Below are positions 1 to 50,665 of a stretch of DNA of 50,665 nt, one piece after another. The notes under the pieces were generated by a model. That model was not told the origin of the DNA, made no database searches, and saw only the letters and a program-made list of their open reading frames with translations. Every line of letters begins with the position of its first letter. Position 1 is the first letter of the stretch. The DNA comes from Thermoplasmata archaeon (GTDB taxonomy: Archaea; Thermoplasmatota; Thermoplasmata; Lutacidiplasmatales; UBA184). The position numbers and the translations under genes were made by a program. The DNA is taken from NCBI GenBank assembly GCA_022749935.1, contig JAKIWQ010000009.1, forward strand, positions 1 to 50,665. Reading direction: 5' to 3'.

Positions 1-317
1 ATCGGAACGGGTGAACGGGGGAGGAACCAGTCGAACCAGGAAGGTACGAGGGTGCATCCACCGGGCGGCGCCCCCCAGTCGGCCCGTACCGCAACGCGGG
101 GGGCATCCGATCCGCCCTCGAGGGGGAATTGCACCGTCAGGTTGGGTGCTGCGATGTTCAGCGAGAGTTTCGCAGGGAGCGTGCGTGCGGGCCCCGACGG
201 GTCCGAGCGGAGGATGACCCCGAGTCCCCACGGGTTGGCGAGGAGGGCCACCGCCAGGGTGGCGAGGCCCCAACCGCCCACGACGGAGTTGGTCCTCCGC
301 GGCCCGTAGCCTCCCAC
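1..317 (-). CDS. Membrane-anchored protein, 3' end cut by window edge
   Basis: Product not recognised. The GTG start at 315-317 is preceded by GGGGTGATC, an excellent match to the archaeal anti-Shine-Dalgarno sequence, which is why this start was chosen. The reading frame is open to the window edge (about 105 codons). The N-terminus is short and basic (GYGPRRTN), followed by a hydrophobic stretch (WGLATLAVALLANPWGLGVI, about residues 16-35) that fits a signal anchor. An extracellular-type segment rich in beta-branched residues follows (LSLNIAAPNLTVQFPL). It reads in the same direction as flpA, whose stop lies 100 bp upstream, so it may be at the end of that transcript. Function unknown; the C-terminus lies outside the window. 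Confidence 0.6.
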   Translation of the reverse strand, partial: MGGYGPRRTNSVVGGWGLATLAVALLANPWGLGVILRSDPSGPARTLPAKLSLNIAAPNLTVQFPLEGGSDAPRVAVRADWGAPPGGCTLVPSWFDWFLPRSPVP

Positions 318-416
318 GAGATCACCCCAGGCGGGGGACGTGGCCGTGGTATTTCGGGCGACATTCTGCCGTGGGAGGTGAAAGGAGGTGCGGCGGGAGG
401 GACGCCCCGAGGCAGC

Positions 417-1082
417 CTACCGAGCGCGGGTCACCAGCGCGACGTGGTCTCGGGCGAAGGGGGAGAGTCCCACTTCCGCCCGAACCTCGAGGCCCCCCCG
501 TTCGAGCTCGGCCCGGGCCTCCTGGACGATAGCGGCGGTGGATCGACGCTGCGTCACCGACCGCACCTTGAGCATGAAGATCCCGCGTCCCCGGCGGGAG
601 AGCGTGGCCCGGGTGTTCTCGACGAAAATGGCGGCCTGGTTTCGTTGCGCGACATCCTGGTACACCAGGTCGACCAAGCCGACGTCGGCCCGGTACCGTT
701 CGGGCAATTGGGCGTCGGCGAGGATGGGAAGTAGGTTCGACCGTCGCCGCGCGAGCGCGAGGAGCGGCGCGAACGAGGTCGGGCTCTTCTCGATGACGAA
801 GATCGGCGCGTCGGGGAGGAGGTCGGCGAGGTGGCTCACGGTCGTGCCGTGGGCTCCGCCGAGGTAGAGGACCTTTCGGGCCCCACTCCACAGGTCGGAG
901 GGGACCCCTCCCCGTTGACAGAGCGCCGCGAGCTTCGAGCGGAACGGGTCCCACTGCCGATACTCGACCGTCCCTACGGTCCGGATCTTCTCCCCGTAGA
1001 CCCGGTCTCCCGGAGGCCCATGGTTCGCGGTATAGAGGTCGCGGCCGTCGCGGAAGACCCCGTCCCAGGTGGTGGGCTCCAC
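417..1082 (-). CDS. flpA: Fibrillarin-like rRNA/tRNA 2'-O-methyltransferase
   Basis: 221 aa. Fibrillarin is the SAM-dependent catalytic subunit of archaeal C/D box sRNPs and acts with Nop5, L7Ae and guide sRNAs to methylate ribose 2'-OH groups in rRNA and tRNA. Visible marks are the N-terminal fibrillarin-type segment (YTANHGPPGDRVYGEK, residues 18-33), the SAM-binding motif VLYLGGAHGTTVSHLADLL near residue 70, the acidic motif after IFVIEKSP, and the catalytic region VDLVYQDVAQRNQA near 136-149. Length is normal for archaeal fibrillarin. It starts 5 bp after the RidA stop, so the two are probably co-transcribed. The usual partner nop5 is not next to it here. Confidence 0.95.
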   Translation of the reverse strand: MEPTTWDGVFRDGRDLYTANHGPPGDRVYGEKIRTVGTVEYRQWDPFRSKLAALCQRGGVPSDLWSGARKVLYLGGAHGTTVSHLADLLPDAPIFVIEKSPTSFAPLLALARRRSNLLPILADAQLPERYRADVGLVDLVYQDVAQRNQAAIFVENTRATLSRRGRGIFMLKVRSVTQRRSTAAIVQEARAELERGGLEVRAEVGLSPFARDHVALVTRAR

Positions 1083-1087
1083 GGTCC

Positions 1088-1582
1088 CTACTCGACCGCG
1101 ACGAGGAGCTCGACCTCGACGGCCGCGCCGAGCGGCAGCGAAACGACTCCGACCGAGGCCCGGGCCGGGCGTCCTGCCTCGCCGAAGACGTCGACGAGAA
1201 GGTCGGTCGCCCCGTTGGCCACCTCGTGTTGCCGAACGAATCCCGGGGAGGAGGCCACGTAGACGCCCACTCGAAGGACCTGACGGATCCGGTCGATGGA
1301 GCCGAGGATGCGTTGGAGCGCGCTCAGCCCCTGAAGGGTCGCCCGTCGGGCCAGGTCCTTGGCGACGTCGGTCGGGACCTCGGCGTCCACGAGACCGGGG
1401 TGGACGATCCGCCCCTCGTCGGTGACGATCTGGCCCGAAACATAGGCCAGGCCTCCCGACACCACGACGGGCGCGTACGTACCTTTGGGCGTCGGGGGCG
1501 GTGGTAGGACCAGCCCGAGCCCGGCGAGACGCGCGGAGGGAGTCGGGGTCACGCCTCCGTCACTCCCCCCGGTAGAAAACAC
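1088..1582 (-). CDS. RidA (YjgF/YER057c/UK114) family protein
   Basis: 164 aa. RidA proteins are trimeric enamine/imine deaminases that remove reactive 2-aminoacrylate-type intermediates. Family marks are PVVVSGGLAYVSGQIV, the helix with LSALQRILGSIDRIRQVLRVGVYVAS, and the C-terminal block RPARASVGVVSLPLGAAVEVELLVAV, in which the conserved Arg and Glu of the active pocket can be seen. The N-terminus is about 35 residues longer than in compact RidA proteins and Pro-rich. A second GTG at 1550-1552 is a possible alternative start. The GTG at 1582 sits about 25 nt from a TATA-like CTAAAGAA on this strand, which suggests a leaderless message. First gene of a RidA-flpA unit. Confidence 0.88.
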   Translation of the reverse strand: MFSTGGSDGGVTPTPSARLAGLGLVLPPPPTPKGTYAPVVVSGGLAYVSGQIVTDEGRIVHPGLVDAEVPTDVAKDLARRATLQGLSALQRILGSIDRIRQVLRVGVYVASSPGFVRQHEVANGATDLLVDVFGEAGRPARASVGVVSLPLGAAVEVELLVAVE

Positions 1583-1637
1583 CGCGGGACCGTTGCGTCA
1601 ACAATTCTTTAGGCGATGGGGCGGCTGTCCTTGGACG

Positions 1638-2060
1638 ATGTCGTTCCTGCGACGGCGGCGACGCGACAAGGAGGAGGCTCCCACGGCACCCGTGGAGGAG
1701 CCGAAGGACGACGACGTTCGGGTCTACGGCGAGAGCGACCCCCTTCCCGGGCCCCGAGCGATACGGAAGAAACCCCCTCCGGAGGCGGAATCCCCCCCGC
1801 CGGGGCTTCGAAGGATGCTCCCCCCTTCCCCCCGGGTTTCCCCTCCCCCGCCGCGGCCCGTCGAGCCCTCCGAACCGGAGCCGCGGTCTCCCGAGCCGGT
1901 CGCCCTCCCCCGCACACCGCCTCCTCCGCTCCCGGAGCGAGGCCCCGTCCACCCCCCGGGAGGATCTCCGTCGGCGGGGGCGCTCACGATGTGTTTCGTG
2001 TGCGGGACTCCCCTCGAGGGCAAGTACTGTTCCCGGTGTCGGATGACCTGGGTCGAGTGA
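1638..2060 (+). CDS. Pro/Arg-rich protein with C-terminal zinc ribbon
   Basis: 140 aa, function unknown. The N-terminus is strongly basic (MSFLRRRRRDKEE). The middle is a low-complexity linker of Pro, Glu and Arg. The last 30 residues form a four-cysteine zinc ribbon (CFVCGTPLEGKYCSRC). The ATG at 1638 lies about 30 nt downstream of TTCTTTA, which would serve as a TATA element for a leaderless transcript divergent from the RidA gene. The layout, disordered linker plus terminal zinc ribbon, is common for small archaeal nucleic-acid-binding or scaffold proteins, but no specific role can be assigned. Confidence 0.7.
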   Translation: MSFLRRRRRDKEEAPTAPVEEPKDDDVRVYGESDPLPGPRAIRKKPPPEAESPPPGLRRMLPPSPRVSPPPPRPVEPSEPEPRSPEPVALPRTPPPPLPERGPVHPPGGSPSAGALTMCFVCGTPLEGKYCSRCRMTWVE

Positions 2061-2092
2061 CCTTCCCGCTACAGACTCCCGTACTGTTTTGA

Positions 2093-2112
2093 ACCCCCCC
2101 TGTTAGGGGGGT
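2093..2112 (+). promoter_or_regulatory. Hairpin overlapping the ribosome binding site of the DUF885 gene
   Basis: ACCCCCC-CTGTTA-GGGGGGT is a perfect 7-bp stem with a 6-nt loop. Its 3' arm is the G-rich Shine-Dalgarno sequence of the ATG at 2120. If the hairpin forms in the mRNA it would hide the ribosome binding site. It could also be the terminator stem of the upstream gene, although no U tract follows. Confidence 0.45.
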
Positions 2113-2119
2113 GCGGAAA

Positions 2120-3754
2120 ATGTCACCGGTTCGTTCGACCACCCCGGAGATGGACGCCGTCGAACGGGAGATTGTCGACCACGTCTTCGTCCTCCAGCCG
2201 GGGTACGGGGTCGGGCTCGGGCTCCACCAGTACGATGGCCTCGTCCCGGACCTCTCCGCGTCCGCGACCGACCAATGGGCCGCGCACGCCGACCGGCTCC
2301 TCGGCCGGCTGGCTGGCCTCTCGGACCAGAAGGTCTCGGCCGACCGAACGATGGACGCGACGCTTCTGCGCCTCCTCCTCGAAAGCCCGCTCTTCGACCT
2401 GCGGGAGGGCCGGGACCTCGACCGGAACCCGATGTCGTACGTCGGGACGGTCTCCCTCACTTCCTACCTCGTTCGGGAGTACGCCCCACTCTCCGACCGG
2501 GTCCGGGCCATCGTCCATACCCTCGAGGGGGTTCCCCAACTGCTGGACGACGGGCGGCGTCGCCTCCTCGGTCCCCTCCCGCGTCCGTTCGTGGAACTCG
2601 CGCTCGCGATCGGCGGGGGCCTCCCGTCGCACTTCGTCGAGGCGGAGGCGTTCGCCGCCCGAGGGGGGCTCGAGAAGGACGTGCGATCGGCCCGGGAGCC
2701 CGCCGAGGCCGCGGTGGCCCGGTTCCTGAGCTGGCTCAAGGACGAGGAGCTCCCCCGAGCCATCCCCGAATTCGCGCTGGGGGCCGAGCGGTACCAGCGT
2801 CTCCTGTTCGTCCGGGAGGGGATCGAGTCCCCGTTCGAGGAGATGCGGCGCGCCGGAGCCGAGGACCTGGCTCACAACCAGGCCCGACTCGCTCAGATCG
2901 CCGCCGAGGAGAAGGTTCCGGTCCCCGAGCTCTTCCATCGCCTCGGCCTCGACCACCCTGCCGCCTCGGAGGTGGTCTCGACCGCGAGCGCGTTCGTGGA
3001 CGAGACACGGGAATTCGTGCGCGCCAAGGACCTCGTCACGATCCCGGAACCGGTCTCAGTCCGGGTCGAGGAGACTCCCGTGTGGGGTCGGGCGCTTTCG
3101 ACCGCGAGCATGAACTCGCCCGGCCCGTTCGACACCGGCCCCGAGGGGGTCTACTACGTGACGCCGGTCGACCCGAAGTGGTCCCCGGTGCAACAGGAGG
3201 AGTGGCTCCGTTCGCTCAACCGGACCATGCTGCGGAACATCACCGTTCACGAGGTGTTCCCGGGTCACTACCTCCAGTTCCTCCACTTCCGAGCCGGTCG
3301 GGGGAGCCTCGCACGGAAGGTCTACCTCTCCCCCTCGTTCGTCGAAGGGTGGGCCCACTACACCGAGCAGCTCGCCATCGAGGCGGGGCTCGGCGCGCCG
3401 CACCACGAGGCGGAGGTCGCCCAGATCCACGACGCCCTCCTCCGGGACTGCCGCCTGCTCGTCTCGGTCGGTCTCCACACCGGGGGTTGGTCCCTGGAAA
3501 AAGCGACCGAGCTCTTCCAGCGGGAGGCCTACTTCGAGCGTCTCCCGGCCGAACGGGAGGCGATCCGCGGCACGTTCAACCCGGAGTACTTCTGCTACAC
3601 CCTCGGGAAGCTCGCCATCCTCAGTTCGCGCTCGAAGTTGCTGGCCACCCACTTCGACGGAAACCTCCGGAAGTTCCACGACGCCCTGCTCGGGTTCGGT
3701 TGTCCGCCGATCGGCCTCTTGCCGGCCCTCCTCGCGAGTGCGAGCGCCACCTGA
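2120..3754 (+). CDS. DUF885 family putative metallopeptidase
   Basis: 544 aa. DUF885 proteins resemble gluzincin-type carboxypeptidases and are predicted zinc enzymes; their substrates are largely unknown. The two family signatures are present: HEVFPGHYLQFLH near residue 376 (an HExxH-like HEVFPGH) and EGWAHYTEQLAIEAGLG near residue 408, which supplies the downstream Glu. There is no signal peptide, so the protein is probably cytoplasmic. The ATG at 2120 was chosen over the GTG at 2111 because the GTG lies inside the GGGGGTG ribosome binding site. Length is typical for the family. Monocistronic by its neighbours. Confidence 0.85.
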   Translation: MSPVRSTTPEMDAVEREIVDHVFVLQPGYGVGLGLHQYDGLVPDLSASATDQWAAHADRLLGRLAGLSDQKVSADRTMDATLLRLLLESPLFDLREGRDLDRNPMSYVGTVSLTSYLVREYAPLSDRVRAIVHTLEGVPQLLDDGRRRLLGPLPRPFVELALAIGGGLPSHFVEAEAFAARGGLEKDVRSAREPAEAAVARFLSWLKDEELPRAIPEFALGAERYQRLLFVREGIESPFEEMRRAGAEDLAHNQARLAQIAAEEKVPVPELFHRLGLDHPAASEVVSTASAFVDETREFVRAKDLVTIPEPVSVRVEETPVWGRALSTASMNSPGPFDTGPEGVYYVTPVDPKWSPVQQEEWLRSLNRTMLRNITVHEVFPGHYLQFLHFRAGRGSLARKVYLSPSFVEGWAHYTEQLAIEAGLGAPHHEAEVAQIHDALLRDCRLLVSVGLHTGGWSLEKATELFQREAYFERLPAEREAIRGTFNPEYFCYTLGKLAILSSRSKLLATHFDGNLRKFHDALLGFGCPPIGLLPALLASASAT

Positions 3755-3824
3755 GATCCGACGCAGTGCCCGTCGCGCACCGTTAAGCGGAGGCGGAGGC
3801 CTCACCCGCCGCCGCCCCTAGACT

Positions 3825-4907
3825 ATGGAAGGAACCGGAATCGTTCGAGTGAGCGCGGACGTCGCACTCGATCCCGACTCCGCCTTCGCTCAGGTCGTGG
3901 ACGAACTGGTCGAAGCGTTCGCCCGGGTGGGGGTCCGGTTCTCTCCCGGATCGGAGGGCTCGGTCGTCGAAGGGAGAACGGAGGTCGGAAGGGTGCTCAC
4001 CTGGACGTCGGGCCGCCAGTTCTCGATCGACTGGCGGCCGGCCCCGTGGGACCACGACCTTCGGCTCCAGGTCGAGCTCCGGACGGAACCCCGAGACGGC
4101 GGGGCACGAGTCGAGGTCGAAGTGCGCGGCGCGGACTCGCTCGTCCACGCCGACCCGGTCGAGGGAACCGGATGGGTTGCGAGCGCGATCGTCGCGCCCC
4201 TCCTCCGCACCCTCCTGCCCTCGAATCTCGGGGATTGGCTGACGGACCGGGCCGCCCGCCGGCCCTCGGGTCCCGGGGCCCGGACGATGTACACGGACCC
4301 GGTCTACCATCGCCCCAACTTCCGGCTCCTTCTCGACACCCTCCACCCCGGTCCTTCGGACGTGGTCCTCGAAGTGGGTTGCGGAGGGGGAGCGTTCCTG
4401 CAGGAGGTCCTCGCCCGCGGCGTACGGGCGGTGGGGCTCGACCACAGCCCGGAGATGGTGCGTCTCGCTCGGGCGAACAATCAGAACGCGGTCGGGGAGG
4501 GGCGTCTCCAGGTGACCGAGACGGAGGCCAGCCGCCTACCGGTACCCGACCGGACCTTCACGATCGCCGTCTCGACGGGGGTCTTCGGCTTCCTTCCCCA
4601 CCCGCTCGATACGCTGCGGGAGATGTACCGCGCCCTCGCCCCCGGCGGGCGCCTCGCGGTGTTCGAGGGGACGAAGGAACTCGTCGGGACCCCCGCCTGC
4701 CCCGAACCCATGGCGTCCCGGATCCATTTTTTCGAGGACGACGAGCTTGCCGGTTTGGCCCGCGAGGCCGGGTTCGTCGCCGTCGAGGTGCGGCACCCGG
4801 AGCTGTTCCGGTACGCCCAGGAGTCGGGCGTACCCGAGGAGGCGCTCGACCTGTTCCGCGGGACGGTCGGTGCTCTGCTCCTGGTCGGGCGTCGGCCCGA
4901 CGGATAG
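3825..4907 (+). CDS. SRPBCC-like domain fused to class I SAM methyltransferase
   Basis: 360 aa. Residues 1-140 look like an SRPBCC/polyketide-cyclase-type ligand-binding fold, with alternating beta strands (GIVRVSADVAL, VLTWTSGRQFSIDWRP, RLQVELRTEP) and a long C-terminal helix. Residues 150-358 are a Rossmann-fold methyltransferase: motif I VLEVGCGGGAFLQEVL near 181, GLDHSPEMVRLAR, the acidic motif near DRTFTIAVSTGVFGFLPHP, and ALAPGGRLAVFEG. The substrate is unknown; small molecules are more likely than nucleic acid. The gene stands alone, with TTAAG near 3782 as a possible promoter element. The fusion order, ligand-binding fold first, is unusual. Confidence 0.75.
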   Translation: MEGTGIVRVSADVALDPDSAFAQVVDELVEAFARVGVRFSPGSEGSVVEGRTEVGRVLTWTSGRQFSIDWRPAPWDHDLRLQVELRTEPRDGGARVEVEVRGADSLVHADPVEGTGWVASAIVAPLLRTLLPSNLGDWLTDRAARRPSGPGARTMYTDPVYHRPNFRLLLDTLHPGPSDVVLEVGCGGGAFLQEVLARGVRAVGLDHSPEMVRLARANNQNAVGEGRLQVTETEASRLPVPDRTFTIAVSTGVFGFLPHPLDTLREMYRALAPGGRLAVFEGTKELVGTPACPEPMASRIHFFEDDELAGLAREAGFVAVEVRHPELFRYAQESGVPEEALDLFRGTVGALLLVGRRPDG

Positions 4908-4934
4908 CGGGCCGAACCGGGGCGCGCCGCGGGC

Positions 4935-5495
4935 TCAGTGCGAACCGAGCGCCGGGCCGCCGTTGAACCAACCCTGCCGGTCGAGCTCGCCGATGATGAA
5001 CTCGGCCGATTGGGAGGGGCTCATCTGCTGCGTTTCGACCACGATCTCCGGATGCTCGGGGGTCTCGTAGGGGTCGTCCACGCCCGTCATCTCCTTGATG
5101 GTGCCGGCCCGGGCCTTCTTGTACAGCCCCTTCACGTCCCGCACCTCGCACACGTCGAGCGGGGTGTTGACGTAGACCTCGACGAACCGGCCGATGGTCG
5201 CGCGGGCCTGGGCCCGGGAGCTCCGGTAGGGCGAGATGAGGGCCACGATGGGGATGGAGCCGTTCCGCGCGAGGAGTTTGGAGAGGAACGCGACCCGGGC
5301 GGCGTGCGTCTCCCGGGACTTCCGGTCGAAGCCCAGGTCCGCGCTCAACCCGAGGCGGATCTCGTCCCCGTCCAGGAGGTCGGAAAACCATCCCCGCGCT
5401 TCCAGGCGGGGGACGAGCTCCTTCCCGATGGTGGTCTTGCCCGCGCTCGGCAGTCCGGTCAGCCAGATACAGAATCCCTTCGGTCCTCGTGTCAT
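4935..5495 (-). CDS. cysC: Adenylylsulfate (APS) kinase
   Basis: 186 aa. Phosphorylates APS at the 3' position to give PAPS. P-loop GLPSAGKTT at residues 14-22, then LDGDEIRLGLSADLGF, the family's substrate motif, and RPxVxVYVNTPLDVCEVRDVKGLYKKAR, which includes the conserved GLYKKAR block. The last 30 residues carry the usual EIVVETQQMSPSQSAEFII segment. Length is typical. The gene is last in the leftward operon cysH-sat-cysC, 10 bp after the sat stop. Cytoplasmic. Confidence 0.95.
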   Translation of the reverse strand: MTRGPKGFCIWLTGLPSAGKTTIGKELVPRLEARGWFSDLLDGDEIRLGLSADLGFDRKSRETHAARVAFLSKLLARNGSIPIVALISPYRSSRAQARATIGRFVEVYVNTPLDVCEVRDVKGLYKKARAGTIKEMTGVDDPYETPEHPEIVVETQQMSPSQSAEFIIGELDRQGWFNGGPALGSH

Positions 5496-5505
5496 GTGTG
5501 TTCCT

Positions 5506-6660
5506 CTAGTTCGTCACTTCGCCGCCCGGTCGTCCCAGGATCGCCGCGACCTCCGGCCGAAGGATGTCGGCCGGTAGGGGGGTTCCCGAGGCGAGCGCCT
5601 CGCGGATCCGGGTCTGACTCGTCGCCCCGTGCTCCGAGGCGGGATGGGAGCAGGTCTTGCGGCTCGCCATCCAGCCACAGTGGCGGCAGAAGAACGATTC
5701 GTCGTAGCGGAGCGGTTGGACCCCGATGTCGAACGCGTCGAAGATCTTGTGGCAGGCGAACGGGTCGTAGTACTTCCCGACGCCCGCCTGGTCCCGACCG
5801 ACGATGTACGAACCGCAGCCGTAATTCCGCCGAACGATCGCCAGGAAGAGGGCCGCCTTCGGTCCGCCGTACCGCATCGTGATGGTGAGCGGACTGAGCG
5901 CGACCCGGTCCTCCGGGTAGTAGTTTCGGACGAGCGCGTCGTACGCCTCGAGGATGACCTCCGGACGGTAATCGCCCTTCTTCAGTCGCCCGACGACGGG
6001 GTGGATGAACAGTCCGTCGATGTCCTCCCGTTCGAGCGTCAGGCGCTGGATGTACTCATGCGCGGTGTGCGGGGGGTTGCGGCACTGGTACGCCGCGACC
6101 CGCTTCCAGCCTCGCCGAGCGAAATCCGCTCGGGCCTCGGCGGGTGTGAACTCGGCCCGGTCCCAGGGGGGGATGAGCCGGCGAAGGAGGTCGACCGGGC
6201 CGGACCACGCCGTGGTCCCTGCGTTCAGGATGTCGGCGACGTTGGGGTGCTTCGGGTCGTCGGTGCCGTACGTGCCGAGCGCGATCGCGGTCCGGTCGAG
6301 CGGGAACTTCTCCTCGATGTGGAGGAGGCCGACGAGACGTCCCCGGTCGTCCACCAGTCCGACGGCGTCCCCAGCCCCGAGGTCCTTCACCGAGGGGTCG
6401 TCCGGTACGGGGAAATGGATCGGGATCGACCACGGGAGGCCGTTGGGGAGACGGCCCGTCGTGACGACCGAGGCGAGGGTGGAGGAGTCCATGAACCCCT
6501 CGAGCGGACTGTACGCGCCGATGCCGATCTTCTCCGCATCGTAGAGCTGGTCGATCAACGGGGTAACGTGAGGGAGGTCTCGGAGCTCGCCGTCCCGTCG
6601 GTCCCGTTCCGCGTCCGAGACGAGCCGGTCGACGAGGCGTCCACCATACGGTTCGATCAT
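5506..6660 (-). CDS. sat: Sulfate adenylyltransferase (ATP sulfurylase)
   Basis: 384 aa. Makes APS and pyrophosphate from sulfate and ATP. The nucleotide-binding motif QCRNPPHTAHEYIQ and the HPVVGRLKKGDY block are both present, as is a zinc-binding CRHCGWMASRKTCSHP motif like that of thermophilic ATP sulfurylases. The frame continues upstream, but the start MIEPYGGRLV matches archaeal homologues and has GGAGGT about 12 nt upstream, so the ATG at 6660 is preferred. Middle gene of the sulfate operon. The CDS for the reductase ends 46 bp upstream. Confidence 0.96.
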   Translation of the reverse strand: MIEPYGGRLVDRLVSDAERDRRDGELRDLPHVTPLIDQLYDAEKIGIGAYSPLEGFMDSSTLASVVTTGRLPNGLPWSIPIHFPVPDDPSVKDLGAGDAVGLVDDRGRLVGLLHIEEKFPLDRTAIALGTYGTDDPKHPNVADILNAGTTAWSGPVDLLRRLIPPWDRAEFTPAEARADFARRGWKRVAAYQCRNPPHTAHEYIQRLTLEREDIDGLFIHPVVGRLKKGDYRPEVILEAYDALVRNYYPEDRVALSPLTITMRYGGPKAALFLAIVRRNYGCGSYIVGRDQAGVGKYYDPFACHKIFDAFDIGVQPLRYDESFFCRHCGWMASRKTCSHPASEHGATSQTRIREALASGTPLPADILRPEVAAILGRPGGEVTN

Positions 6661-6706
6661 GTGACGGGTAAACCTCCGGAGAAGCTGGGCCGACGGTCGT
6701 ACGTTC

Positions 6707-7471
6707 CTAGGCGCGTTCGGCCGAGATGAGAGAAGCCGCCGGGCCGGCTTGCCGGCGGACCCCGGCGACGTGGATACCGCACTCGACCTTTCCGAGGCCC
6801 TTCCACCGGCCCGCCCGCTCGCCCTCCATGGCGGTCGACGGGGCGGTACAGGGGGCACACCCCACGCTCGGGTACCCTTTCGCCCAGAGAGGATGGCGTG
6901 GGAGCCCGTGGGTGTCGAGGTACGCGTCTACCTCGGAGAGAGGCCAGGCCGCGAGGGGGTTGATCTTGAACAGGCCACCCGCGCCGTCCGTGAGGTCCTG
7001 CCATTCGATGAGCGGGGTCCGGGCGCGGTTGGGATGCTGACTGCGCCGAAGTCCCGTCATCCACGCGGTCCGACCGGTGAGCGCGTGGCGGAGCGGAATG
7101 ACCTTTCGCATCTCGCAGCAGCGGTCGGGGGAGCGGGCGAAGAGCTCCGGCCCGTAGGCCGCGTCCTGCTCGGGAACGGTCTGCGCCGCCCGGATGTCGA
7201 CGATGTTGACCTTCCACTCGGTACGAAGTCGGTCCCGGAACTCGAGCGTCTCCGGGAAATGGTAGCCGGTCTCCAGGAACAGGACCGGGATATCGGGGCG
7301 GAGTCGGCGGGCGATGTCCATGATGACGAGGGAGTCTTTCCCGAAGCTGGAGCCGATGACGAGTCCCTCCCCGAACCGCTCGACCGCCCACCGGACGAGC
7401 TCGTCGGCCGGTCGGCCCTCGAACTGCCGGGACCATTCCGCGGCTTGAGCCGCGCCGTATTCTGACTGCAA
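6707..7471 (-). CDS. cysH: APS/PAPS reductase with iron-sulfur cysteines
   Basis: 254 aa. Reduces activated sulfate to sulfite. Nucleotide-binding loop SSFGKDS at residues 41-47, and LFLETGYHFPETL, typical of the family. Cysteines RCCEMRK (118-119) and GCAPC (205 and 208) are the CC...CxxC set that binds a 4Fe-4S cluster in APS-type reductases. The catalytic motif VECGIHV (Cys 231) is present. The TTG at 7471 was chosen because it lies about 27 nt from a clear TATA box at 7498-7503, which gives a leaderless message, and because conserved sequence begins right after it. First gene of the operon. With a kinase downstream the enzyme may see both APS and PAPS. Confidence 0.9.
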   Translation of the reverse strand: MQSEYGAAQAAEWSRQFEGRPADELVRWAVERFGEGLVIGSSFGKDSLVIMDIARRLRPDIPVLFLETGYHFPETLEFRDRLRTEWKVNIVDIRAAQTVPEQDAAYGPELFARSPDRCCEMRKVIPLRHALTGRTAWMTGLRRSQHPNRARTPLIEWQDLTDGAGGLFKINPLAAWPLSEVDAYLDTHGLPRHPLWAKGYPSVGCAPCTAPSTAMEGERAGRWKGLGKVECGIHVAGVRRQAGPAASLISAERA

Positions 7472-7495
7472 GACGGGCGGCCTACGACGGGGAGG

Positions 7496-7505
7496 GCTAT
7501 ATAGG
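7496..7505 (-). promoter_or_regulatory. TATA-box promoter of the sulfate operon
   Basis: CCTATATAGC on the minus strand, centred about 28 nt upstream of the TTG start of cysH, is the expected spacing for an archaeal TATA box serving a leaderless transcript. Confidence 0.7.
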
Positions 7506-7586
7506 ATGAAAGGCCGGCGCGAGTTTCCGGGCCTCGCGCAGAACTCGCACCCAATCTGCGGCCGCTCTCGAGGGAACTCCCCGAGG

Positions 7587-7817
7587 TTAGGGCCGAATCT
7601 CAAACACACGGTTAAAGGGAGTCTCGGTGGCCCGGCGGAACCGGGTGAAGCCCCCGGCGCGGGCCACGAGTTGTCGGTCGCTCGCCGGAGCGCCGAGGCC
7701 GGCCCTGACCTCCTGGTCGTGCGAGGCGGGAGTGCAGATTATCGTGCACGTGCTGTAGAAGGCCCGTCCGACCGGACCCCCGAAATCCGTGGGTCTCCGA
7801 AACGACCCGCGGGCCGG
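7587..7817 (-). pseudogene. C-terminal remnant of a small-molecule methyltransferase
   Basis: An open frame of 76 codons with no usable start, bounded upstream by an in-frame TGA at 7818-7820. It ends AGGFTRFRRATETPFNRVFE followed by three residues and a stop, which is the hallmark C-terminus of a common class I methyltransferase group (often written AGFTRFRRAxETPFN). The preceding stretch GRAFYSTCTIICTPAS matches the last strand region of the same family. The SAM-binding half is missing, so this is a decayed fragment. It explains most of the 393-bp stretch between cysH and the next gene. Confidence 0.6.
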
Positions 7818-7835
7818 TCAACGTCCCCGCTGAAT

Positions 7836-7843
7836 CCTTAAGG
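7836..7843 (+). promoter_or_regulatory. TATA-like element for the 7865 gene cluster
   Basis: CCTTAAGG in otherwise GC-rich sequence, 26 nt from the GTG at 7865. This spacing predicts a leaderless transcript. Confidence 0.5.
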
Positions 7844-7864
7844 CTCGACCCGAGCTCGGCCGTC

Positions 7865-8080
7865 GTGGACCCCCGCGAACGAGAATTGCTGACCGGTATG
7901 GGGAACTGTTTTGCGGCGTGCGGCGAAGATTTCGAGGGGACCGTCGGGATGGTGGCGGATACCCGCCGTCGGACCACGGAGGACGTCAAGGCGACATTAG
8001 CCCGGATGCGGGCTCAGTACGGGTCGGACCCCGACTACCAGGCCCTGCGCCACCGCCTTCCGCCGTCCTTCCCCCTGTAG
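7865..8080 (+). CDS. Small conserved-looking hypothetical protein
   Basis: 71 aa, not recognised. The GTG start lies 26 nt from CCTTAAGG and has no ribosome binding site, as expected for a leaderless first gene. It has two cysteines (NCFAACGEDF), a helical middle (RTTEDVKATLARMRAQYG) and a Pro-rich end. The next gene begins 15 bp downstream behind a strong GGGGAGGA site, so the three genes from 7865 to 9278 probably form one operon. The product may work with the heme-oxygenase-fold protein that follows; no function is claimed. Confidence 0.55.
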   Translation: MDPRERELLTGMGNCFAACGEDFEGTVGMVADTRRRTTEDVKATLARMRAQYGSDPDYQALRHRLPPSFPL

Positions 8081-8095
8081 ATCGGGGAGGACCCC

Positions 8096-8992
8096 ATGAC
8101 GCAGTGCCCGGCGTGTCGGCTTCCGTTGGGGGAGGGCGACTACCTCGCTCTCGCCATCCACCTCGTGGACCGGGCCGACGCGAGTGACTCGCCCCACGTC
8201 CGCTGGCTCAACCAGAACCTCGCGCGGCAGAGGACCGACCCCGCGGACCTCGTGGGAGGATTGCGAAAGGTCTACGACCTCGGCTCCGGGACCATCAAGG
8301 ATTGGATCAAATCGAAATTCATCTCGAAGTTCTTCGGGGCGAACCCCCACCCCTTCGTCGTAGCGCTCCAACACCCGTCCCGATCGACCTTGCTCGGCTA
8401 CGTCGTCGAGCATCAGCACTTCCTCCGGCAATGGGTCCGTTCGTGTTCGTTCATCATGGCCCGAACCGATCAACCCTCCGTCGTGCTCTACGAACTCGAC
8501 AATCTCAACACGGAGTTCGGCGGTTTCGGCCCGTCGCGGGTCTCGCACTACGAGCTGCTGCTTCGGATGGGAGAGAGCTTGGATCTGGCGCGGTCCCAAG
8601 TCCTCGCGACCCCTCCGCTTCCCGCCACGCGGGCCGCCCTCGAAGAATGGAACGAGATCGCGACCCGGGAACATTGGGTGGCCGTCCTCGCAGCGATGCA
8701 CAGCCTCGAGCTGATCGCGAACCGGAACCTCGTGGACGTGGGTGCTTCGGTCCGGTACTTCGACCCCGCGATCCTCCGCGGGTCGGAGATCACCGACGCG
8801 TCCAAGAACTTCCTCCGTGAGGGGTACGAGGCCGACGTGGGCCATTCGGACGAGGCCCTCGCCCTCGTCGCCCAGTTCGGGACGCGGCCGGACCTCCTCG
8901 AGGAGGTCCAATCTACGTTCCTCCGGTCGATCGATCTGTTCGACGACTACCTGCTCGCGCGACTGGAGAGGGCGACCCAGTTTGAAGCGTAA
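8096..8992 (+). CDS. Heme-oxygenase-fold (TenA/PqqC/CADD-like) protein with N-terminal zinc site
   Basis: 298 aa. The N-terminus has CPAC (Cys 4 and 7) followed by His 22 and His 34, a likely small zinc site. The rest is all-helical with spaced Glu/His pairs (EHQHFLRQWVRSCSF, VSHYELLLRMGESL, EHWVAVLAAMHSLELIANR, FLREGYEADVGHSDEA). This resembles the seven-helix fold of TenA, PqqC and CADD, which often binds iron or haem-like substrates. It is preceded by GGGGAGGA and overlaps the next gene by 11 bp (translational coupling). The reaction is unknown; a metal-dependent oxidase or a haem/iron-handling role is a guess from the fold. Confidence 0.6.
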   Translation: MTQCPACRLPLGEGDYLALAIHLVDRADASDSPHVRWLNQNLARQRTDPADLVGGLRKVYDLGSGTIKDWIKSKFISKFFGANPHPFVVALQHPSRSTLLGYVVEHQHFLRQWVRSCSFIMARTDQPSVVLYELDNLNTEFGGFGPSRVSHYELLLRMGESLDLARSQVLATPPLPATRAALEEWNEIATREHWVAVLAAMHSLELIANRNLVDVGASVRYFDPAILRGSEITDASKNFLREGYEADVGHSDEALALVAQFGTRPDLLEEVQSTFLRSIDLFDDYLLARLERATQFEA

Positions 8993-9278
8993 CTACTCCG
9001 GGTGCGCGATCTGCGATTCGACCTGGGGGAATCTCTGGGAGGACGTCGAGGGGGAACGGATGTTCTTCTGCTGCGATGTGTGCTTGACCCAATTCCGTCG
9101 ACTGGTGGACCGGGTCAAGCGGGAAACCGGTTGGTCGGCGATCGAGGCCCTGGAGATCGAGGGCGACCGGCGCGGCCGGAGGTGTCTCGCCGCGTCGGGG
9201 GAGGCTCGATTCCGGTTTCGGATCGCCTTCAACTCGCTCGGCGAGATCCGCGCCTTCGAACGGCTCGCCGTGGGGTAA
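8982..9278 (+). CDS. TA0938-like zinc-binding protein
   Basis: 98 aa starting with TTG inside the 3' end of the previous gene. The motif GCAICDSTWGNLWE, then FFCCDVCLTQF, gives paired CxxC knuckles. A C-terminal beta-rich part follows (RFRFRIAFNSLGEIRAFERL). This layout matches my recollection of the Thermoplasma TA0938 family, a small zinc protein of unknown role. The 11-bp overlap with the heme-oxygenase-fold gene suggests the two products are made in fixed ratio and may form a complex. The start was set by the need to include the first CxxC and by the coupling. Confidence 0.6.
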   Translation: MKRNYSGCAICDSTWGNLWEDVEGERMFFCCDVCLTQFRRLVDRVKRETGWSAIEALEIEGDRRGRRCLAASGEARFRFRIAFNSLGEIRAFERLAVG

Positions 9279-9453
9279 CCCCGCCCCCTCGCCCCGCGCA
9301 GTGGGACGTCCTCGCGACGGCGCCGTGGGGGACCACCGCCGGTGTCGACGGCTCACGAGGATCGGGGCTTGATCGGGGGAGACCGGCGAAGGACCGCACG
9401 CCGGGGGCTCCGCGAAACCTCTATGCGGGTGGTCCGAAGTGGTCTCCCTCCGA

Positions 9454-10995
9454 ATGCCCGAGTTCGACGTGGTCATGGTCGGCGCCGGTCACAACGGGCT
9501 CACCTGCGCGTGCTATCTCGCGTTGGCCGGCTTGAAGGTGTGCGTTCTCGAACGTCGACCGATCCCGGGGGGTGCGGCCGTCACGGAAGAGCTGTGGCCC
9601 GGGATCCAGATCTCCCGCGCGAGCTACGTGCCGGGCCTGATGGACCAGATCGTCGAGGACCTCGAGCTTCGGAAGTACGGCCTCCAGCTCGGCCCGGTCG
9701 ACCCCCAGTACTTCGCCCCGTTCCCGAGCGGGCGGCATCTGTTCACCTACCGATCGGACGAGCAGTGCGTGAAAGAGCTCGAGAAATTCTCGACGAAGGA
9801 CGCGGCCGCGTTCCCGAAATTCTCCCGCTTCCTGCGAGAGTTCTCCGAGATGGTGGAGCCGCTGCTCCTCACTCCTCCCCCCGACCTCCACGACCTCCTC
9901 GGGTTCTTCGACGGGTCTGAGCTCGAGGAAGTCGCCCGGAGCATCCTGCTCACCAGCTGCGCTGACCTCCTGCGGGAGACGTTCGAATCCCCGGAGGTTC
10001 AGGGAGCCTACGCGATGGAGGGGGTTCTCAACACGAGCATGGGACCCGACACCGTCGGGACGTCGTACATCCTCGCCCTCGCGATGGGCCAGCGGGGGTA
10101 CGACTACGCGGTCGGGGGCACCGGAGCCGTCTCGAAGTCGCTCGCCGCCCATTTCGTGGCACACGGGGGGACGATCCACACGGACTCCGCGGTCCGGACG
10201 ATCCGAGTGGTGTCGGGGCGGGCGGTAGGGGTCGAGCTTGCGGACGGTCGAACGGTCGACGCTCCGATCGTGGTCTCCAACGCCGACCCCCGGAGGACCT
10301 TCCTCGATCTCCTCGAACCGGGGACCCTGGACGCGGACTTCTCCCGTCGGGTCTCCAAGTTGCGCGCCTTCGGCACGTCCCTCAAGTTGAACATCGTGCT
10401 CAAGGAACCGCTCGATTTCCGCGCCCTCCCCGGAACGACGATCGGCCCGCAACACCGCGCCCTCACGGACGTGGGCCCCTCCATCGACTACATCCAGAAG
10501 GCCTACGACGACGCGCGGTGGGGGCGGATCCCGAAGGAGCCCCCCCTGAGCATGTTCTGTCAGACCGCCTGGGACGCCACCATGGCCCCCCCGGGCATCC
10601 ACACGCTGAGCGTGATCGCGAAGTACAATCCCTACACGCTCGAGAACGGGTCGTGGACCGACCGGAAAGACGAGTCGGTCGAGAACGCCCTCTCCGTCCT
10701 CGAGGGGCTGGCCCCCGGAGCGCGGAAGAATATCGTGCACCTCGAGGCGCTCACCCCCGTGGACCTCGAGAACCTCATCGGGTTCACCGAGGGAAACGTC
10801 ACGCACCTCGACCAGACCCCGAACCAAATGCTCTCGTTCCGGCCCCTCGTCGGATGGTCCCACTACCGTACCCCCGTCCCGGGTCTCTACCTCTGCGGGG
10901 CCGGGACCCACCCCGGAGGCGGGGTCAAGGGGGCGCCGGGCCACAACGCGGCCCACGTGATCTTGGAGGATCTCAGCCGACCCTCGTCGCGGTGA
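9454..10995 (+). CDS. FAD-dependent oxidoreductase, phytoene desaturase/PYROXD2 type
   Basis: 513 aa. N-terminal dinucleotide-binding motif VVMVGAGHNGLTCACYLA (residues 6-23) with LERR at the end of the second strand. The family's substrate motif PGGAAVTEELWPG follows. The C-terminal FAD motif is PGLYLCGAGTHPGGGVKGAPGHNAA. This architecture occurs in carotenoid desaturases and in the PYROXD2-like flavoprotein group. The absence of neighbouring carotenoid genes makes the second more likely. The ATG at 9454 fits the start of the first beta strand better than the GTG 15 nt upstream. Monocistronic. Confidence 0.85.
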   Translation: MPEFDVVMVGAGHNGLTCACYLALAGLKVCVLERRPIPGGAAVTEELWPGIQISRASYVPGLMDQIVEDLELRKYGLQLGPVDPQYFAPFPSGRHLFTYRSDEQCVKELEKFSTKDAAAFPKFSRFLREFSEMVEPLLLTPPPDLHDLLGFFDGSELEEVARSILLTSCADLLRETFESPEVQGAYAMEGVLNTSMGPDTVGTSYILALAMGQRGYDYAVGGTGAVSKSLAAHFVAHGGTIHTDSAVRTIRVVSGRAVGVELADGRTVDAPIVVSNADPRRTFLDLLEPGTLDADFSRRVSKLRAFGTSLKLNIVLKEPLDFRALPGTTIGPQHRALTDVGPSIDYIQKAYDDARWGRIPKEPPLSMFCQTAWDATMAPPGIHTLSVIAKYNPYTLENGSWTDRKDESVENALSVLEGLAPGARKNIVHLEALTPVDLENLIGFTEGNVTHLDQTPNQMLSFRPLVGWSHYRTPVPGLYLCGAGTHPGGGVKGAPGHNAAHVILEDLSRPSSR

Positions 10996-11162
10996 AATCC
11001 GATTCGCGACCCCGACCGATCCTCGGCGGGGTCTACCGAGGGACCTCCGAAGGCCGGCGCTCAAACGGTGCGGCGATCCGGTGCGTGCCCTACGTGCGGC
11101 CCCCACGGTTCGGCGGTCCGCGGGGGGCCGTCGGCGGACTCTGGTCGGCTCCGCGGCCCGCA

Positions 11163-11169
11163 CTTTAAT
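11163..11169 (+). promoter_or_regulatory. TATA-like element of the cyclase gene
   Basis: CTTTAAT centred 27 nt upstream of the GTG at 11193, in a GC-rich context; predicts a leaderless transcript. Confidence 0.55.
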
Positions 11170-11192
11170 CCAACGAAGGTAGTCCCCGGTTC

Positions 11193-13115
11193 GTGGCCGA
11201 GAACCGCCGGCTCGCCGCCATCATGTTCACGGACACGGTGGGCTTCACCGCCTCGGTCCAGGCCGATGAGGCGCTCACGCTCGCGCTGCTCCACGAGCAG
11301 TCGGACCTCGTCGGACCCATCCTAGTCACCCACCAAGGTCAAGTGATCAAGTCCACGGGAGACGGCTTCCTGGTTGAGTTTGAGAGCGCACTCAAGGCGA
11401 TCCGGTGTGCCATCGAAGTCCAACGGCGAATTCACGACAGAAACGCCGGGGGGGACCGAGTTTCCTTTCAGATTCGGATAGGCATCCATCTCGGGGACGT
11501 CGAACGGCACGCGGGAGATATCCTGGGAGACGCGGTCAACATCGCTGCGCGGGTTGAACCGATCGCTGAACCGGGCGGAGTCTGCGTGTCGGGGGCCGTC
11601 CGCGATCAGGTCTGGAACAAGATTCCCGACCGGCTCGAAAAGCTTCCGCCGCGGGTCTTAAAGGGGCTGAAGGAAGGAACCGACCTCTACCGGGTCCTCC
11701 TTCCGTGGAGCGGTCCCACGGCTCCGCTCGCCAGCCCGACCACGACCGGGCTCGCGATCCTGCCTTTCGCCAACATCAGCCCCGATCCGACCGACGAGTA
11801 CTTCGCGGACGGACTTACCGAGGAGGTGATCACCGTGCTCTCCCAACTGCGGTCGCTTCGGGTCATTGCGCGGACCTCCGTCACACCCTACAAGTCGACC
11901 GCCAAGGGAATCGCTCAGATTGGAGCCGAATTGGGGGTTTCGTCGATCCTGGAGGGAAGCGTGCGGAAGGACGGTAACCGGCTACGGGTCACCTTCCAGC
12001 TCATCGACGTAAGGTCTCAAGGTCACGTCTGGGCGCAAACGTACGACCGGGAACTCGACGACATCTTCGCCATCCAGGCGGAACTCGCTCGACGGGTCAT
12101 GGACGTCCTCAAGGTCGAGCTCGGGGCGGTCGACGTGGCCCGGCTCGAGGCGAGGCCGGTCGTGCGGCCGGAGTCCTACCTCGCCTACCTGAAGGGCCGA
12201 ACTCTTCTCTACCATCCCTCCCGACCGAAGCTTGAGAGCGCCAAGGAACATTTCGAGAAGGCGATCTCACTGGATCCTCGGAACGGAGCCGCCTATTCGG
12301 GGCTGGCCGACGTGATCCGCATGATGGGCTGGTGGACCATGGAGGCGGTCGGCAACGACTGGGACGAAACCTGCCGGCGATTGGCGATGCGGGCGATCGA
12401 ACTGAACCCCGATCTAGCGGAAGCGCACACCTCGCTGGCCTTGAGCCACTGGTCCCGCTACGACTTCGCCGGGGCCGAGACGGAATTTCAGCGGGCCCTG
12501 TCGCTGAACCCGAGCTATTCGGCGGGGCATCATTGGTACGCGGAGCTGCTCGAGAACATGGGTGAGGTCGACACCGCCCTCGTGCAATGGGACCTGGCCG
12601 AGGGGACCGACCCGGTTTCCCCGTTCAACCTCCTTCACTACGTGGACATGTTGATTTGGATGAGGAAGCTGGACGAAGCCCAGGTCCGACTTCAAAAGGT
12701 CGCAGCGCTGGCTCCGGAGGATCTTGCGTACCTGGGGACCCTCGCGGATTACCACCTCGCCCGATCCGACCCCGCGCAGGCCCTGAAAGTGATCGAACGC
12801 GCCGAGGAGTTGGAACCGAACCCGGTGCGGAAAGTTCTGTGGCGGCTCTACTCCCTGTCGACCTCCGGTGAAAGGGACCAGGCGCGGGCTTTGGTGGAGC
12901 GGGAGGAGGTCGCGGCAGAGTTGGCACTTAGCCCCGCCAACTTCGGTCGAACCTGGGCCGACCTGGGGGACCTGGACCAGTGCTTCCGATGGCTGGACAA
13001 AGCGTTCGACGCCCACAGCCTCGCGGTCCACATCTTCCGGTTCGAACCCCGATACGAACCGGTCCGAAAAGACCCCCGATTCGCCGCCCTGTTGACCAAG
13101 ATGAACCTGGCGTGA
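11193..13115 (+). CDS. Class III adenylate cyclase with TolB-like and TPR domains
   Basis: 640 aa. Predicted to make cAMP from ATP. Residues 1-170 form a class III cyclase homology domain with every canonical residue: metal-binding Asp 14 (FTDTVGFT) and Asp 57 (GDGF), adenine-selecting Lys 53 and Asp 109, and transition-state Asn 116 and Arg 120 (GDAVNIAAR). The spacings equal those of well-studied cyclases (K+4=D, D+7=N, N+4=R). Residues 185-300 are a TolB N-terminal/FlgO-like domain (LAILPFANISPDP, ILEGSVRKDGNRLRV). From about 320 to the end there are TPR repeats (EKAISLDPRNGAAYSGLADV, RAIELNPDLAEAHTSLA). No membrane segment, so cytoplasmic. This composition is common in bacteria and unusual in archaea, so transfer is likely. 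Confidence 0.9.
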   Translation: MAENRRLAAIMFTDTVGFTASVQADEALTLALLHEQSDLVGPILVTHQGQVIKSTGDGFLVEFESALKAIRCAIEVQRRIHDRNAGGDRVSFQIRIGIHLGDVERHAGDILGDAVNIAARVEPIAEPGGVCVSGAVRDQVWNKIPDRLEKLPPRVLKGLKEGTDLYRVLLPWSGPTAPLASPTTTGLAILPFANISPDPTDEYFADGLTEEVITVLSQLRSLRVIARTSVTPYKSTAKGIAQIGAELGVSSILEGSVRKDGNRLRVTFQLIDVRSQGHVWAQTYDRELDDIFAIQAELARRVMDVLKVELGAVDVARLEARPVVRPESYLAYLKGRTLLYHPSRPKLESAKEHFEKAISLDPRNGAAYSGLADVIRMMGWWTMEAVGNDWDETCRRLAMRAIELNPDLAEAHTSLALSHWSRYDFAGAETEFQRALSLNPSYSAGHHWYAELLENMGEVDTALVQWDLAEGTDPVSPFNLLHYVDMLIWMRKLDEAQVRLQKVAALAPEDLAYLGTLADYHLARSDPAQALKVIERAEELEPNPVRKVLWRLYSLSTSGERDQARALVEREEVAAELALSPANFGRTWADLGDLDQCFRWLDKAFDAHSLAVHIFRFEPRYEPVRKDPRFAALLTKMNLA

Positions 13116-13303
13116 ACCCGAGCGTCCTCGCGGAGGCCGGGCCTCGGGTCCTCCGAGACACGATCCCAACGGGGGCTCGGACCAAATGGGTGAGTGCCGT
13201 CGGCCACCGCAGGACCCGGGACGACGTCCACGTCCCCGGGTCGCTGGTTGAGCTCTCGTGGGCCCCCGCTCAGGTTCCCCGAGCGGCCGATCGGTCTCCG
13301 GCC

Positions 13304-14860
13304 TTAGTCGCCCTGGTCCCAAGAAAGGGCCACGAGGATCGGGACCAGGGCCTCGACATTCGGGGTGCCCCACCCGGTCGCATCGTCCCATCCCCGGGTG
13401 GCGTTGAACCCGATGTTGCCTGGAGAGCCGACGACGGTGTTGTTGCCCACACGGATGTCGTGGAATGCCCGGTGGTACAGCCAGGGAATATGGCCGATCA
13501 GGTAGAGCGCCGGATTGATGAAGCCGATCGAACCCAGGTGCTTCTCCGCCGCCAGCTGGTCCGCAAGCGCGGCGATGCCGGCCCATTCGGGCGTGCTGGC
13601 GGAGGTTCCTCCCTGGATGTAGAAGCCGGCGAGCGAGGGGACGGCACCCCAGAAGATCATGACCCCTCCCGACACGGCGGCGTCGATCGAGATGTCGGGG
13701 GTCGTGCGGGCGGTGAGCCCCAAACCCGACTGGTAGGCGGGCGTGCCGAAGTACAGGCTCGGGGCGCCCCCCGTGGCGCTCCCGAACGCCGGCTCGTTCC
13801 AGACCTGTTCGCCGCCGTAGCCGACCGGGATACAGCTGGCGTTGGCATTGGGGGTCGTGGTGTTGAGCTCGCAACTCGGGGTATTGCGGAACGTCACGAG
13901 GCCGGTCGAACAGACCCGGTGGGTGCCGCACGAGGCGTTGGCGCCGAGCAGGTAGGGGTTCCCCATCGTCCCTCCGACCGCGGTCACCCAGGGCGAGGAC
14001 GAGGGGTAGATGGGGTTCGCCGAGGTGAAACCCAGGGGTGAGTTGTCGGCTCCCCAGTCACCCGAACCGGCGAAGACGGTGGTCCCTTCGTGGGCGGCCT
14101 GCCGGTAGGCGGCCTCGCCGGTGTCCAGGACCTTGTCGACGTACGCCGGACTGCAGACCCGGTTCGGCAGGTCGGTGCCGAGGAAGCAGGTGCCTTGCTT
14201 CATGTCGAGTTCCGGGTCCCCGAAGCTCTGGGAGATGATGCTGTGGGGGAACATGGTGACCGCCGACTGGACCCCCCGCTCGAGGGTGAGGTCGTCGTCG
14301 TGCTTCGTCAGGTACAGGACGATGTGGGCGCCCGGCGCCATCGCATGTGAATACTGGGTATCCAGAGCAATCTCTTGGGTCGAACCGACCTGGTTAGGGT
14401 CGGAGAGGTTTACCGTGGGGCACGGGCCTCCCTGACAAACGATCTGGACCGTGGTCGAGGGCAGGTGGAACTGGGCGTCGAACGTATCCAGGTCGCTCTG
14501 GACCGTCGGACTTCCCCACGCACCTATGATCACGATGGTCTGACCGGACCCGTTGAGATGCTCCGGGAAGTTGTAGGCCGCCTTCAGGTCCTGCGGCGTG
14601 TAGCAGATGAACATGAATCCCAGGTTGAACCTGCCGTCGGTGACGCAGTACGGGCTCGGCTGCGCACTCGGGAGATGGTGACCGTGAACGACCAGGGTCA
14701 GGTCGAGTCCCCGGAACCCGTGGTGGGGGGCCATCAACGCCGGGCCGGTCGACGTGCCGCTCACCACCGGGAGGAGCGACAGGCTGCCCAGGACCATGAT
14801 CATCGGAACGGCAATCGCAGCCCAGCTCGACGTTCGGTGTGTTTGCTTTCGTGCCGTCAT
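13304..14860 (-). CDS. Sedolisin (S53) acid peptidase, secreted
   Basis: 518 aa. Sedolisins are serine-carboxyl endopeptidases active at acid pH. Signal peptide/anchor at residues 13-35 (WAAIAVPMIMVLGSLSLL). Catalytic Glu 163 and Asp 167 (TQEIALD), Asp 268 (FAGSGDWGA) and Ser 420 (GGTSAST) are all present. The C-terminal DDATGWGTP block is the usual calcium-binding end. Most sedolisins have a propeptide of about 180 residues. Here the catalytic domain starts near residue 85 (YTPQDLKAAYNF), so the pro-region is missing or very short. The ATG at 14860 has GGGGGTG 8-14 nt upstream and is preferred over a start six codons earlier. Works outside the cell. Confidence 0.92.
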   Translation of the reverse strand: MTARKQTHRTSSWAAIAVPMIMVLGSLSLLPVVSGTSTGPALMAPHHGFRGLDLTLVVHGHHLPSAQPSPYCVTDGRFNLGFMFICYTPQDLKAAYNFPEHLNGSGQTIVIIGAWGSPTVQSDLDTFDAQFHLPSTTVQIVCQGGPCPTVNLSDPNQVGSTQEIALDTQYSHAMAPGAHIVLYLTKHDDDLTLERGVQSAVTMFPHSIISQSFGDPELDMKQGTCFLGTDLPNRVCSPAYVDKVLDTGEAAYRQAAHEGTTVFAGSGDWGADNSPLGFTSANPIYPSSSPWVTAVGGTMGNPYLLGANASCGTHRVCSTGLVTFRNTPSCELNTTTPNANASCIPVGYGGEQVWNEPAFGSATGGAPSLYFGTPAYQSGLGLTARTTPDISIDAAVSGGVMIFWGAVPSLAGFYIQGGTSASTPEWAGIAALADQLAAEKHLGSIGFINPALYLIGHIPWLYHRAFHDIRVGNNTVVGSPGNIGFNATRGWDDATGWGTPNVEALVPILVALSWDQGD

Positions 14861-15002
14861 GGAATCCGCACCCCCCAATCGCCCTCCCGCTAGATAATCC
14901 AGCGTTGGGCCCCCCCGAACGATTCGGCCCTCGCGGGGGCAGGTCCAGCGTCGGGTCCCCAGGGAGCGATGCCCGGGGCGGCACGGGCTGCTCTTGCCGC
15001 GG

Positions 15003-15992
15003 TCAGGCGTTCGGGACGTACCTCATCAACAAGTTCGCGAGCTGACCGGTGAGCTCCTGTTCGACCCACCGGGAGTAGTATCGCCAGGGCCCCTGGAAGT
15101 CGCTCCGGACCCGCACGATCCCGGGAATCTGAGCCAGGTCGATCATGATGTCTTGCACCGCATCCGGCGACGTGGCTGGAACGCGCACTCCCAGAAGGAT
15201 CGGCCCGTCCTCTCCCTGGCGGCGGTAGCCCATGTCGTCCAGCGACATGGGGAGATAGTGGGGGAATCGCGCTTCGATAGCGCGCATGAGCCCGGCGAGG
15301 CCTCGAGCCTCCTCCCAGTACAGCCGGAGGTTCACGCTTGGATGGAGGCTCCAGTCGAAGAGCGGAAAGTACCACAGGGCCCGAGAGTCGAGCAACGCGT
15401 CTCGATGGCGCACCAGGGTCCTCGTAGTGATGCCGATCATCCGAGCCATCGCGGAGAGGGACGCCCCGGGATTCGCACGGAGGATGGCCATGATGCGCCA
15501 GTCGAGTGGGGTCGGCGGGCGGGAGACGGTCGGCACCCGATAGGCGTACGGGCCGTCAACCCGCCGACGCGTCGACAGGCGGCGGAGGATGCGCATGCGG
15601 CGATCGACGGCGGTGGGGTGGTCCGACACGAAGGACACGCTGACGCGTTCGACCGACTCCGTCGAGTCGGTGTCACCGAACCCGACCCAGGCGCTCGTCA
15701 CCCCGTCGACGAGCTCGAGCTCGTCCATGACGTTCTTCGCGTCGACCGGGTCGGAGATGTGGAGGTCCGCCCGTCGCAGCCCGACACCGAAGAGTCGATA
15801 GTTCGGTCGGATCTCGTAGGGCCGGAAGAAACCCGACTTCTCCCAGTGGCGGATCCGCGACCACACGCTCGTGCGGCCGAGACCCACCTGCCGGCCGACC
15901 TGCCCGACCGTGATCCGAGGGTCGATTCCCCACGGGACCCAAATGCGGTCCGAGTACAGCCCTCGAACGAGGGCGAGGTCCAGGGCGTCCAC
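15003..15992 (-). CDS. Lrp/AsnC-type regulator with two winged-helix domains
   Basis: 329 aa. Two DNA-binding winged helices are visible: residues 25-60 (ITVGQVGRQVGLGRTSVWSRIRHWEKSG) and about 165-200 (LDWRIMAILRANPGASLSAMARMIGITTRTLVRHRDAL). Each is followed by a ligand-binding-like alpha/beta segment. This doubled Lrp layout is widespread in Thermoplasmata. The GTG start lies about 25 nt from CTATTTGTAAC, so the message is probably leaderless. It is transcribed toward the sedolisin gene, which lies 142 bp downstream on the same strand, and might control it; that is inference from position. No effector can be named. Confidence 0.75.
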   Translation of the reverse strand: MDALDLALVRGLYSDRIWVPWGIDPRITVGQVGRQVGLGRTSVWSRIRHWEKSGFFRPYEIRPNYRLFGVGLRRADLHISDPVDAKNVMDELELVDGVTSAWVGFGDTDSTESVERVSVSFVSDHPTAVDRRMRILRRLSTRRRVDGPYAYRVPTVSRPPTPLDWRIMAILRANPGASLSAMARMIGITTRTLVRHRDALLDSRALWYFPLFDWSLHPSVNLRLYWEEARGLAGLMRAIEARFPHYLPMSLDDMGYRRQGEDGPILLGVRVPATSPDAVQDIMIDLAQIPGIVRVRSDFQGPWRYYSRWVEQELTGQLANLLMRYVPNA

Positions 15993-16009
15993 GACCTAAG
16001 AGGAGTCGC

Positions 16010-16020
16010 GTTACAAATAG
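16010..16020 (-). promoter_or_regulatory. TATA-like element of the Lrp-type regulator
   Basis: CTATTTGTAAC on the minus strand, centred about 23-25 nt from the GTG at 15992. It is a lone A/T-rich patch in GC-rich DNA. Confidence 0.5.
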
Positions 16021-16081
16021 CCCGCACCGCCGGGGGGAGTCCGGTCACGAGCCGGGCAGGCCGGCCGCCGGAGAGCGAGAG

Positions 16082-16098
16082 GTGTCGGAGGGGGGATT
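16082..16098 (+). repeat. Distal 17-bp attachment-site-like direct repeat
   Basis: GTGTCGGAGGGGGGATT, identical in sequence and orientation to 22528-22544, where it is the 3' end of tRNA-Met. Flanking bases differ on both sides. This is the arrangement left by integration into a tRNA 3' end. Confidence 0.65.
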
Positions 16099-16191
16099 CC
16101 CTCAAGAGTTCAAATCTGCCACCGAGCGCAGACAGGGACCGGTTTCCGCCTTCGGATCTCACGCACTCCCGGCCCGATCAACCGGGGGGGT

Positions 16192-18996
16192 TCAGCCCGG
16201 TATCTGGGAGAGGAGGGTCCGCGTTTGTTCGAGGTCCGCCTCGGCCGACATCCCTTCGAAGAGCTCCACCGCGTGCAACAAGGCGGTCCGCCCCCCCGTC
16301 CGGTCGCCCCCCTGGGCGAGGGCCCGTCCGACCTCGACCCAGGTGCGGGCCGCCTCGTACGTCCAGCCGATCCGGGTCCACACTCCGATGCACCCGTGCA
16401 GGAGGGGCACCGCTTCCCCCGGCTTTCCGTCGTGCACCAGGCACTCCGCCCGGGCGCGATCCGAGAAGGCGCGGACGAAGTCGGAACCGAACCGGTCGGC
16501 GAACTCACCTAGGGGTCCGAGCAACCCCCGCGCCCGGTCGAGGTGTCCCTGCTGCAGGGCCGCCGTCACGAGGAGTGCGAGGGCTTCAGGGAACAGTTCG
16601 GCGTACCAGCCGGCCGGGCCCGTCGCCGCGCAGCGGTCCCGCGCCGCCGCGAAGGCGTTCTCAGCGGCTACGGGCTCCTGCCTCAGGAGGAAGTGCCGCC
16701 CGAGGTAGAGGTGCGTCTGCACCTCGAGGAACCACCTCGGTTCGCTCCGCATGACGGCGAGGGCGGTCTCGAGCGCGGGGCGGCCGCTCGCGCCCTGGCC
16801 CATGAGGACCCCAGCCGCTCCGCGACCGAACAGCGCCTGGGCTATTTCGGGTTCCCCGTGGTCGTACGCGAATCGCTGCAGCTCGTCGGCACGGAGCAAC
16901 ACTTCGGAAAACCGCCCTTGGCGCAGGAGCCCCACCGGCTCGGCGTACCCTCGCCACCAGGCTTCGAGGTCCGCACTCCCCACCCGTCGGGCGAGCTCGA
17001 TCATATCGACCGCCAGCTCCGCGGCCCGAACCAGGTCGCCCTCGACGTGGTAGACGCCCGCCACCTGGTAGATGAGGGCCTCGACCACGAGGTCGGAGAA
17101 CCCGTGGTCCTCGGCGAGGGCCTTCGCCTCCCGGACCAGACGAGGGGAATCGCGGATGCGCTCGACGGGTAGCGTTCGGGAGAGGAGGAGGCGCGTGAGC
17201 ACCCGACCTCGGAGGTCGCCGGCGGCGTCGGCGAGGCCCATCGCCCGCTGCCCGTCCTCGAAGGCCGGGCCGACCTGGCCCACGGCGTACTCGAGGTTCG
17301 ACCGCGCCATGAGCACTGGCATGAGGAGGGGGTCCTCCGGGTCCGTTCCGACGAGCGCGGTCGCCCGTGCGATGAGCGCCCCGGCCCGGTCCGGGGCCCA
17401 GTCGGCGGCGGTGGCCATCGCCGCCACGCACCGGACCGCCGCGGCCCGGTCCCCGAGCCGTTCGAAGCCGTCCGCGGCCTCTTCGTAGAGGTCGAGTCCT
17501 TTGCGCACGTCGCCACCACGGATCACCAGTTCGGCGAGTTGGGACTGGATGCGCCAGCGTTGCGGGCCGGCGGGGTCTCGGGAGAGGAGCTCGAGCGCCG
17601 CGCGGTAGTGTTCCATCGCGTCGCGACGCGCGTAGACCTGGGCCGCTCGGTCCCCCGCTTGGATGGAGTACTCCAGGGCCCGAGCCGTGTCCCCGGACCG
17701 TAGGAAGTGGTAGGCGAGGATCCCCCAACGGTCGGGCGAATCGTTCCGTCCGGTCGATTCCAGGGCGAGCCCGACCCGGCGATGGAGCTCCCCCCGACGG
17801 GTCGGTGCGACGGAAGCGTAGAGCGCCTCCCGGATGAGCGGGTGGGCGAACGTGCCGACCGTGCCTCCGTTCGGATCCCGCACCACCTGGACGAGGCGAG
17901 CGGTCGCGGCCGCGTCGACGGCATCGAGGACCTCCTTCTCGTTAGCCTCCGAGGTCCCCGGGAGCAGAGCGACATGGAATTCCGGTCCCTCCACCGCGGC
18001 CGCGGCCAGCACCGCCCGGTGTTGCGTGCTAAGTCGCTCCAGCCGTTGGTCGATCACGCTCTGGACGCTGCTCGGGACATGGAGCGAGGGGACGGGTCGG
18101 CCTTCCCAGCCGTCCGCCGTGGGGAAGATCGACCCCGACTCGATGAGGGATTGGACGATCTCCTCGACAAAGAAGGGATTCCCACCGGACTGCTCAAAGA
18201 CCAGTCGTACGAACTCGGGAAGAGGGACGGTCTGCCGGAGCAGCTGTCCGACCAGGTCGGTGACCTCGGACCGGTCCAGGCGAGCGAGGTCGACCCGGGC
18301 GATGAGCTTGCTTCGACCGAGGGTGAGCACGAGCTCGCGGAGCGGTGGGCTCTGGTCGAACTGGGTGTCCCGGGCCGACAAGGCGATGAACAGGGGGTTG
18401 GTGCGCGTGGCCGGCGCGATTGCCTGCAGAAGCTCCACCGACGAGGTATCGGCCAGCGCCAGGTCGTCGATCGTGATCAGCGCGCCCCGAGATCCAGCGA
18501 TGGCAACGAACAGGTCGCGAAGCTGCCGCACGAAGGACTGACCGTCCAAGGGGCGCGGGCGCCAGTCCGGCCTCGGGGTGAGCCAGACCTTGTCGGCCAG
18601 CTCTGGCAGCAGGGCGAACACCGCATCCGCGCAGGGGACCACGGCGTGTCGGACCTGCCCCCGCGGCTGCTCCGAGACGAACTGGCGGAGGAGGTCGATC
18701 CACGGCGCGTACGGAACGCCCCGCTCGATGCCTTCGCACTTCGCCGACAGTTGCAGCGTCCCGGCGGCCGTGGCGACCCGGTGGAACTCCTCGATCAGGC
18801 GGCTCTTGCCAATGCCCGGTTCGCCAGTGAGAAGGAGCAGCCGTCCCGAGTCCGAGGTCGGTCGATCCACGAACGACCGTATCGCCCCGAGCTCGGTCTT
18901 TCGTCCCACGAATGCGACCGCGCCGGCCCCTGGTCCCCCGGGGAGGAGTGTAGGGGGGAAAGTGGGGTGGGGAGGGACGACGGCCGGGTCGCTCAC
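16192..18996 (-). CDS. MalT-like AAA/STAND ATPase with TPR-type repeats
   Basis: 934 aa. Residues 28-300 are the ATPase: FVGRKTELGAIRSFV, Walker A GEPGIGKS (58-65), Walker B region ALITIDDLALAD, and the helical NTPase segments with SGGNPFFVEEIVQSL. The rest is a long array of helical repeats of TPR type (ALEYSIQAGDRAAQVYARRDA, RGLLGPLGEFADRFG). Such modules are usually the C-terminal part of cyclase-ATPase or LuxR/MalT sensors, but here neither a cyclase nor a DNA-binding domain is attached. The GTG at 18996 is preferred; frame upstream of it overlaps the neighbouring gene. The role is probably signal sensing through a partner. Confidence 0.75.
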   Translation of the reverse strand: MSDPAVVPPHPTFPPTLLPGGPGAGAVAFVGRKTELGAIRSFVDRPTSDSGRLLLLTGEPGIGKSRLIEEFHRVATAAGTLQLSAKCEGIERGVPYAPWIDLLRQFVSEQPRGQVRHAVVPCADAVFALLPELADKVWLTPRPDWRPRPLDGQSFVRQLRDLFVAIAGSRGALITIDDLALADTSSVELLQAIAPATRTNPLFIALSARDTQFDQSPPLRELVLTLGRSKLIARVDLARLDRSEVTDLVGQLLRQTVPLPEFVRLVFEQSGGNPFFVEEIVQSLIESGSIFPTADGWEGRPVPSLHVPSSVQSVIDQRLERLSTQHRAVLAAAAVEGPEFHVALLPGTSEANEKEVLDAVDAAATARLVQVVRDPNGGTVGTFAHPLIREALYASVAPTRRGELHRRVGLALESTGRNDSPDRWGILAYHFLRSGDTARALEYSIQAGDRAAQVYARRDAMEHYRAALELLSRDPAGPQRWRIQSQLAELVIRGGDVRKGLDLYEEAADGFERLGDRAAAVRCVAAMATAADWAPDRAGALIARATALVGTDPEDPLLMPVLMARSNLEYAVGQVGPAFEDGQRAMGLADAAGDLRGRVLTRLLLSRTLPVERIRDSPRLVREAKALAEDHGFSDLVVEALIYQVAGVYHVEGDLVRAAELAVDMIELARRVGSADLEAWWRGYAEPVGLLRQGRFSEVLLRADELQRFAYDHGEPEIAQALFGRGAAGVLMGQGASGRPALETALAVMRSEPRWFLEVQTHLYLGRHFLLRQEPVAAENAFAAARDRCAATGPAGWYAELFPEALALLVTAALQQGHLDRARGLLGPLGEFADRFGSDFVRAFSDRARAECLVHDGKPGEAVPLLHGCIGVWTRIGWTYEAARTWVEVGRALAQGGDRTGGRTALLHAVELFEGMSAEADLEQTRTLLSQIPG

Positions 18997-19057
18997 GGGA
19001 TCCGTCCGGGGGGAGCACCGGGCGTTGGGGCGGGCCCGGCACGCCGCGAGGGAACCC

Positions 19058-19684
19058 TCACTCGATCTCCTTCCGGGAACCGTCGCTCGCCACGAACGCC
19101 TGCCAGCCATCCGTAGAGTCGAGATCGAGCTCACCGTCGAACCGACCGCTCCTCGTCCCGCGGTCGGTCGCGAACTCGACCGAGAGCTTGCACCGTCGCG
19201 TCGCGTGGTCGCTGGATTCGAGGAGCCACCGCAGCAGTTCCTCGTGGCGAGACCAGTCGACCTCGACGAAGTGGCCGGGGAGCAGGGAAGGCTCGTAGGC
19301 CACCTCCTCCCCCGCCAGCCGGGCACGGAGCTCCTGGACCGAGTCCGGCGAGCAGTTTCGGAGGAAGACACGGTGGGATGCCTTCAGTCGCGTCGGCCGG
19401 GCGATATACTGGGGGTCGAGCTCCTGGCGCTGACGTTCCCCCACGGGCCAGATGTGTCGGTAGAGCGGAGACGCCCGGGGCCTGGGCGGAGACCGGAACC
19501 CCTTGCGCCAGCGCTGGACCTGGCGCAGCCGGGCCTCGAGACTCGGAGTCTCGTCCTTCCAGTGGCCGTAGACCACGGGCGCTAGCGCTTCGAGCTCCCG
19601 CTCGACCTGCCGGGCCAACCAGTCCGGATGCACCCGTTCGACGTTCTGGGTGAGCCGCTCGAGCTCCGTCCGAGGTCGGCTCAC
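19058..19684 (-). CDS. Hypothetical protein, 208 aa
   Basis: Not recognised. Charged and mostly helical, with VERVHPDWLARQVERELEAL, VFLRNCSPDSVQELRARL and VDWSRHEELLRWLLES. It has no signal peptide or membrane segment. The GTG at 19684 is preferred because the upstream frame is low-complexity and a TATA-like CTTTATC lies at about 19736-19742, near the usual distance from a short leader. It stops 61 bp before the MalT-like ATPase start on the same strand, so the two are probably one operon, and this protein could be the ATPase's partner. That is inference from position only. Confidence 0.55.
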   Translation of the reverse strand: MSRPRTELERLTQNVERVHPDWLARQVERELEALAPVVYGHWKDETPSLEARLRQVQRWRKGFRSPPRPRASPLYRHIWPVGERQRQELDPQYIARPTRLKASHRVFLRNCSPDSVQELRARLAGEEVAYEPSLLPGHFVEVDWSRHEELLRWLLESSDHATRRCKLSVEFATDRGTRSGRFDGELDLDSTDGWQAFVASDGSRKEIE

Positions 19685-19930
19685 GTGAACGCCCCCGACA
19701 CCTGTCGGACCCCCGAGAAGGGGCGAACAGGGCCGATAAAGATGAGCGAGTCGCCCGACAGCGGGAGCGGAAGTTCCGTACAGGGAAGATACAGGGGAGC
19801 GGATGGAGGCGGGGCGGACCGACGTTCGGACATCAGGGTTCCCTCCCGGGGCCCGGGCGGCGCCGGCCGCGTATGCCCCCGCGGCGTCGGTCCGAAACGA
19901 CCGAACCCGGGCGCTGGGAGGACCTGGAAG

Positions 19931-20185
19931 GTGAGTGCGTCTCCGGAAAGTGCGCTCTTGGACGCCGTAGAACGGTGGAGAACCCATCGCGCGGCGTGCC
20001 CCCGATGTGCCTACGGCCCGCGCGGCGACTGTGAGATTGGCGAGGCGTTGTGGATGACCGCCGCAGAGGCCCGGGGGCGGTGGTTGATCCGCAACGCCGG
20101 TACCGCAGCCGTTCGTATCGCAGACCGCCCCGCCGGCGTCCTGACACAAGGACCAGCGCCTCGCTCGAAGAGAAGAACGAGGTAG
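19931..20185 (+). CDS. Small Cys-motif protein, paralogue A
   Basis: 84 aa, GTG start with GGAAG just upstream. Core: AVERWRTHRAACPRCAYGPRG followed by DCEIGEALWMTAAEAR, that is W-x2-H-x3-C-x2-C-x7-C-x2-G-x2-L. The product of 20469-20801 shares the same pattern and helix lengths, so the two are paralogues from an old duplication. Three cysteines and a histidine in this spacing suggest a small metal site. The C-terminus is basic (PRSKRRTR). Function unknown; possibly regulatory or scaffold for the neighbouring genes. Confidence 0.55.
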   Translation: MSASPESALLDAVERWRTHRAACPRCAYGPRGDCEIGEALWMTAAEARGRWLIRNAGTAAVRIADRPAGVLTQGPAPRSKRRTR

Positions 20186-20468
20186 TGGCGGGCCGCGGGG
20201 ATTCAGCGCCGGGCGAGCGCTCGCGGAGCCCGGCAGTATGAACCCATCGCCGTGGGACTGTCCCACCCGATGAATCCTCTCCCAAGCCACCGTGTTTCAC
20301 CCCCCTGGCTCTCTACCGCCCCGGAGGCCGGCGTCCATTCTCGGACGCATCCGCAGGAGGGCTCCGACAAATGTCGGGGCCTAGCGTGGCGGGAGGCCCT
20401 CGGCCCGGTCGAGGGCGGGGGGGGAGTGGCCCGACAGGGAAACCGAAACTTCCGACATACTGTGAATC

Positions 20469-20801
20469 ATGGAGTTCCTACCTGGAACAAACGAGTCGAG
20501 CTCCCAACCCTGCCTGGAGGACTTGCCAAAGTACCGTCGGTGCGAGGCCCATCTCGAGCGGGCCTTAGGAGGATGGGACCGGCACATCGCATCGTGCCGG
20601 GAGTGTCTGTCCTACGGGCTTTACTTCTGCGCTGAAGGCCAGTACCTCGCACTGGAGGTCGGGCGTGCACGAGCGCGCTCGGATAAGCTCGCCGCCAAAC
20701 TCACCCGGATTCGGCCGCGCCCGGAGTTGGTGGCCCCCGGATTTCCGATCCACAGCCCGTCGTCTCCCGCCCCGTTCTGGGGGGCAAGGAGGACTCCGTG
20801 A
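20469..20801 (+). CDS. Small Cys-motif protein, paralogue B
   Basis: 110 aa. Core: LERALGGWDRHIASCRECLSY followed by FCAEGQYLALEVGRAR, which aligns with paralogue A (W-x2-H-x3-C-x2-C-x6-C-x2-G-x2-L). Its stop overlaps the GTG of the eqolisin-fold gene (GTGA), with GGAGG in its last codons acting as ribosome binding site for that gene, so the two are translationally coupled. The N-terminus is short and acidic; the C-terminus is Pro-rich. Function unknown. The coupling suggests a cytoplasmic accessory to the secreted protein or shared regulation. Confidence 0.6.
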   Translation: MEFLPGTNESSSQPCLEDLPKYRRCEAHLERALGGWDRHIASCRECLSYGLYFCAEGQYLALEVGRARARSDKLAAKLTRIRPRPELVAPGFPIHSPSSPAPFWGARRTP

Positions 20802-22447
20802 CGCCGAATCGGGTTCGCCGGTGGTCGGTGGCGGCACTCCCTCCTCGGTGTGGTGGTCACCTCGATTATCGTCCCGGGGGGGGCGTCCGTTCGGGGCGCT
20901 CCCGACGGCCCGGCGGGACGATGGCCGTTCTGGCCGTCGCTCTCCTCGCCTTCCTTGCGGTCTTCCCCGTCGCGGCTGCCTCGGACTCGGGACGGGGCGC
21001 ATCCGTCACGACGCAGGACTCGACCGCCGGCGCCGGCTATGTCCTTCTCAACGGCCAGAAGGGTTCGGTCTCGGCGGTCTTCGATTCCTACACCCAGCCC
21101 GCGGCGAGCTGCCCGAACAGTACGAGCCTTGGGGGGACGGGGGACAACATCCAGATTGGACCCGGCCTGTACGCGGGTCGGCTGGACTTTGCGCGCTTTC
21201 TCTTCCTGGGAGTCGGCACTGAGGCATTCTGTCCGCAGTTCTCCCCGACGCCGATCTACTTTGCCTACTTTATCCGGCTCGCGACCGTGCCTTCCGACCC
21301 GTTCGGCGATGTCGGTCCGATCACCCAGATCGTGGGCTTCACCGTGAACCCAGGGGATGCGATCGGGGCGGCCCTGATCTCCAGCCCGAACCGGGTGACC
21401 CTCGTGCTGGAGGACCACACGTCGGGCGAGACGTTCGTGAGATCGATCGACCAACCGGGATACGAACCGAACGGCGCGGCGTGTCTCCTCCTCCCGTGGG
21501 GTACTCCGGTGAGGTTTGCCGACTTCACGCAGCGTTGTCGGGTCACGGTCGACGGGGCAACGCACGGGATCGGCGACTTCCCCCCGGCGAACGTTCTCCT
21601 GCGATGGATCCTCGTCAGTTTCATAGACGGGACGACGGTGCAGGCCGTCGCGGCACGTCTGACCGTGGATGGGTCGACGTTCACCACGAGCTGGGTCACC
21701 TCCAAGCCGTTCCAGCCCCCGATCTTTGTTCCCAGAGACTCGAACCTCTCCGGCTACGTTCTCCTCACCCCACGTCACGGCTCGGTGACAGCCGTCTCGG
21801 ATTCCTACGTGCAGCCGCGGGCGCAGTGCGTGAACACCGAGGCGACCGAGAATGCTACTGGCCACTATCCCGGCGACCAGGCGGCGCTCGTCGGCCCGGG
21901 CCTCTATTCAGGCAACTCGAACCGGACCCGCTTCGAGCAGATCCAGGTCGGGACCGAGGCCATGTGCCCGTTGTTTTTTGACGGCGCGCCGAGCTACCTC
22001 GCGGTCGTCCTGCTCTCCTCCCGGTCGGTGAGCGAGCCCGGGGGCGATTACTTCCTCCACATAGTACCGGGGTTCCCCATTCACCCGGGCGACGTCATCC
22101 ATTCGAGCCTCCGATGGTCCTCCGGCGGGATCACGCTGAGGCTCGTCGACCCGACTGACCATGAGCGGGCGGACCTGACCCTCCTAGCGCCGGGGTTCGT
22201 CCCGAACGGGGCGGCGTGCCTGCTCCGCCCCATCTACAACCTCGCCAACTTCACCCGGTTCACGCAGAGCTGCGAAGCTACCGTGGGTGGCGTGACCGGC
22301 GGAATCGGAGACTTCGCCGGCCCCAACTCGGTGCTTCGGTTTGACGTCACCAACGCCACGGGCGGGGTGCAGGCGCGCGCCTCCCCCCTTTCCGATGACG
22401 GTTCGACGTTCTCGACCACGTGGGTCACGTCGGAGCCGCTCGAGTAG
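20798..22447 (+). CDS. Secreted tandem eqolisin-fold (G1/A4 peptidase-like) protein
   Basis: 549 aa. After a basic N-terminus there is a signal sequence at residues 42-60 (MAVLAVALLAFLAVFPVAAA). Two copies of one domain follow, at about 80-305 and 318-540: GYVLLNGQKGSVSAVFDSY versus GYVLLTPRHGSVTAVSDSY, and GYEPNGAACLLLPWG versus GFVPNGAACLLRPIY, each ending in a GSTF(T/S)T(S/T)WVTS motif. The pattern matches eqolisins (acid glutamic peptidases). Copy 2 keeps a Gln in EQIQVGTEA, but the region that should hold the catalytic Glu reads GAACLL in both, so catalysis is doubtful and a binding role is possible. The GTG at 20798 was chosen for its GGAGG site; the ATG at 20921 is the alternative. Confidence 0.65.
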   Translation: MTPNRVRRWSVAALPPRCGGHLDYRPGGGVRSGRSRRPGGTMAVLAVALLAFLAVFPVAAASDSGRGASVTTQDSTAGAGYVLLNGQKGSVSAVFDSYTQPAASCPNSTSLGGTGDNIQIGPGLYAGRLDFARFLFLGVGTEAFCPQFSPTPIYFAYFIRLATVPSDPFGDVGPITQIVGFTVNPGDAIGAALISSPNRVTLVLEDHTSGETFVRSIDQPGYEPNGAACLLLPWGTPVRFADFTQRCRVTVDGATHGIGDFPPANVLLRWILVSFIDGTTVQAVAARLTVDGSTFTTSWVTSKPFQPPIFVPRDSNLSGYVLLTPRHGSVTAVSDSYVQPRAQCVNTEATENATGHYPGDQAALVGPGLYSGNSNRTRFEQIQVGTEAMCPLFFDGAPSYLAVVLLSSRSVSEPGGDYFLHIVPGFPIHPGDVIHSSLRWSSGGITLRLVDPTDHERADLTLLAPGFVPNGAACLLRPIYNLANFTRFTQSCEATVGGVTGGIGDFAGPNSVLRFDVTNATGGVQARASPLSDDGSTFSTTWVTSEPLE

Positions 22448-22527
22448 ACCGGGAGTCCACTCTCTTCATGGAAGGACCATGAAGGCAACCCGTGGCATCA
22501 CGGACGACCAGCGAGGGGCCGGCCGAA

Positions 22528-22544
22528 GTGTCGGAGGGGGGATT
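22528..22544 (+). repeat. Proximal 17-bp direct repeat inside tRNA-Met 3' end
   Basis: Same 17 bases as 16082-16098. On the tRNA strand it is the 3' half of the T stem, the acceptor 3' strand, the discriminator base and one further base. Confidence 0.65.
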
Positions 22545-22630
22545 TGAACCCCCGACCCCAGGATCTCTCCCGGGACGCCGTCGGCGTCCCGCTATGAGTC
22601 CCGTGCTCTACCGGGCTGAGCCACTCCGAC
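22529..22630 (-). tRNA. tRNA-Met (CAT), with 28-nt intron
   Basis: Acceptor GTCGGAG/CTCCGAC, D arm GCTC...GAGC, anticodon stem CGGGA/TCCTG with loop CTCATA-A, T arm GGGGG-TTCAAAT-CCCCC, discriminator A; CCA is not encoded. The 28-nt intron (22565-22592) sits after position 37, the canonical archaeal site, and forms a strong GGGACGCCG/CGGCGTCCC hairpin as expected for bulge-helix-bulge splicing. The anticodon stem lacks the three stacked G-C pairs of an initiator, so elongator Met is preferred; Ile2 (modified CAT) is possible. It lies 26 bp downstream of rps3ae and may be co-transcribed. Mature length 74 nt. Confidence 0.93.
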
Positions 22631-22656
22631 AGGGATCGGAGGCGCCACGGTCGCCC

Positions 22657-23376
22657 CTACGCGACCGGGTCCTCGGCTACCGCCGTCGCGACCTCGGGTT
22701 CCGTCGGGCCGGACGGGACCTCGGGCTCGGCGGGAGGAGCACTGGACGGCAGTTCGTCCGCGATCGTGCCGAGCACATCGGAACTGCGGATCTCGATCTT
22801 CTTGAGAGGGTAGAAGGTCTTCACGCCGTGCGCGAGTGCCTTGGAGAGCTCACCCTGCAGCATCCCACGGACGAACTCGACCGCGGTGTGGCTGGCGGCC
22901 TCCTCTTTGAGGACCTCCACCATTTTGTGGCGCAACTCGGCGCGAAGCCGGGTCTGGAGCCGCTGCTCCCCGACCGCGACCGGCTTCACGACGATCTGGA
23001 CGCCGTCCTTCGTGGTGACGATGAGGGAGAGGTCGACCTTCGATCGCTTGCGGCGGGCGAGCCGACGCACGTAATCGGAGGTCAGGGTGTGACCGATGAA
23101 CCGGGTCTCGGCGATGCCGTCCCCGCCGAGCCGCTCGATCCGGAATCGCAGCTTGACATGGGCTTTGCCCGCATCCTGGATCCCGGAAAGTTCGGGAAAG
23201 GTCGTCTCGAGCGTCCGCCCGATGAGTTGCTCCGGCTCGGTCGAGACCGTCTCTCCGAGTTCCGCGTGCTGGAAGAGGCCGGGCGCCCGGACCTTGTAGG
23301 CGTGCTTGGAACGCCACTTGTCCTTGACCGTACGGGCCAGCGGGGCCTTCTTCGTCCCGGATTCCTTCTCGGCCAT
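22657..23376 (-). CDS. rps3ae: 30S ribosomal protein eS1 (S3Ae)
   Basis: 239 aa. Small-subunit ribosomal protein shared by archaea and eukaryotes, located near the mRNA exit. Diagnostic stretches: KDKWRSKHAYKVRAPGLF, LIGRTLETTFPELSG, RFIGHTLTSDYVRRLARRKRSKVD and KTFYPLKKIEIRSSDVL near the C-terminus, followed by an acidic Pro/Glu tail. Length fits, with a slightly long tail. The ATG at 23376 lies about 33 nt from GGTTAAGTAGG on the minus strand. Ordinary housekeeping gene that anchors the taxonomic reading. Confidence 0.96.
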   Translation of the reverse strand: MAEKESGTKKAPLARTVKDKWRSKHAYKVRAPGLFQHAELGETVSTEPEQLIGRTLETTFPELSGIQDAGKAHVKLRFRIERLGGDGIAETRFIGHTLTSDYVRRLARRKRSKVDLSLIVTTKDGVQIVVKPVAVGEQRLQTRLRAELRHKMVEVLKEEAASHTAVEFVRGMLQGELSKALAHGVKTFYPLKKIEIRSSDVLGTIADELPSSAPPAEPEVPSGPTEPEVATAVAEDPVA

Positions 23377-23403
23377 CGTGCGCGGCGCCGCGGAGTGGGG
23401 TAC

Positions 23404-23414
23404 CCTACTTAACC
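23404..23414 (-). promoter_or_regulatory. TATA-like element of rps3ae
   Basis: GGTTAAGTAGG on the minus strand, about 33 nt before the ATG at 23376. It is the only A/T-rich patch in the upstream region at suitable distance. Confidence 0.55.
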
Positions 23415-23558
23415 GTTCCGAAGCGATTTGACCTCAGTGCGCCTATCGGTGCATCGAACCCGCCTCCGGCCGCTTCGCCGAAAGGAAGACACGGGTGTCG
23501 GGTCGTCGGTCGCCCCTACGGGTAATACCTCCTCGGGGCCCTAGGTCCGAACACGGCC

Positions 23559-26500
23559 GTGAGGGCAACCGCGCGCCACTTCGGGGGGGTCCTCCTGGTG
23601 GTCGCCATCCTCGCACTACCTTCCGGGACCGCGGCGCACGCCACCCGTTCCGGTGCGATCCTGGTCGGCTCCCCGATCCCGGCCGCCGTCGGTCCCTACG
23701 GACCCCTCGCCCCGATACTCCCCGCTCCGCTCGATCGGGCCGGACCTCCGCGACCCTGGACGTACCCTGGGTTCGAGAACTCGGCACAACCCGGACCGGG
23801 CGTGACTGCGGGAAACCCATCGAACCTGTCGAACGCGCTCCTACCGAGCACGTTCCTCAACACCTCCTTCTCGGCTCACCCGAACGGAGGGCGGGGGTAC
23901 CCCACCGCTCCGGCGCCCATGGGGCTCGCCGACCTCGGGGTGGGATCCGGCGGACCCTATGCCTACGGCACCACTCGGTTCGAAGCCAACATTACCCTCG
24001 CGTCGTTCGCCGCCTACACTCCGGGATACGCTCCGTGGAAAGACTCCCCCGCCTGGATGACCCTCAGCTTGAACGCGGTCGCCGTCGGGGTCGCGATCAA
24101 CGGTTCGCAGCCCACCCCGTACGATGGCACCTTCTGGGCCGAGAACGCGGTGCGGTTCAACGGTCACGAGGTGCAGTTCGAGGACAACCTATGGAACTTC
24201 TCCGGCACCGGGACGTGGCTCACTCCCGGGACGTTGGAGAACGTCACGTCCCTGGCGACCGCGTCGAGCCCGCTCGGGGCGGTCTACTACGAGCATTGGG
24301 GGCCCCTCTACCCGGTCTCGTACCCGCTGACCCTGGTCCTGTTCGATACGGTCGGTGTGGCCGGCGGGCATCCCGTGATCTACTACAACTACAGCCTGAG
24401 CACGCCGCTCCGCACCGTTAACGGCACGTCCGACCAGGTCACCTTCAACGGAGGGGCTTCGGCGAGCGACCCTCCGCATTTCGAGGTCAACGGTACGGGT
24501 TCGAACCCGTACGGACTCCGCGACGATGCCGAACTCGTGTTCGGGGGGGACGGTTCGGGCGCGAACGGGGACATCGCTTCGATCAACGGGACCGCGAACC
24601 TGAACTATTGGTCCTCCGGAGCGTACGTACCGGTTCGCTCTGCCTACGATTACGGCGAGGATTCCGGAGAGACCTCCGGCGGGCTCGCGACGTACTACCT
24701 GGGCTCGACCGAGTTCCTGAATGCCGGACCATCCTGGCTCTACGGGCTCTGGAACACCTCGAGTTCCCTTCTCGGACCCGCCGCCCCGACCGGATGGATC
24801 GGCATCCACGTCGCGCTCGCCCCGGAATTCGGGATACTCCTGGCGACCAACACGAGCGCCGAGTCGGCCACGGCCGGCGGAAACTTCTCGTTCGTTCCTA
24901 CCTCGACGGGGGGGAACGCGACCACCCGACTGCCGCCACCCCCGGCCGGCGACCCGTACGTGTTCCGGGGGTGGGCCGACGGGTTCGACCCCGCCCAGGC
25001 ATCGGTCACCGGGAACTCGACGGGAAACATCTCCCTGGGTCTGGTCTCGGATCCGAGTTCGTTCGACGTCCCCCTCTACCTCGACGGCGGAGGCCAGGTC
25101 GCTGCGTTCGGCACGGCCGGCGGGATGGGGGTCTCGTACTCCGCGCTGGGGAACAGCCTGCGGATTACCCGGATGAGCGTCGCGCTGGCGGTCCCGTTCC
25201 GCCAACTGAACGACTACCTGTACCCGACGTTCGTCCTGTTCGCCGCGGACAACATCTCAGGTAGCTCGGTCGCCGTGGACCAGCTCGTCCAGAGCGCGAC
25301 CTCCTTCACGTATGACTGGTACGGAGTCTCCGAACAACTGCCCGGGGCCACCCAAGGGTACTACTTCTACGGCGGGAACGGGAGTTACTCGGTCCAGCAC
25401 GTCAACGTGACCGGGTTGGTTCGCTCCATGGGCTTTGGTCTCGTGGAATCTACGGGCCCCACCGTCGAATTCTACGGGAGCCAGGGGAGCCGTGCGTCGG
25501 ACATCTCGTCCACGCAGACCACCGGGGTCCTGGTCGTCGGTTCGACCGAGACGAACCTCACCAACCTCACGACCCAGGGAGGGATCGCCGTGGAGTTCAA
25601 CCGAACGGAAGGAAGCGCCGCCTCGAACATCTCCCTCCCGGGGGCCCGTATCGACCTCGGACAGGCGGGGGGCGTCGGAGCCATGGTCTCGGAATCCGAT
25701 GGGATCGACCTCCGCCAGTTGGCTGCTCTCGCCGAGGACACCGCCGTCGTGGCGGACCATTCCCGGAATCTCACGATCGCCCACGTCACGGTGGGGAGCA
25801 ACGGCACGGGAGGAAACCGGACGGGTGGCGTGGGGATCTCGGGGAGCCATCTCACGAACCTCAACCTCGAAGATTGGACCGTCTCCTGTCCGTTGGCTCC
25901 CAGCCGGACGGGAGGCCCCCCGTACAACGATACCTGCGCCAGCGTGGGGTGGTTGAACGGGGGCGATCACCTCCGGATCGGAAACCTCACGTCCGTCAAC
26001 GCCTCCGGATTGAACGCGAACCATTGGACTCATGTCGCCGGGTGGAACCTCTCCGCCCGAGGGTACACGGCCGAGGCGATCACGAAGCTCAACAACTGCA
26101 CCGACGGGAGCTTCCGAAATCTTTCCGCGTCGGAGGGCGGGCTCACGATGTGGTACCTGGACTCCGATCGCAATTTCGCCTTTGCCCAGCTGAGCGCGAC
26201 GAGCGGAGGGATCGATGTGGCCGTGCTCACCCGGAGCGTGAACGCGACCTTCGACGACATCAATGTCAGCGGAGGCGGTGCCGGGGTCGAGGGGACGATG
26301 TGGTCCTCCGACCTTCGTTTCAACAACATCACTTCCGCCACCGGGGCCGAGGCGGTCGGGGGCACCGCCCTCTCCAACGTCACCGTCTCCCACGGCGCGG
26401 CCTACTCGGGCAGTCTGACGGTCATTCTTCTCGAATCGGAGAACGTCACGATCCGGGACCTCACGGCCGTGAGCGGTAGCGTAGCCGTCAGCCTGAGCGA

Positions 26501-28397
26501 CACGAACAACGTCAGCGTCTCGAACGTCTGGGTCAGCGGGAACTCGGTGGCCCTCAGTTGGTGGACGGGCACGAACGGATTGGTGACGAACCTCACGGCG
26601 TCGAACGAATCGATCGCCGCGCAGCTGGTCGGCATCACCCGAGCGAACCTCTCGGGAGTGAGCGAGGTCAACAACCGGTCCGGGGCACCGTACTTCAAGA
26701 ACTACCTCCTCGGAGTCATCTATCCGGACGGGCCGGTACAGACGTACGTCGATCAGGGGCTCGCGGTCACCAACGTCACCGCGGTGAACTGTTCGTTCGG
26801 GCTGCAGGACGTCTTCTCTCGGGGGCTCACCGTCTCCCATCTCCGGGCCTGGGGCTCGGGAACGGCCCTGCAGTTCAACGGGACCGAGTTTTCGACGGTC
26901 GTCGGCGTGTTCGCGGAGGGCGATGGGCATGGGATCGTGATCGACGGAGGGTTGAACGTCACCGTCGCCGGCAGCACGATCGAGGACTCGACCAGCTACG
27001 GGATCTACGTCAACGCCGGGGAGAACGAGACGTTCTACGCGAACAACCTGGTGGCCAACGACGGGGCGAGCGTCTCCGGAACCTACTATCCGGGCCGCGT
27101 CCAGGCCGTGGTCTACCTCGGCCAATTCGTCAATTTCACCTGGGAAGGTCTCGGAAACTTCTGGTCGGACTGGACGGGGAACTCCCCCTACCCCATCGCA
27201 GCCAACGTCCACGACACGGCCCCCGCGCCGGCGTTCCTCTCCCGATGGTTGGAGTTCGCCGGCGAGGGGCTGGTGCCGGGGCCCCGATGGGGGCTGACGG
27301 TCGACGACCGCCCCTATTCGTCCACGGCCCCGCTCATCGTGGTCCCCTCGTGGACCCTGCGGGAAGGGAGGCTGGCCTTCTCGGTCGCGCCCCCGGTCGG
27401 CTGGGGGGCGACGCCTCTCGGGGGGACGGTCACCTATCTCGGGAGCAACCAGACCGTACCCATCCGGTTCCATCTGCCCGAGTACTCCGTTCATTTCGTG
27501 GAGAGCGGGCTTCCCGCGGGCACGAACTGGACCCTCTCGTTCGCCGGCGCCCCGACCTGGGTAGTGACCACCGCGGGCCCGGCGGAGCTTTCGTTCACGG
27601 TGCCGAACGGGACGTACGGCGTCTCCACGCCGGCGGTGCCCGGGTACACCGAGACCGCCATCGAACCCGGTAGCCAGCTCACGGTGTACGGGATCAACGT
27701 CACCGAGCCGGTTCAGTACTCGCCGGTCGTCTACAGCGTGATCTGGGAAGAATCCGGCCTGCCGGCCGGCACCTCCTGGGGGGTCACGGTGAACGGGACC
27801 TTCTACGGTACCAACACGTCGCTAGTTGGTTGGGACGAGCCCAACGGCACGTACGCCTACGTCCTCTCCGGGCTCCCGGGGTGGCATCAGCACTCGCTCC
27901 CCTACCGAGGTACCGTCACGGTCTCCTCCCGCCCGGTCCTCGAAGAGACCGTTTGGTTCCCTGTCCGGTATGCCGTTACGTTCGCCGAATCGGGGATACC
28001 CAACGGCACCGCGTGGAGCGTGGTCTTCGACGGGCAGAATGTGAGCTCGACGCGTTCGACCATCTCGTTCGAGCTCCCGAACGGTACCTACACCTACCAG
28101 GACTTCCCCACCCTCCCCACGAGCCTCCGGGGAACTCCCTCGTCGGGGAGCGTGACCGTCTCCGGGTCGGCCGGGTTCGTGAACCTGACGTTCACGGCGC
28201 CTTCGCCCAGCCCCCGGTCCGGCGGATTCAGCCCCGCGATCTACGCGGGCCTCGGGGTCGCCCTGGCCGCGGCGATCGTGGTCGGCGTGGTCGCCGCGTG
28301 GGAGTTCCGCCGTCGCCCTCCCCCGGAGGAGCCGGAGCTCTCAGGAGAGGACCTGCCGCTCCCGACCCCGCCCCCGAAGGCGCCCCCCGAGTTCTAG
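23559..28397 (+). CDS. Giant surface protein: thermopsin-like, beta-helix and ESGLPxGT repeats
   Basis: 1612 aa. Signal sequence at residues 8-26 (GGVLLVVAILALPSGTAAH). Residues about 125-420 resemble thermopsin (A5 acid peptidase): TTRFEANITLAS, DGTFWAENAVRFN and VQFEDNLWNFSG. Residues about 600-1190 are Asn/Ser-rich right-handed beta-helix repeats of NosD type (NVTVSHGA, NLTIAHVTVGSN). Three repeats of about 80 aa follow, each with ESG(L/I)PxGTxW (near 1310, 1396 and 1477). A membrane helix at about 1560-1578 (AGLGVALAAAIVVGVVAAW) and an acidic Pro tail anchor it. Many NxS/T sites suggest N-glycosylation. The GTG start follows GTAATACC by about 33 nt. A surface-bound protease or adhesin is likely; catalytic residues were not confirmed. 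Confidence 0.8.
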   Translation: MRATARHFGGVLLVVAILALPSGTAAHATRSGAILVGSPIPAAVGPYGPLAPILPAPLDRAGPPRPWTYPGFENSAQPGPGVTAGNPSNLSNALLPSTFLNTSFSAHPNGGRGYPTAPAPMGLADLGVGSGGPYAYGTTRFEANITLASFAAYTPGYAPWKDSPAWMTLSLNAVAVGVAINGSQPTPYDGTFWAENAVRFNGHEVQFEDNLWNFSGTGTWLTPGTLENVTSLATASSPLGAVYYEHWGPLYPVSYPLTLVLFDTVGVAGGHPVIYYNYSLSTPLRTVNGTSDQVTFNGGASASDPPHFEVNGTGSNPYGLRDDAELVFGGDGSGANGDIASINGTANLNYWSSGAYVPVRSAYDYGEDSGETSGGLATYYLGSTEFLNAGPSWLYGLWNTSSSLLGPAAPTGWIGIHVALAPEFGILLATNTSAESATAGGNFSFVPTSTGGNATTRLPPPPAGDPYVFRGWADGFDPAQASVTGNSTGNISLGLVSDPSSFDVPLYLDGGGQVAAFGTAGGMGVSYSALGNSLRITRMSVALAVPFRQLNDYLYPTFVLFAADNISGSSVAVDQLVQSATSFTYDWYGVSEQLPGATQGYYFYGGNGSYSVQHVNVTGLVRSMGFGLVESTGPTVEFYGSQGSRASDISSTQTTGVLVVGSTETNLTNLTTQGGIAVEFNRTEGSAASNISLPGARIDLGQAGGVGAMVSESDGIDLRQLAALAEDTAVVADHSRNLTIAHVTVGSNGTGGNRTGGVGISGSHLTNLNLEDWTVSCPLAPSRTGGPPYNDTCASVGWLNGGDHLRIGNLTSVNASGLNANHWTHVAGWNLSARGYTAEAITKLNNCTDGSFRNLSASEGGLTMWYLDSDRNFAFAQLSATSGGIDVAVLTRSVNATFDDINVSGGGAGVEGTMWSSDLRFNNITSATGAEAVGGTALSNVTVSHGAAYSGSLTVILLESENVTIRDLTAVSGSVAVSLSDTNNVSVSNVWVSGNSVALSWWTGTNGLVTNLTASNESIAAQLVGITRANLSGVSEVNNRSGAPYFKNYLLGVIYPDGPVQTYVDQGLAVTNVTAVNCSFGLQDVFSRGLTVSHLRAWGSGTALQFNGTEFSTVVGVFAEGDGHGIVIDGGLNVTVAGSTIEDSTSYGIYVNAGENETFYANNLVANDGASVSGTYYPGRVQAVVYLGQFVNFTWEGLGNFWSDWTGNSPYPIAANVHDTAPAPAFLSRWLEFAGEGLVPGPRWGLTVDDRPYSSTAPLIVVPSWTLREGRLAFSVAPPVGWGATPLGGTVTYLGSNQTVPIRFHLPEYSVHFVESGLPAGTNWTLSFAGAPTWVVTTAGPAELSFTVPNGTYGVSTPAVPGYTETAIEPGSQLTVYGINVTEPVQYSPVVYSVIWEESGLPAGTSWGVTVNGTFYGTNTSLVGWDEPNGTYAYVLSGLPGWHQHSLPYRGTVTVSSRPVLEETVWFPVRYAVTFAESGIPNGTAWSVVFDGQNVSSTRSTISFELPNGTYTYQDFPTLPTSLRGTPSSGSVTVSGSAGFVNLTFTAPSPSPRSGGFSPAIYAGLGVALAAAIVVGVVAAWEFRRRPPPEEPELSGEDLPLPTPPPKAPPEF

Positions 28398-28418
28398 GGC
28401 GAGCGCCGTCTCGGCAAA

Positions 28419-28427
28419 CTACATATC
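28419..28427 (+). promoter_or_regulatory. TATA-like element of the ATPase-VWA operon
   Basis: CTACATATC centred 26 nt before the GTG at 28449; predicts a leaderless transcript. Confidence 0.55.
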
Positions 28428-28448
28428 CCGAGCCCAACTCCGCGCGCC

Positions 28449-29978
28449 GTGCCGACCGGGAAGGAGATCGCTCCCGGCACCCGTTCGAATGCGGCGGAGC
28501 TTCGGAACGCGAAGGTCGTGGTCGAGTCGCCCGGCGAGGCGTTCCGGAGCGAGATCCTCGCTCGCCTCGAGATCCTCCGGGGCCAGGGAGTCGAGCGGGC
28601 CGCCGCGATCCGCGCCCTCTTCCCGAAGACCGTCCTTCCGGAAACGACGTACGAGGACGTGGTAGCGGCCCTCGTCTCGGGCGCCCACGTCCTGTTCTTC
28701 GGACCCTCCGGGGCCGGGAAGACGAACCTCGCCAAGGACCTCTGGAACCTCTACCCGAAGGGGGCGTGGGTCGTCGAGGGGTGTCCCGTCCTCGACCACC
28801 CGCTCAGCATCGTCGTCCCCGAGATCGCCGACCGGTTCCCGCCCTGCCCCATCTGCACCCGTCGGTTCGCTCCGGGCGGGGACGCGTCGCTCTTCGACCC
28901 CGCGCGGGTGGACGCCTCCAAGGTGCCGGCCCAGTACGTGCACCTTCGAGAGGGGTTCGGGTTCGCGCGATTGCAGGGAAGCTCGGAGGTTTTCCCCGAC
29001 CACCTGACCGGCAACATCAACCTCCGCAAGCTCGAAGAGATCGGGGACCCGATGAGCCCGCTCGTCCTCGAGCCGGGGAAACTCCTCCAGGCGAATCGCG
29101 GGTTCCTCCTCGTGGACGAGATCGGGAAGCTCCCGCTGGGAACGCAGAACGTGCTCCTCCAGGCCCTCCAGGAGGGGACGGTCACGCCGGCGAAATCCCG
29201 GGAGAGCTTTCCGGGGCTGTTCGTGGCGGTGGGCACGTCGAACCTCTCCGACCTCGACAACATCAACGACCCGCTTTCGGACCGTCTCACGAGCCTCCAC
29301 GTCGGCTACAACGAACGCCACGCGGACAATCGCCGGATCGTCGCCCTCTCCCGCGGGACCGAGTTCCGGGGCTGGGTCCCCGAGATCCTGGTGGATGCGG
29401 GGGTCCGGGTCATCGAGGCCTGGCGGCTTCGCACCACCGACGACAACCCGGACATCGGCGAGGTCGGCTCGAACCGGACCCTGCTCGATGTACCGCCGCG
29501 GACGGAGGCGATCGCGCTGCTCGCCGGCCGCTCGGTACCGAGTTCCCACGACCTGCGCTCGGGGCTGGTCCACGCGATGCGGGGCCGGCTGAGGGCCCGG
29601 AGCGGCGAGTCGTTCCGCCAGAACGAGAAGCGGGTCACCGAGTTCGTCGACCAGTACCTCGGCCCGTCCCTGAAACGGAGCGCGGGCGTGTACTGGTGCC
29701 GGTACTTCCGGGAGACGCTCCAGGAAAGCGCCAGCGAGGCGGAGGCCCTGGTCGGGGAGGGACGGCGGCTCAAGGACGACGCGGCGCTCCTCGGCCAAGC
29801 CTCGGCTGACACGACCCTGTTCCCCCGGTTCCGTGCCTTCGTCCGCTCCGTGGGGGAGCGGGAGCGGCCCGGCGACGCGGTCGCTCCGTTCGACGCGGCG
29901 GTCACCGTCTATCGGCTCCTCGAGGAGCATTCCCTCTTCTCGTGCCGCGACGAGGACGACGACGACGCCCCCCTCTAG
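28449..29978 (+). CDS. MoxR/ChlI-type AAA+ ATPase
   Basis: 509 aa. Walker A FFGPSGAGKTNL (about residues 85-96), Walker B GFLLVDEIGKLP, sensor region FVAVGTSNLSDLD and an Arg-finger context PLSDRLTSLHVGY. An insertion between Walker A and B carries CPVL...CPICTRRF, a possible zinc knuckle. Such ATPases work with a VWA partner as metal-insertion or protein-remodelling chaperones (compare Mg-chelatase ChlI/ChlD and MoxR/VWA pairs). The VWA gene follows at once. The GTG start is placed by the TATA-like element 26 nt upstream. The client protein is unknown; the nearest candidates are the surface protein upstream and the helical protein downstream. Confidence 0.82.
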   Translation: MPTGKEIAPGTRSNAAELRNAKVVVESPGEAFRSEILARLEILRGQGVERAAAIRALFPKTVLPETTYEDVVAALVSGAHVLFFGPSGAGKTNLAKDLWNLYPKGAWVVEGCPVLDHPLSIVVPEIADRFPPCPICTRRFAPGGDASLFDPARVDASKVPAQYVHLREGFGFARLQGSSEVFPDHLTGNINLRKLEEIGDPMSPLVLEPGKLLQANRGFLLVDEIGKLPLGTQNVLLQALQEGTVTPAKSRESFPGLFVAVGTSNLSDLDNINDPLSDRLTSLHVGYNERHADNRRIVALSRGTEFRGWVPEILVDAGVRVIEAWRLRTTDDNPDIGEVGSNRTLLDVPPRTEAIALLAGRSVPSSHDLRSGLVHAMRGRLRARSGESFRQNEKRVTEFVDQYLGPSLKRSAGVYWCRYFRETLQESASEAEALVGEGRRLKDDAALLGQASADTTLFPRFRAFVRSVGERERPGDAVAPFDAAVTVYRLLEEHSLFSCRDEDDDDAPL

Positions 29979-30063
29979 CGACGCGCTCCGCCTCCCCGAG
30001 TGTGCCGGCTACACGGACGATGTCCGGTCGGACGACCTCCTGGACGCGATCAGCTCGGCGGCG

Positions 30064-31779
30064 TTGATCCGGGCCCTGGCCGAGGAGGGCCTCGAGGGGG
30101 CCCGGCGGCTCCTTCGGGCCGGGGCCGAGACCGACCCCGAACTCCGGGAGCGTCTCGAGCGCCTTCGGCTCCGCCTGCGGCGACAGGCCGACCGCCGGGT
30201 CGACCGGATCGTCACCGACTACGACACCCGGATCGCGGAACTCGACCAGGTCCGCAGCCGCTCCGACGCGGACGTGGCGGCCCGCATCGCCGCCCTCGAG
30301 GCCCGCCTCGCCGCCGCCCGGAGCGTCGACTGGTCGAAGATGCCGCCCACCGACCTCTTCGGGGACGTGGAAACAGCGCTCCTGCTACCGGACGCATCGT
30401 GGAACCGGCCGCCCGCGCCCGCGGGGTTCGCCGCCCGGCTCCGGGCCCTTCTCGCCCGGTGCGTGGCCTGGCTCCGGTCGTTGTTCTCCCGGCGTCGCGC
30501 GGGCCGTCCGGCCGCGCCCGCGGGCCGGACCGTGACGTTCGCGGTCGCCTCGGGGGCGGGCCGAGGACTCGGACCCTCCGACCTCGGCGACGCCCTGGCC
30601 CGGCTCTCCCCTCCCCAGCGCGAAGAGCTCTCGGAGAACGTCTCGAACTCGCTCCGCTCCCGGGAACGGGATCTGCAGAAGGAGGCGGAGGAGCGGCGTC
30701 GGGCCGCCGACGCCCAGCGGCGCGCCCTCGAGGAGGAGCGGGCCGAGGCGGAGCGCCGGGCGCGGGCGGAGACCGAAGCCCGAGTGAAGCAGGGGGAGGC
30801 GCGGCGGCTCGAGCGGGAGCTCAAGGAACGGGGGTTCGTGGCGGAGCGGGGCGCCAGCCTGGTCGTCACGTTCGGCCTGGTCGAGCGGTTCGCCCGGCTG
30901 CTGCTCGAGGAGGAGACCCGACGCTTGCCCGAGGGCGCCCGGCTCTCCCTCCGGGGGGAAGGGTCCACGGGGGTCTACGAGAAGGCCCGGCTGCGGCGGG
31001 CCGAGGAGATCGCCCACCTGGACCTGCCCGGCTCGTTGCTCGCGGCCCGCCAAGCCGGCCAACGGCATATCGACGAATCGACGAGCTACGTCTACCGGGA
31101 GATCACCGCCGAGCGGGTCCACGTCGTGCTCGCGTTCGACCGTTCGGGGTCCATGGAGGAGTCGGGAAAGCTCGACGCCGCCAAGAAGGCCCTCCTCGCG
31201 CTCTACGTCGCGATCCGCCGTCGCCACCCGGAGGCTACGATCGACCTCCTGGCGTTCGACAACGATGTCGAAGTGCTCGACCTCGTCACCCTCTGGGAGT
31301 GCAAAGCCGGCTCCTTCACCAACACCGGCGAGGCGCTCCGGGCCGCCCACCTCCTGCTGCAGGCCTCCCGGGCGAACCGACGGGAATTCTACCTCCTGAC
31401 CGACGGTCTCCCGGAGTCGTACACGGGGGAGGACGGGAAGGTCCACTCGGGCCAGTTGGACGTCGCGATGGAACAGGCGCTCGTACGAGCGGGCGAACTC
31501 GCGACGGTCCGGCCGCTCCGCTCGACCATGGTGTTGCTGAAATCCGCCCATCCCGAGTACGAGACCGCGGCCCGGGCGATCGCCCGGACCCTCGGCGGCG
31601 AGCTGGTCGTTACCGACCCGGGACGCCTCGGTGTCGAGCTGCTGGTCCGGTGGGCCCACGGGGTCGAGACCGAACGACGACTGCTGCCGCCCGCCCCGCT
31701 CCCCCCCGAGCGACCCTCCCCGGGTCGCGACGGAGCCCGCGCTCGCCGCCGGAAGGGCGACCGTCGGATGGGCGGCTGA
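30064..31779 (+). CDS. VWA-domain partner of the MoxR/ChlI-type ATPase
   Basis: 571 aa from the TTG used here; start uncertain. Coding-like sequence (RSDDLLDAISSAALIRALAE) reaches upstream to about 30010, but no ATG, GTG or Shine-Dalgarno site fits, so a rare start codon is possible. The N-terminal half is charged coiled coil (residues about 1-330, with long Arg/Glu/Ala runs). The C-terminal VWA domain has an intact MIDAS: AFDRSGSMEES near residue 358, the Thr of TNTGEAL, and LLTDGLPES. Ends in a basic Pro/Arg tail. Overlaps in function with ChlD-like subunits: metal-dependent recognition of a client for the ATPase just upstream. Confidence 0.78.
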   Translation: MIRALAEEGLEGARRLLRAGAETDPELRERLERLRLRLRRQADRRVDRIVTDYDTRIAELDQVRSRSDADVAARIAALEARLAAARSVDWSKMPPTDLFGDVETALLLPDASWNRPPAPAGFAARLRALLARCVAWLRSLFSRRRAGRPAAPAGRTVTFAVASGAGRGLGPSDLGDALARLSPPQREELSENVSNSLRSRERDLQKEAEERRRAADAQRRALEEERAEAERRARAETEARVKQGEARRLERELKERGFVAERGASLVVTFGLVERFARLLLEEETRRLPEGARLSLRGEGSTGVYEKARLRRAEEIAHLDLPGSLLAARQAGQRHIDESTSYVYREITAERVHVVLAFDRSGSMEESGKLDAAKKALLALYVAIRRRHPEATIDLLAFDNDVEVLDLVTLWECKAGSFTNTGEALRAAHLLLQASRANRREFYLLTDGLPESYTGEDGKVHSGQLDVAMEQALVRAGELATVRPLRSTMVLLKSAHPEYETAARAIARTLGGELVVTDPGRLGVELLVRWAHGVETERRLLPPAPLPPERPSPGRDGARARRRKGDRRMGG

Positions 31780-31844
31780 CCCCCCTTGCCGGTGCCGACC
31801 AACCTTTATCCGCCGACCGACCCGTTTTCGCCCCGGTACCTCCC

Positions 31845-32252
31845 ATGAGCGACCGATACGATGAGTCCCAGTTCCGCGAACACCTCTCCGACATGCGCAA
31901 GGCCGCGCGGGGTCTCGGCCGGGACTTCTCGACCGAGATCAGCAACCTCGACCGATCGATCGAACGGTTCGGCCGTTCGAGCGCGAAGGACGCCAAGTAC
32001 CTCGCCTCCGAGATCGAGGACCGTTTCTCCAACCTCGGTCGCGCCATCGACGAGGAGGCGCGACGCCTCCCCGGACGGATCGCCGACGGGGCGGCCCGGG
32101 CCGGCGGAGCGACCCGCGACGCGTTCGTCGCGGTGGGAAAGGCCACGAAGCAGGGGACGAAGAACGCGCTGGCCTCGGCCGCCGGCGTCAACCGGAAGCC
32201 GATGCGCTCGTGGAGCCCGCCCGACGGGTCCGCCCCGCGGGACGACGAGTAA
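31845..32252 (+). CDS. Helical protein of unknown function, 135 aa
   Basis: Not recognised. Residues 8-115 are a continuous amphipathic helical stretch (FREHLSDMRKAARGLGRDF, ISNLDRSIERFGRSSAKDAK, IEDRFSNLGRAIDEEARRL), like apolipoprotein or phasin-type proteins, with no membrane segment. CTTTATC at 31804-31810 lies about 38 nt upstream of the ATG, so it has its own promoter although it follows the VWA gene in the same direction. Its last 65 bases overlap the end of the convergent DNA methyltransferase gene. Confidence 0.65.
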   Translation: MSDRYDESQFREHLSDMRKAARGLGRDFSTEISNLDRSIERFGRSSAKDAKYLASEIEDRFSNLGRAIDEEARRLPGRIADGAARAGGATRDAFVAVGKATKQGTKNALASAAGVNRKPMRSWSPPDGSAPRDDE

Positions 32253-33129
32253 CCGGCGACCGACGGCCGGTCCGCTCCGCGCGCACGCGCTCGACCGCGA
32301 CCGCCAGGTAGTCCGGATCGACGTCGAACCCTACGAACGGGACGTTGAGGCGGACCGCGGCGACGGCCGACGAGCCGATCCCCACGAACGGGTCGACGGC
32401 GAGGCGGACCCGCCCCCGGCCGTGGAGGCGGAGGCACCACTCCGGCAGCTCGGGCGGGAAGGTGGCGGGATGGGGCCGGTCCCGGGCCCGATACCGGATC
32501 GTGGGATACGGGAGGAACCACGTGTTCCCCCGGCACCGTAGTCCGCCGCCGGCGCCGCGCCACCGCGCGACGTTCGACTTGTCCTGGTAGGGGACCCCGA
32601 TCGCGAGCCGGTCGAGGGGGACGTCCCCGCGTCGGCTGAAGTGGTAAACGTACTCGTGGGCCCCGTGGACGTACCGGTCCGACCCGACCGGCCGGTAGTG
32701 GCCGAGGCCGAGGTCGTGGTCGAGCCCGGAGGAGCGTCCGGCGGCGGAGCGGTCGATGGCGATCGACTTCACCCAGTGGAGGACGTTCTGGAGGACGAAG
32801 GTGCGCCCGACCTCCCGGGCCACGTCCATCGGGAGCCACGGGTCGGACGGGGACGCGCCGACATTGAGGAAGAACGAGCCGGCGGGGGAGAGGACCGTAT
32901 CGACCGCGTCGCGAAGCTGACCGATCCAGGCGAGGTACTCGCTCCGGGGTCGGTCGTCGGAGTACGTGGAGTAGGCGACCTTCCGATTGTAGGGAGGGCT
33001 CGTGACCACCACGTCGACCCCCTGCCGGGGGAGGCGGAGCGGGAGCCCCGCGATCGCATCCTCGCACCAGAGCGTGACCGCGCGGCCCCGGGCGAACCGA
33101 ACGCGCGCGAACGGTCGAGGGCGGGGCAT
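32188..33129 (-). CDS. Orphan DNA (cytosine-N4-type) methyltransferase
   Basis: 313 aa. Catalytic motif TSPPYN (residues 43-48) comes before the SAM-binding motif DPFVGIGSS (246-254), the order of beta-class amino-methyltransferases; TSPPY favours cytosine N4. RPHPATFPPELPEWCL before motif I is typical. The last 35 residues are a low-complexity Arg/Ser tail that overlaps the 3' end of the convergent gene. No restriction enzyme is adjacent, so this is probably a solitary methyltransferase for epigenetic or repair signalling. The recognition site cannot be read from the sequence. Confidence 0.85.
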   Translation of the reverse strand: MPRPRPFARVRFARGRAVTLWCEDAIAGLPLRLPRQGVDVVVTSPPYNRKVAYSTYSDDRPRSEYLAWIGQLRDAVDTVLSPAGSFFLNVGASPSDPWLPMDVAREVGRTFVLQNVLHWVKSIAIDRSAAGRSSGLDHDLGLGHYRPVGSDRYVHGAHEYVYHFSRRGDVPLDRLAIGVPYQDKSNVARWRGAGGGLRCRGNTWFLPYPTIRYRARDRPHPATFPPELPEWCLRLHGRGRVRLAVDPFVGIGSSAVAAVRLNVPFVGFDVDPDYLAVAVERVRAERTGRRSPVTRRPAGRTRRAGSTSASASG

Positions 33130-33160
33130 CGGCCCCGCGGAGGCGAGCGGGCGGATAGAC

Positions 33161-34912
33161 CTACCGCGCGCCGGCGGGCGGCGGGTTGAGCTTCATCTTC
33201 GCGAGCTCCTCGCGCGCCTCGAGGACCGCCTTCTCCGGCTCCTTGTAGTAGTAGGAGACGAGGCGCCCGACGTCCCGGTGGGTGAACGGGTGCTGCCGGG
33301 TCGACTGCTGGTCCTTCACCTGGAGGTACTCGAGCATCTCGACGCGCCGCCGGACCTCCCGCTCCATCTCCTTCATGGAGAGGTTCTTCATCAGCGCGAC
33401 CCGCTCGTAGATGTACGAGTGGCCCGAGTAGAGGAAGGTGTCGTCGGACGGGTTCCACGAGTAGACCGAGTTGGTGATGAGCTCGTTCGTCTCCGGGTCG
33501 AGACCGACGATCTCGGTCAGCGACTGGACGCGTCGGGTCATCTTCGTCCCGACCTTGACCTGGCGCTGGAGGAGGACGAGGTTCAACGCGCTCACGAGCG
33601 AGCGCGGGAGGGTGATCGGCGGGTTCTCCATCCGGTGGACCATCGCGCTCACGCTCTCGGCGTGGAAGGTCGTGTAGCACGTCTTTCCGGTCGCCATCGC
33701 CTGGAAGACGATGAACGCCTCGGCCCCGCGCACCTCCCCGACCATCAGGTACTGGGGGCGCTGGCGGAGAGCGGCGGCGAGGAGGTCGAACATGTCGATC
33801 TCGCCGGGCGCCTTGCCGCTCGTGACGTTCTTCGCTCCGAAGCCGGCCCGGGTGAGCGAGGGGACCCAGTTCTCGTGGGGCAGGTTCAGCTCCCGGGTAT
33901 CCTCGATCGAGACGATCTTCATCTGGGGCGGGATGAACAGGAGGGTCGCGTTGAGGGTGGTGGTCTTCCCGCTCGCCGTGCCGCCGCAGACCATCATCGA
34001 CTGGCCGTTCTCGATGGCCAGCCAGAGGTAGGCCATCATCTCCGGGCTCATGGTCTTGAACTTCAGCAGGTCGACCGGCGTGAACGGGTTGTCCCGGAAC
34101 CTTCGGATGGTGAACGAGCTGCCCCGCTTGGTAACGTGCATCCCGAGCGTCGCCTGCAACCGGGACCCGTCCGGGACCGTCGCGTCCAGGATCGGCGCGG
34201 CGACCGAGATGTGCTTGCCCGAGCGCTGGGCGAGCCAGACGACGTAGTCGTCCAGGACCTTCGAATTGTCGAACTTCAGGTTCGAGCGGATCGAACCGAA
34301 CTTCCGGTGGTAGATGTAGAGGGGGATCCCGACCCCGTCGCACGAGATGTCCTCGACCTCGGTGTCGGTCATCGGGGCCTCGACCACGCCGTAGCCGTTG
34401 AAGTCCCGCTCGAGGTAGTAGAGGATCCGTCCCTTCGTCACCGGGCTCGGCGAGAGCTCCCACTCCTGGAGCTGCTCGTCCACCATCCGACGGAGCTCGC
34501 GGCGCTTCGTCTCGATGTCGTTCTCCGGGAGCGGCTCGAAGTCGTCGATGAGGGTCGTGTGGAGCCGGTCGGCGAGCTCCTTCTCGATGGGCGAGAGGGG
34601 GGGCTCGATGACCTCGTAGAGGAACTCGTTGCGGGTGTTGTGGTAGGAGATGCGGACGTAGGAGACGCCCGGCCGGATCGGGGCGAGGTCGATCTGCTTC
34701 TGGGCGGGGTCGCTGAACGGGGGGACCGGCGTGATCTCCCCCTCCGCGCCCTGGCCCGAGACGCCAAGCCGCGCGAGCTTCACGGGCCGGGGTTCCGAGG
34801 AACCCTTCCGGAGGGACGCGCCGACCCGCATCCAGGCGGGGAAGGCGCTCCGCTTCTTCGGGGCCGTCGAGGGAAGGTCGGTGACGGACGGCTCCATCGC
34901 TTCGCCCGCCAT
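33161..34912 (-). CDS. Type IV pilus/archaellum-type secretion ATPase (FlaI-like), copy 2
   Basis: 583 aa. Hexameric ATPase that drives pilin assembly at the membrane. Walker A GGTASGKT (310-317), Asp box IVSIEDTRELNLPHENW, Walker B YLMVGEVRGAEAF and His box GKTCYTTFHAES. Colinear with copy 1 at 36874-38526 from YVRISYHNTRNEFLYEVIEP onward, so the two are paralogues. It is the last gene of a five-gene operon and starts 3 bp after the FlaJ-like gene. It has a longer, basic N-terminal region than copy 1. Whether it powers retraction, assembly or a mixed hexamer is unknown. Confidence 0.9.
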   Translation of the reverse strand: MAGEAMEPSVTDLPSTAPKKRSAFPAWMRVGASLRKGSSEPRPVKLARLGVSGQGAEGEITPVPPFSDPAQKQIDLAPIRPGVSYVRISYHNTRNEFLYEVIEPPLSPIEKELADRLHTTLIDDFEPLPENDIETKRRELRRMVDEQLQEWELSPSPVTKGRILYYLERDFNGYGVVEAPMTDTEVEDISCDGVGIPLYIYHRKFGSIRSNLKFDNSKVLDDYVVWLAQRSGKHISVAAPILDATVPDGSRLQATLGMHVTKRGSSFTIRRFRDNPFTPVDLLKFKTMSPEMMAYLWLAIENGQSMMVCGGTASGKTTTLNATLLFIPPQMKIVSIEDTRELNLPHENWVPSLTRAGFGAKNVTSGKAPGEIDMFDLLAAALRQRPQYLMVGEVRGAEAFIVFQAMATGKTCYTTFHAESVSAMVHRMENPPITLPRSLVSALNLVLLQRQVKVGTKMTRRVQSLTEIVGLDPETNELITNSVYSWNPSDDTFLYSGHSYIYERVALMKNLSMKEMEREVRRRVEMLEYLQVKDQQSTRQHPFTHRDVGRLVSYYYKEPEKAVLEAREELAKMKLNPPPAGAR

Positions 34913-34915
34913 CGA

Positions 34916-35899
34916 CTAGCCCCCCGGGACGGCGAGCACGGGGACGAGGAACCGCATGACCAGCCAGCCGCCGATCAGCATGTAGGAGGCGTGCTGGAGC
35001 CCGTAGGCGATCTGGCCCTTCTGGAGGATACCGGCCATCACGCCGTCCCCGACCGCATGCGCGATGACCGCGACGAAGAACGCGAGGAAGAGCTGCGGGA
35101 CGAGCGTGAAGCCGAGGGTGAGGCCGCCCTGGCCGGAGAGCGAGGAGTTCGCGACGCCGGCGCCCGCGGTGATCATGTCGGGCAGGAAGATCGCTGCCAT
35201 GATGTAGATCGTGACGAGGAACACCCCGAACGAGATGTAGATGACCGTGAGGTAGGTGAGCATCGAGATCTCCCGGCCCTTCACCTGGAGCTGGGCCTCG
35301 CGGGTGTCGTGGGCGACCATCGTGAGGACGTCCGCGACGTTCCCGCCCGCCTCGTTCGCGCGGGTCACGATCGAGACGACCCGCTGGACCAGCGGCGTGG
35401 GGACCCGCTCCTCGAACAGCCGGAGGGCGGTCGCGACCGGGACCCCCCACTCGAGCTGGCTCGCCATCTTCTTGATCTCGTCGGTCAGGAGGCCGTACCG
35501 GCCCCGGCTCGCGACGATGATCGCGTCCGGGAGGGTCATGCCGAACCGCCCGGCCTCGGCGACGTCCCGCAGGAAGTCGGGGAGCCGCTCCTCGATCTTC
35601 TCGACCCGGGAGAGCTGGCGGCTCTTCACCATCCCGTAGGGCATCATGGTCGCGAGGAGGCCGAAGACGACCCAATCGATGGCCGAGTCAAGGCCGACGG
35701 CCGTCCCGGGGCGGATGACGAACGTGAAGATCCCGGCCCAGGAGAGGGCGGCGATGACCCAGAAGACGATCCCGAACGTGAAGCCGATGATGAACGCCCA
35801 CGTCGCCTTCGGGAGCCCGGTCGCGTTCGCCTGCTCGGCGTCCGGGACCGCGAGGGCCTTCACCTTCCGGACCGAGGCCGGAGCGTTCGCCGTCGCCAT
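34916..35899 (-). CDS. FlaJ/TadC-type membrane assembly protein, copy 2
   Basis: 327 aa. T2SSF-domain platform protein of a pilus-like machine. Membrane segments at about 32-52 and 58-75 (the first pair), the cytoplasmic helical domain with RLPDFLRDVAEAGRFGMTLPDAI (about 107-130) and TRANEAGGNVADVLTMVAHDT, then membrane helices at about 215-245, 258-285 and 300-325. Starts 1 bp after the other FlaJ-like gene ends and precedes its ATPase by 3 bp. It is shorter than archaellar FlaJ because the conserved core is present only once. Confidence 0.87.
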   Translation of the reverse strand: MATANAPASVRKVKALAVPDAEQANATGLPKATWAFIIGFTFGIVFWVIAALSWAGIFTFVIRPGTAVGLDSAIDWVVFGLLATMMPYGMVKSRQLSRVEKIEERLPDFLRDVAEAGRFGMTLPDAIIVASRGRYGLLTDEIKKMASQLEWGVPVATALRLFEERVPTPLVQRVVSIVTRANEAGGNVADVLTMVAHDTREAQLQVKGREISMLTYLTVIYISFGVFLVTIYIMAAIFLPDMITAGAGVANSSLSGQGGLTLGFTLVPQLFLAFFVAVIAHAVGDGVMAGILQKGQIAYGLQHASYMLIGGWLVMRFLVPVLAVPGG

Positions 35900-35900
35900 C

Positions 35901-36872
35901 TTACACCATGTCCTGCGTGAGCGTATACATGAAGAAAATGAAGCCGAACTGCATCATCGGGATCATCAGGCCGACCAGCACCCAGAGGATGTCGATCATG
36001 AACGACCCGCCGCCCCCGATGACCGAGAAGATCGCGATGATGATGACGAGGAAGAGAGGGAACGCGACGACGACCGTGACGAACGTCTCGGCAAGGAGGC
36101 CGAGCGTCTCGACCCGCGACAGCATCTCGAGCTTGTTCTCCTGCTCGTACTGTTCGGCCTTCAGCAGGAAGTAGGGCTTCAGCTGGCCGCCGCTGGTCGC
36201 GGTCGTCACGACGCCCTGGAGGAAGTCCTGGAATCGCTTGGAGGGGCTCCGCTGCGCCCCGTTGCGGAGCGCCGTGAGGATATCGAAGCCGAGCAGCTCG
36301 GTGTCGCGGGTGATCCAGGCCGCCTCCTCCGCGACCTCGCCGTAGATCTTCTGCCGCGCGAGCTCCTTGAAGATCTGGTCGACGTTCACGTCCGCCGACG
36401 ACATCGCGCTCACGAAGCTCATGGCTGCACTGATCTTGCGGTCGATCTTCCGGCCGCGGGTCTTGGCGACGGACGCCGGCCGCCCGGGCATGATGGCGAA
36501 CACGCCAGGGGTACCGAAGACCGGGAGCGCGACCGCGATGAGGAGGCCGGTGACCCCGAGACCGATGATCGAGAAGAACAGGTAGAGCCCGACCGCGGCG
36601 ACGGTGAGGGCGATGCCGGCGACCACGGTCGTGCCGTAGACCGTCGTCATGTACTCGTCGGCCCGGATCCGAAGATGCGCCTTCAGGAGATTCTCTTCGA
36701 GAGCCGGGTCGGGGGGCTTGGCGAGCACCCGGGCCTTGAACGTCTTCCAGCACCAGCGCTGGAACGGGGTGAGGGTGGAGTGGGTCGGCTGCTCGCCCCG
36801 CTTCAAGCGGACCGGTCGCGCTCCCGCCGAGACCTTCGGGCGGACGGCGCTCACTGTCGGGGTCGCGGGCAC
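35901..36872 (-). CDS. FlaJ/TadC-type membrane assembly protein, copy 1
   Basis: 323 aa. Membrane helices at about 80-105 and 110-130, a cytoplasmic domain with ISAAMSFVSAMSSADVNVDQIFKELA (the T2SSF signature), and C-terminal membrane helices at about 260-285 and 290-320. It lies immediately after ATPase copy 1 and before FlaJ copy 2, with 1-bp gaps. TadB/TadC pairs in Tad pili are an analogy: two half-size platform proteins that may together do the work of one full FlaJ. Confidence 0.87.
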   Translation of the reverse strand: MPATPTVSAVRPKVSAGARPVRLKRGEQPTHSTLTPFQRWCWKTFKARVLAKPPDPALEENLLKAHLRIRADEYMTTVYGTTVVAGIALTVAAVGLYLFFSIIGLGVTGLLIAVALPVFGTPGVFAIMPGRPASVAKTRGRKIDRKISAAMSFVSAMSSADVNVDQIFKELARQKIYGEVAEEAAWITRDTELLGFDILTALRNGAQRSPSKRFQDFLQGVVTTATSGGQLKPYFLLKAEQYEQENKLEMLSRVETLGLLAETFVTVVVAFPLFLVIIIAIFSVIGGGGSFMIDILWVLVGLMIPMMQFGFIFFMYTLTQDMV

Positions 36873-36873
36873 G

Positions 36874-38526
36874 TCAGACCCCCGGAGGGGACGATGGGAG
36901 CGGGAGCTGGATGCGGGCCATGACCTCGGTCGGGTCCTTGTAGTACTGCGCGACCGTCTTCCAGAGCTGTCGGTAGTCGGTGATCTTGTTCCGGACCAGG
37001 TACTTGATCACGTCGACCCGGCGTTGGAACTCGGCGTCCATCTCCTCGGTCGTGAAATTCTTGAGCTCGGTGATCTTGTCGAACAGGAACGAGTGGCCCT
37101 TGAACACGAACCCGTCCGTCGAGGGGTCCCACTCGTAGACGGTGTTGGTGATGAGCTCGTTCGTCTCGGGCTCGAACCCGACGATCTCGAGGACCTGCTT
37201 CAAGCGCCGGACGACGCCCTTCTCGGTCCGGGCCTGGATCTGGATGATGACGTTGTTGAGCGCGGAGAGAAGGATCCGGGGCGTGTTGATCGGGGGGTTC
37301 TCGAGCCGGTTGACCATCGACTTCACGCTGTCCGCGTGCATCGTGGAGTAGGTCGTGTGGCCCGTGGCCATGGCCTGGAACATCGTGTAGGTCTCCCGGC
37401 CCCGAACCTCTCCCACGATGATGTAGTTCGGCCGCTGCCGGAGCGCGGCGCGGACCAGGTCGAACATGTCGACCTCACCGGCGGTCTTGCCGTCCGGGCC
37501 CCGGTCGCCCGTACCGGTACGGGTCGCGCCCGGGATCCAGTTCTCGTGGGGGAGGTTCACCTCGCGCGTGTCCTCGATCGAGACGATCTTCGAGGTGGGG
37601 GGGATGAAGAGGGCGATGGCGTTCAACGTGCTCGTCTTGCCCGCCGCCGGACCCCCGCAGATGATGACCGACTCCCCCTGCTCGGCGGCGAGCCAGAAGT
37701 AGGCGACCATCTCCTCGTTGGCGCTGCCCATGAGGACGAGGTCGACGGGGGTGAACGGCCGCTCCTTGAACCGCCGGATGGTGAAGCTCGCGCCCCGAGT
37801 CGTGACCTCTCGACCGTAGGTCGCCTGGACCCGGTGGCCCTCGGGTGTAGTACCATCCAGGATCGGCGCGGAGACGCTGACCGACTTCCCGCACCGCTGG
37901 CCGAGCATGACGATGAACGAGTTGAGCGATTCCTCGTCGGCGAAGACGACGTTCGTCTTCACCGACTCGTACTTTCCGTGGAAGATGAAGAGGGGGACGT
38001 CCACCCCGTCGCACGAGATGTCCTCGACCTCGGGGTCGAGGATGAGGGCGTCGACCGGTCCGTACCCCACAAAATCCCGGAGCACGTAGTACACCACGCG
38101 CTCGGTCGAGAGCGGGGAGAGGGTGACCCCGCGGCTCCGGAAGTACTCCTCGACCTCGCCGCGGAGGTAGGAGCGTTTGTCGGTCGTGGAGAGGTTGCCG
38201 GACTCGCTGCCGAGGATCTGGTTGAGCGTCGACTTCAGGTGAGCGACGAGCCCCTTCTCATGGACCGTCAGTTGCGGTTCGATGACCTCGTAGAGGTACT
38301 CCTTCGAGCGGTCGTTGTAGGAGACGCGGGAATACGAGTAGGGGGGATTGACGGGGGAGACCTCGAGCTCCCGCATCGTCTCTTCCGGAAGCGGTGGGAT
38401 GGCGGTGATGAACGTACCCGGGACGTCCGTGCCGGTCTCGAGGGGACGGGACGCCTCGAGGGCCGCGCCCTCGGCGGTTGGGGTGGCCCGCGGGATCTTG
38501 ACGCGGAAGGAACCGGTCGCGGTCAT
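36874..38526 (-). CDS. Type IV pilus/archaellum-type secretion ATPase (FlaI-like), copy 1
   Basis: 550 aa. Walker A GGPAAGKT (291-298), Asp box IVSIEDTREVNLPHENW, Walker B YIIVGEVRGRETY (near 368-380) and His box GHTTYSTMHADS (389-400); all ATPase elements are intact. It follows the pilin-like gene by 3 bp and precedes FlaJ copy 1 by 1 bp. Together the operon reads pilin, ATPase, FlaJ, FlaJ, ATPase. Cytoplasmic face of the membrane. Confidence 0.9.
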   Translation of the reverse strand: MTATGSFRVKIPRATPTAEGAALEASRPLETGTDVPGTFITAIPPLPEETMRELEVSPVNPPYSYSRVSYNDRSKEYLYEVIEPQLTVHEKGLVAHLKSTLNQILGSESGNLSTTDKRSYLRGEVEEYFRSRGVTLSPLSTERVVYYVLRDFVGYGPVDALILDPEVEDISCDGVDVPLFIFHGKYESVKTNVVFADEESLNSFIVMLGQRCGKSVSVSAPILDGTTPEGHRVQATYGREVTTRGASFTIRRFKERPFTPVDLVLMGSANEEMVAYFWLAAEQGESVIICGGPAAGKTSTLNAIALFIPPTSKIVSIEDTREVNLPHENWIPGATRTGTGDRGPDGKTAGEVDMFDLVRAALRQRPNYIIVGEVRGRETYTMFQAMATGHTTYSTMHADSVKSMVNRLENPPINTPRILLSALNNVIIQIQARTEKGVVRRLKQVLEIVGFEPETNELITNTVYEWDPSTDGFVFKGHSFLFDKITELKNFTTEEMDAEFQRRVDVIKYLVRNKITDYRQLWKTVAQYYKDPTEVMARIQLPLPSSPPGV

Positions 38527-38529
38527 CCC

Positions 38530-39570
38530 TTACGTGCCTCCGACGCCGAGGCTGATCTGTACGCCCGCGTAGTAGAGGTTGGCGTAATCGACATTGGAGA
38601 CCTTGAGCGTCAGCACGGTCGACGCCCCGCTCGGGTTCGAGCACGACCCAGAGTACGGTACGAAGGTGTAACTCGAGGTGGCGACGCCGCTCACCTGCAT
38701 CGTCTTCGTGATGAAGGAGGTCCAGGCGCACGGGTACTGGGTACCGATCTCAAACGTGTAGACGAACGGTATGTAGGAGAAGTTCGCGGGCACGTAGACG
38801 CCGTTGGACGAGACCGAGGCGCTGTAGCGGAAGTGGCTGTAGACGTCCTGCGAGCCCTGGCCGATGAACGTCGAGGCGTTCCCGAAGAGCTGGAGGAGGC
38901 TCGAGGTGACGGTGATGTTGGTGCCGAAGTGGGTCACGTTGAGGGGCGGGTTGACCGTCATCACCTGGTACCCCCCGCTCTGGCTCTGGATGACGGCATC
39001 GTCCTCGAAGTACATGGTCTGGGCCGAATAGTACCGGTTGGGGAGGAGCATCTCCAGCGTGCCCGTGGCGACCCGCTGGGAGAACAGGCCCCCGCTTCCC
39101 GGCCCGTGGGAGTAGGTCACGTTCGCGAAGACGCATTGAGCGGTGTTGATCGGCTGGCCGTAGTTCGCCGCGGTGGCGCCCGCGACGCCCTTCGCGTAGA
39201 ACCCGGACGGGCAAGTGGAGGGGAGGAAGACGAGAGTAGCCTGCGTCGGTTGGGCGAGGAGGGGGATGCCCGCCGAACTCACGACGAAGGGCGTGCCCAG
39301 GGTCTGGGGGGAGCCCTCCGGGAACTGGTACTGGCTGTCGACGTTGGACTTGAACAAGGCGTAGGAGTACTCGGCCTGAGCCGTGAACTGGGATTCATTG
39401 TCAGTCATCCACAGAGGAAGGTACTGGGTGAGGAAGATACCGAAAAGGGTGAAGAACACGAGCAGCGCGAGGAGGGTACCGACCACCGAGACCACTCCCC
39501 TTCGGTCGTGATGCAAGCGTCGGGCGTGCCGGTAGCGACGGCTTGCGCTCAAACTCGGCGTTCCCCCCAT
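38530..39570 (-). CDS. Pilin-like secreted protein with class III signal
   Basis: 346 aa. A basic leader ends in HHDRRGV, followed at once by the hydrophobic helix VSVVGTLLALLVFFTLFGIF (about residues 27-46). This is the type IV pilin/archaellin arrangement, cleaved by a prepilin peptidase near the RRG. The exterior is large, rich in Ser/Thr/Tyr and potential N-glycosylation sites, with several cysteines (FLPSTCPSGFY, TAQCVF, YPCAWT, SGSCSNP). It is too long for a simple major pilin, so a minor or tip pilin is likely. First gene of the secretion operon, about 60 nt from a strong TATA box. Confidence 0.72.
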   Translation of the reverse strand: MGGTPSLSASRRYRHARRLHHDRRGVVSVVGTLLALLVFFTLFGIFLTQYLPLWMTDNESQFTAQAEYSYALFKSNVDSQYQFPEGSPQTLGTPFVVSSAGIPLLAQPTQATLVFLPSTCPSGFYAKGVAGATAANYGQPINTAQCVFANVTYSHGPGSGGLFSQRVATGTLEMLLPNRYYSAQTMYFEDDAVIQSQSGGYQVMTVNPPLNVTHFGTNITVTSSLLQLFGNASTFIGQGSQDVYSHFRYSASVSSNGVYVPANFSYIPFVYTFEIGTQYPCAWTSFITKTMQVSGVATSSYTFVPYSGSCSNPSGASTVLTLKVSNVDYANLYYAGVQISLGVGGT

Positions 39571-39628
39571 TCCGACGGACCGCCCGCACCCCGACGGGGA
39601 CGGACAGGGATGAATTAGGCCCGATTCG

Positions 39629-39640
39629 GGTATAAATACC
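39629..39640 (-). promoter_or_regulatory. TATA box of the pilin-like operon
   Basis: GGTATTTATACC on the minus strand. The element is nearly symmetric, so it could also fire rightward. Predicted start near 39610 leaves a leader of about 40 nt before the ATG at 39570. Confidence 0.6.
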
Positions 39641-39681
39641 TACACAACCGAGCTCCGGTCGGGGCCGCGTCGGGGTCGAGC

Positions 39682-39688
39682 CTTTAGG
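39682..39688 (+). promoter_or_regulatory. TATA-like element of the ACT-domain gene
   Basis: CTTTAGG, 29 nt before the ATG at 39714; predicts a leaderless transcript divergent from the pilin operon. Confidence 0.4.
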
Positions 39689-39713
39689 GTCTCCGTGTTC
39701 TCGACCCGTCCGG

Positions 39714-40202
39714 ATGGGTCTGCGCGAGATCTCCCTCACTCTCCCCAACCGCCCGGGGACGCTCGCGCGGGTCGCACGCACGCTCGCGGAGGGCGGGATC
39801 AACGTCGCGGCCATCAGTGTCGACTCGACCCCCGCCCGGGGGCGGGCCCGCCTCGTCGTGAACGACCCGGACCGTGGGATGACCCTGCTGAAGCACGCGG
39901 GCTACGACCCCGAGATCCGCGAGTTGATGGCGGTCCGGCTCGAAGACCGGGCCGGGAGCTTCCTGCGAGTCCTCGAGGAGCTCGCCAAGGCCAAGGTGAA
40001 CGTCCAGAGCGTCGCCATCCTCGTTTCCCGCGAGGGGAACCAGCCGCTGGTCGGGATTTCGGCGACCAACCTCACCCGCGCGCGAAAGATTCTCAAGAAG
40101 GCCGGGTTTGTCACGCCGGTCGCGGACCGACCCGTCTCGAACGCGGACCTGCTCGCCGGCGCGCCGACGATCCCCGGGGAATCGGTCGGTCTCCTTCTCT
40201 AG
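39714..40202 (+). CDS. Double ACT-domain protein
   Basis: 162 aa. Two ACT ligand-binding domains in tandem: residues 1-70 (LREISLTLPNRPGTLARVARTLAEGGINVAAISV) and 72-142 (MAVRLEDRAGSFLRVLEELAKAKVNVQSVAILV). ACT domains usually bind amino acids. Without a catalytic domain, this protein is probably a small regulatory subunit or amino-acid sensor. The last 20 residues are a flexible tail. It is the last chromosomal gene before the tRNA-Gly and the island. Confidence 0.85.
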   Translation: MGLREISLTLPNRPGTLARVARTLAEGGINVAAISVDSTPARGRARLVVNDPDRGMTLLKHAGYDPEIRELMAVRLEDRAGSFLRVLEELAKAKVNVQSVAILVSREGNQPLVGISATNLTRARKILKKAGFVTPVADRPVSNADLLAGAPTIPGESVGLLL

Positions 40203-40217
40203 AGTATCTCTAGGTAT

Positions 40218-40247
40218 GCGAGACCCTACGAGACCCTGCGAGACCCC
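40218..40247 (+). repeat. Three 10-bp tandem repeats upstream of tRNA-Gly
   Basis: GCGAGACCCT, ACGAGACCCT and GCGAGACCCC in a row, about 50 bp before the tRNA-Gly. They may be a terminator-region repeat or binding sites for a recombination protein; both are guesses. Confidence 0.6.
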
Positions 40248-40295
40248 CGAGGGTTGACAAACGGTAAGAGCCGCCCGTCCTCCGGGACGGGTCGC

Positions 40296-40367
40296 GCGGT
40301 TGTGGTCTAGTGGTTAGGACGGTAGCTTCCCAAGCTACCTACTCGGGTTCGAATCCCGACAACCGCA
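40296..40367 (+). tRNA. tRNA-Gly (CCC)
   Basis: Acceptor GCGGTTG/CAACCGC, anticodon arm GGTAGC-TTCCCAA-GCTACC (anticodon CCC), T arm CGGG-TTCGAAT-CCCG, discriminator A at 40367, no encoded CCA and no intron. The integrase gene begins 43 bp downstream, so its 3' end is the probable attachment site of the island. No second copy of the tRNA 3' end was found up to the window edge, so the far end of the island lies outside. Confidence 0.95.
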
Positions 40368-40410
40368 CTTCACTTAAGTTCATATCTGCCGTACGCCTAC
40401 CGAGAGAGTG

Positions 40411-41877
40411 ATGGCTCGTCGGGCGCTCGCGACGGAGGACCCCTTCCGGGACATTCATTCCGTTTCAGGCTACATTGACCGACGGATTGCCCAACTCCGA
40501 GGGGACGGTCCGGTAGGGGACGGCCTGAGGCTCGGGCGTGCCGCGCGTGACGCCATTCTCGATTTCGTCCGTGCGCGGCGGGGGCAGGTCAGCGAACTGA
40601 GAGTCCGTACATACCTTGCCTGGCTCCCGCTTGGCGCCGACAAGCTCGGAGACCGATTCGTCCGACCTGACCGTACCACCCCGGAACTCTTCTACGAGAA
40701 ATTCTCAAACGTCACCTACGCCCGAGGGTCCCGGGCCACCATCGCCCAGTGCCTGATTACCTTCTGGCGCTGGAGTTTGGAGCGCGAAGGTAAGGAATAT
40801 CCGTCGTGGCTCCGAATCAGGCTGGAGAAGTGGAAGTCCACGAGTGGCGCCTCCGACATGCTTACCCGTGAGGACGTGGCTCAGATAGTCGAGCACGCCC
40901 AGAACTTCCGAGATCGGGCATGGATCTGGACCCTCTTCAATTCCGGCTGCCGCCCAGGAGAGGTATACCAACTCAGGATCGGCGATGTGGTCCCCCATAG
41001 TGAGGGCTACATCGAGCTTCGGGTATCACGGGAGAAAGGGTCTGCCCCAGAGCCTGCGCCGGTGTACGAGGACGCTGTTCCCGCCCTGTTGGCTTGGCTG
41101 AACGCTCACCCGGCGAAGGGAGACCCAAAGGCACCCCTTTGGGTCAACTTGGGCGGTGGGCGGTCTGGGAAGGCCGCTACATATCGGGCGATGTACAAGG
41201 CGCTCGAGAGCGCCGCACGGAGAGCCAAGATGGCGAAGCCAGTGACGGCTTATGCTCTCCGCCGTTCTCGACTCACCATTTTAGCGAAGGACCCCGCCGT
41301 CTCCTCGTCTATATTGGAAAAGGTGGCGGGATGGGTCCCGGGCAGCAACGTGGCCCGTCACTATGTGCATCTTAGCGGCAGGGACGTGATCGGGGTCCTG
41401 AACGCCCGTTACGGCGTCAAGACTGCGGGGCCCGGAGAACGTGCTGAAGTACCCCGCACGCCCTCAAAGTGCGGTCGGTGCAAGACAGTGAATCCGCCGG
41501 GGGCGTCCTACTGTTCGACCTGTGGCGGTCCGCTCTCGTTGCCGGCGGTTAGGCAGATTGAGGAAGCACGCGGAGCAGAAGAAAAGTTGGCGGAGTTGCT
41601 CCGGAAGCCAGAGGCAGTCGAATTCCTCGCTCGTTTGCTTGCGGAGCAGGAGAAAAGCAGGGGTCGTACGGGAGGCCGTGCGGCTGAAACGGGAGGACTT
41701 TCCTGGGAAGTATCCCAATCCCCTTCAGGCGCGGATGCCGGCGACACAAACGTTCCACCGTCCAAGAGTCAGCGGGTCGTATCGCTAGCCGATGCGGAGC
41801 GTTTGATTGGGTTCGGCTATGATTTTGTCGCGCCGCTGGGGGCAGATCGCGCCGTGATTCGTGCTTCGTCGAACTGA
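40411..41877 (+). CDS. Tyrosine recombinase/integrase with C-terminal zinc ribbon
   Basis: 488 aa. N-terminal SAM-like core-binding domain (residues about 45-145) and catalytic domain with Arg 181 (CRPGEVYQL), YALRRS with Arg 284 (the usual HxLRH is YxLRR here), Trp 308 (GWVPGS) and nucleophile Tyr 318 (RHYVH). After the catalytic domain comes a zinc ribbon CGRCKTVNPPGASYCSTCGG (Cys 354, 357, 368 and 371), then a coiled coil and variable tail. This build is common in archaeal XerC-like integrases. A GTG directly precedes the ATG. CTTAAGTT at 40373-40380 is a plausible TATA element about 30 nt upstream. Catalyses insertion at the adjacent tRNA-Gly. Confidence 0.92.
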   Translation: MARRALATEDPFRDIHSVSGYIDRRIAQLRGDGPVGDGLRLGRAARDAILDFVRARRGQVSELRVRTYLAWLPLGADKLGDRFVRPDRTTPELFYEKFSNVTYARGSRATIAQCLITFWRWSLEREGKEYPSWLRIRLEKWKSTSGASDMLTREDVAQIVEHAQNFRDRAWIWTLFNSGCRPGEVYQLRIGDVVPHSEGYIELRVSREKGSAPEPAPVYEDAVPALLAWLNAHPAKGDPKAPLWVNLGGGRSGKAATYRAMYKALESAARRAKMAKPVTAYALRRSRLTILAKDPAVSSSILEKVAGWVPGSNVARHYVHLSGRDVIGVLNARYGVKTAGPGERAEVPRTPSKCGRCKTVNPPGASYCSTCGGPLSLPAVRQIEEARGAEEKLAELLRKPEAVEFLARLLAEQEKSRGRTGGRAAETGGLSWEVSQSPSGADAGDTNVPPSKSQRVVSLADAERLIGFGYDFVAPLGADRAVIRASSN

Positions 41878-42406
41878 GTCGCAAGGGCCAAGTGAGTTTC
41901 CGATTGAACTTTAGAACCGGGCGCTCATGGATTAGAACTGGAGTCGGCCCGAGCGATGGAATCCTTCCCGTTGGCTCAGTGGGTACCCAGCAGCAGAAAC
42001 GAGCCCCTCGTACATTTGCGACGGAGATGAGAGCCGTGGAAGGAACCGGTCATCGACCTCATCCATAATCTCCCGGCTTGACCGCACGGGCGGCCCTGAC
42101 TTCAGGCGGACTAGGGTCCAGGGTCCGACGGGGTTCAGCCCAGGGCTCGTTATGGAACCGGACCGGGTTCCAAGGTTTTGACAAACATGCTCCGATAGTG
42201 AGTTTTGTGCGGAGAGAGCGGTGAACCTCCACCAAATGGGGACGTGCCGGGCCAGTTCGCATTCACTCGGGACCATGAAAGGGGGATGCCCTCCGTTCTG
42301 AAACCCAACCCTTCTCAGAGCCCGCCCCCGCCCGGGCTTGATGAACGGTCACCGTCCAGTTTCGATCGTGCGCCCGTTGGCACGCCAGCCTTGTGCGTTA
42401 ATCAGA
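41878..42406. other. Unassigned 529-bp stretch of the island
   Basis: No convincing gene on either strand; open frames here lack conserved-looking sequence. It contains one copy of the motif TTTGACAAACATGC (42177-42190), which recurs in the next gap. It may hold recombination or regulatory sites, or a decayed gene. Confidence 0.5.
42177..42190 (+). repeat. Dispersed motif TTTGACAAACRTGC, copy 1
   Basis: TTTGACAAACATGC. Copy 2 (43138-43151) differs by one base. A shorter match TTGACAAAC occurs at 40254-40262, just before the tRNA-Gly. Confidence 0.5.
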
Positions 42407-42778
42407 TCAGTCCGGGTCCCTCAGTGTGGGGTCGCTCCGGTACCCCAGCCAGCCCCCAGCAGCCCCAGCAAACAGGCCGAGCACAATGCCGCCATAGAAG
42501 CATGTCACGACGCCGATTCCCGATAGTGTGATCACGACCTTGCCCCACAAGCGGTGGCGGGCTGGTCGGAGTAAGAAAAGTTGGGCGAATGCGAGGACGA
42601 GAATCCCGACCCCGATGCCGACGACCCCCAGTGCTTGGAGCGAGGGTCCGATGAATCTGACACCGAACCAAGTGACAAAGACCCCTGCCTGAGTCCCCAC
42701 CCATATGTACGCCACACCGCCAACGATGTCAACGACCCCGCCTACGGAAGACAGTCGCCAGGCTGTGAACACGGTCAT
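42407..42778 (-). CDS. Small multi-pass membrane protein
   Basis: 123 aa, product not recognised. Three or four hydrophobic helices: VGGVVDIVGGVAYIWVGTQA, FIGPSLQALGVVGIGVGILV (running on into LAFAQLFLL), and VVITLSGIGVVTCFYGGIVL with a Gly/Ala-rich continuation, then a short charged tail. The ATG at 42778 gives a compact membrane protein. The frame is open to an ATG at 42901, which would add a polar N-terminus. It reads toward the integrase and away from the nucleotide operon. Its role may be unrelated to the system or may be a membrane component of it. Confidence 0.55.
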   Translation of the reverse strand: MTVFTAWRLSSVGGVVDIVGGVAYIWVGTQAGVFVTWFGVRFIGPSLQALGVVGIGVGILVLAFAQLFLLRPARHRLWGKVVITLSGIGVVTCFYGGIVLGLFAGAAGGWLGYRSDPTLRDPD

Positions 42779-43526
42779 CGGTAGCTGAGACACCGGGCTT
42801 GGGGGGCCCCCTCTCCACCTTTCCTCATCTGAAGCCGAGTGGGTTGCCCTATGTTCGACGAGCGGTTGAGCGGTATTCGTCAACGCTTCGGGAAGAATCA
42901 TGCGGCACTTAGGCGTGTCATACAGCCAATCTTCGTTCGTATCTCCCCGCTACCGGGGTAAATGCGATCCGCGATTAGCGCCTGTTAACTTGGACCGGGC
43001 GATCCAAGGTCGAGCCCGTATAGTCGGTCTCGCATGCTGATTGCGGACACATTGGTCGGCGGCATTCCCCAAGGAGTCGCGTGCAAGTCGTCGTCCGGCT
43101 CTTCCTTCACGGGAGATTCGCGTTGAGAACATCCGGCTTTGACAAACGTGCGCAACGCCCAGTTGAACTCCCTGCTGCCAAGGGACGCCTTGCCGGAGCA
43201 CCACATGCTTCCAGTGCCATCAATAGCCCACCAGAGGGATGAGCCATTCGTGAAACCCGGAATCGGCTATCGGGAAAGCTTGGCTCACCGGTGAGGCCAT
43301 TCCGCCGGGCGGCCCCAATGTGGTCCAACCTCGAAGGTGGCCCTAGGAAGCAAGTATGCGGGTCCCGTGAAGGATAGAGCTGCCCGGCGGGACTTTTGTG
43401 TATAGCGCACGCAGCCCAGATCACAGACTCAGTCTTCCAAGGGTGCCATAAGGATGAATTCAACGGCCCCACTTTGCCTTGAGGCGAGCGCCAAGCGTAT
43501 GTTAGTCGGGTGCTCCGATCTAATGC
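42779..43526. other. Unassigned 748-bp stretch of the island
   Basis: No gene can be supported. The frames are interrupted or lack protein-like composition. A second copy of TTTGACAAACRTGC lies at 43138-43151. The last 30 bp hold CGTATGTTA (about 43495-43503), a possible TATA element for the operon starting at 43527. Confidence 0.45.
43138..43151 (+). repeat. Dispersed motif TTTGACAAACRTGC, copy 2
   Basis: TTTGACAAACGTGC, one base different from 42177-42190 and in the same orientation, about 960 bp apart in two gene-free stretches. Confidence 0.5.
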
Positions 43527-44261
43527 ATGACTGAGACAAGCTCGGCGGGAAGTGGGGGGAGCCCCCAACAAGACGTACCAGGCGCGGACGCAGGGTACCT
43601 TACCCAGGAGACAATCAGAAGGAGACTTGCCCCAGATCCAGGCGAAGCCCCGCTTATCGAGTGGGGGGAACACCTATCGGCGGAAGTGTCCGATGTGACC
43701 CAATACGTTGACTCTTGGTTCTGCGACCTTCACATGGGTGGCCAAGCGTACCTTAGCTCGAGCAAGCATCTCAGCCGACTAGATTGGAAGCAGGATTTCG
43801 AAATTTCGCCCGGCGACTTTGGGCTCCTCATCACGGAAGAACGCGTGAATATACCCCCTGACCTGGCCGCGTTCATTTCGCTCCGCTTCCAAATCGCCCT
43901 TAGGGGCCTGGTCAACATCAGCGGTCGACATGTTGATCCTGGCTACAAGGGAAGATTGGTCTTCTCCGTATACAATGCAGGAGTCCGCCCGGTCGTGCTT
44001 CGACGTGGCGACCCAATCTTCATGATCACCTTTGCAAAACTGGACCACGTTGTTCCCGACCGCCACGATCCTCGATTCGTGGGGATTGACAGCATCAAGG
44101 CGGAGTGGATGGAGTACGTGAAAGGTCCGCCCGTCTCGCTCGTGAAATTGCATAAGCAAGTGGATCGGTTGGAAATCTATCTTTGGGCTCTGATGTCGGG
44201 CCTAGGCGGGCTTTCCATTGCGGTCGCGGCCGGGCTCATCCTTGGATTGCTGCATTGGTGA
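43527..44261 (+). CDS. Dcd/dUTPase-fold protein with C-terminal membrane helix
   Basis: 244 aa. Residues about 50-180 carry the dCTP deaminase/dUTPase fold: ISPGDFGLLITEERVNIPPD, ISLRFQIALRGLVNISGRHV, DPGYKGRLVFSVYNAG and VLRRGDPIFMITFAKLD. The Dcd catalytic Glu, which in the E. coli enzyme lies in VLEFYN, is replaced here by Ser (LVFSVYN), and the Ser/Arg of GRSSLAR are also changed, so deamination is unlikely; nucleotide binding is still plausible. A coiled linker (KLHKQVDRLEI) and one membrane helix (about 218-243, LSIAVAAGLILGLL) end the protein. The helix would tether it to the inner face of the membrane. First gene of a three-gene operon; the next gene starts 3 bp later. The ATG at 43527 is probably leaderless. 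Confidence 0.75.
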   Translation: MTETSSAGSGGSPQQDVPGADAGYLTQETIRRRLAPDPGEAPLIEWGEHLSAEVSDVTQYVDSWFCDLHMGGQAYLSSSKHLSRLDWKQDFEISPGDFGLLITEERVNIPPDLAAFISLRFQIALRGLVNISGRHVDPGYKGRLVFSVYNAGVRPVVLRRGDPIFMITFAKLDHVVPDRHDPRFVGIDSIKAEWMEYVKGPPVSLVKLHKQVDRLEIYLWALMSGLGGLSIAVAAGLILGLLHW

Positions 44262-44264
44262 GCA

Positions 44265-45308
44265 ATGAGCCGTCGGACCAATTTGAGTAGAGACAGGTCG
44301 CCCCAGTCTCAGCGAGGGGGTATCGACATAGCGGACGACGTTTCATTATCAACTGGTGGATTGTTTAACCAAACCCGGCTCGAACAGTTTAGGCACTATG
44401 TAGCAGAGAGACAAAGGATCTGGGCCGCGCGCAACCTCCGGAAGGAGCCACCCCCTTGGACTATTGACCCAATTCTATCGAGTCAAAGGTTTACCAACGT
44501 GTACCGGGAGCTAGACCCGGGTACCGTGTACGCGAGGACCGAAATTCTAGAAAATGCTGCGGCGGCGCCGGACCGAGTTTTCAACATTATGCTTTATCGA
44601 CTGATTGGAAGAAAGGAGACGCACCGGGCGCTCGGGTTTCAGAAACTCGAGACATTCGACTCGAAGGGGCTCGAGACGGCATTGAAACTCGTGCGTGAAT
44701 CGGGCCAACCCACATTCACTGCGGCGTACATGGTCAGTGGCTACCGATCGATGGGGTCCAGGGACAAGATCGTGAACGTCTCTCGGCTCTTCGGAAGATT
44801 GCACAATGGCTTCGACGAGTTCTATCCTTTCTTGGCACGTGCGGTCAATCTGCCAGCAGCTTATGCGACGGTTCGGAGTCGCGATGGGTTCGGAAACTTT
44901 CTGGCTTACCAAATCCTGGTGGATTTGATGTATCCAATAGAACGCGATGGTGGGCGGGGAATCCTGCCGTTTACACCCGACCAATGGGCGGCCGCCGGGC
45001 CTGGTGCCCAAAAGGGAATCGGCCTGCTAACTGGAGGGAGCGGCGCATCGGATTTGTCGGTCATGCGCTGGCTCCGGTCGCACCAGCGATCTGAATTCGA
45101 GCGGCTCTCAATTGGATTCGAATACCTCAGGGACAGCCGCGGCGTCACTATCGAGATATCGCTTGCGAATATCCAAAACTGCCTTTGCGAATTTTACAAA
45201 TACGAGAAGATACGGGAGGGCACTGGCAGAGGCCGGCGACTCTTCCGGCCTTCGCCGGTCGGTTCGAGCCCCGACGAACTAGGTTCCGAAAACATTGGGG
45301 CGTTCTAG
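44265..45308 (+). CDS. HMUDK_hel-like protein (5-hmdU DNA kinase helical-domain relative)
   Basis: 347 aa. Residues about 40-110 match my recollection of the helical domain found in phage 5-hydroxymethyl-dU DNA kinases and related thymine-hypermodification enzymes: HYVAERQRIWAAR, PPPWTIDPIL (64-70) and QRFTNVYRELDPGT (74-87). The remainder (NIMLYRLIGRKETHRALGF, ARAVNLPAAYATVRSRDGF, FLAYQILVDLMYPI) is all-helical with conserved aromatic and acidic residues. No P-loop is visible, so it is not itself a classical kinase. It lies between the Dcd-fold and ThyA genes with gaps of 3 and 2 bp. The likely role is acting on a modified pyrimidine made by the ThyA-type partner; that is inference. Confidence 0.65.
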   Translation: MSRRTNLSRDRSPQSQRGGIDIADDVSLSTGGLFNQTRLEQFRHYVAERQRIWAARNLRKEPPPWTIDPILSSQRFTNVYRELDPGTVYARTEILENAAAAPDRVFNIMLYRLIGRKETHRALGFQKLETFDSKGLETALKLVRESGQPTFTAAYMVSGYRSMGSRDKIVNVSRLFGRLHNGFDEFYPFLARAVNLPAAYATVRSRDGFGNFLAYQILVDLMYPIERDGGRGILPFTPDQWAAAGPGAQKGIGLLTGGSGASDLSVMRWLRSHQRSEFERLSIGFEYLRDSRGVTIEISLANIQNCLCEFYKYEKIREGTGRGRRLFRPSPVGSSPDELGSENIGAF

Positions 45309-45310
45309 AC

Positions 45311-46366
45311 ATGCACTCATTTGTCGGCACCAATGCGAACTCCGTGTGGCAAGCAGCTGCAAAGGATTTGCTCGCCAGCGGATATGATCAGCCCAGTCGT
45401 GCGGGCCCAACTAAGGAAATCCGGCCAGTGGCGATCCAAATCTCGGATTCACGCGACAGGATAGTCTTCGCCCGGCCGATGAATCCAGCTTTTGCAGTCG
45501 CTGAGGTCCTTTGGATCCTCGCGGGGTCAGATGACGCCGGGTTTGTCGAATTCTGGAATCCCCGAATGAAGGACTATGTCGATCCTGGGGCGCGCCGATT
45601 GCATGGGGCATATGGGGCGCGACTTGGCTCGCGGCCTAAGTTGTCGCGGAGGGCAGAGGCCATCCTTCGGGGCGACATCACCAAACAACCGACACCGATT
45701 GACCAGTTGAAACGGTCCGAACAGATTTTGACGCACTCTCCTGCTACGCGTCAACTCGTCCTTCAGATATGGGACAAGGAAGTCGATCTTCCCAATCCTG
45801 ATCCGGTGTCAAATGATGTCCCTTGCAATGTGGCTAGCCAGCTTCTTGTTAGAGGCGGGCAATTGGAATGGTTCCAGCTCATGCGTTCGACAGATATCGT
45901 CTGGGGATTGACATACAACCTGGTCCAGTGGACAACACTTCAGGAGATAGTCGCGGGCTGGACGGGGCATGGGATCGGGACATTCACTCTCGTTAGCGAC
46001 TCCCTCCACGTATATCGTCGACACCTCGATTCCCTCTCGGCCTGGGCAACTGCCATGCCACCAGTGGGCCTCGGGCGGCCTAGCGACCTTGGCGTAGCGA
46101 GGTATTCGATGTGGGAGCAGCTTTTCGAAAAGGTCGTCGATGACGCCCTTGACATAATGGACGCTCGCTCGGAGCGAGAAATACTGGCCGCGGCAGACCG
46201 GCATTCTGACCTGCCCGGCGGTTACCGAGAGTGGCTGTTTTTGCTCGCGGCCGATGGGCTCCGACGTCAGGGCCATGAAAAACAGGCCCGAGAGCTTGTT
46301 CTTGAGGCGGGAAAGTATTGGTCGACGAGCTGGTTGGCCTGGGCCGATAATCGCGGCCGGACGTAG
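45311..46366 (+). CDS. ThyA-family pyrimidine (hydroxy)methylase
   Basis: 351 aa. Thymidylate-synthase fold with the key residues at E. coli spacing: Glu 65 (EVLWILAG), RRLHGAYGARL, nucleophile Cys 172 (DVPCNV), Arg 192 and Asp 195 (MRSTD), Asn 203 (TYNLVQW; Asn selects uracil, dCMP hydroxymethylases have Asp) and His 233/Tyr 235 (SLHVY). The offsets from the Cys (+20, +23, +31, +61, +63) equal those of E. coli ThyA. The usual C-terminal segment that closes over the folate is replaced by a helical extension, so the product may be 5-hydroxymethyl-dUMP rather than dTMP. Last gene of the operon; ATG 2 bp after the previous stop. Confidence 0.85.
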   Translation: MHSFVGTNANSVWQAAAKDLLASGYDQPSRAGPTKEIRPVAIQISDSRDRIVFARPMNPAFAVAEVLWILAGSDDAGFVEFWNPRMKDYVDPGARRLHGAYGARLGSRPKLSRRAEAILRGDITKQPTPIDQLKRSEQILTHSPATRQLVLQIWDKEVDLPNPDPVSNDVPCNVASQLLVRGGQLEWFQLMRSTDIVWGLTYNLVQWTTLQEIVAGWTGHGIGTFTLVSDSLHVYRRHLDSLSAWATAMPPVGLGRPSDLGVARYSMWEQLFEKVVDDALDIMDARSEREILAAADRHSDLPGGYREWLFLLAADGLRRQGHEKQARELVLEAGKYWSTSWLAWADNRGRT

Positions 46367-46491
46367 TCCCGCTCGGTACAGGATTGAGGTCTCCCAAGGC
46401 TAATGAAGCCAATTGGACCGGTTCGTGACGTCACTCGGCGAACGCAGCGCTTCCAAGCAGTCCTGCGCCTTTGCCCCGGCCAATCGATCGC

Positions 46492-47271
46492 CTAGTGATT
46501 TGGAGCCAGCTCTCTCGAAACTTCTGCGACCAAAGCGGCGAAGGGACGTTTTCCTTTCCGTTTGTCCACAAAAGCCCTCGTTGAGTGCACTACGAGTGTG
46601 CCTAGGGCCGCCCCGGTTTCGTTAGCGACACAGGCTTGAAGTCGGGCGAGGCCCAGGAGATTTCCGGGGACCTTGTATCGATAATCGTGATTTCGATAGA
46701 GGGCTGTCAGATGCACTTTCCCCTCGACAAGTTTGAAGGAGAGGTGTGTCAGGCAAGGGGCGCCCTCTAGTCGACCGCCATCGGACCCACCGTCGTATAG
46801 GGGGAGTTCATAAGCCCCATCTAGAATGCCTAGTTCGTAACATGCCCGGAACGCAATCCCCCTTTTGGAATTGGCCCACTTCATCTTGCGGATCATTCGG
46901 TCGAGCGGATTGACCACGTTTCCCACACTGTCTATTCGGTGGATCATTCGATAGGCGTACCTGCCCCAACTCGAATCACCCTTCTTGAAGAATGCATACT
47001 GTGCCGGATACCTTTCGTAGACTCCCTTCAATCCGTGAAGGCGATACTCCCAGCCGGGGAATATCGTCTCGGCTACTGTGTGAATGGCGTAAGCGTCCTC
47101 ACTTTGATAGAAAGCGTCGATCAGTGTTCTGACACGATTAGCAGCCCCACCGTCCACCCCCGGCGATTCGATGTCTAGGATCACGTTCAGGGTTTCACCG
47201 TTGCCAAGGAGGTACTCAGAGGCGGCAAGCCATGCCGCTGTCCGTGTCGGGGCTGAAAAGACTCTGGTCAA
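46492..47271 (-). CDS. Divergent ThyA-fold protein
   Basis: 259 aa. A second, very different thymidylate-synthase-like protein. Cys 173 (APCLTH), Arg 193 and Asp 196 (YRNHD) and Asn 204 (VPGNLLGLARL) keep exactly the +20, +23 and +31 offsets of ThyA, and SSWGRYAYRM resembles the WGxxYGxxW motif. The later His/Tyr pair is not conserved (HSTRAFV). The C-terminal part is short and basic (DKRKGKRPF). TTG start overlapping the peptidase stop by 4 bp; last gene of the five-gene operon. It may methylate or hydroxymethylate an unusual pyrimidine, possibly in a carrier-bound or nucleic-acid context. Confidence 0.75.
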   Translation of the reverse strand: MTRVFSAPTRTAAWLAASEYLLGNGETLNVILDIESPGVDGGAANRVRTLIDAFYQSEDAYAIHTVAETIFPGWEYRLHGLKGVYERYPAQYAFFKKGDSSWGRYAYRMIHRIDSVGNVVNPLDRMIRKMKWANSKRGIAFRACYELGILDGAYELPLYDGGSDGGRLEGAPCLTHLSFKLVEGKVHLTALYRNHDYRYKVPGNLLGLARLQACVANETGAALGTLVVHSTRAFVDKRKGKRPFAALVAEVSRELAPNH

Positions 47272-47894
47272 GGCGGGACCTCCCCTAGGACCATGACCTC
47301 GAACAAATGGTTCGAGATGAAATCCGAGGACAGCAGCGCGTGGCCATTATCGCCCCAACTCGAGCCCCAACTGTTCCGGATTAGGATATTCGGCTCGCTC
47401 GTTTCGGCTACACCGACCGCCACAACTGCGTGACGCGCGAGAGTCTTTGGACCGCTCTCAATCACCCATGGATCTCTTGGACGGTAGAAGCCCCTCGGCA
47501 AGCTGATTCCAAGGATGGCCACTTGATCTGCACTCAACGTGTGGAGAATAGCGTCAATGTTTGACTTGATCCGAGTAGAGCGCCTGCGGAACACAGTCTG
47601 ACCACTGGGTGGCCTCCAATCTCTTGGCGGGGCGTCTTCGAAGTAAGGACACAATCGTTCCACGGACTGACCTTCGCGCTCAAGGGCAATCATTGCGGCC
47701 GGGATGGTGCAACCATTCGTCGGGTTGCCTCGGGTAGAAAAGAAGTGCAAGTATTCAGGAGAAAGAGTCATTACGGCCCCAAGGGAAAATTCATGGGAAG
47801 CTGTAACGGAGTGCGCAAGGCAGGTTGGCCGTCTCCCCTGGTCACGAACTATTCCGAGCTTCGGCCTAAGATCGACTGTCAGGGGGGGCATCAT
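47268..47894 (-). CDS. Papain-fold (C1) cysteine peptidase without propeptide
   Basis: 208 aa. Catalytic Cys 25 (RDQGRRPTCLAHS) with oxyanion Gln 19, His 155 (RHAVVAVG) and Asn 174 (RNSWGSSWGDNG): the complete papain set at nearly papain numbering. There is no signal peptide and no propeptide, so it is made in the cytoplasm in a form that could be active at once. The upstream gene, which overlaps by 4 bp (ATGA), encodes a chagasin-type inhibitor domain, the known class of inhibitor for this peptidase family. Its substrate may be one of the neighbouring proteins or a cell-suicide target. Confidence 0.88.
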   Translation of the reverse strand: MMPPLTVDLRPKLGIVRDQGRRPTCLAHSVTASHEFSLGAVMTLSPEYLHFFSTRGNPTNGCTIPAAMIALEREGQSVERLCPYFEDAPPRDWRPPSGQTVFRRRSTRIKSNIDAILHTLSADQVAILGISLPRGFYRPRDPWVIESGPKTLARHAVVAVGVAETSEPNILIRNSWGSSWGDNGHALLSSDFISNHLFEVMVLGEVPP

Positions 47895-48883
47895 GATGCC
47901 CCACCGCCTTCGAGGAGAGCCCGCTTGACTTGCCTAGCGAGCCCGGATTCCTCAGGACCGTAATTCTGTACGAGGATCTCGACTCGGGCTGCCGCTTCAT
48001 TGTTCCAGGGCCGACGGTCTGCCAACTCAAGGTTCAAGCTCCCTGTTTCCTTCGCCCGTAGGATGAGTCGTCGGGAAACATCCCCACCATACTCCTCTCC
48101 GATGCTGCCCCGCTCCTGGCTGATTTCAAAACCTGTCTTCGCGCCGTCCAGATCCCAAAGGAATCCAGAAGATGACCGGTCAATCAATTCCGTGACGAAT
48201 ACATCGAACGGCCCGGCTTCTATGATGGATCCGGAATCAGAAGGTGTAAGCATCCAGACGTCGGTTTTAGGGTCGGGGAGCTGGAGGCCGGCATTCGCCG
48301 CGCGCTTGACTTCTTGCAGGTTTGTGTTTTCGGCGAGCCCTCGGGCCGCTGCCAAAGGGAGAATGTTGGCTCCGAACAGGGACCAGCACATCGCCCGAAA
48401 GCTTACACCCATGCGAAGTGCAAGCTGATAAACGATGCTTGGCTCCCTAAGTCGGGGAGCTTTCCAACCGTAACGGTTGGCCAGCTGCACAATCCTACTT
48501 TTCGGGGCGAGAAGCTCGGATGCGAAGGATTCAGCCGCCTGTTCCTCGATGGGAATAGGGTTCCCGCCCAAACTGGCCGAGTCGCTTTCGGGACCGTCGA
48601 ATTGGGTCCTGTGGTCCATCACAATGTGCCCCAATTCGTGGGCAAGAGTGAAACGCTGTGTACCTAGCCCCCTGTTTGTCGTGATTAGGATTCCCCGGGC
48701 ATCATCGTCAACCACAACCGTTCCACCGAGTAAGTTGCGAATAGGTCTGAAGAGGACTGGGAATCCGAGAGCCGCTGTGGCGTGAATGATATCGAAGCCG
48801 GTTCGCTTCCCATAGGGAAACATGTCCCGAATTCGTGCAGCCTCGGAAGTCGCCCGGAGTATCCGGCTTCTACGGTCCGCCAT
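47891..48883 (-). CDS. M78 (ImmA/IrrE) metallopeptidase fused to chagasin-like inhibitor
   Basis: 330 aa. Residues about 25-200 are an ImmA/IrrE peptidase: zinc motif HELGH (82-86) in TLAHELGHIVMDH and the third-ligand region EEQAAESFASELL (113-125). Residues about 215-308 carry the three loops of chagasin (I42) inhibitors: SSSGFLW (237-243; compare NPTTGYxW), GEEYGGD (262-268) and DRRPWN (289-294). The usual target of such inhibitors is the papain family, and a C1 peptidase is the next gene with a 4-bp overlap. The start overlaps the XRE gene by 14 bp. A zinc peptidase joined to an inhibitor suggests it holds the C1 enzyme until a signal. Confidence 0.83.
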   Translation of the reverse strand: MADRRSRILRATSEAARIRDMFPYGKRTGFDIIHATAALGFPVLFRPIRNLLGGTVVVDDDARGILITTNRGLGTQRFTLAHELGHIVMDHRTQFDGPESDSASLGGNPIPIEEQAAESFASELLAPKSRIVQLANRYGWKAPRLREPSIVYQLALRMGVSFRAMCWSLFGANILPLAAARGLAENTNLQEVKRAANAGLQLPDPKTDVWMLTPSDSGSIIEAGPFDVFVTELIDRSSSGFLWDLDGAKTGFEISQERGSIGEEYGGDVSRRLILRAKETGSLNLELADRRPWNNEAAARVEILVQNYGPEESGLARQVKRALLEGGGAS

Positions 48884-49229
48884 CGCCCCGCTTCCTTTTC
48901 CGGGATTGGAGGAACTGGGCGAACCGGACCACTTCGGCCCGGTCCTCGGGTGTAAGTTTCGCGGCGGTACGTGTTACCAACGCAATGCCTGGTTGGTCGG
49001 ATACCACCGTCTCGTCCGTGCCGACAAGGTCCCCGACACCACATTCGAACAACTTGGCCATGCTACGCAGCTCGAGGGAATCGACCCCCCGATCGCCCGT
49101 TTCAATCAAGGAAATCGAGGATCGGGACACACCAATGTATTGCGCGACCTCTTCTTGTGAGAACCCTCGGTACGACCGAGCTTCCTTGATGCGATTCCCC
49201 AAGGCCACCCGTTCTTGACTTTCACTCAT
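48870..49229 (-). CDS. XRE-family transcriptional regulator
   Basis: 119 aa. Helix-turn-helix at residues about 12-65 (LGNRIKEARSYRGFSQEEVAQYIGVSRSSISLIETGDRGVD). The C-terminal part contains DRAEVVRFAQFLQSRKRK. XRE/ImmR-type repressors are often paired with an M78 peptidase that cleaves them, as in ImmR/ImmA, and here the M78 gene is the next, overlapping gene. It probably binds the palindromes at 49571-49587 and 49646-49662. Overlaps the carrier-like gene by 4 bp (ATGA). Confidence 0.88.
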   Translation of the reverse strand: MSESQERVALGNRIKEARSYRGFSQEEVAQYIGVSRSSISLIETGDRGVDSLELRSMAKLFECGVGDLVGTDETVVSDQPGIALVTRTAAKLTPEDRAEVVRFAQFLQSRKRKRGDGGP

Positions 49230-49567
49230 GCTACCTTACCACCGTCCTTGGTCTTCTTTGGCGGGCGTCGCCTAACCTCATCGAGCATTTTCGGAACCAG
49301 GTCATCGACCGCCTCTTCGGGGCTGTCGTAGCCCCCAGAACGGATCAAGGTTGGATTCAGGGGAATCCGAAGATGTTTTTCGAATATCGGCGACGTCTCG
49401 GCAACAGCTTTGGAGTCAATTGCGGGCATGCTATTCCATACATCAGTTGCGGTGGCGCCAGTGGAGTCGGGGGGTCTCTCGGCGAACACCTCCCACTCCT
49501 TCTGTATCTGCCGGAGTGTAGATAGGAGTTCAGCCCGGAGAGCCTGCTCCACTGCCGCAATCGTCAC
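49226..49567 (-). CDS. Acyl-carrier-protein-like small protein
   Basis: 113 aa. An N-terminal helix (AAVEQALRAELLSTLRQIQKE) leads to AIDSKAVAETSPIFEKHLRI and then PLNPTLIRSGGYDSPEEAVD. This resembles carrier proteins: DS (Ser 52, the possible phosphopantetheine site), helix II with E/F spacing, IP 16-17 residues after the Ser (18-19 in E. coli ACP) and a final helix after YDSPEEA. The tail is basic (PKKTKDGGK). A phosphopantetheinyl transferase gene lies 117 bp upstream on the same strand, which supports the idea. GTG start, first gene of the operon, just downstream of the palindromic operator. The alternative is a small DNA-binding or antitoxin-type protein. Confidence 0.6.
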   Translation of the reverse strand: MTIAAVEQALRAELLSTLRQIQKEWEVFAERPPDSTGATATDVWNSMPAIDSKAVAETSPIFEKHLRIPLNPTLIRSGGYDSPEEAVDDLVPKMLDEVRRRPPKKTKDGGKVA

Positions 49568-49570
49568 GGA

Positions 49571-49587
49571 TGTTCGATTATCGAACA
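49571..49587 (-). promoter_or_regulatory. Perfect 17-bp palindrome (operator) at the operon start
   Basis: TGTTCGATTATCGAACA: 8-bp arms around one central base. It lies between the TATA box and the GTG at 49567 and covers the predicted transcription start. Likely operator of the XRE regulator encoded in the operon. Confidence 0.7.
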
Positions 49588-49598
49588 GTCATGCGGCG

Positions 49599-49607
49599 CC
49601 TTATACC
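49599..49607 (-). promoter_or_regulatory. TATA box of the five-gene operon
   Basis: GGTATAAGG on the minus strand with a purine-rich AAA just upstream (BRE-like), centred about 36 nt from the GTG; predicted transcription start inside the palindrome. Confidence 0.65.
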
Positions 49608-49645
49608 TTTCGGGTCGCCTTGCTCCTCGAAAAGTGCGGCGACAA

Positions 49646-49662
49646 TGTTCGAGATTAGAACA
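49646..49662 (-). promoter_or_regulatory. Second, imperfect operator copy
   Basis: TGTTCGAGATTAGAACA: the same outer TGTTC/GAACA arms as the perfect palindrome, with mismatches near the centre. Spaced 75 bp centre to centre, upstream of the TATA box. Confidence 0.5.
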
Positions 49663-49684
49663 GGATGCGAAATCGCGACTTTCA

Positions 49685-50341
49685 CTAAACTGCTCTTCGG
49701 TTTGAGGTCGCCGCTGAAACGACCCAGCCCTCGATTACCTTTGCCCGGACCTTGATTCTATGGTCTCGTGGGCATGAAGCAATCGCGTTGAAAAAGTTTT
49801 CCGGCCCCGGTTCCCACGACAGCTGAACGTCTTGGAATTCGAGTTGGCTCCGCTCCAGCGGGTAGAAGGCTTTGAACACAGATTCCTTACAGCAGAACGC
49901 CAACAAGACCCCCTCACCCGGCGGTGTGCCCGGCGGGAGACCCTCGGGGGCGATACTAGCCTGCATCGAGGTCAATTCGCGACCGCCCGTTCGCTCAAGG
50001 TCAACTCCAAGGGAAGAAATAGTTCGAACAGGAGCCAATGCTCCGAGGACGACGGTGCCCTTGTGAGTTAGACTTCCTGCATAATCTAACGGCCAATAGC
50101 GTTGCCCGTCAGGGGCCCGACCGATATCCCTCTGGTCTTCCAGTCCCGCAAGTTGCATTAGTGTGCGCAAGCAGGCGGAAGTCGCTTCATCTCGGACGGT
50201 CCGCATGAACCTGGCTCGATCCTTTCGAGCGATCTGACTAGGGGGAGGGAGCCAGGCTTCGAACGACCCACCCGCCACGGCTGCCTCGGGCAGAAGGTGC
50301 CGGAGAGTCGTCAATGTCGGGTGGCCCGAGTTGAGGTCCAC
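49685..50341 (-). CDS. 4'-Phosphopantetheinyl transferase, EntD/Sfp type
   Basis: 218 aa. Transfers phosphopantetheine from CoA to a Ser of a carrier protein. Motifs: GRAPDGQRYWP (74-84), YAGSLTHKG (87-95), LGVDLERTG (111-119; Asp 114 and Glu 116 bind Mg) and FCCKESVFKAFYP (149-161). Length fits the EntD branch. Carrier-protein pathways of the bacterial type are uncommon in archaea, so this gene implies a dedicated partner, most simply the DS-containing protein encoded 117 bp downstream. GTG start at 50341; it has no clear ribosome binding site. It is on the same strand as the five-gene operon but with that operon's promoter in between. Confidence 0.87.
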   Translation of the reverse strand: MDLNSGHPTLTTLRHLLPEAAVAGGSFEAWLPPPSQIARKDRARFMRTVRDEATSACLRTLMQLAGLEDQRDIGRAPDGQRYWPLDYAGSLTHKGTVVLGALAPVRTISSLGVDLERTGGRELTSMQASIAPEGLPPGTPPGEGVLLAFCCKESVFKAFYPLERSQLEFQDVQLSWEPGPENFFNAIASCPRDHRIKVRAKVIEGWVVSAATSNRRAV

Positions 50342-50564
50342 AACCCGACCAAACGATGAGAAGGCTTACCCTTGTTCCTCCCCGACGATCATCGCACAAC
50401 CACACGTTCTCGCTCGAAACCTCTTAGAAGTGTTGAAACTCTCTTTGGAGCTTCGCAAGACCCTCTGCGTCAACCGAAAATCGAGGGAATTCGTTGCAGG
50501 CTCGTTTCTCCTGCGGCGGGCCAAGATTGGGTCGACAATCCATGGATCACGCCCAATCCGAGAT

Positions 50565-50665
50565 TCAGGCATCATCCACGTACTCGGGCCTTACCGAGGT
50601 CTTGCACCGCCTCACTTCCGCGATTGTTCTCGCCCGGGACCGCCGCCCAGCCTCCTCGATTGCCC
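50565..50665 (-). CDS. Possible C-terminal end of a protein cut by the window edge
   Basis: A 32-codon frame open to the right edge and ending in TGA: EEAGRRSRARTIAEVRRC then KTSVRPEYVDDA. Charged and helical, like many protein C-termini; the family is not recognisable. The 223 bp between this stop and the transferase hold no supportable gene. Confidence 0.3.
   Translation of the reverse strand, partial: AIEEAGRRSRARTIAEVRRCKTSVRPEYVDDA

What the first reader, a model, noticed from the sequence alone, without database searches (positions are those of the whole stretch)
43527..50341. Candidate new nucleotide/base-modification system with protease switch on an archaeal island
Nine compactly packed genes in two convergent units combine proteins rarely seen together: membrane-tethered Dcd-fold protein, HMUDK_hel-like protein, ThyA-type enzyme, second ThyA-fold protein, papain-fold peptidase, M78-chagasin fusion, XRE regulator, carrier-like protein and phosphopantetheinyl transferase. 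Inferred model: invasion or stress relieves the XRE/M78/chagasin brake, freeing the C1 peptidase and the ThyA-type enzymes to alter pyrimidine nucleotides or DNA. The gene order and overlaps are seen; the joint function is inference.
Basis: partly seen in the sequence, partly recalled or inferred. Interest (0 to 1): 0.92.

Follow-up and report, generated by a model that had tools for sequence, protein, structure and literature searches.

The report
Mobile carrier-protein nucleotide-modification cassette
A compact gene cassette shared by an archaeon, salt-loving archaea and at least seven bacterial phyla joins a thymidylate-synthase-like enzyme, a carrier protein, a protease switch and DNA-base enzymes into what looks like an undescribed, mobile, self-regulated (probably antiviral) system.

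Summary
The nine genes are real and belong together. Five (carrier protein, XRE repressor, M78-chagasin, C1 peptidase, divergent thymidylate-synthase-fold 'ThyD') form an overlapping operon. The same gene order recurs in nearly all of ~90 loci: haloarchaeal, proteobacterial, acidobacterial, myxobacterial, planctomycete, nitrospinal, streptomycete and cyanobacterial, many on plasmids or islands. Beside the core lies a swappable module with either HMUDK_hel (as here) or a uracil-DNA-glycosylase-like protein (40 and 42 loci, never both; at least 7 swaps on the ThyD tree), plus MazG or a dCTP-deaminase-like membrane protein. The chagasin domain is present wherever C1 is and missing in 4 of 5 C1-less loci. 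The carrier's phosphopantetheine serine is invariant; the archaeal host has no other carrier protein or PPTase and makes thymidylate with ThyX. A palindromic operator precedes the core operon in 47 of 86 loci (0.12 expected), including this archaeon. Most likely: an inducible system that makes or handles a modified pyrimidine deoxynucleotide through a carrier-bound thiol and acts on DNA with a glycosylase-like enzyme, probably as defence. Unity and regulation are shown; chemistry and defence role are inferred. Related TS/5hmdU-kinase/MazG defence systems are known or predicted; I found no report of this core.

The parts
40296..40368 (+). tRNA-Gly(CCC), likely integration site of the island
   Evidence: ARAGORN; similarity to same-genus genomes ends at the tRNA 3' end
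40408..41877 (+). tyrosine recombinase (integrase) with zinc ribbon
   Evidence: Phage_integrase 8e-13
43527..44261 (+). A: DCD/dUTPase-fold protein with C-terminal membrane helix; deaminase Glu replaced in the whole family
   Evidence: DCD 9.7e-16; family alignment A11; TM in 25/26 members
44265..45308 (+). B: HMUDK_hel (5-hmdU DNA kinase helical domain) protein without kinase domain; HhH glycosylase-like fold (weak)
   Evidence: PF18723 1.1e-53; AF2 + Foldseek
45311..46366 (+). C: ThyA-type enzyme, nearest to SPO1-type phage dUMP hydroxymethylases; catalytic Cys, RSTD, Asn and HxY motifs kept
   Evidence: phrog_5131 9e-52; tblastn; alignment A7
46492..47271 (-). D: ThyD, divergent thymidylate-synthase-fold protein; nucleophilic Cys173 and phosphate-binding Arg193 kept, other TS catalytic residues mostly lost
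   Evidence: AF2 pLDDT 91, Foldseek to TS 1e-10, profile match to C, alignment of 60
47268..47894 (-). E: papain-family (C1) cysteine peptidase, catalytic Cys/His/Asn invariant
   Evidence: PF00112 2e-7; alignment A4 and 84-member set
47891..48883 (-). F: M78 (ImmA/IrrE) metallopeptidase fused to chagasin-like C1-inhibitor domain
   Evidence: PF06114 3e-12, PF09394 0.005; HELGH invariant; chagasin HMM
48870..49229 (-). G: XRE-family repressor
   Evidence: HTH_31 5e-11; capH-like 1e-10
49226..49567 (-). H: phosphopantetheine carrier protein, Ser52 of the DS motif invariant in 87/87
   Evidence: alignment A2; PF00550 in orthologue L007
49571..49587 (-). palindromic operator TGTTCGATAATCGAACA just upstream of gene H start
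   Evidence: same-position motif in 47/86 loci versus 0.12 expected
49598..49607 (-). TATA-like box (GGTATAAGGC) between the two operator copies
   Evidence: read from sequence; function inferred
49646..49662 (-). second operator-like copy, one core mismatch, on the far side of the TATA-like box
   Evidence: scan
49685..50341 (-). I: Sfp/PptT-type 4'-phosphopantetheinyl transferase, the only one found in the host genome
   Evidence: ACPS 1e-4, NCBIfam PptT 2e-7; own-genome search

Best explanation
A mobile, self-regulated nucleotide-modification cassette, most likely used for defence. Shown: carrier (H), XRE (G), M78-chagasin (F), C1 (E) and ThyD (D) are one conserved operon with a conserved palindromic operator; a neighbouring module supplies one glycosylase-like DNA-base protein (HMUDK_hel or UDG, never both) and a nucleotide-pool protein (MazG_C or DCD-like). 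Inferred: XRE represses the operon; M78 cleaves XRE on a stress or invasion signal; the chagasin domain restrains C1. PPTase arms the carrier with a phosphopantetheine thiol. ThyD, with its conserved nucleophilic Cys, activates a pyrimidine deoxynucleotide at C5/C6 and, together with the carrier thiol (no carrier-loading enzyme recurs in the cassette), makes or hands on a 5-substituted deoxynucleotide. The module-2 enzymes feed the dUMP pool and then act on DNA holding the altered base, by excision or further tailoring. The outcome would be damage to, or marking of, replicating foreign DNA.
For: One system: 70 loci with full flanks have carrier 70, XRE 69, M78 69, C1 65; HMM hits concentrate at ThyD and are almost absent from the outer flank. 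Reverse test: 16/19 plasmids with this C1 type and 17/19 with this M78 type are ThyD records (two ThyD records are unlisted, so one of each count rests on its organism tally). Module 2: UDG 34, HMUDK 34, both 0, neither 2; 42/40/0 in the larger set with at least 7 swaps. C1-chagasin coupling. Carrier serine 87/87; in the host no other PPTase or carrier protein, ThyX present, so carrier+PPTase are dedicated and the two TS-fold proteins are not needed for dTMP. ThyD fold and Cys. Operator 47/86 versus 0.12. Mobility: plasmids, 13 of 22 conjugative; integrases, transposases and Gabija-type genes in flanks. A TS/dNMP-kinase/5hmdU-kinase unit defends E. coli against phage, and aGPT-Pplase/MazG/MazG-C/UDG units are predicted to (PMC13092281).
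Against: No substrate, product or phage phenotype is shown for any member. ThyD lacks the TS residues for folate and 3'-OH binding, so its chemistry could differ or it could bind without catalysis. HMUDK_hel as a glycosylase-like fold rests on weak Foldseek hits (E 0.2-0.3). HMUDK_hel with or without MazG also occurs without the core. The flank defence genes were not compared with a control set. No PADLOC-DB system matches beyond generic HTH/M78 hits.
Confidence: 0.55

Rival explanations
1. Self-modification of the element: the cassette hypermodifies pyrimidines of its own plasmid or island (as phages do with thymidine) to evade host restriction; UDG/HMUDK_hel and MazG edit wrongly modified bases or dNTPs.
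For: Gene C is closest to SPO1-type dUMP hydroxymethylases and HMUDK_hel to phage hypermodification proteins; plasmid location; HMUDK fold resembles phage 5-PmdU glycinyltransferase PUGT, weakly.
Against: ThyD is absent from 50,697 phage records and found on 1 viral contig, although phages are the main users of hypermodification; the cassette also sits in chromosomal contigs; an XRE/M78/C1 switch fits an induced response better than constitutive modification; no polymerase or kinase is present in most loci.
Confidence: 0.17
2. Toxin-antitoxin-like abortive system in which the C1 peptidase is the toxin, restrained by chagasin, and the nucleotide enzymes sense or signal infection.
For: C1 catalytic residues invariant; chagasin present only with C1 save one case; XRE/M78 resembles CapH/CapP regulators.
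Against: C1 is missing in otherwise complete loci (L007, L008, L067, L095, L129) while ThyD, carrier and HMUDK/UDG remain, so C1 is accessory.
Confidence: 0.15
3. A small biosynthetic cluster for a modified-nucleoside metabolite (mildiomycin-like), the carrier protein being an ordinary ACP.
For: ThyD model resembles the CMP hydroxymethylase MilA (TM 0.59); carrier plus PPTase.
Against: No adenylation, ketosynthase or other recurrent tailoring or export gene near the loci; DNA glycosylase-like partners are invariant companions; the distribution is that of a mobile element.
Confidence: 0.06
4. Nucleotide-pool hygiene: the cassette keeps dUTP/uracil out of DNA for mobile elements (DCD/MazG/UDG/ThyA) and is not a conflict system.
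For: MazG, DCD-like, UDG and ThyA all touch uracil metabolism.
Against: Does not explain carrier, PPTase, C1 or chagasin; the DCD family lacks the deaminase Glu; the host already makes dTMP with ThyX.
Confidence: 0.05

Closest known systems
Nucleotide-modification defence units of DefensePredictor (PMC13092281; validated TS / dNMP kinase / 5hmdU kinase domains in E. coli units; predicted aGPT-Pplase, MazG, MazG-C, dUTPase, UDG units)
   Same: Shares TS-fold, HMUDK_hel, MazG_C, UDG and dUTPase-type parts; TMK-like genes sit by 8 of my loci.
   Different: The text I could read mentions no carrier protein or M78 regulator, and no PPTase, C1 peptidase, chagasin or ThyD family came to light there; supplements were not readable.
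Phage thymidine hypermodification pathways (dUMP hydroxymethylase + 5-HMUDK + tailoring enzymes)
   Same: Genes B and C have their nearest phage relatives here.
   Different: No P-loop kinase domain in B and no tailoring PLP/SAM enzymes; ThyD is absent from phages; regulated by XRE/M78.
ImmR-ImmA and CapH-CapP (XRE repressor cleaved by M78 peptidase)
   Same: Adjacent XRE and active-site-intact M78, palindromic operator before the operon.
   Different: M78 carries a chagasin domain tied to a C1 peptidase; no CD-NTase or phage context.
Thymidylate synthase / dCMP hydroxylase superfamily (ThyA, MilA, AfhB)
   Same: ThyD has the fold, the catalytic Cys and the phosphate-binding Arg.
   Different: TS Glu58, Asp169, His207 and Tyr209 equivalents mostly lost; always paired with a carrier protein.

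Membership tests
DefensePredictor-type nucleotide-modification defence | TS-fold plus HMUDK_hel in one unit | tested here: met
DefensePredictor-type nucleotide-modification defence | dNMP/thymidylate kinase in the unit | tested here: not met
   None in the window unit; TMK-like gene in 8 related loci
DefensePredictor-type nucleotide-modification defence | protects cells from phage | not testable with these tools
   Needs plaque assays
Phage thymidine hypermodification | dUMP hydroxymethylase-like ThyA with catalytic Cys | tested here: met
   Gene C
Phage thymidine hypermodification | P-loop 5-hmdU DNA kinase | tested here: not met
   Gene B has only the helical domain
Phage thymidine hypermodification | encoded by phages | tested here: not met
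   ThyD: no phage record, one viral contig
ImmR-ImmA / CapH-CapP regulators | adjacent XRE and M78 with HExxH | tested here: met
ImmR-ImmA / CapH-CapP regulators | signal-triggered cleavage of the XRE repressor | not testable with these tools
   Needs biochemistry
Thymidylate synthase (dTMP-forming) | TS fold and nucleophilic Cys (ThyD) | tested here: met
Thymidylate synthase (dTMP-forming) | residues for folate and dUMP 3'-OH (Asp169, His207, Tyr209) in ThyD | tested here: not met
   Alignments A1, A6 against A7; TS numbering from my knowledge
dCTP deaminase | catalytic Glu after the HVDPG motif (gene A) | tested here: not met
   S/A/G in all 17 aligned members; position of the Glu from my knowledge of E. 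coli DCD
Acyl/peptidyl carrier protein | phosphopantetheine Ser in a DS motif | tested here: met
   87/87
CBASS | CD-NTase and effector | tested here: not met
   No hits

The most novel reading that the evidence does not exclude
A new class of nucleotide chemistry: a thymidylate-synthase-fold enzyme that uses the phosphopantetheine thiol of a dedicated carrier protein, in place of or together with folate, to make a carrier-bound 5-substituted pyrimidine deoxynucleotide. The product would be an antiviral agent or DNA mark and the substrate of an interchangeable glycosylase-like enzyme, all under a protease-controlled switch and shared between archaea and bacteria.
Probability: 0.25. Interest if true: 0.95.

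Novelty: new variant of a known kind. Interest (0 to 1): 0.8.

Why it matters
It shows a widespread mobile system, archaea included, that no library I searched recognises, with enough conserved parts (carrier serine, ThyD cysteine, operator, C1-chagasin pair, HMUDK/UDG exchange) to test directly. Carrier-protein chemistry has not, to my knowledge, been linked to nucleotide-based conflict. The HMUDK/UDG exchange also gives a clue to what the widespread 'aGPT-Pplase/HMUDK_hel' domain does.

Tried and rejected
HMUDK_hel query in viral contigs found nothing. ThyD in phages found nothing. Literature searches for the combination of parts found no description of this core; Iyer 2013 and Burroughs 2015, the likely prior predictions, are not held. 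An att repeat of the tRNA-Gly 3' end was not found in the contig, so the far border of the island is not seen. A second-site operator before the plus-strand operon was sought and not found. L053 looked like a natural minimal carrier+ThyD locus, but its ThyD has an in-frame stop, so I treat it as decayed. The helical family that replaces MazG in 16 loci had no Pfam or PDB match. Rejected: simple R-M system (no methyltransferase or nuclease), CBASS, plain deaminase for gene A. The correlation of PPTase/AcpS with HMUDK type (27/34 versus 2/34) is not significant once the tree is considered.
Full report
1. What is in the window. The contig (contig C89 of a 1.79-Mb, 95% complete MAG) is archaeal: the genome's SSU rRNA is best matched by the archaeal model. 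Behind tRNA-Gly (40296-40368) and a tyrosine recombinase the G+C drops from 64-76% to 55-58%. D, E, F, G and H overlap by 4-14 bp and read H-G-F-E-D; A, B and C are 2-3 bp apart; PPTase I is upstream of H. In two same-genus genomes ThyD is absent, and in other same-genus genomes similarity ends at the tRNA 3' end.

2. Domains. A: DCD fold with C-terminal membrane helix, but the whole family has S/A/G at the deaminase glutamate. B: HMUDK_hel 1e-53, no kinase domain; its AlphaFold model (pLDDT 83) has as best PDB neighbours HhH 8-oxoguanine glycosylases (probability 0.87-0.91, E 0.2-0.3) and the phage glycinyltransferase PUGT: suggestive, not proof. C: ThyA type with all catalytic motifs, closest to SPO1-type dUMP hydroxymethylases. 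D: below Pfam's threshold, but its model (pLDDT 91) is a thymidylate-synthase fold (E 1e-10; viral TS and dCMP hydroxymethylases), and profile comparison with C aligns the catalytic Cys. Cys173, Arg193, Gly203 and Gly207 are invariant in 60 sequences; Asp169, His207, Tyr209 and mostly Glu58 of E. coli TS are lost (TS numbering from my knowledge). E: papain triad intact. F: HELGH plus chagasin. H: DS motif invariant. I: PPTase.

3. Is it one system? tblastn of D in plasmids gave 22 records; those opened show carrier-XRE-M78-(C1)-ThyD in Haloarcula, Bradyrhizobium, Acuticoccus, Sulfitobacter, Burkholderia, Sinorhizobium, Tardibacter, Rhizobium, and without C1 in Streptomyces and Allocoleopsis. 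A scan of 84,980 genomes gave 259 relatives, 80 fetched, from Pseudomonadota, Planctomycetota, Myxococcota, Acidobacteriota, Nitrospinota and one Actinomycetota contig. Among 70 loci with full flanks: carrier 70, XRE 69, M78 69, C1 65. Within 4.5 kb of ThyD the HMMs hit carrier 86, C1 85, M78 88, XRE 93; in the 0.7 Mb of outer flank 0, 0, 2 and 8. The reverse holds: 16 of 19 plasmid records with this C1 type and 17 of 19 with this M78 type are ThyD records; the Deinococcus and Sporomusa C1 exceptions lack the cassette. In 385 alphaproteobacterial genomes ThyD occurs in 7 and HMUDK_hel in 8, together in 4 (p about 3e-6), all on one contig.

4. The exchangeable module. Next to ThyD lies HMUDK_hel or a divergent UDG (PF03167), never both: 34/34/0 with 2 neither; 42 UDG, 40 HMUDK, 0 both in the wider set. 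On a ThyD tree this needs at least 7 changes, so the two have replaced each other repeatedly, which argues that they do equivalent jobs. MazG with a MazG_C domain, the DCD-like protein, a 16-locus unknown helical family and TMK-like genes make up the rest. The window's A-B-C set is also seen near the core in Anaeromyxobacter (L030) and Phycisphaerales (L044); L023 has DCD and ThyA without a seen HMUDK.

5. The protease switch. A chagasin HMM trained on half of the C1-containing loci finds the domain in all 41 held-out ones; C1-less L007, L008, L095 and L129 lack it, L067 keeps a diverged copy. This ties chagasin to C1. C1 and chagasin are accessory, as complete loci exist without them.

6. The operator. 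Upstream of H is the palindrome TGTTCGATAATCGAACA (49571-49587), 3 nt before the start codon and about 10 nt after a TATA-like box, with a near copy at 49646-49662. The same motif (TGTYnGAnnnTCnRACA) precedes the carrier gene in 47 of 86 loci, from archaeon to proteobacteria, versus 0.12 expected from the rest of the loci. It is not found before the module-2 operons. XRE control of the core operon is therefore well supported, though binding was not tested.

7. The dedicated carrier. The host genome has no other PPTase or PP-binding protein and makes dTMP with ThyX; the only ThyA-family genes found are the two on the island. The archaeal island thus brings its own PPTase to arm its carrier; other loci carry PPTase or AcpS as well (27 of 34 HMUDK-type). 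No carrier-loading enzyme recurs nearby. Hence the idea, inference only, that the phosphopantetheine thiol itself takes part in ThyD chemistry. Thiols can trap the C5-methylene intermediate of thymidylate synthase (my knowledge).

8. Function. E. coli units with thymidylate synthase, dNMP kinase and 5hmdU kinase domains protect from phage, and units with aGPT-Pplase, MazG, MazG-C, dUTPase and UDG are predicted to (PMC13092281). Flanks of the present loci hold integrases, transposases, conjugation genes and some Gabija-, Abi- and Mads-like genes (no control set). With the M78/XRE switch this favours an inducible defence. Shown: unity, mobility, regulation site, active-site conservation, module exchange, C1-chagasin coupling. 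Inferred: substrate, product, trigger and defence.

9. Novelty. The parts belong to known superfamilies and the module-2 parts to a kind of defence already predicted; the core (carrier + ThyD + XRE/M78-chagasin/C1) I found nowhere described, with the limit that the likely prior papers (Iyer 2013, Burroughs 2015) and all supplements could not be read.

Noticed in passing
L019-L067, e.g. L022:10801-11391, L002:3391-3966: A 16-locus helical protein family with invariant H/D/E residues and no Pfam or PDB match takes the place of MazG in DCD/HMUDK-type loci.
   Followed up: partly
L009:9861-12035; L003, L058, L070, L087, L090, L093: A ~724-aa calcineurin-like metallophosphoesterase recurs beside seven loci of the UDG type.
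   Followed up: no
L104, L009, L003: Caspase-family, CHAT and pYEATS genes sit directly beside the cassette on rhizobial plasmids.
   Followed up: no
L104:5965-6799: ThyD is annotated as two adjacent ORFs in Rhizobium ruizarguesonis; split gene or decay is unclear.
   Followed up: no
L121, L122: Convergent HMUDK_hel + MazG_C pairs without the core: an independent module.
   Followed up: partly
L102:4282-9652: HMUDK_hel gene between dnaQ and dnaE on an Erythrobacter plasmid.
   Followed up: no
window 42407-42901: 164-aa multi-pass membrane protein between integrase and cassette, no Pfam match.
   Followed up: partly
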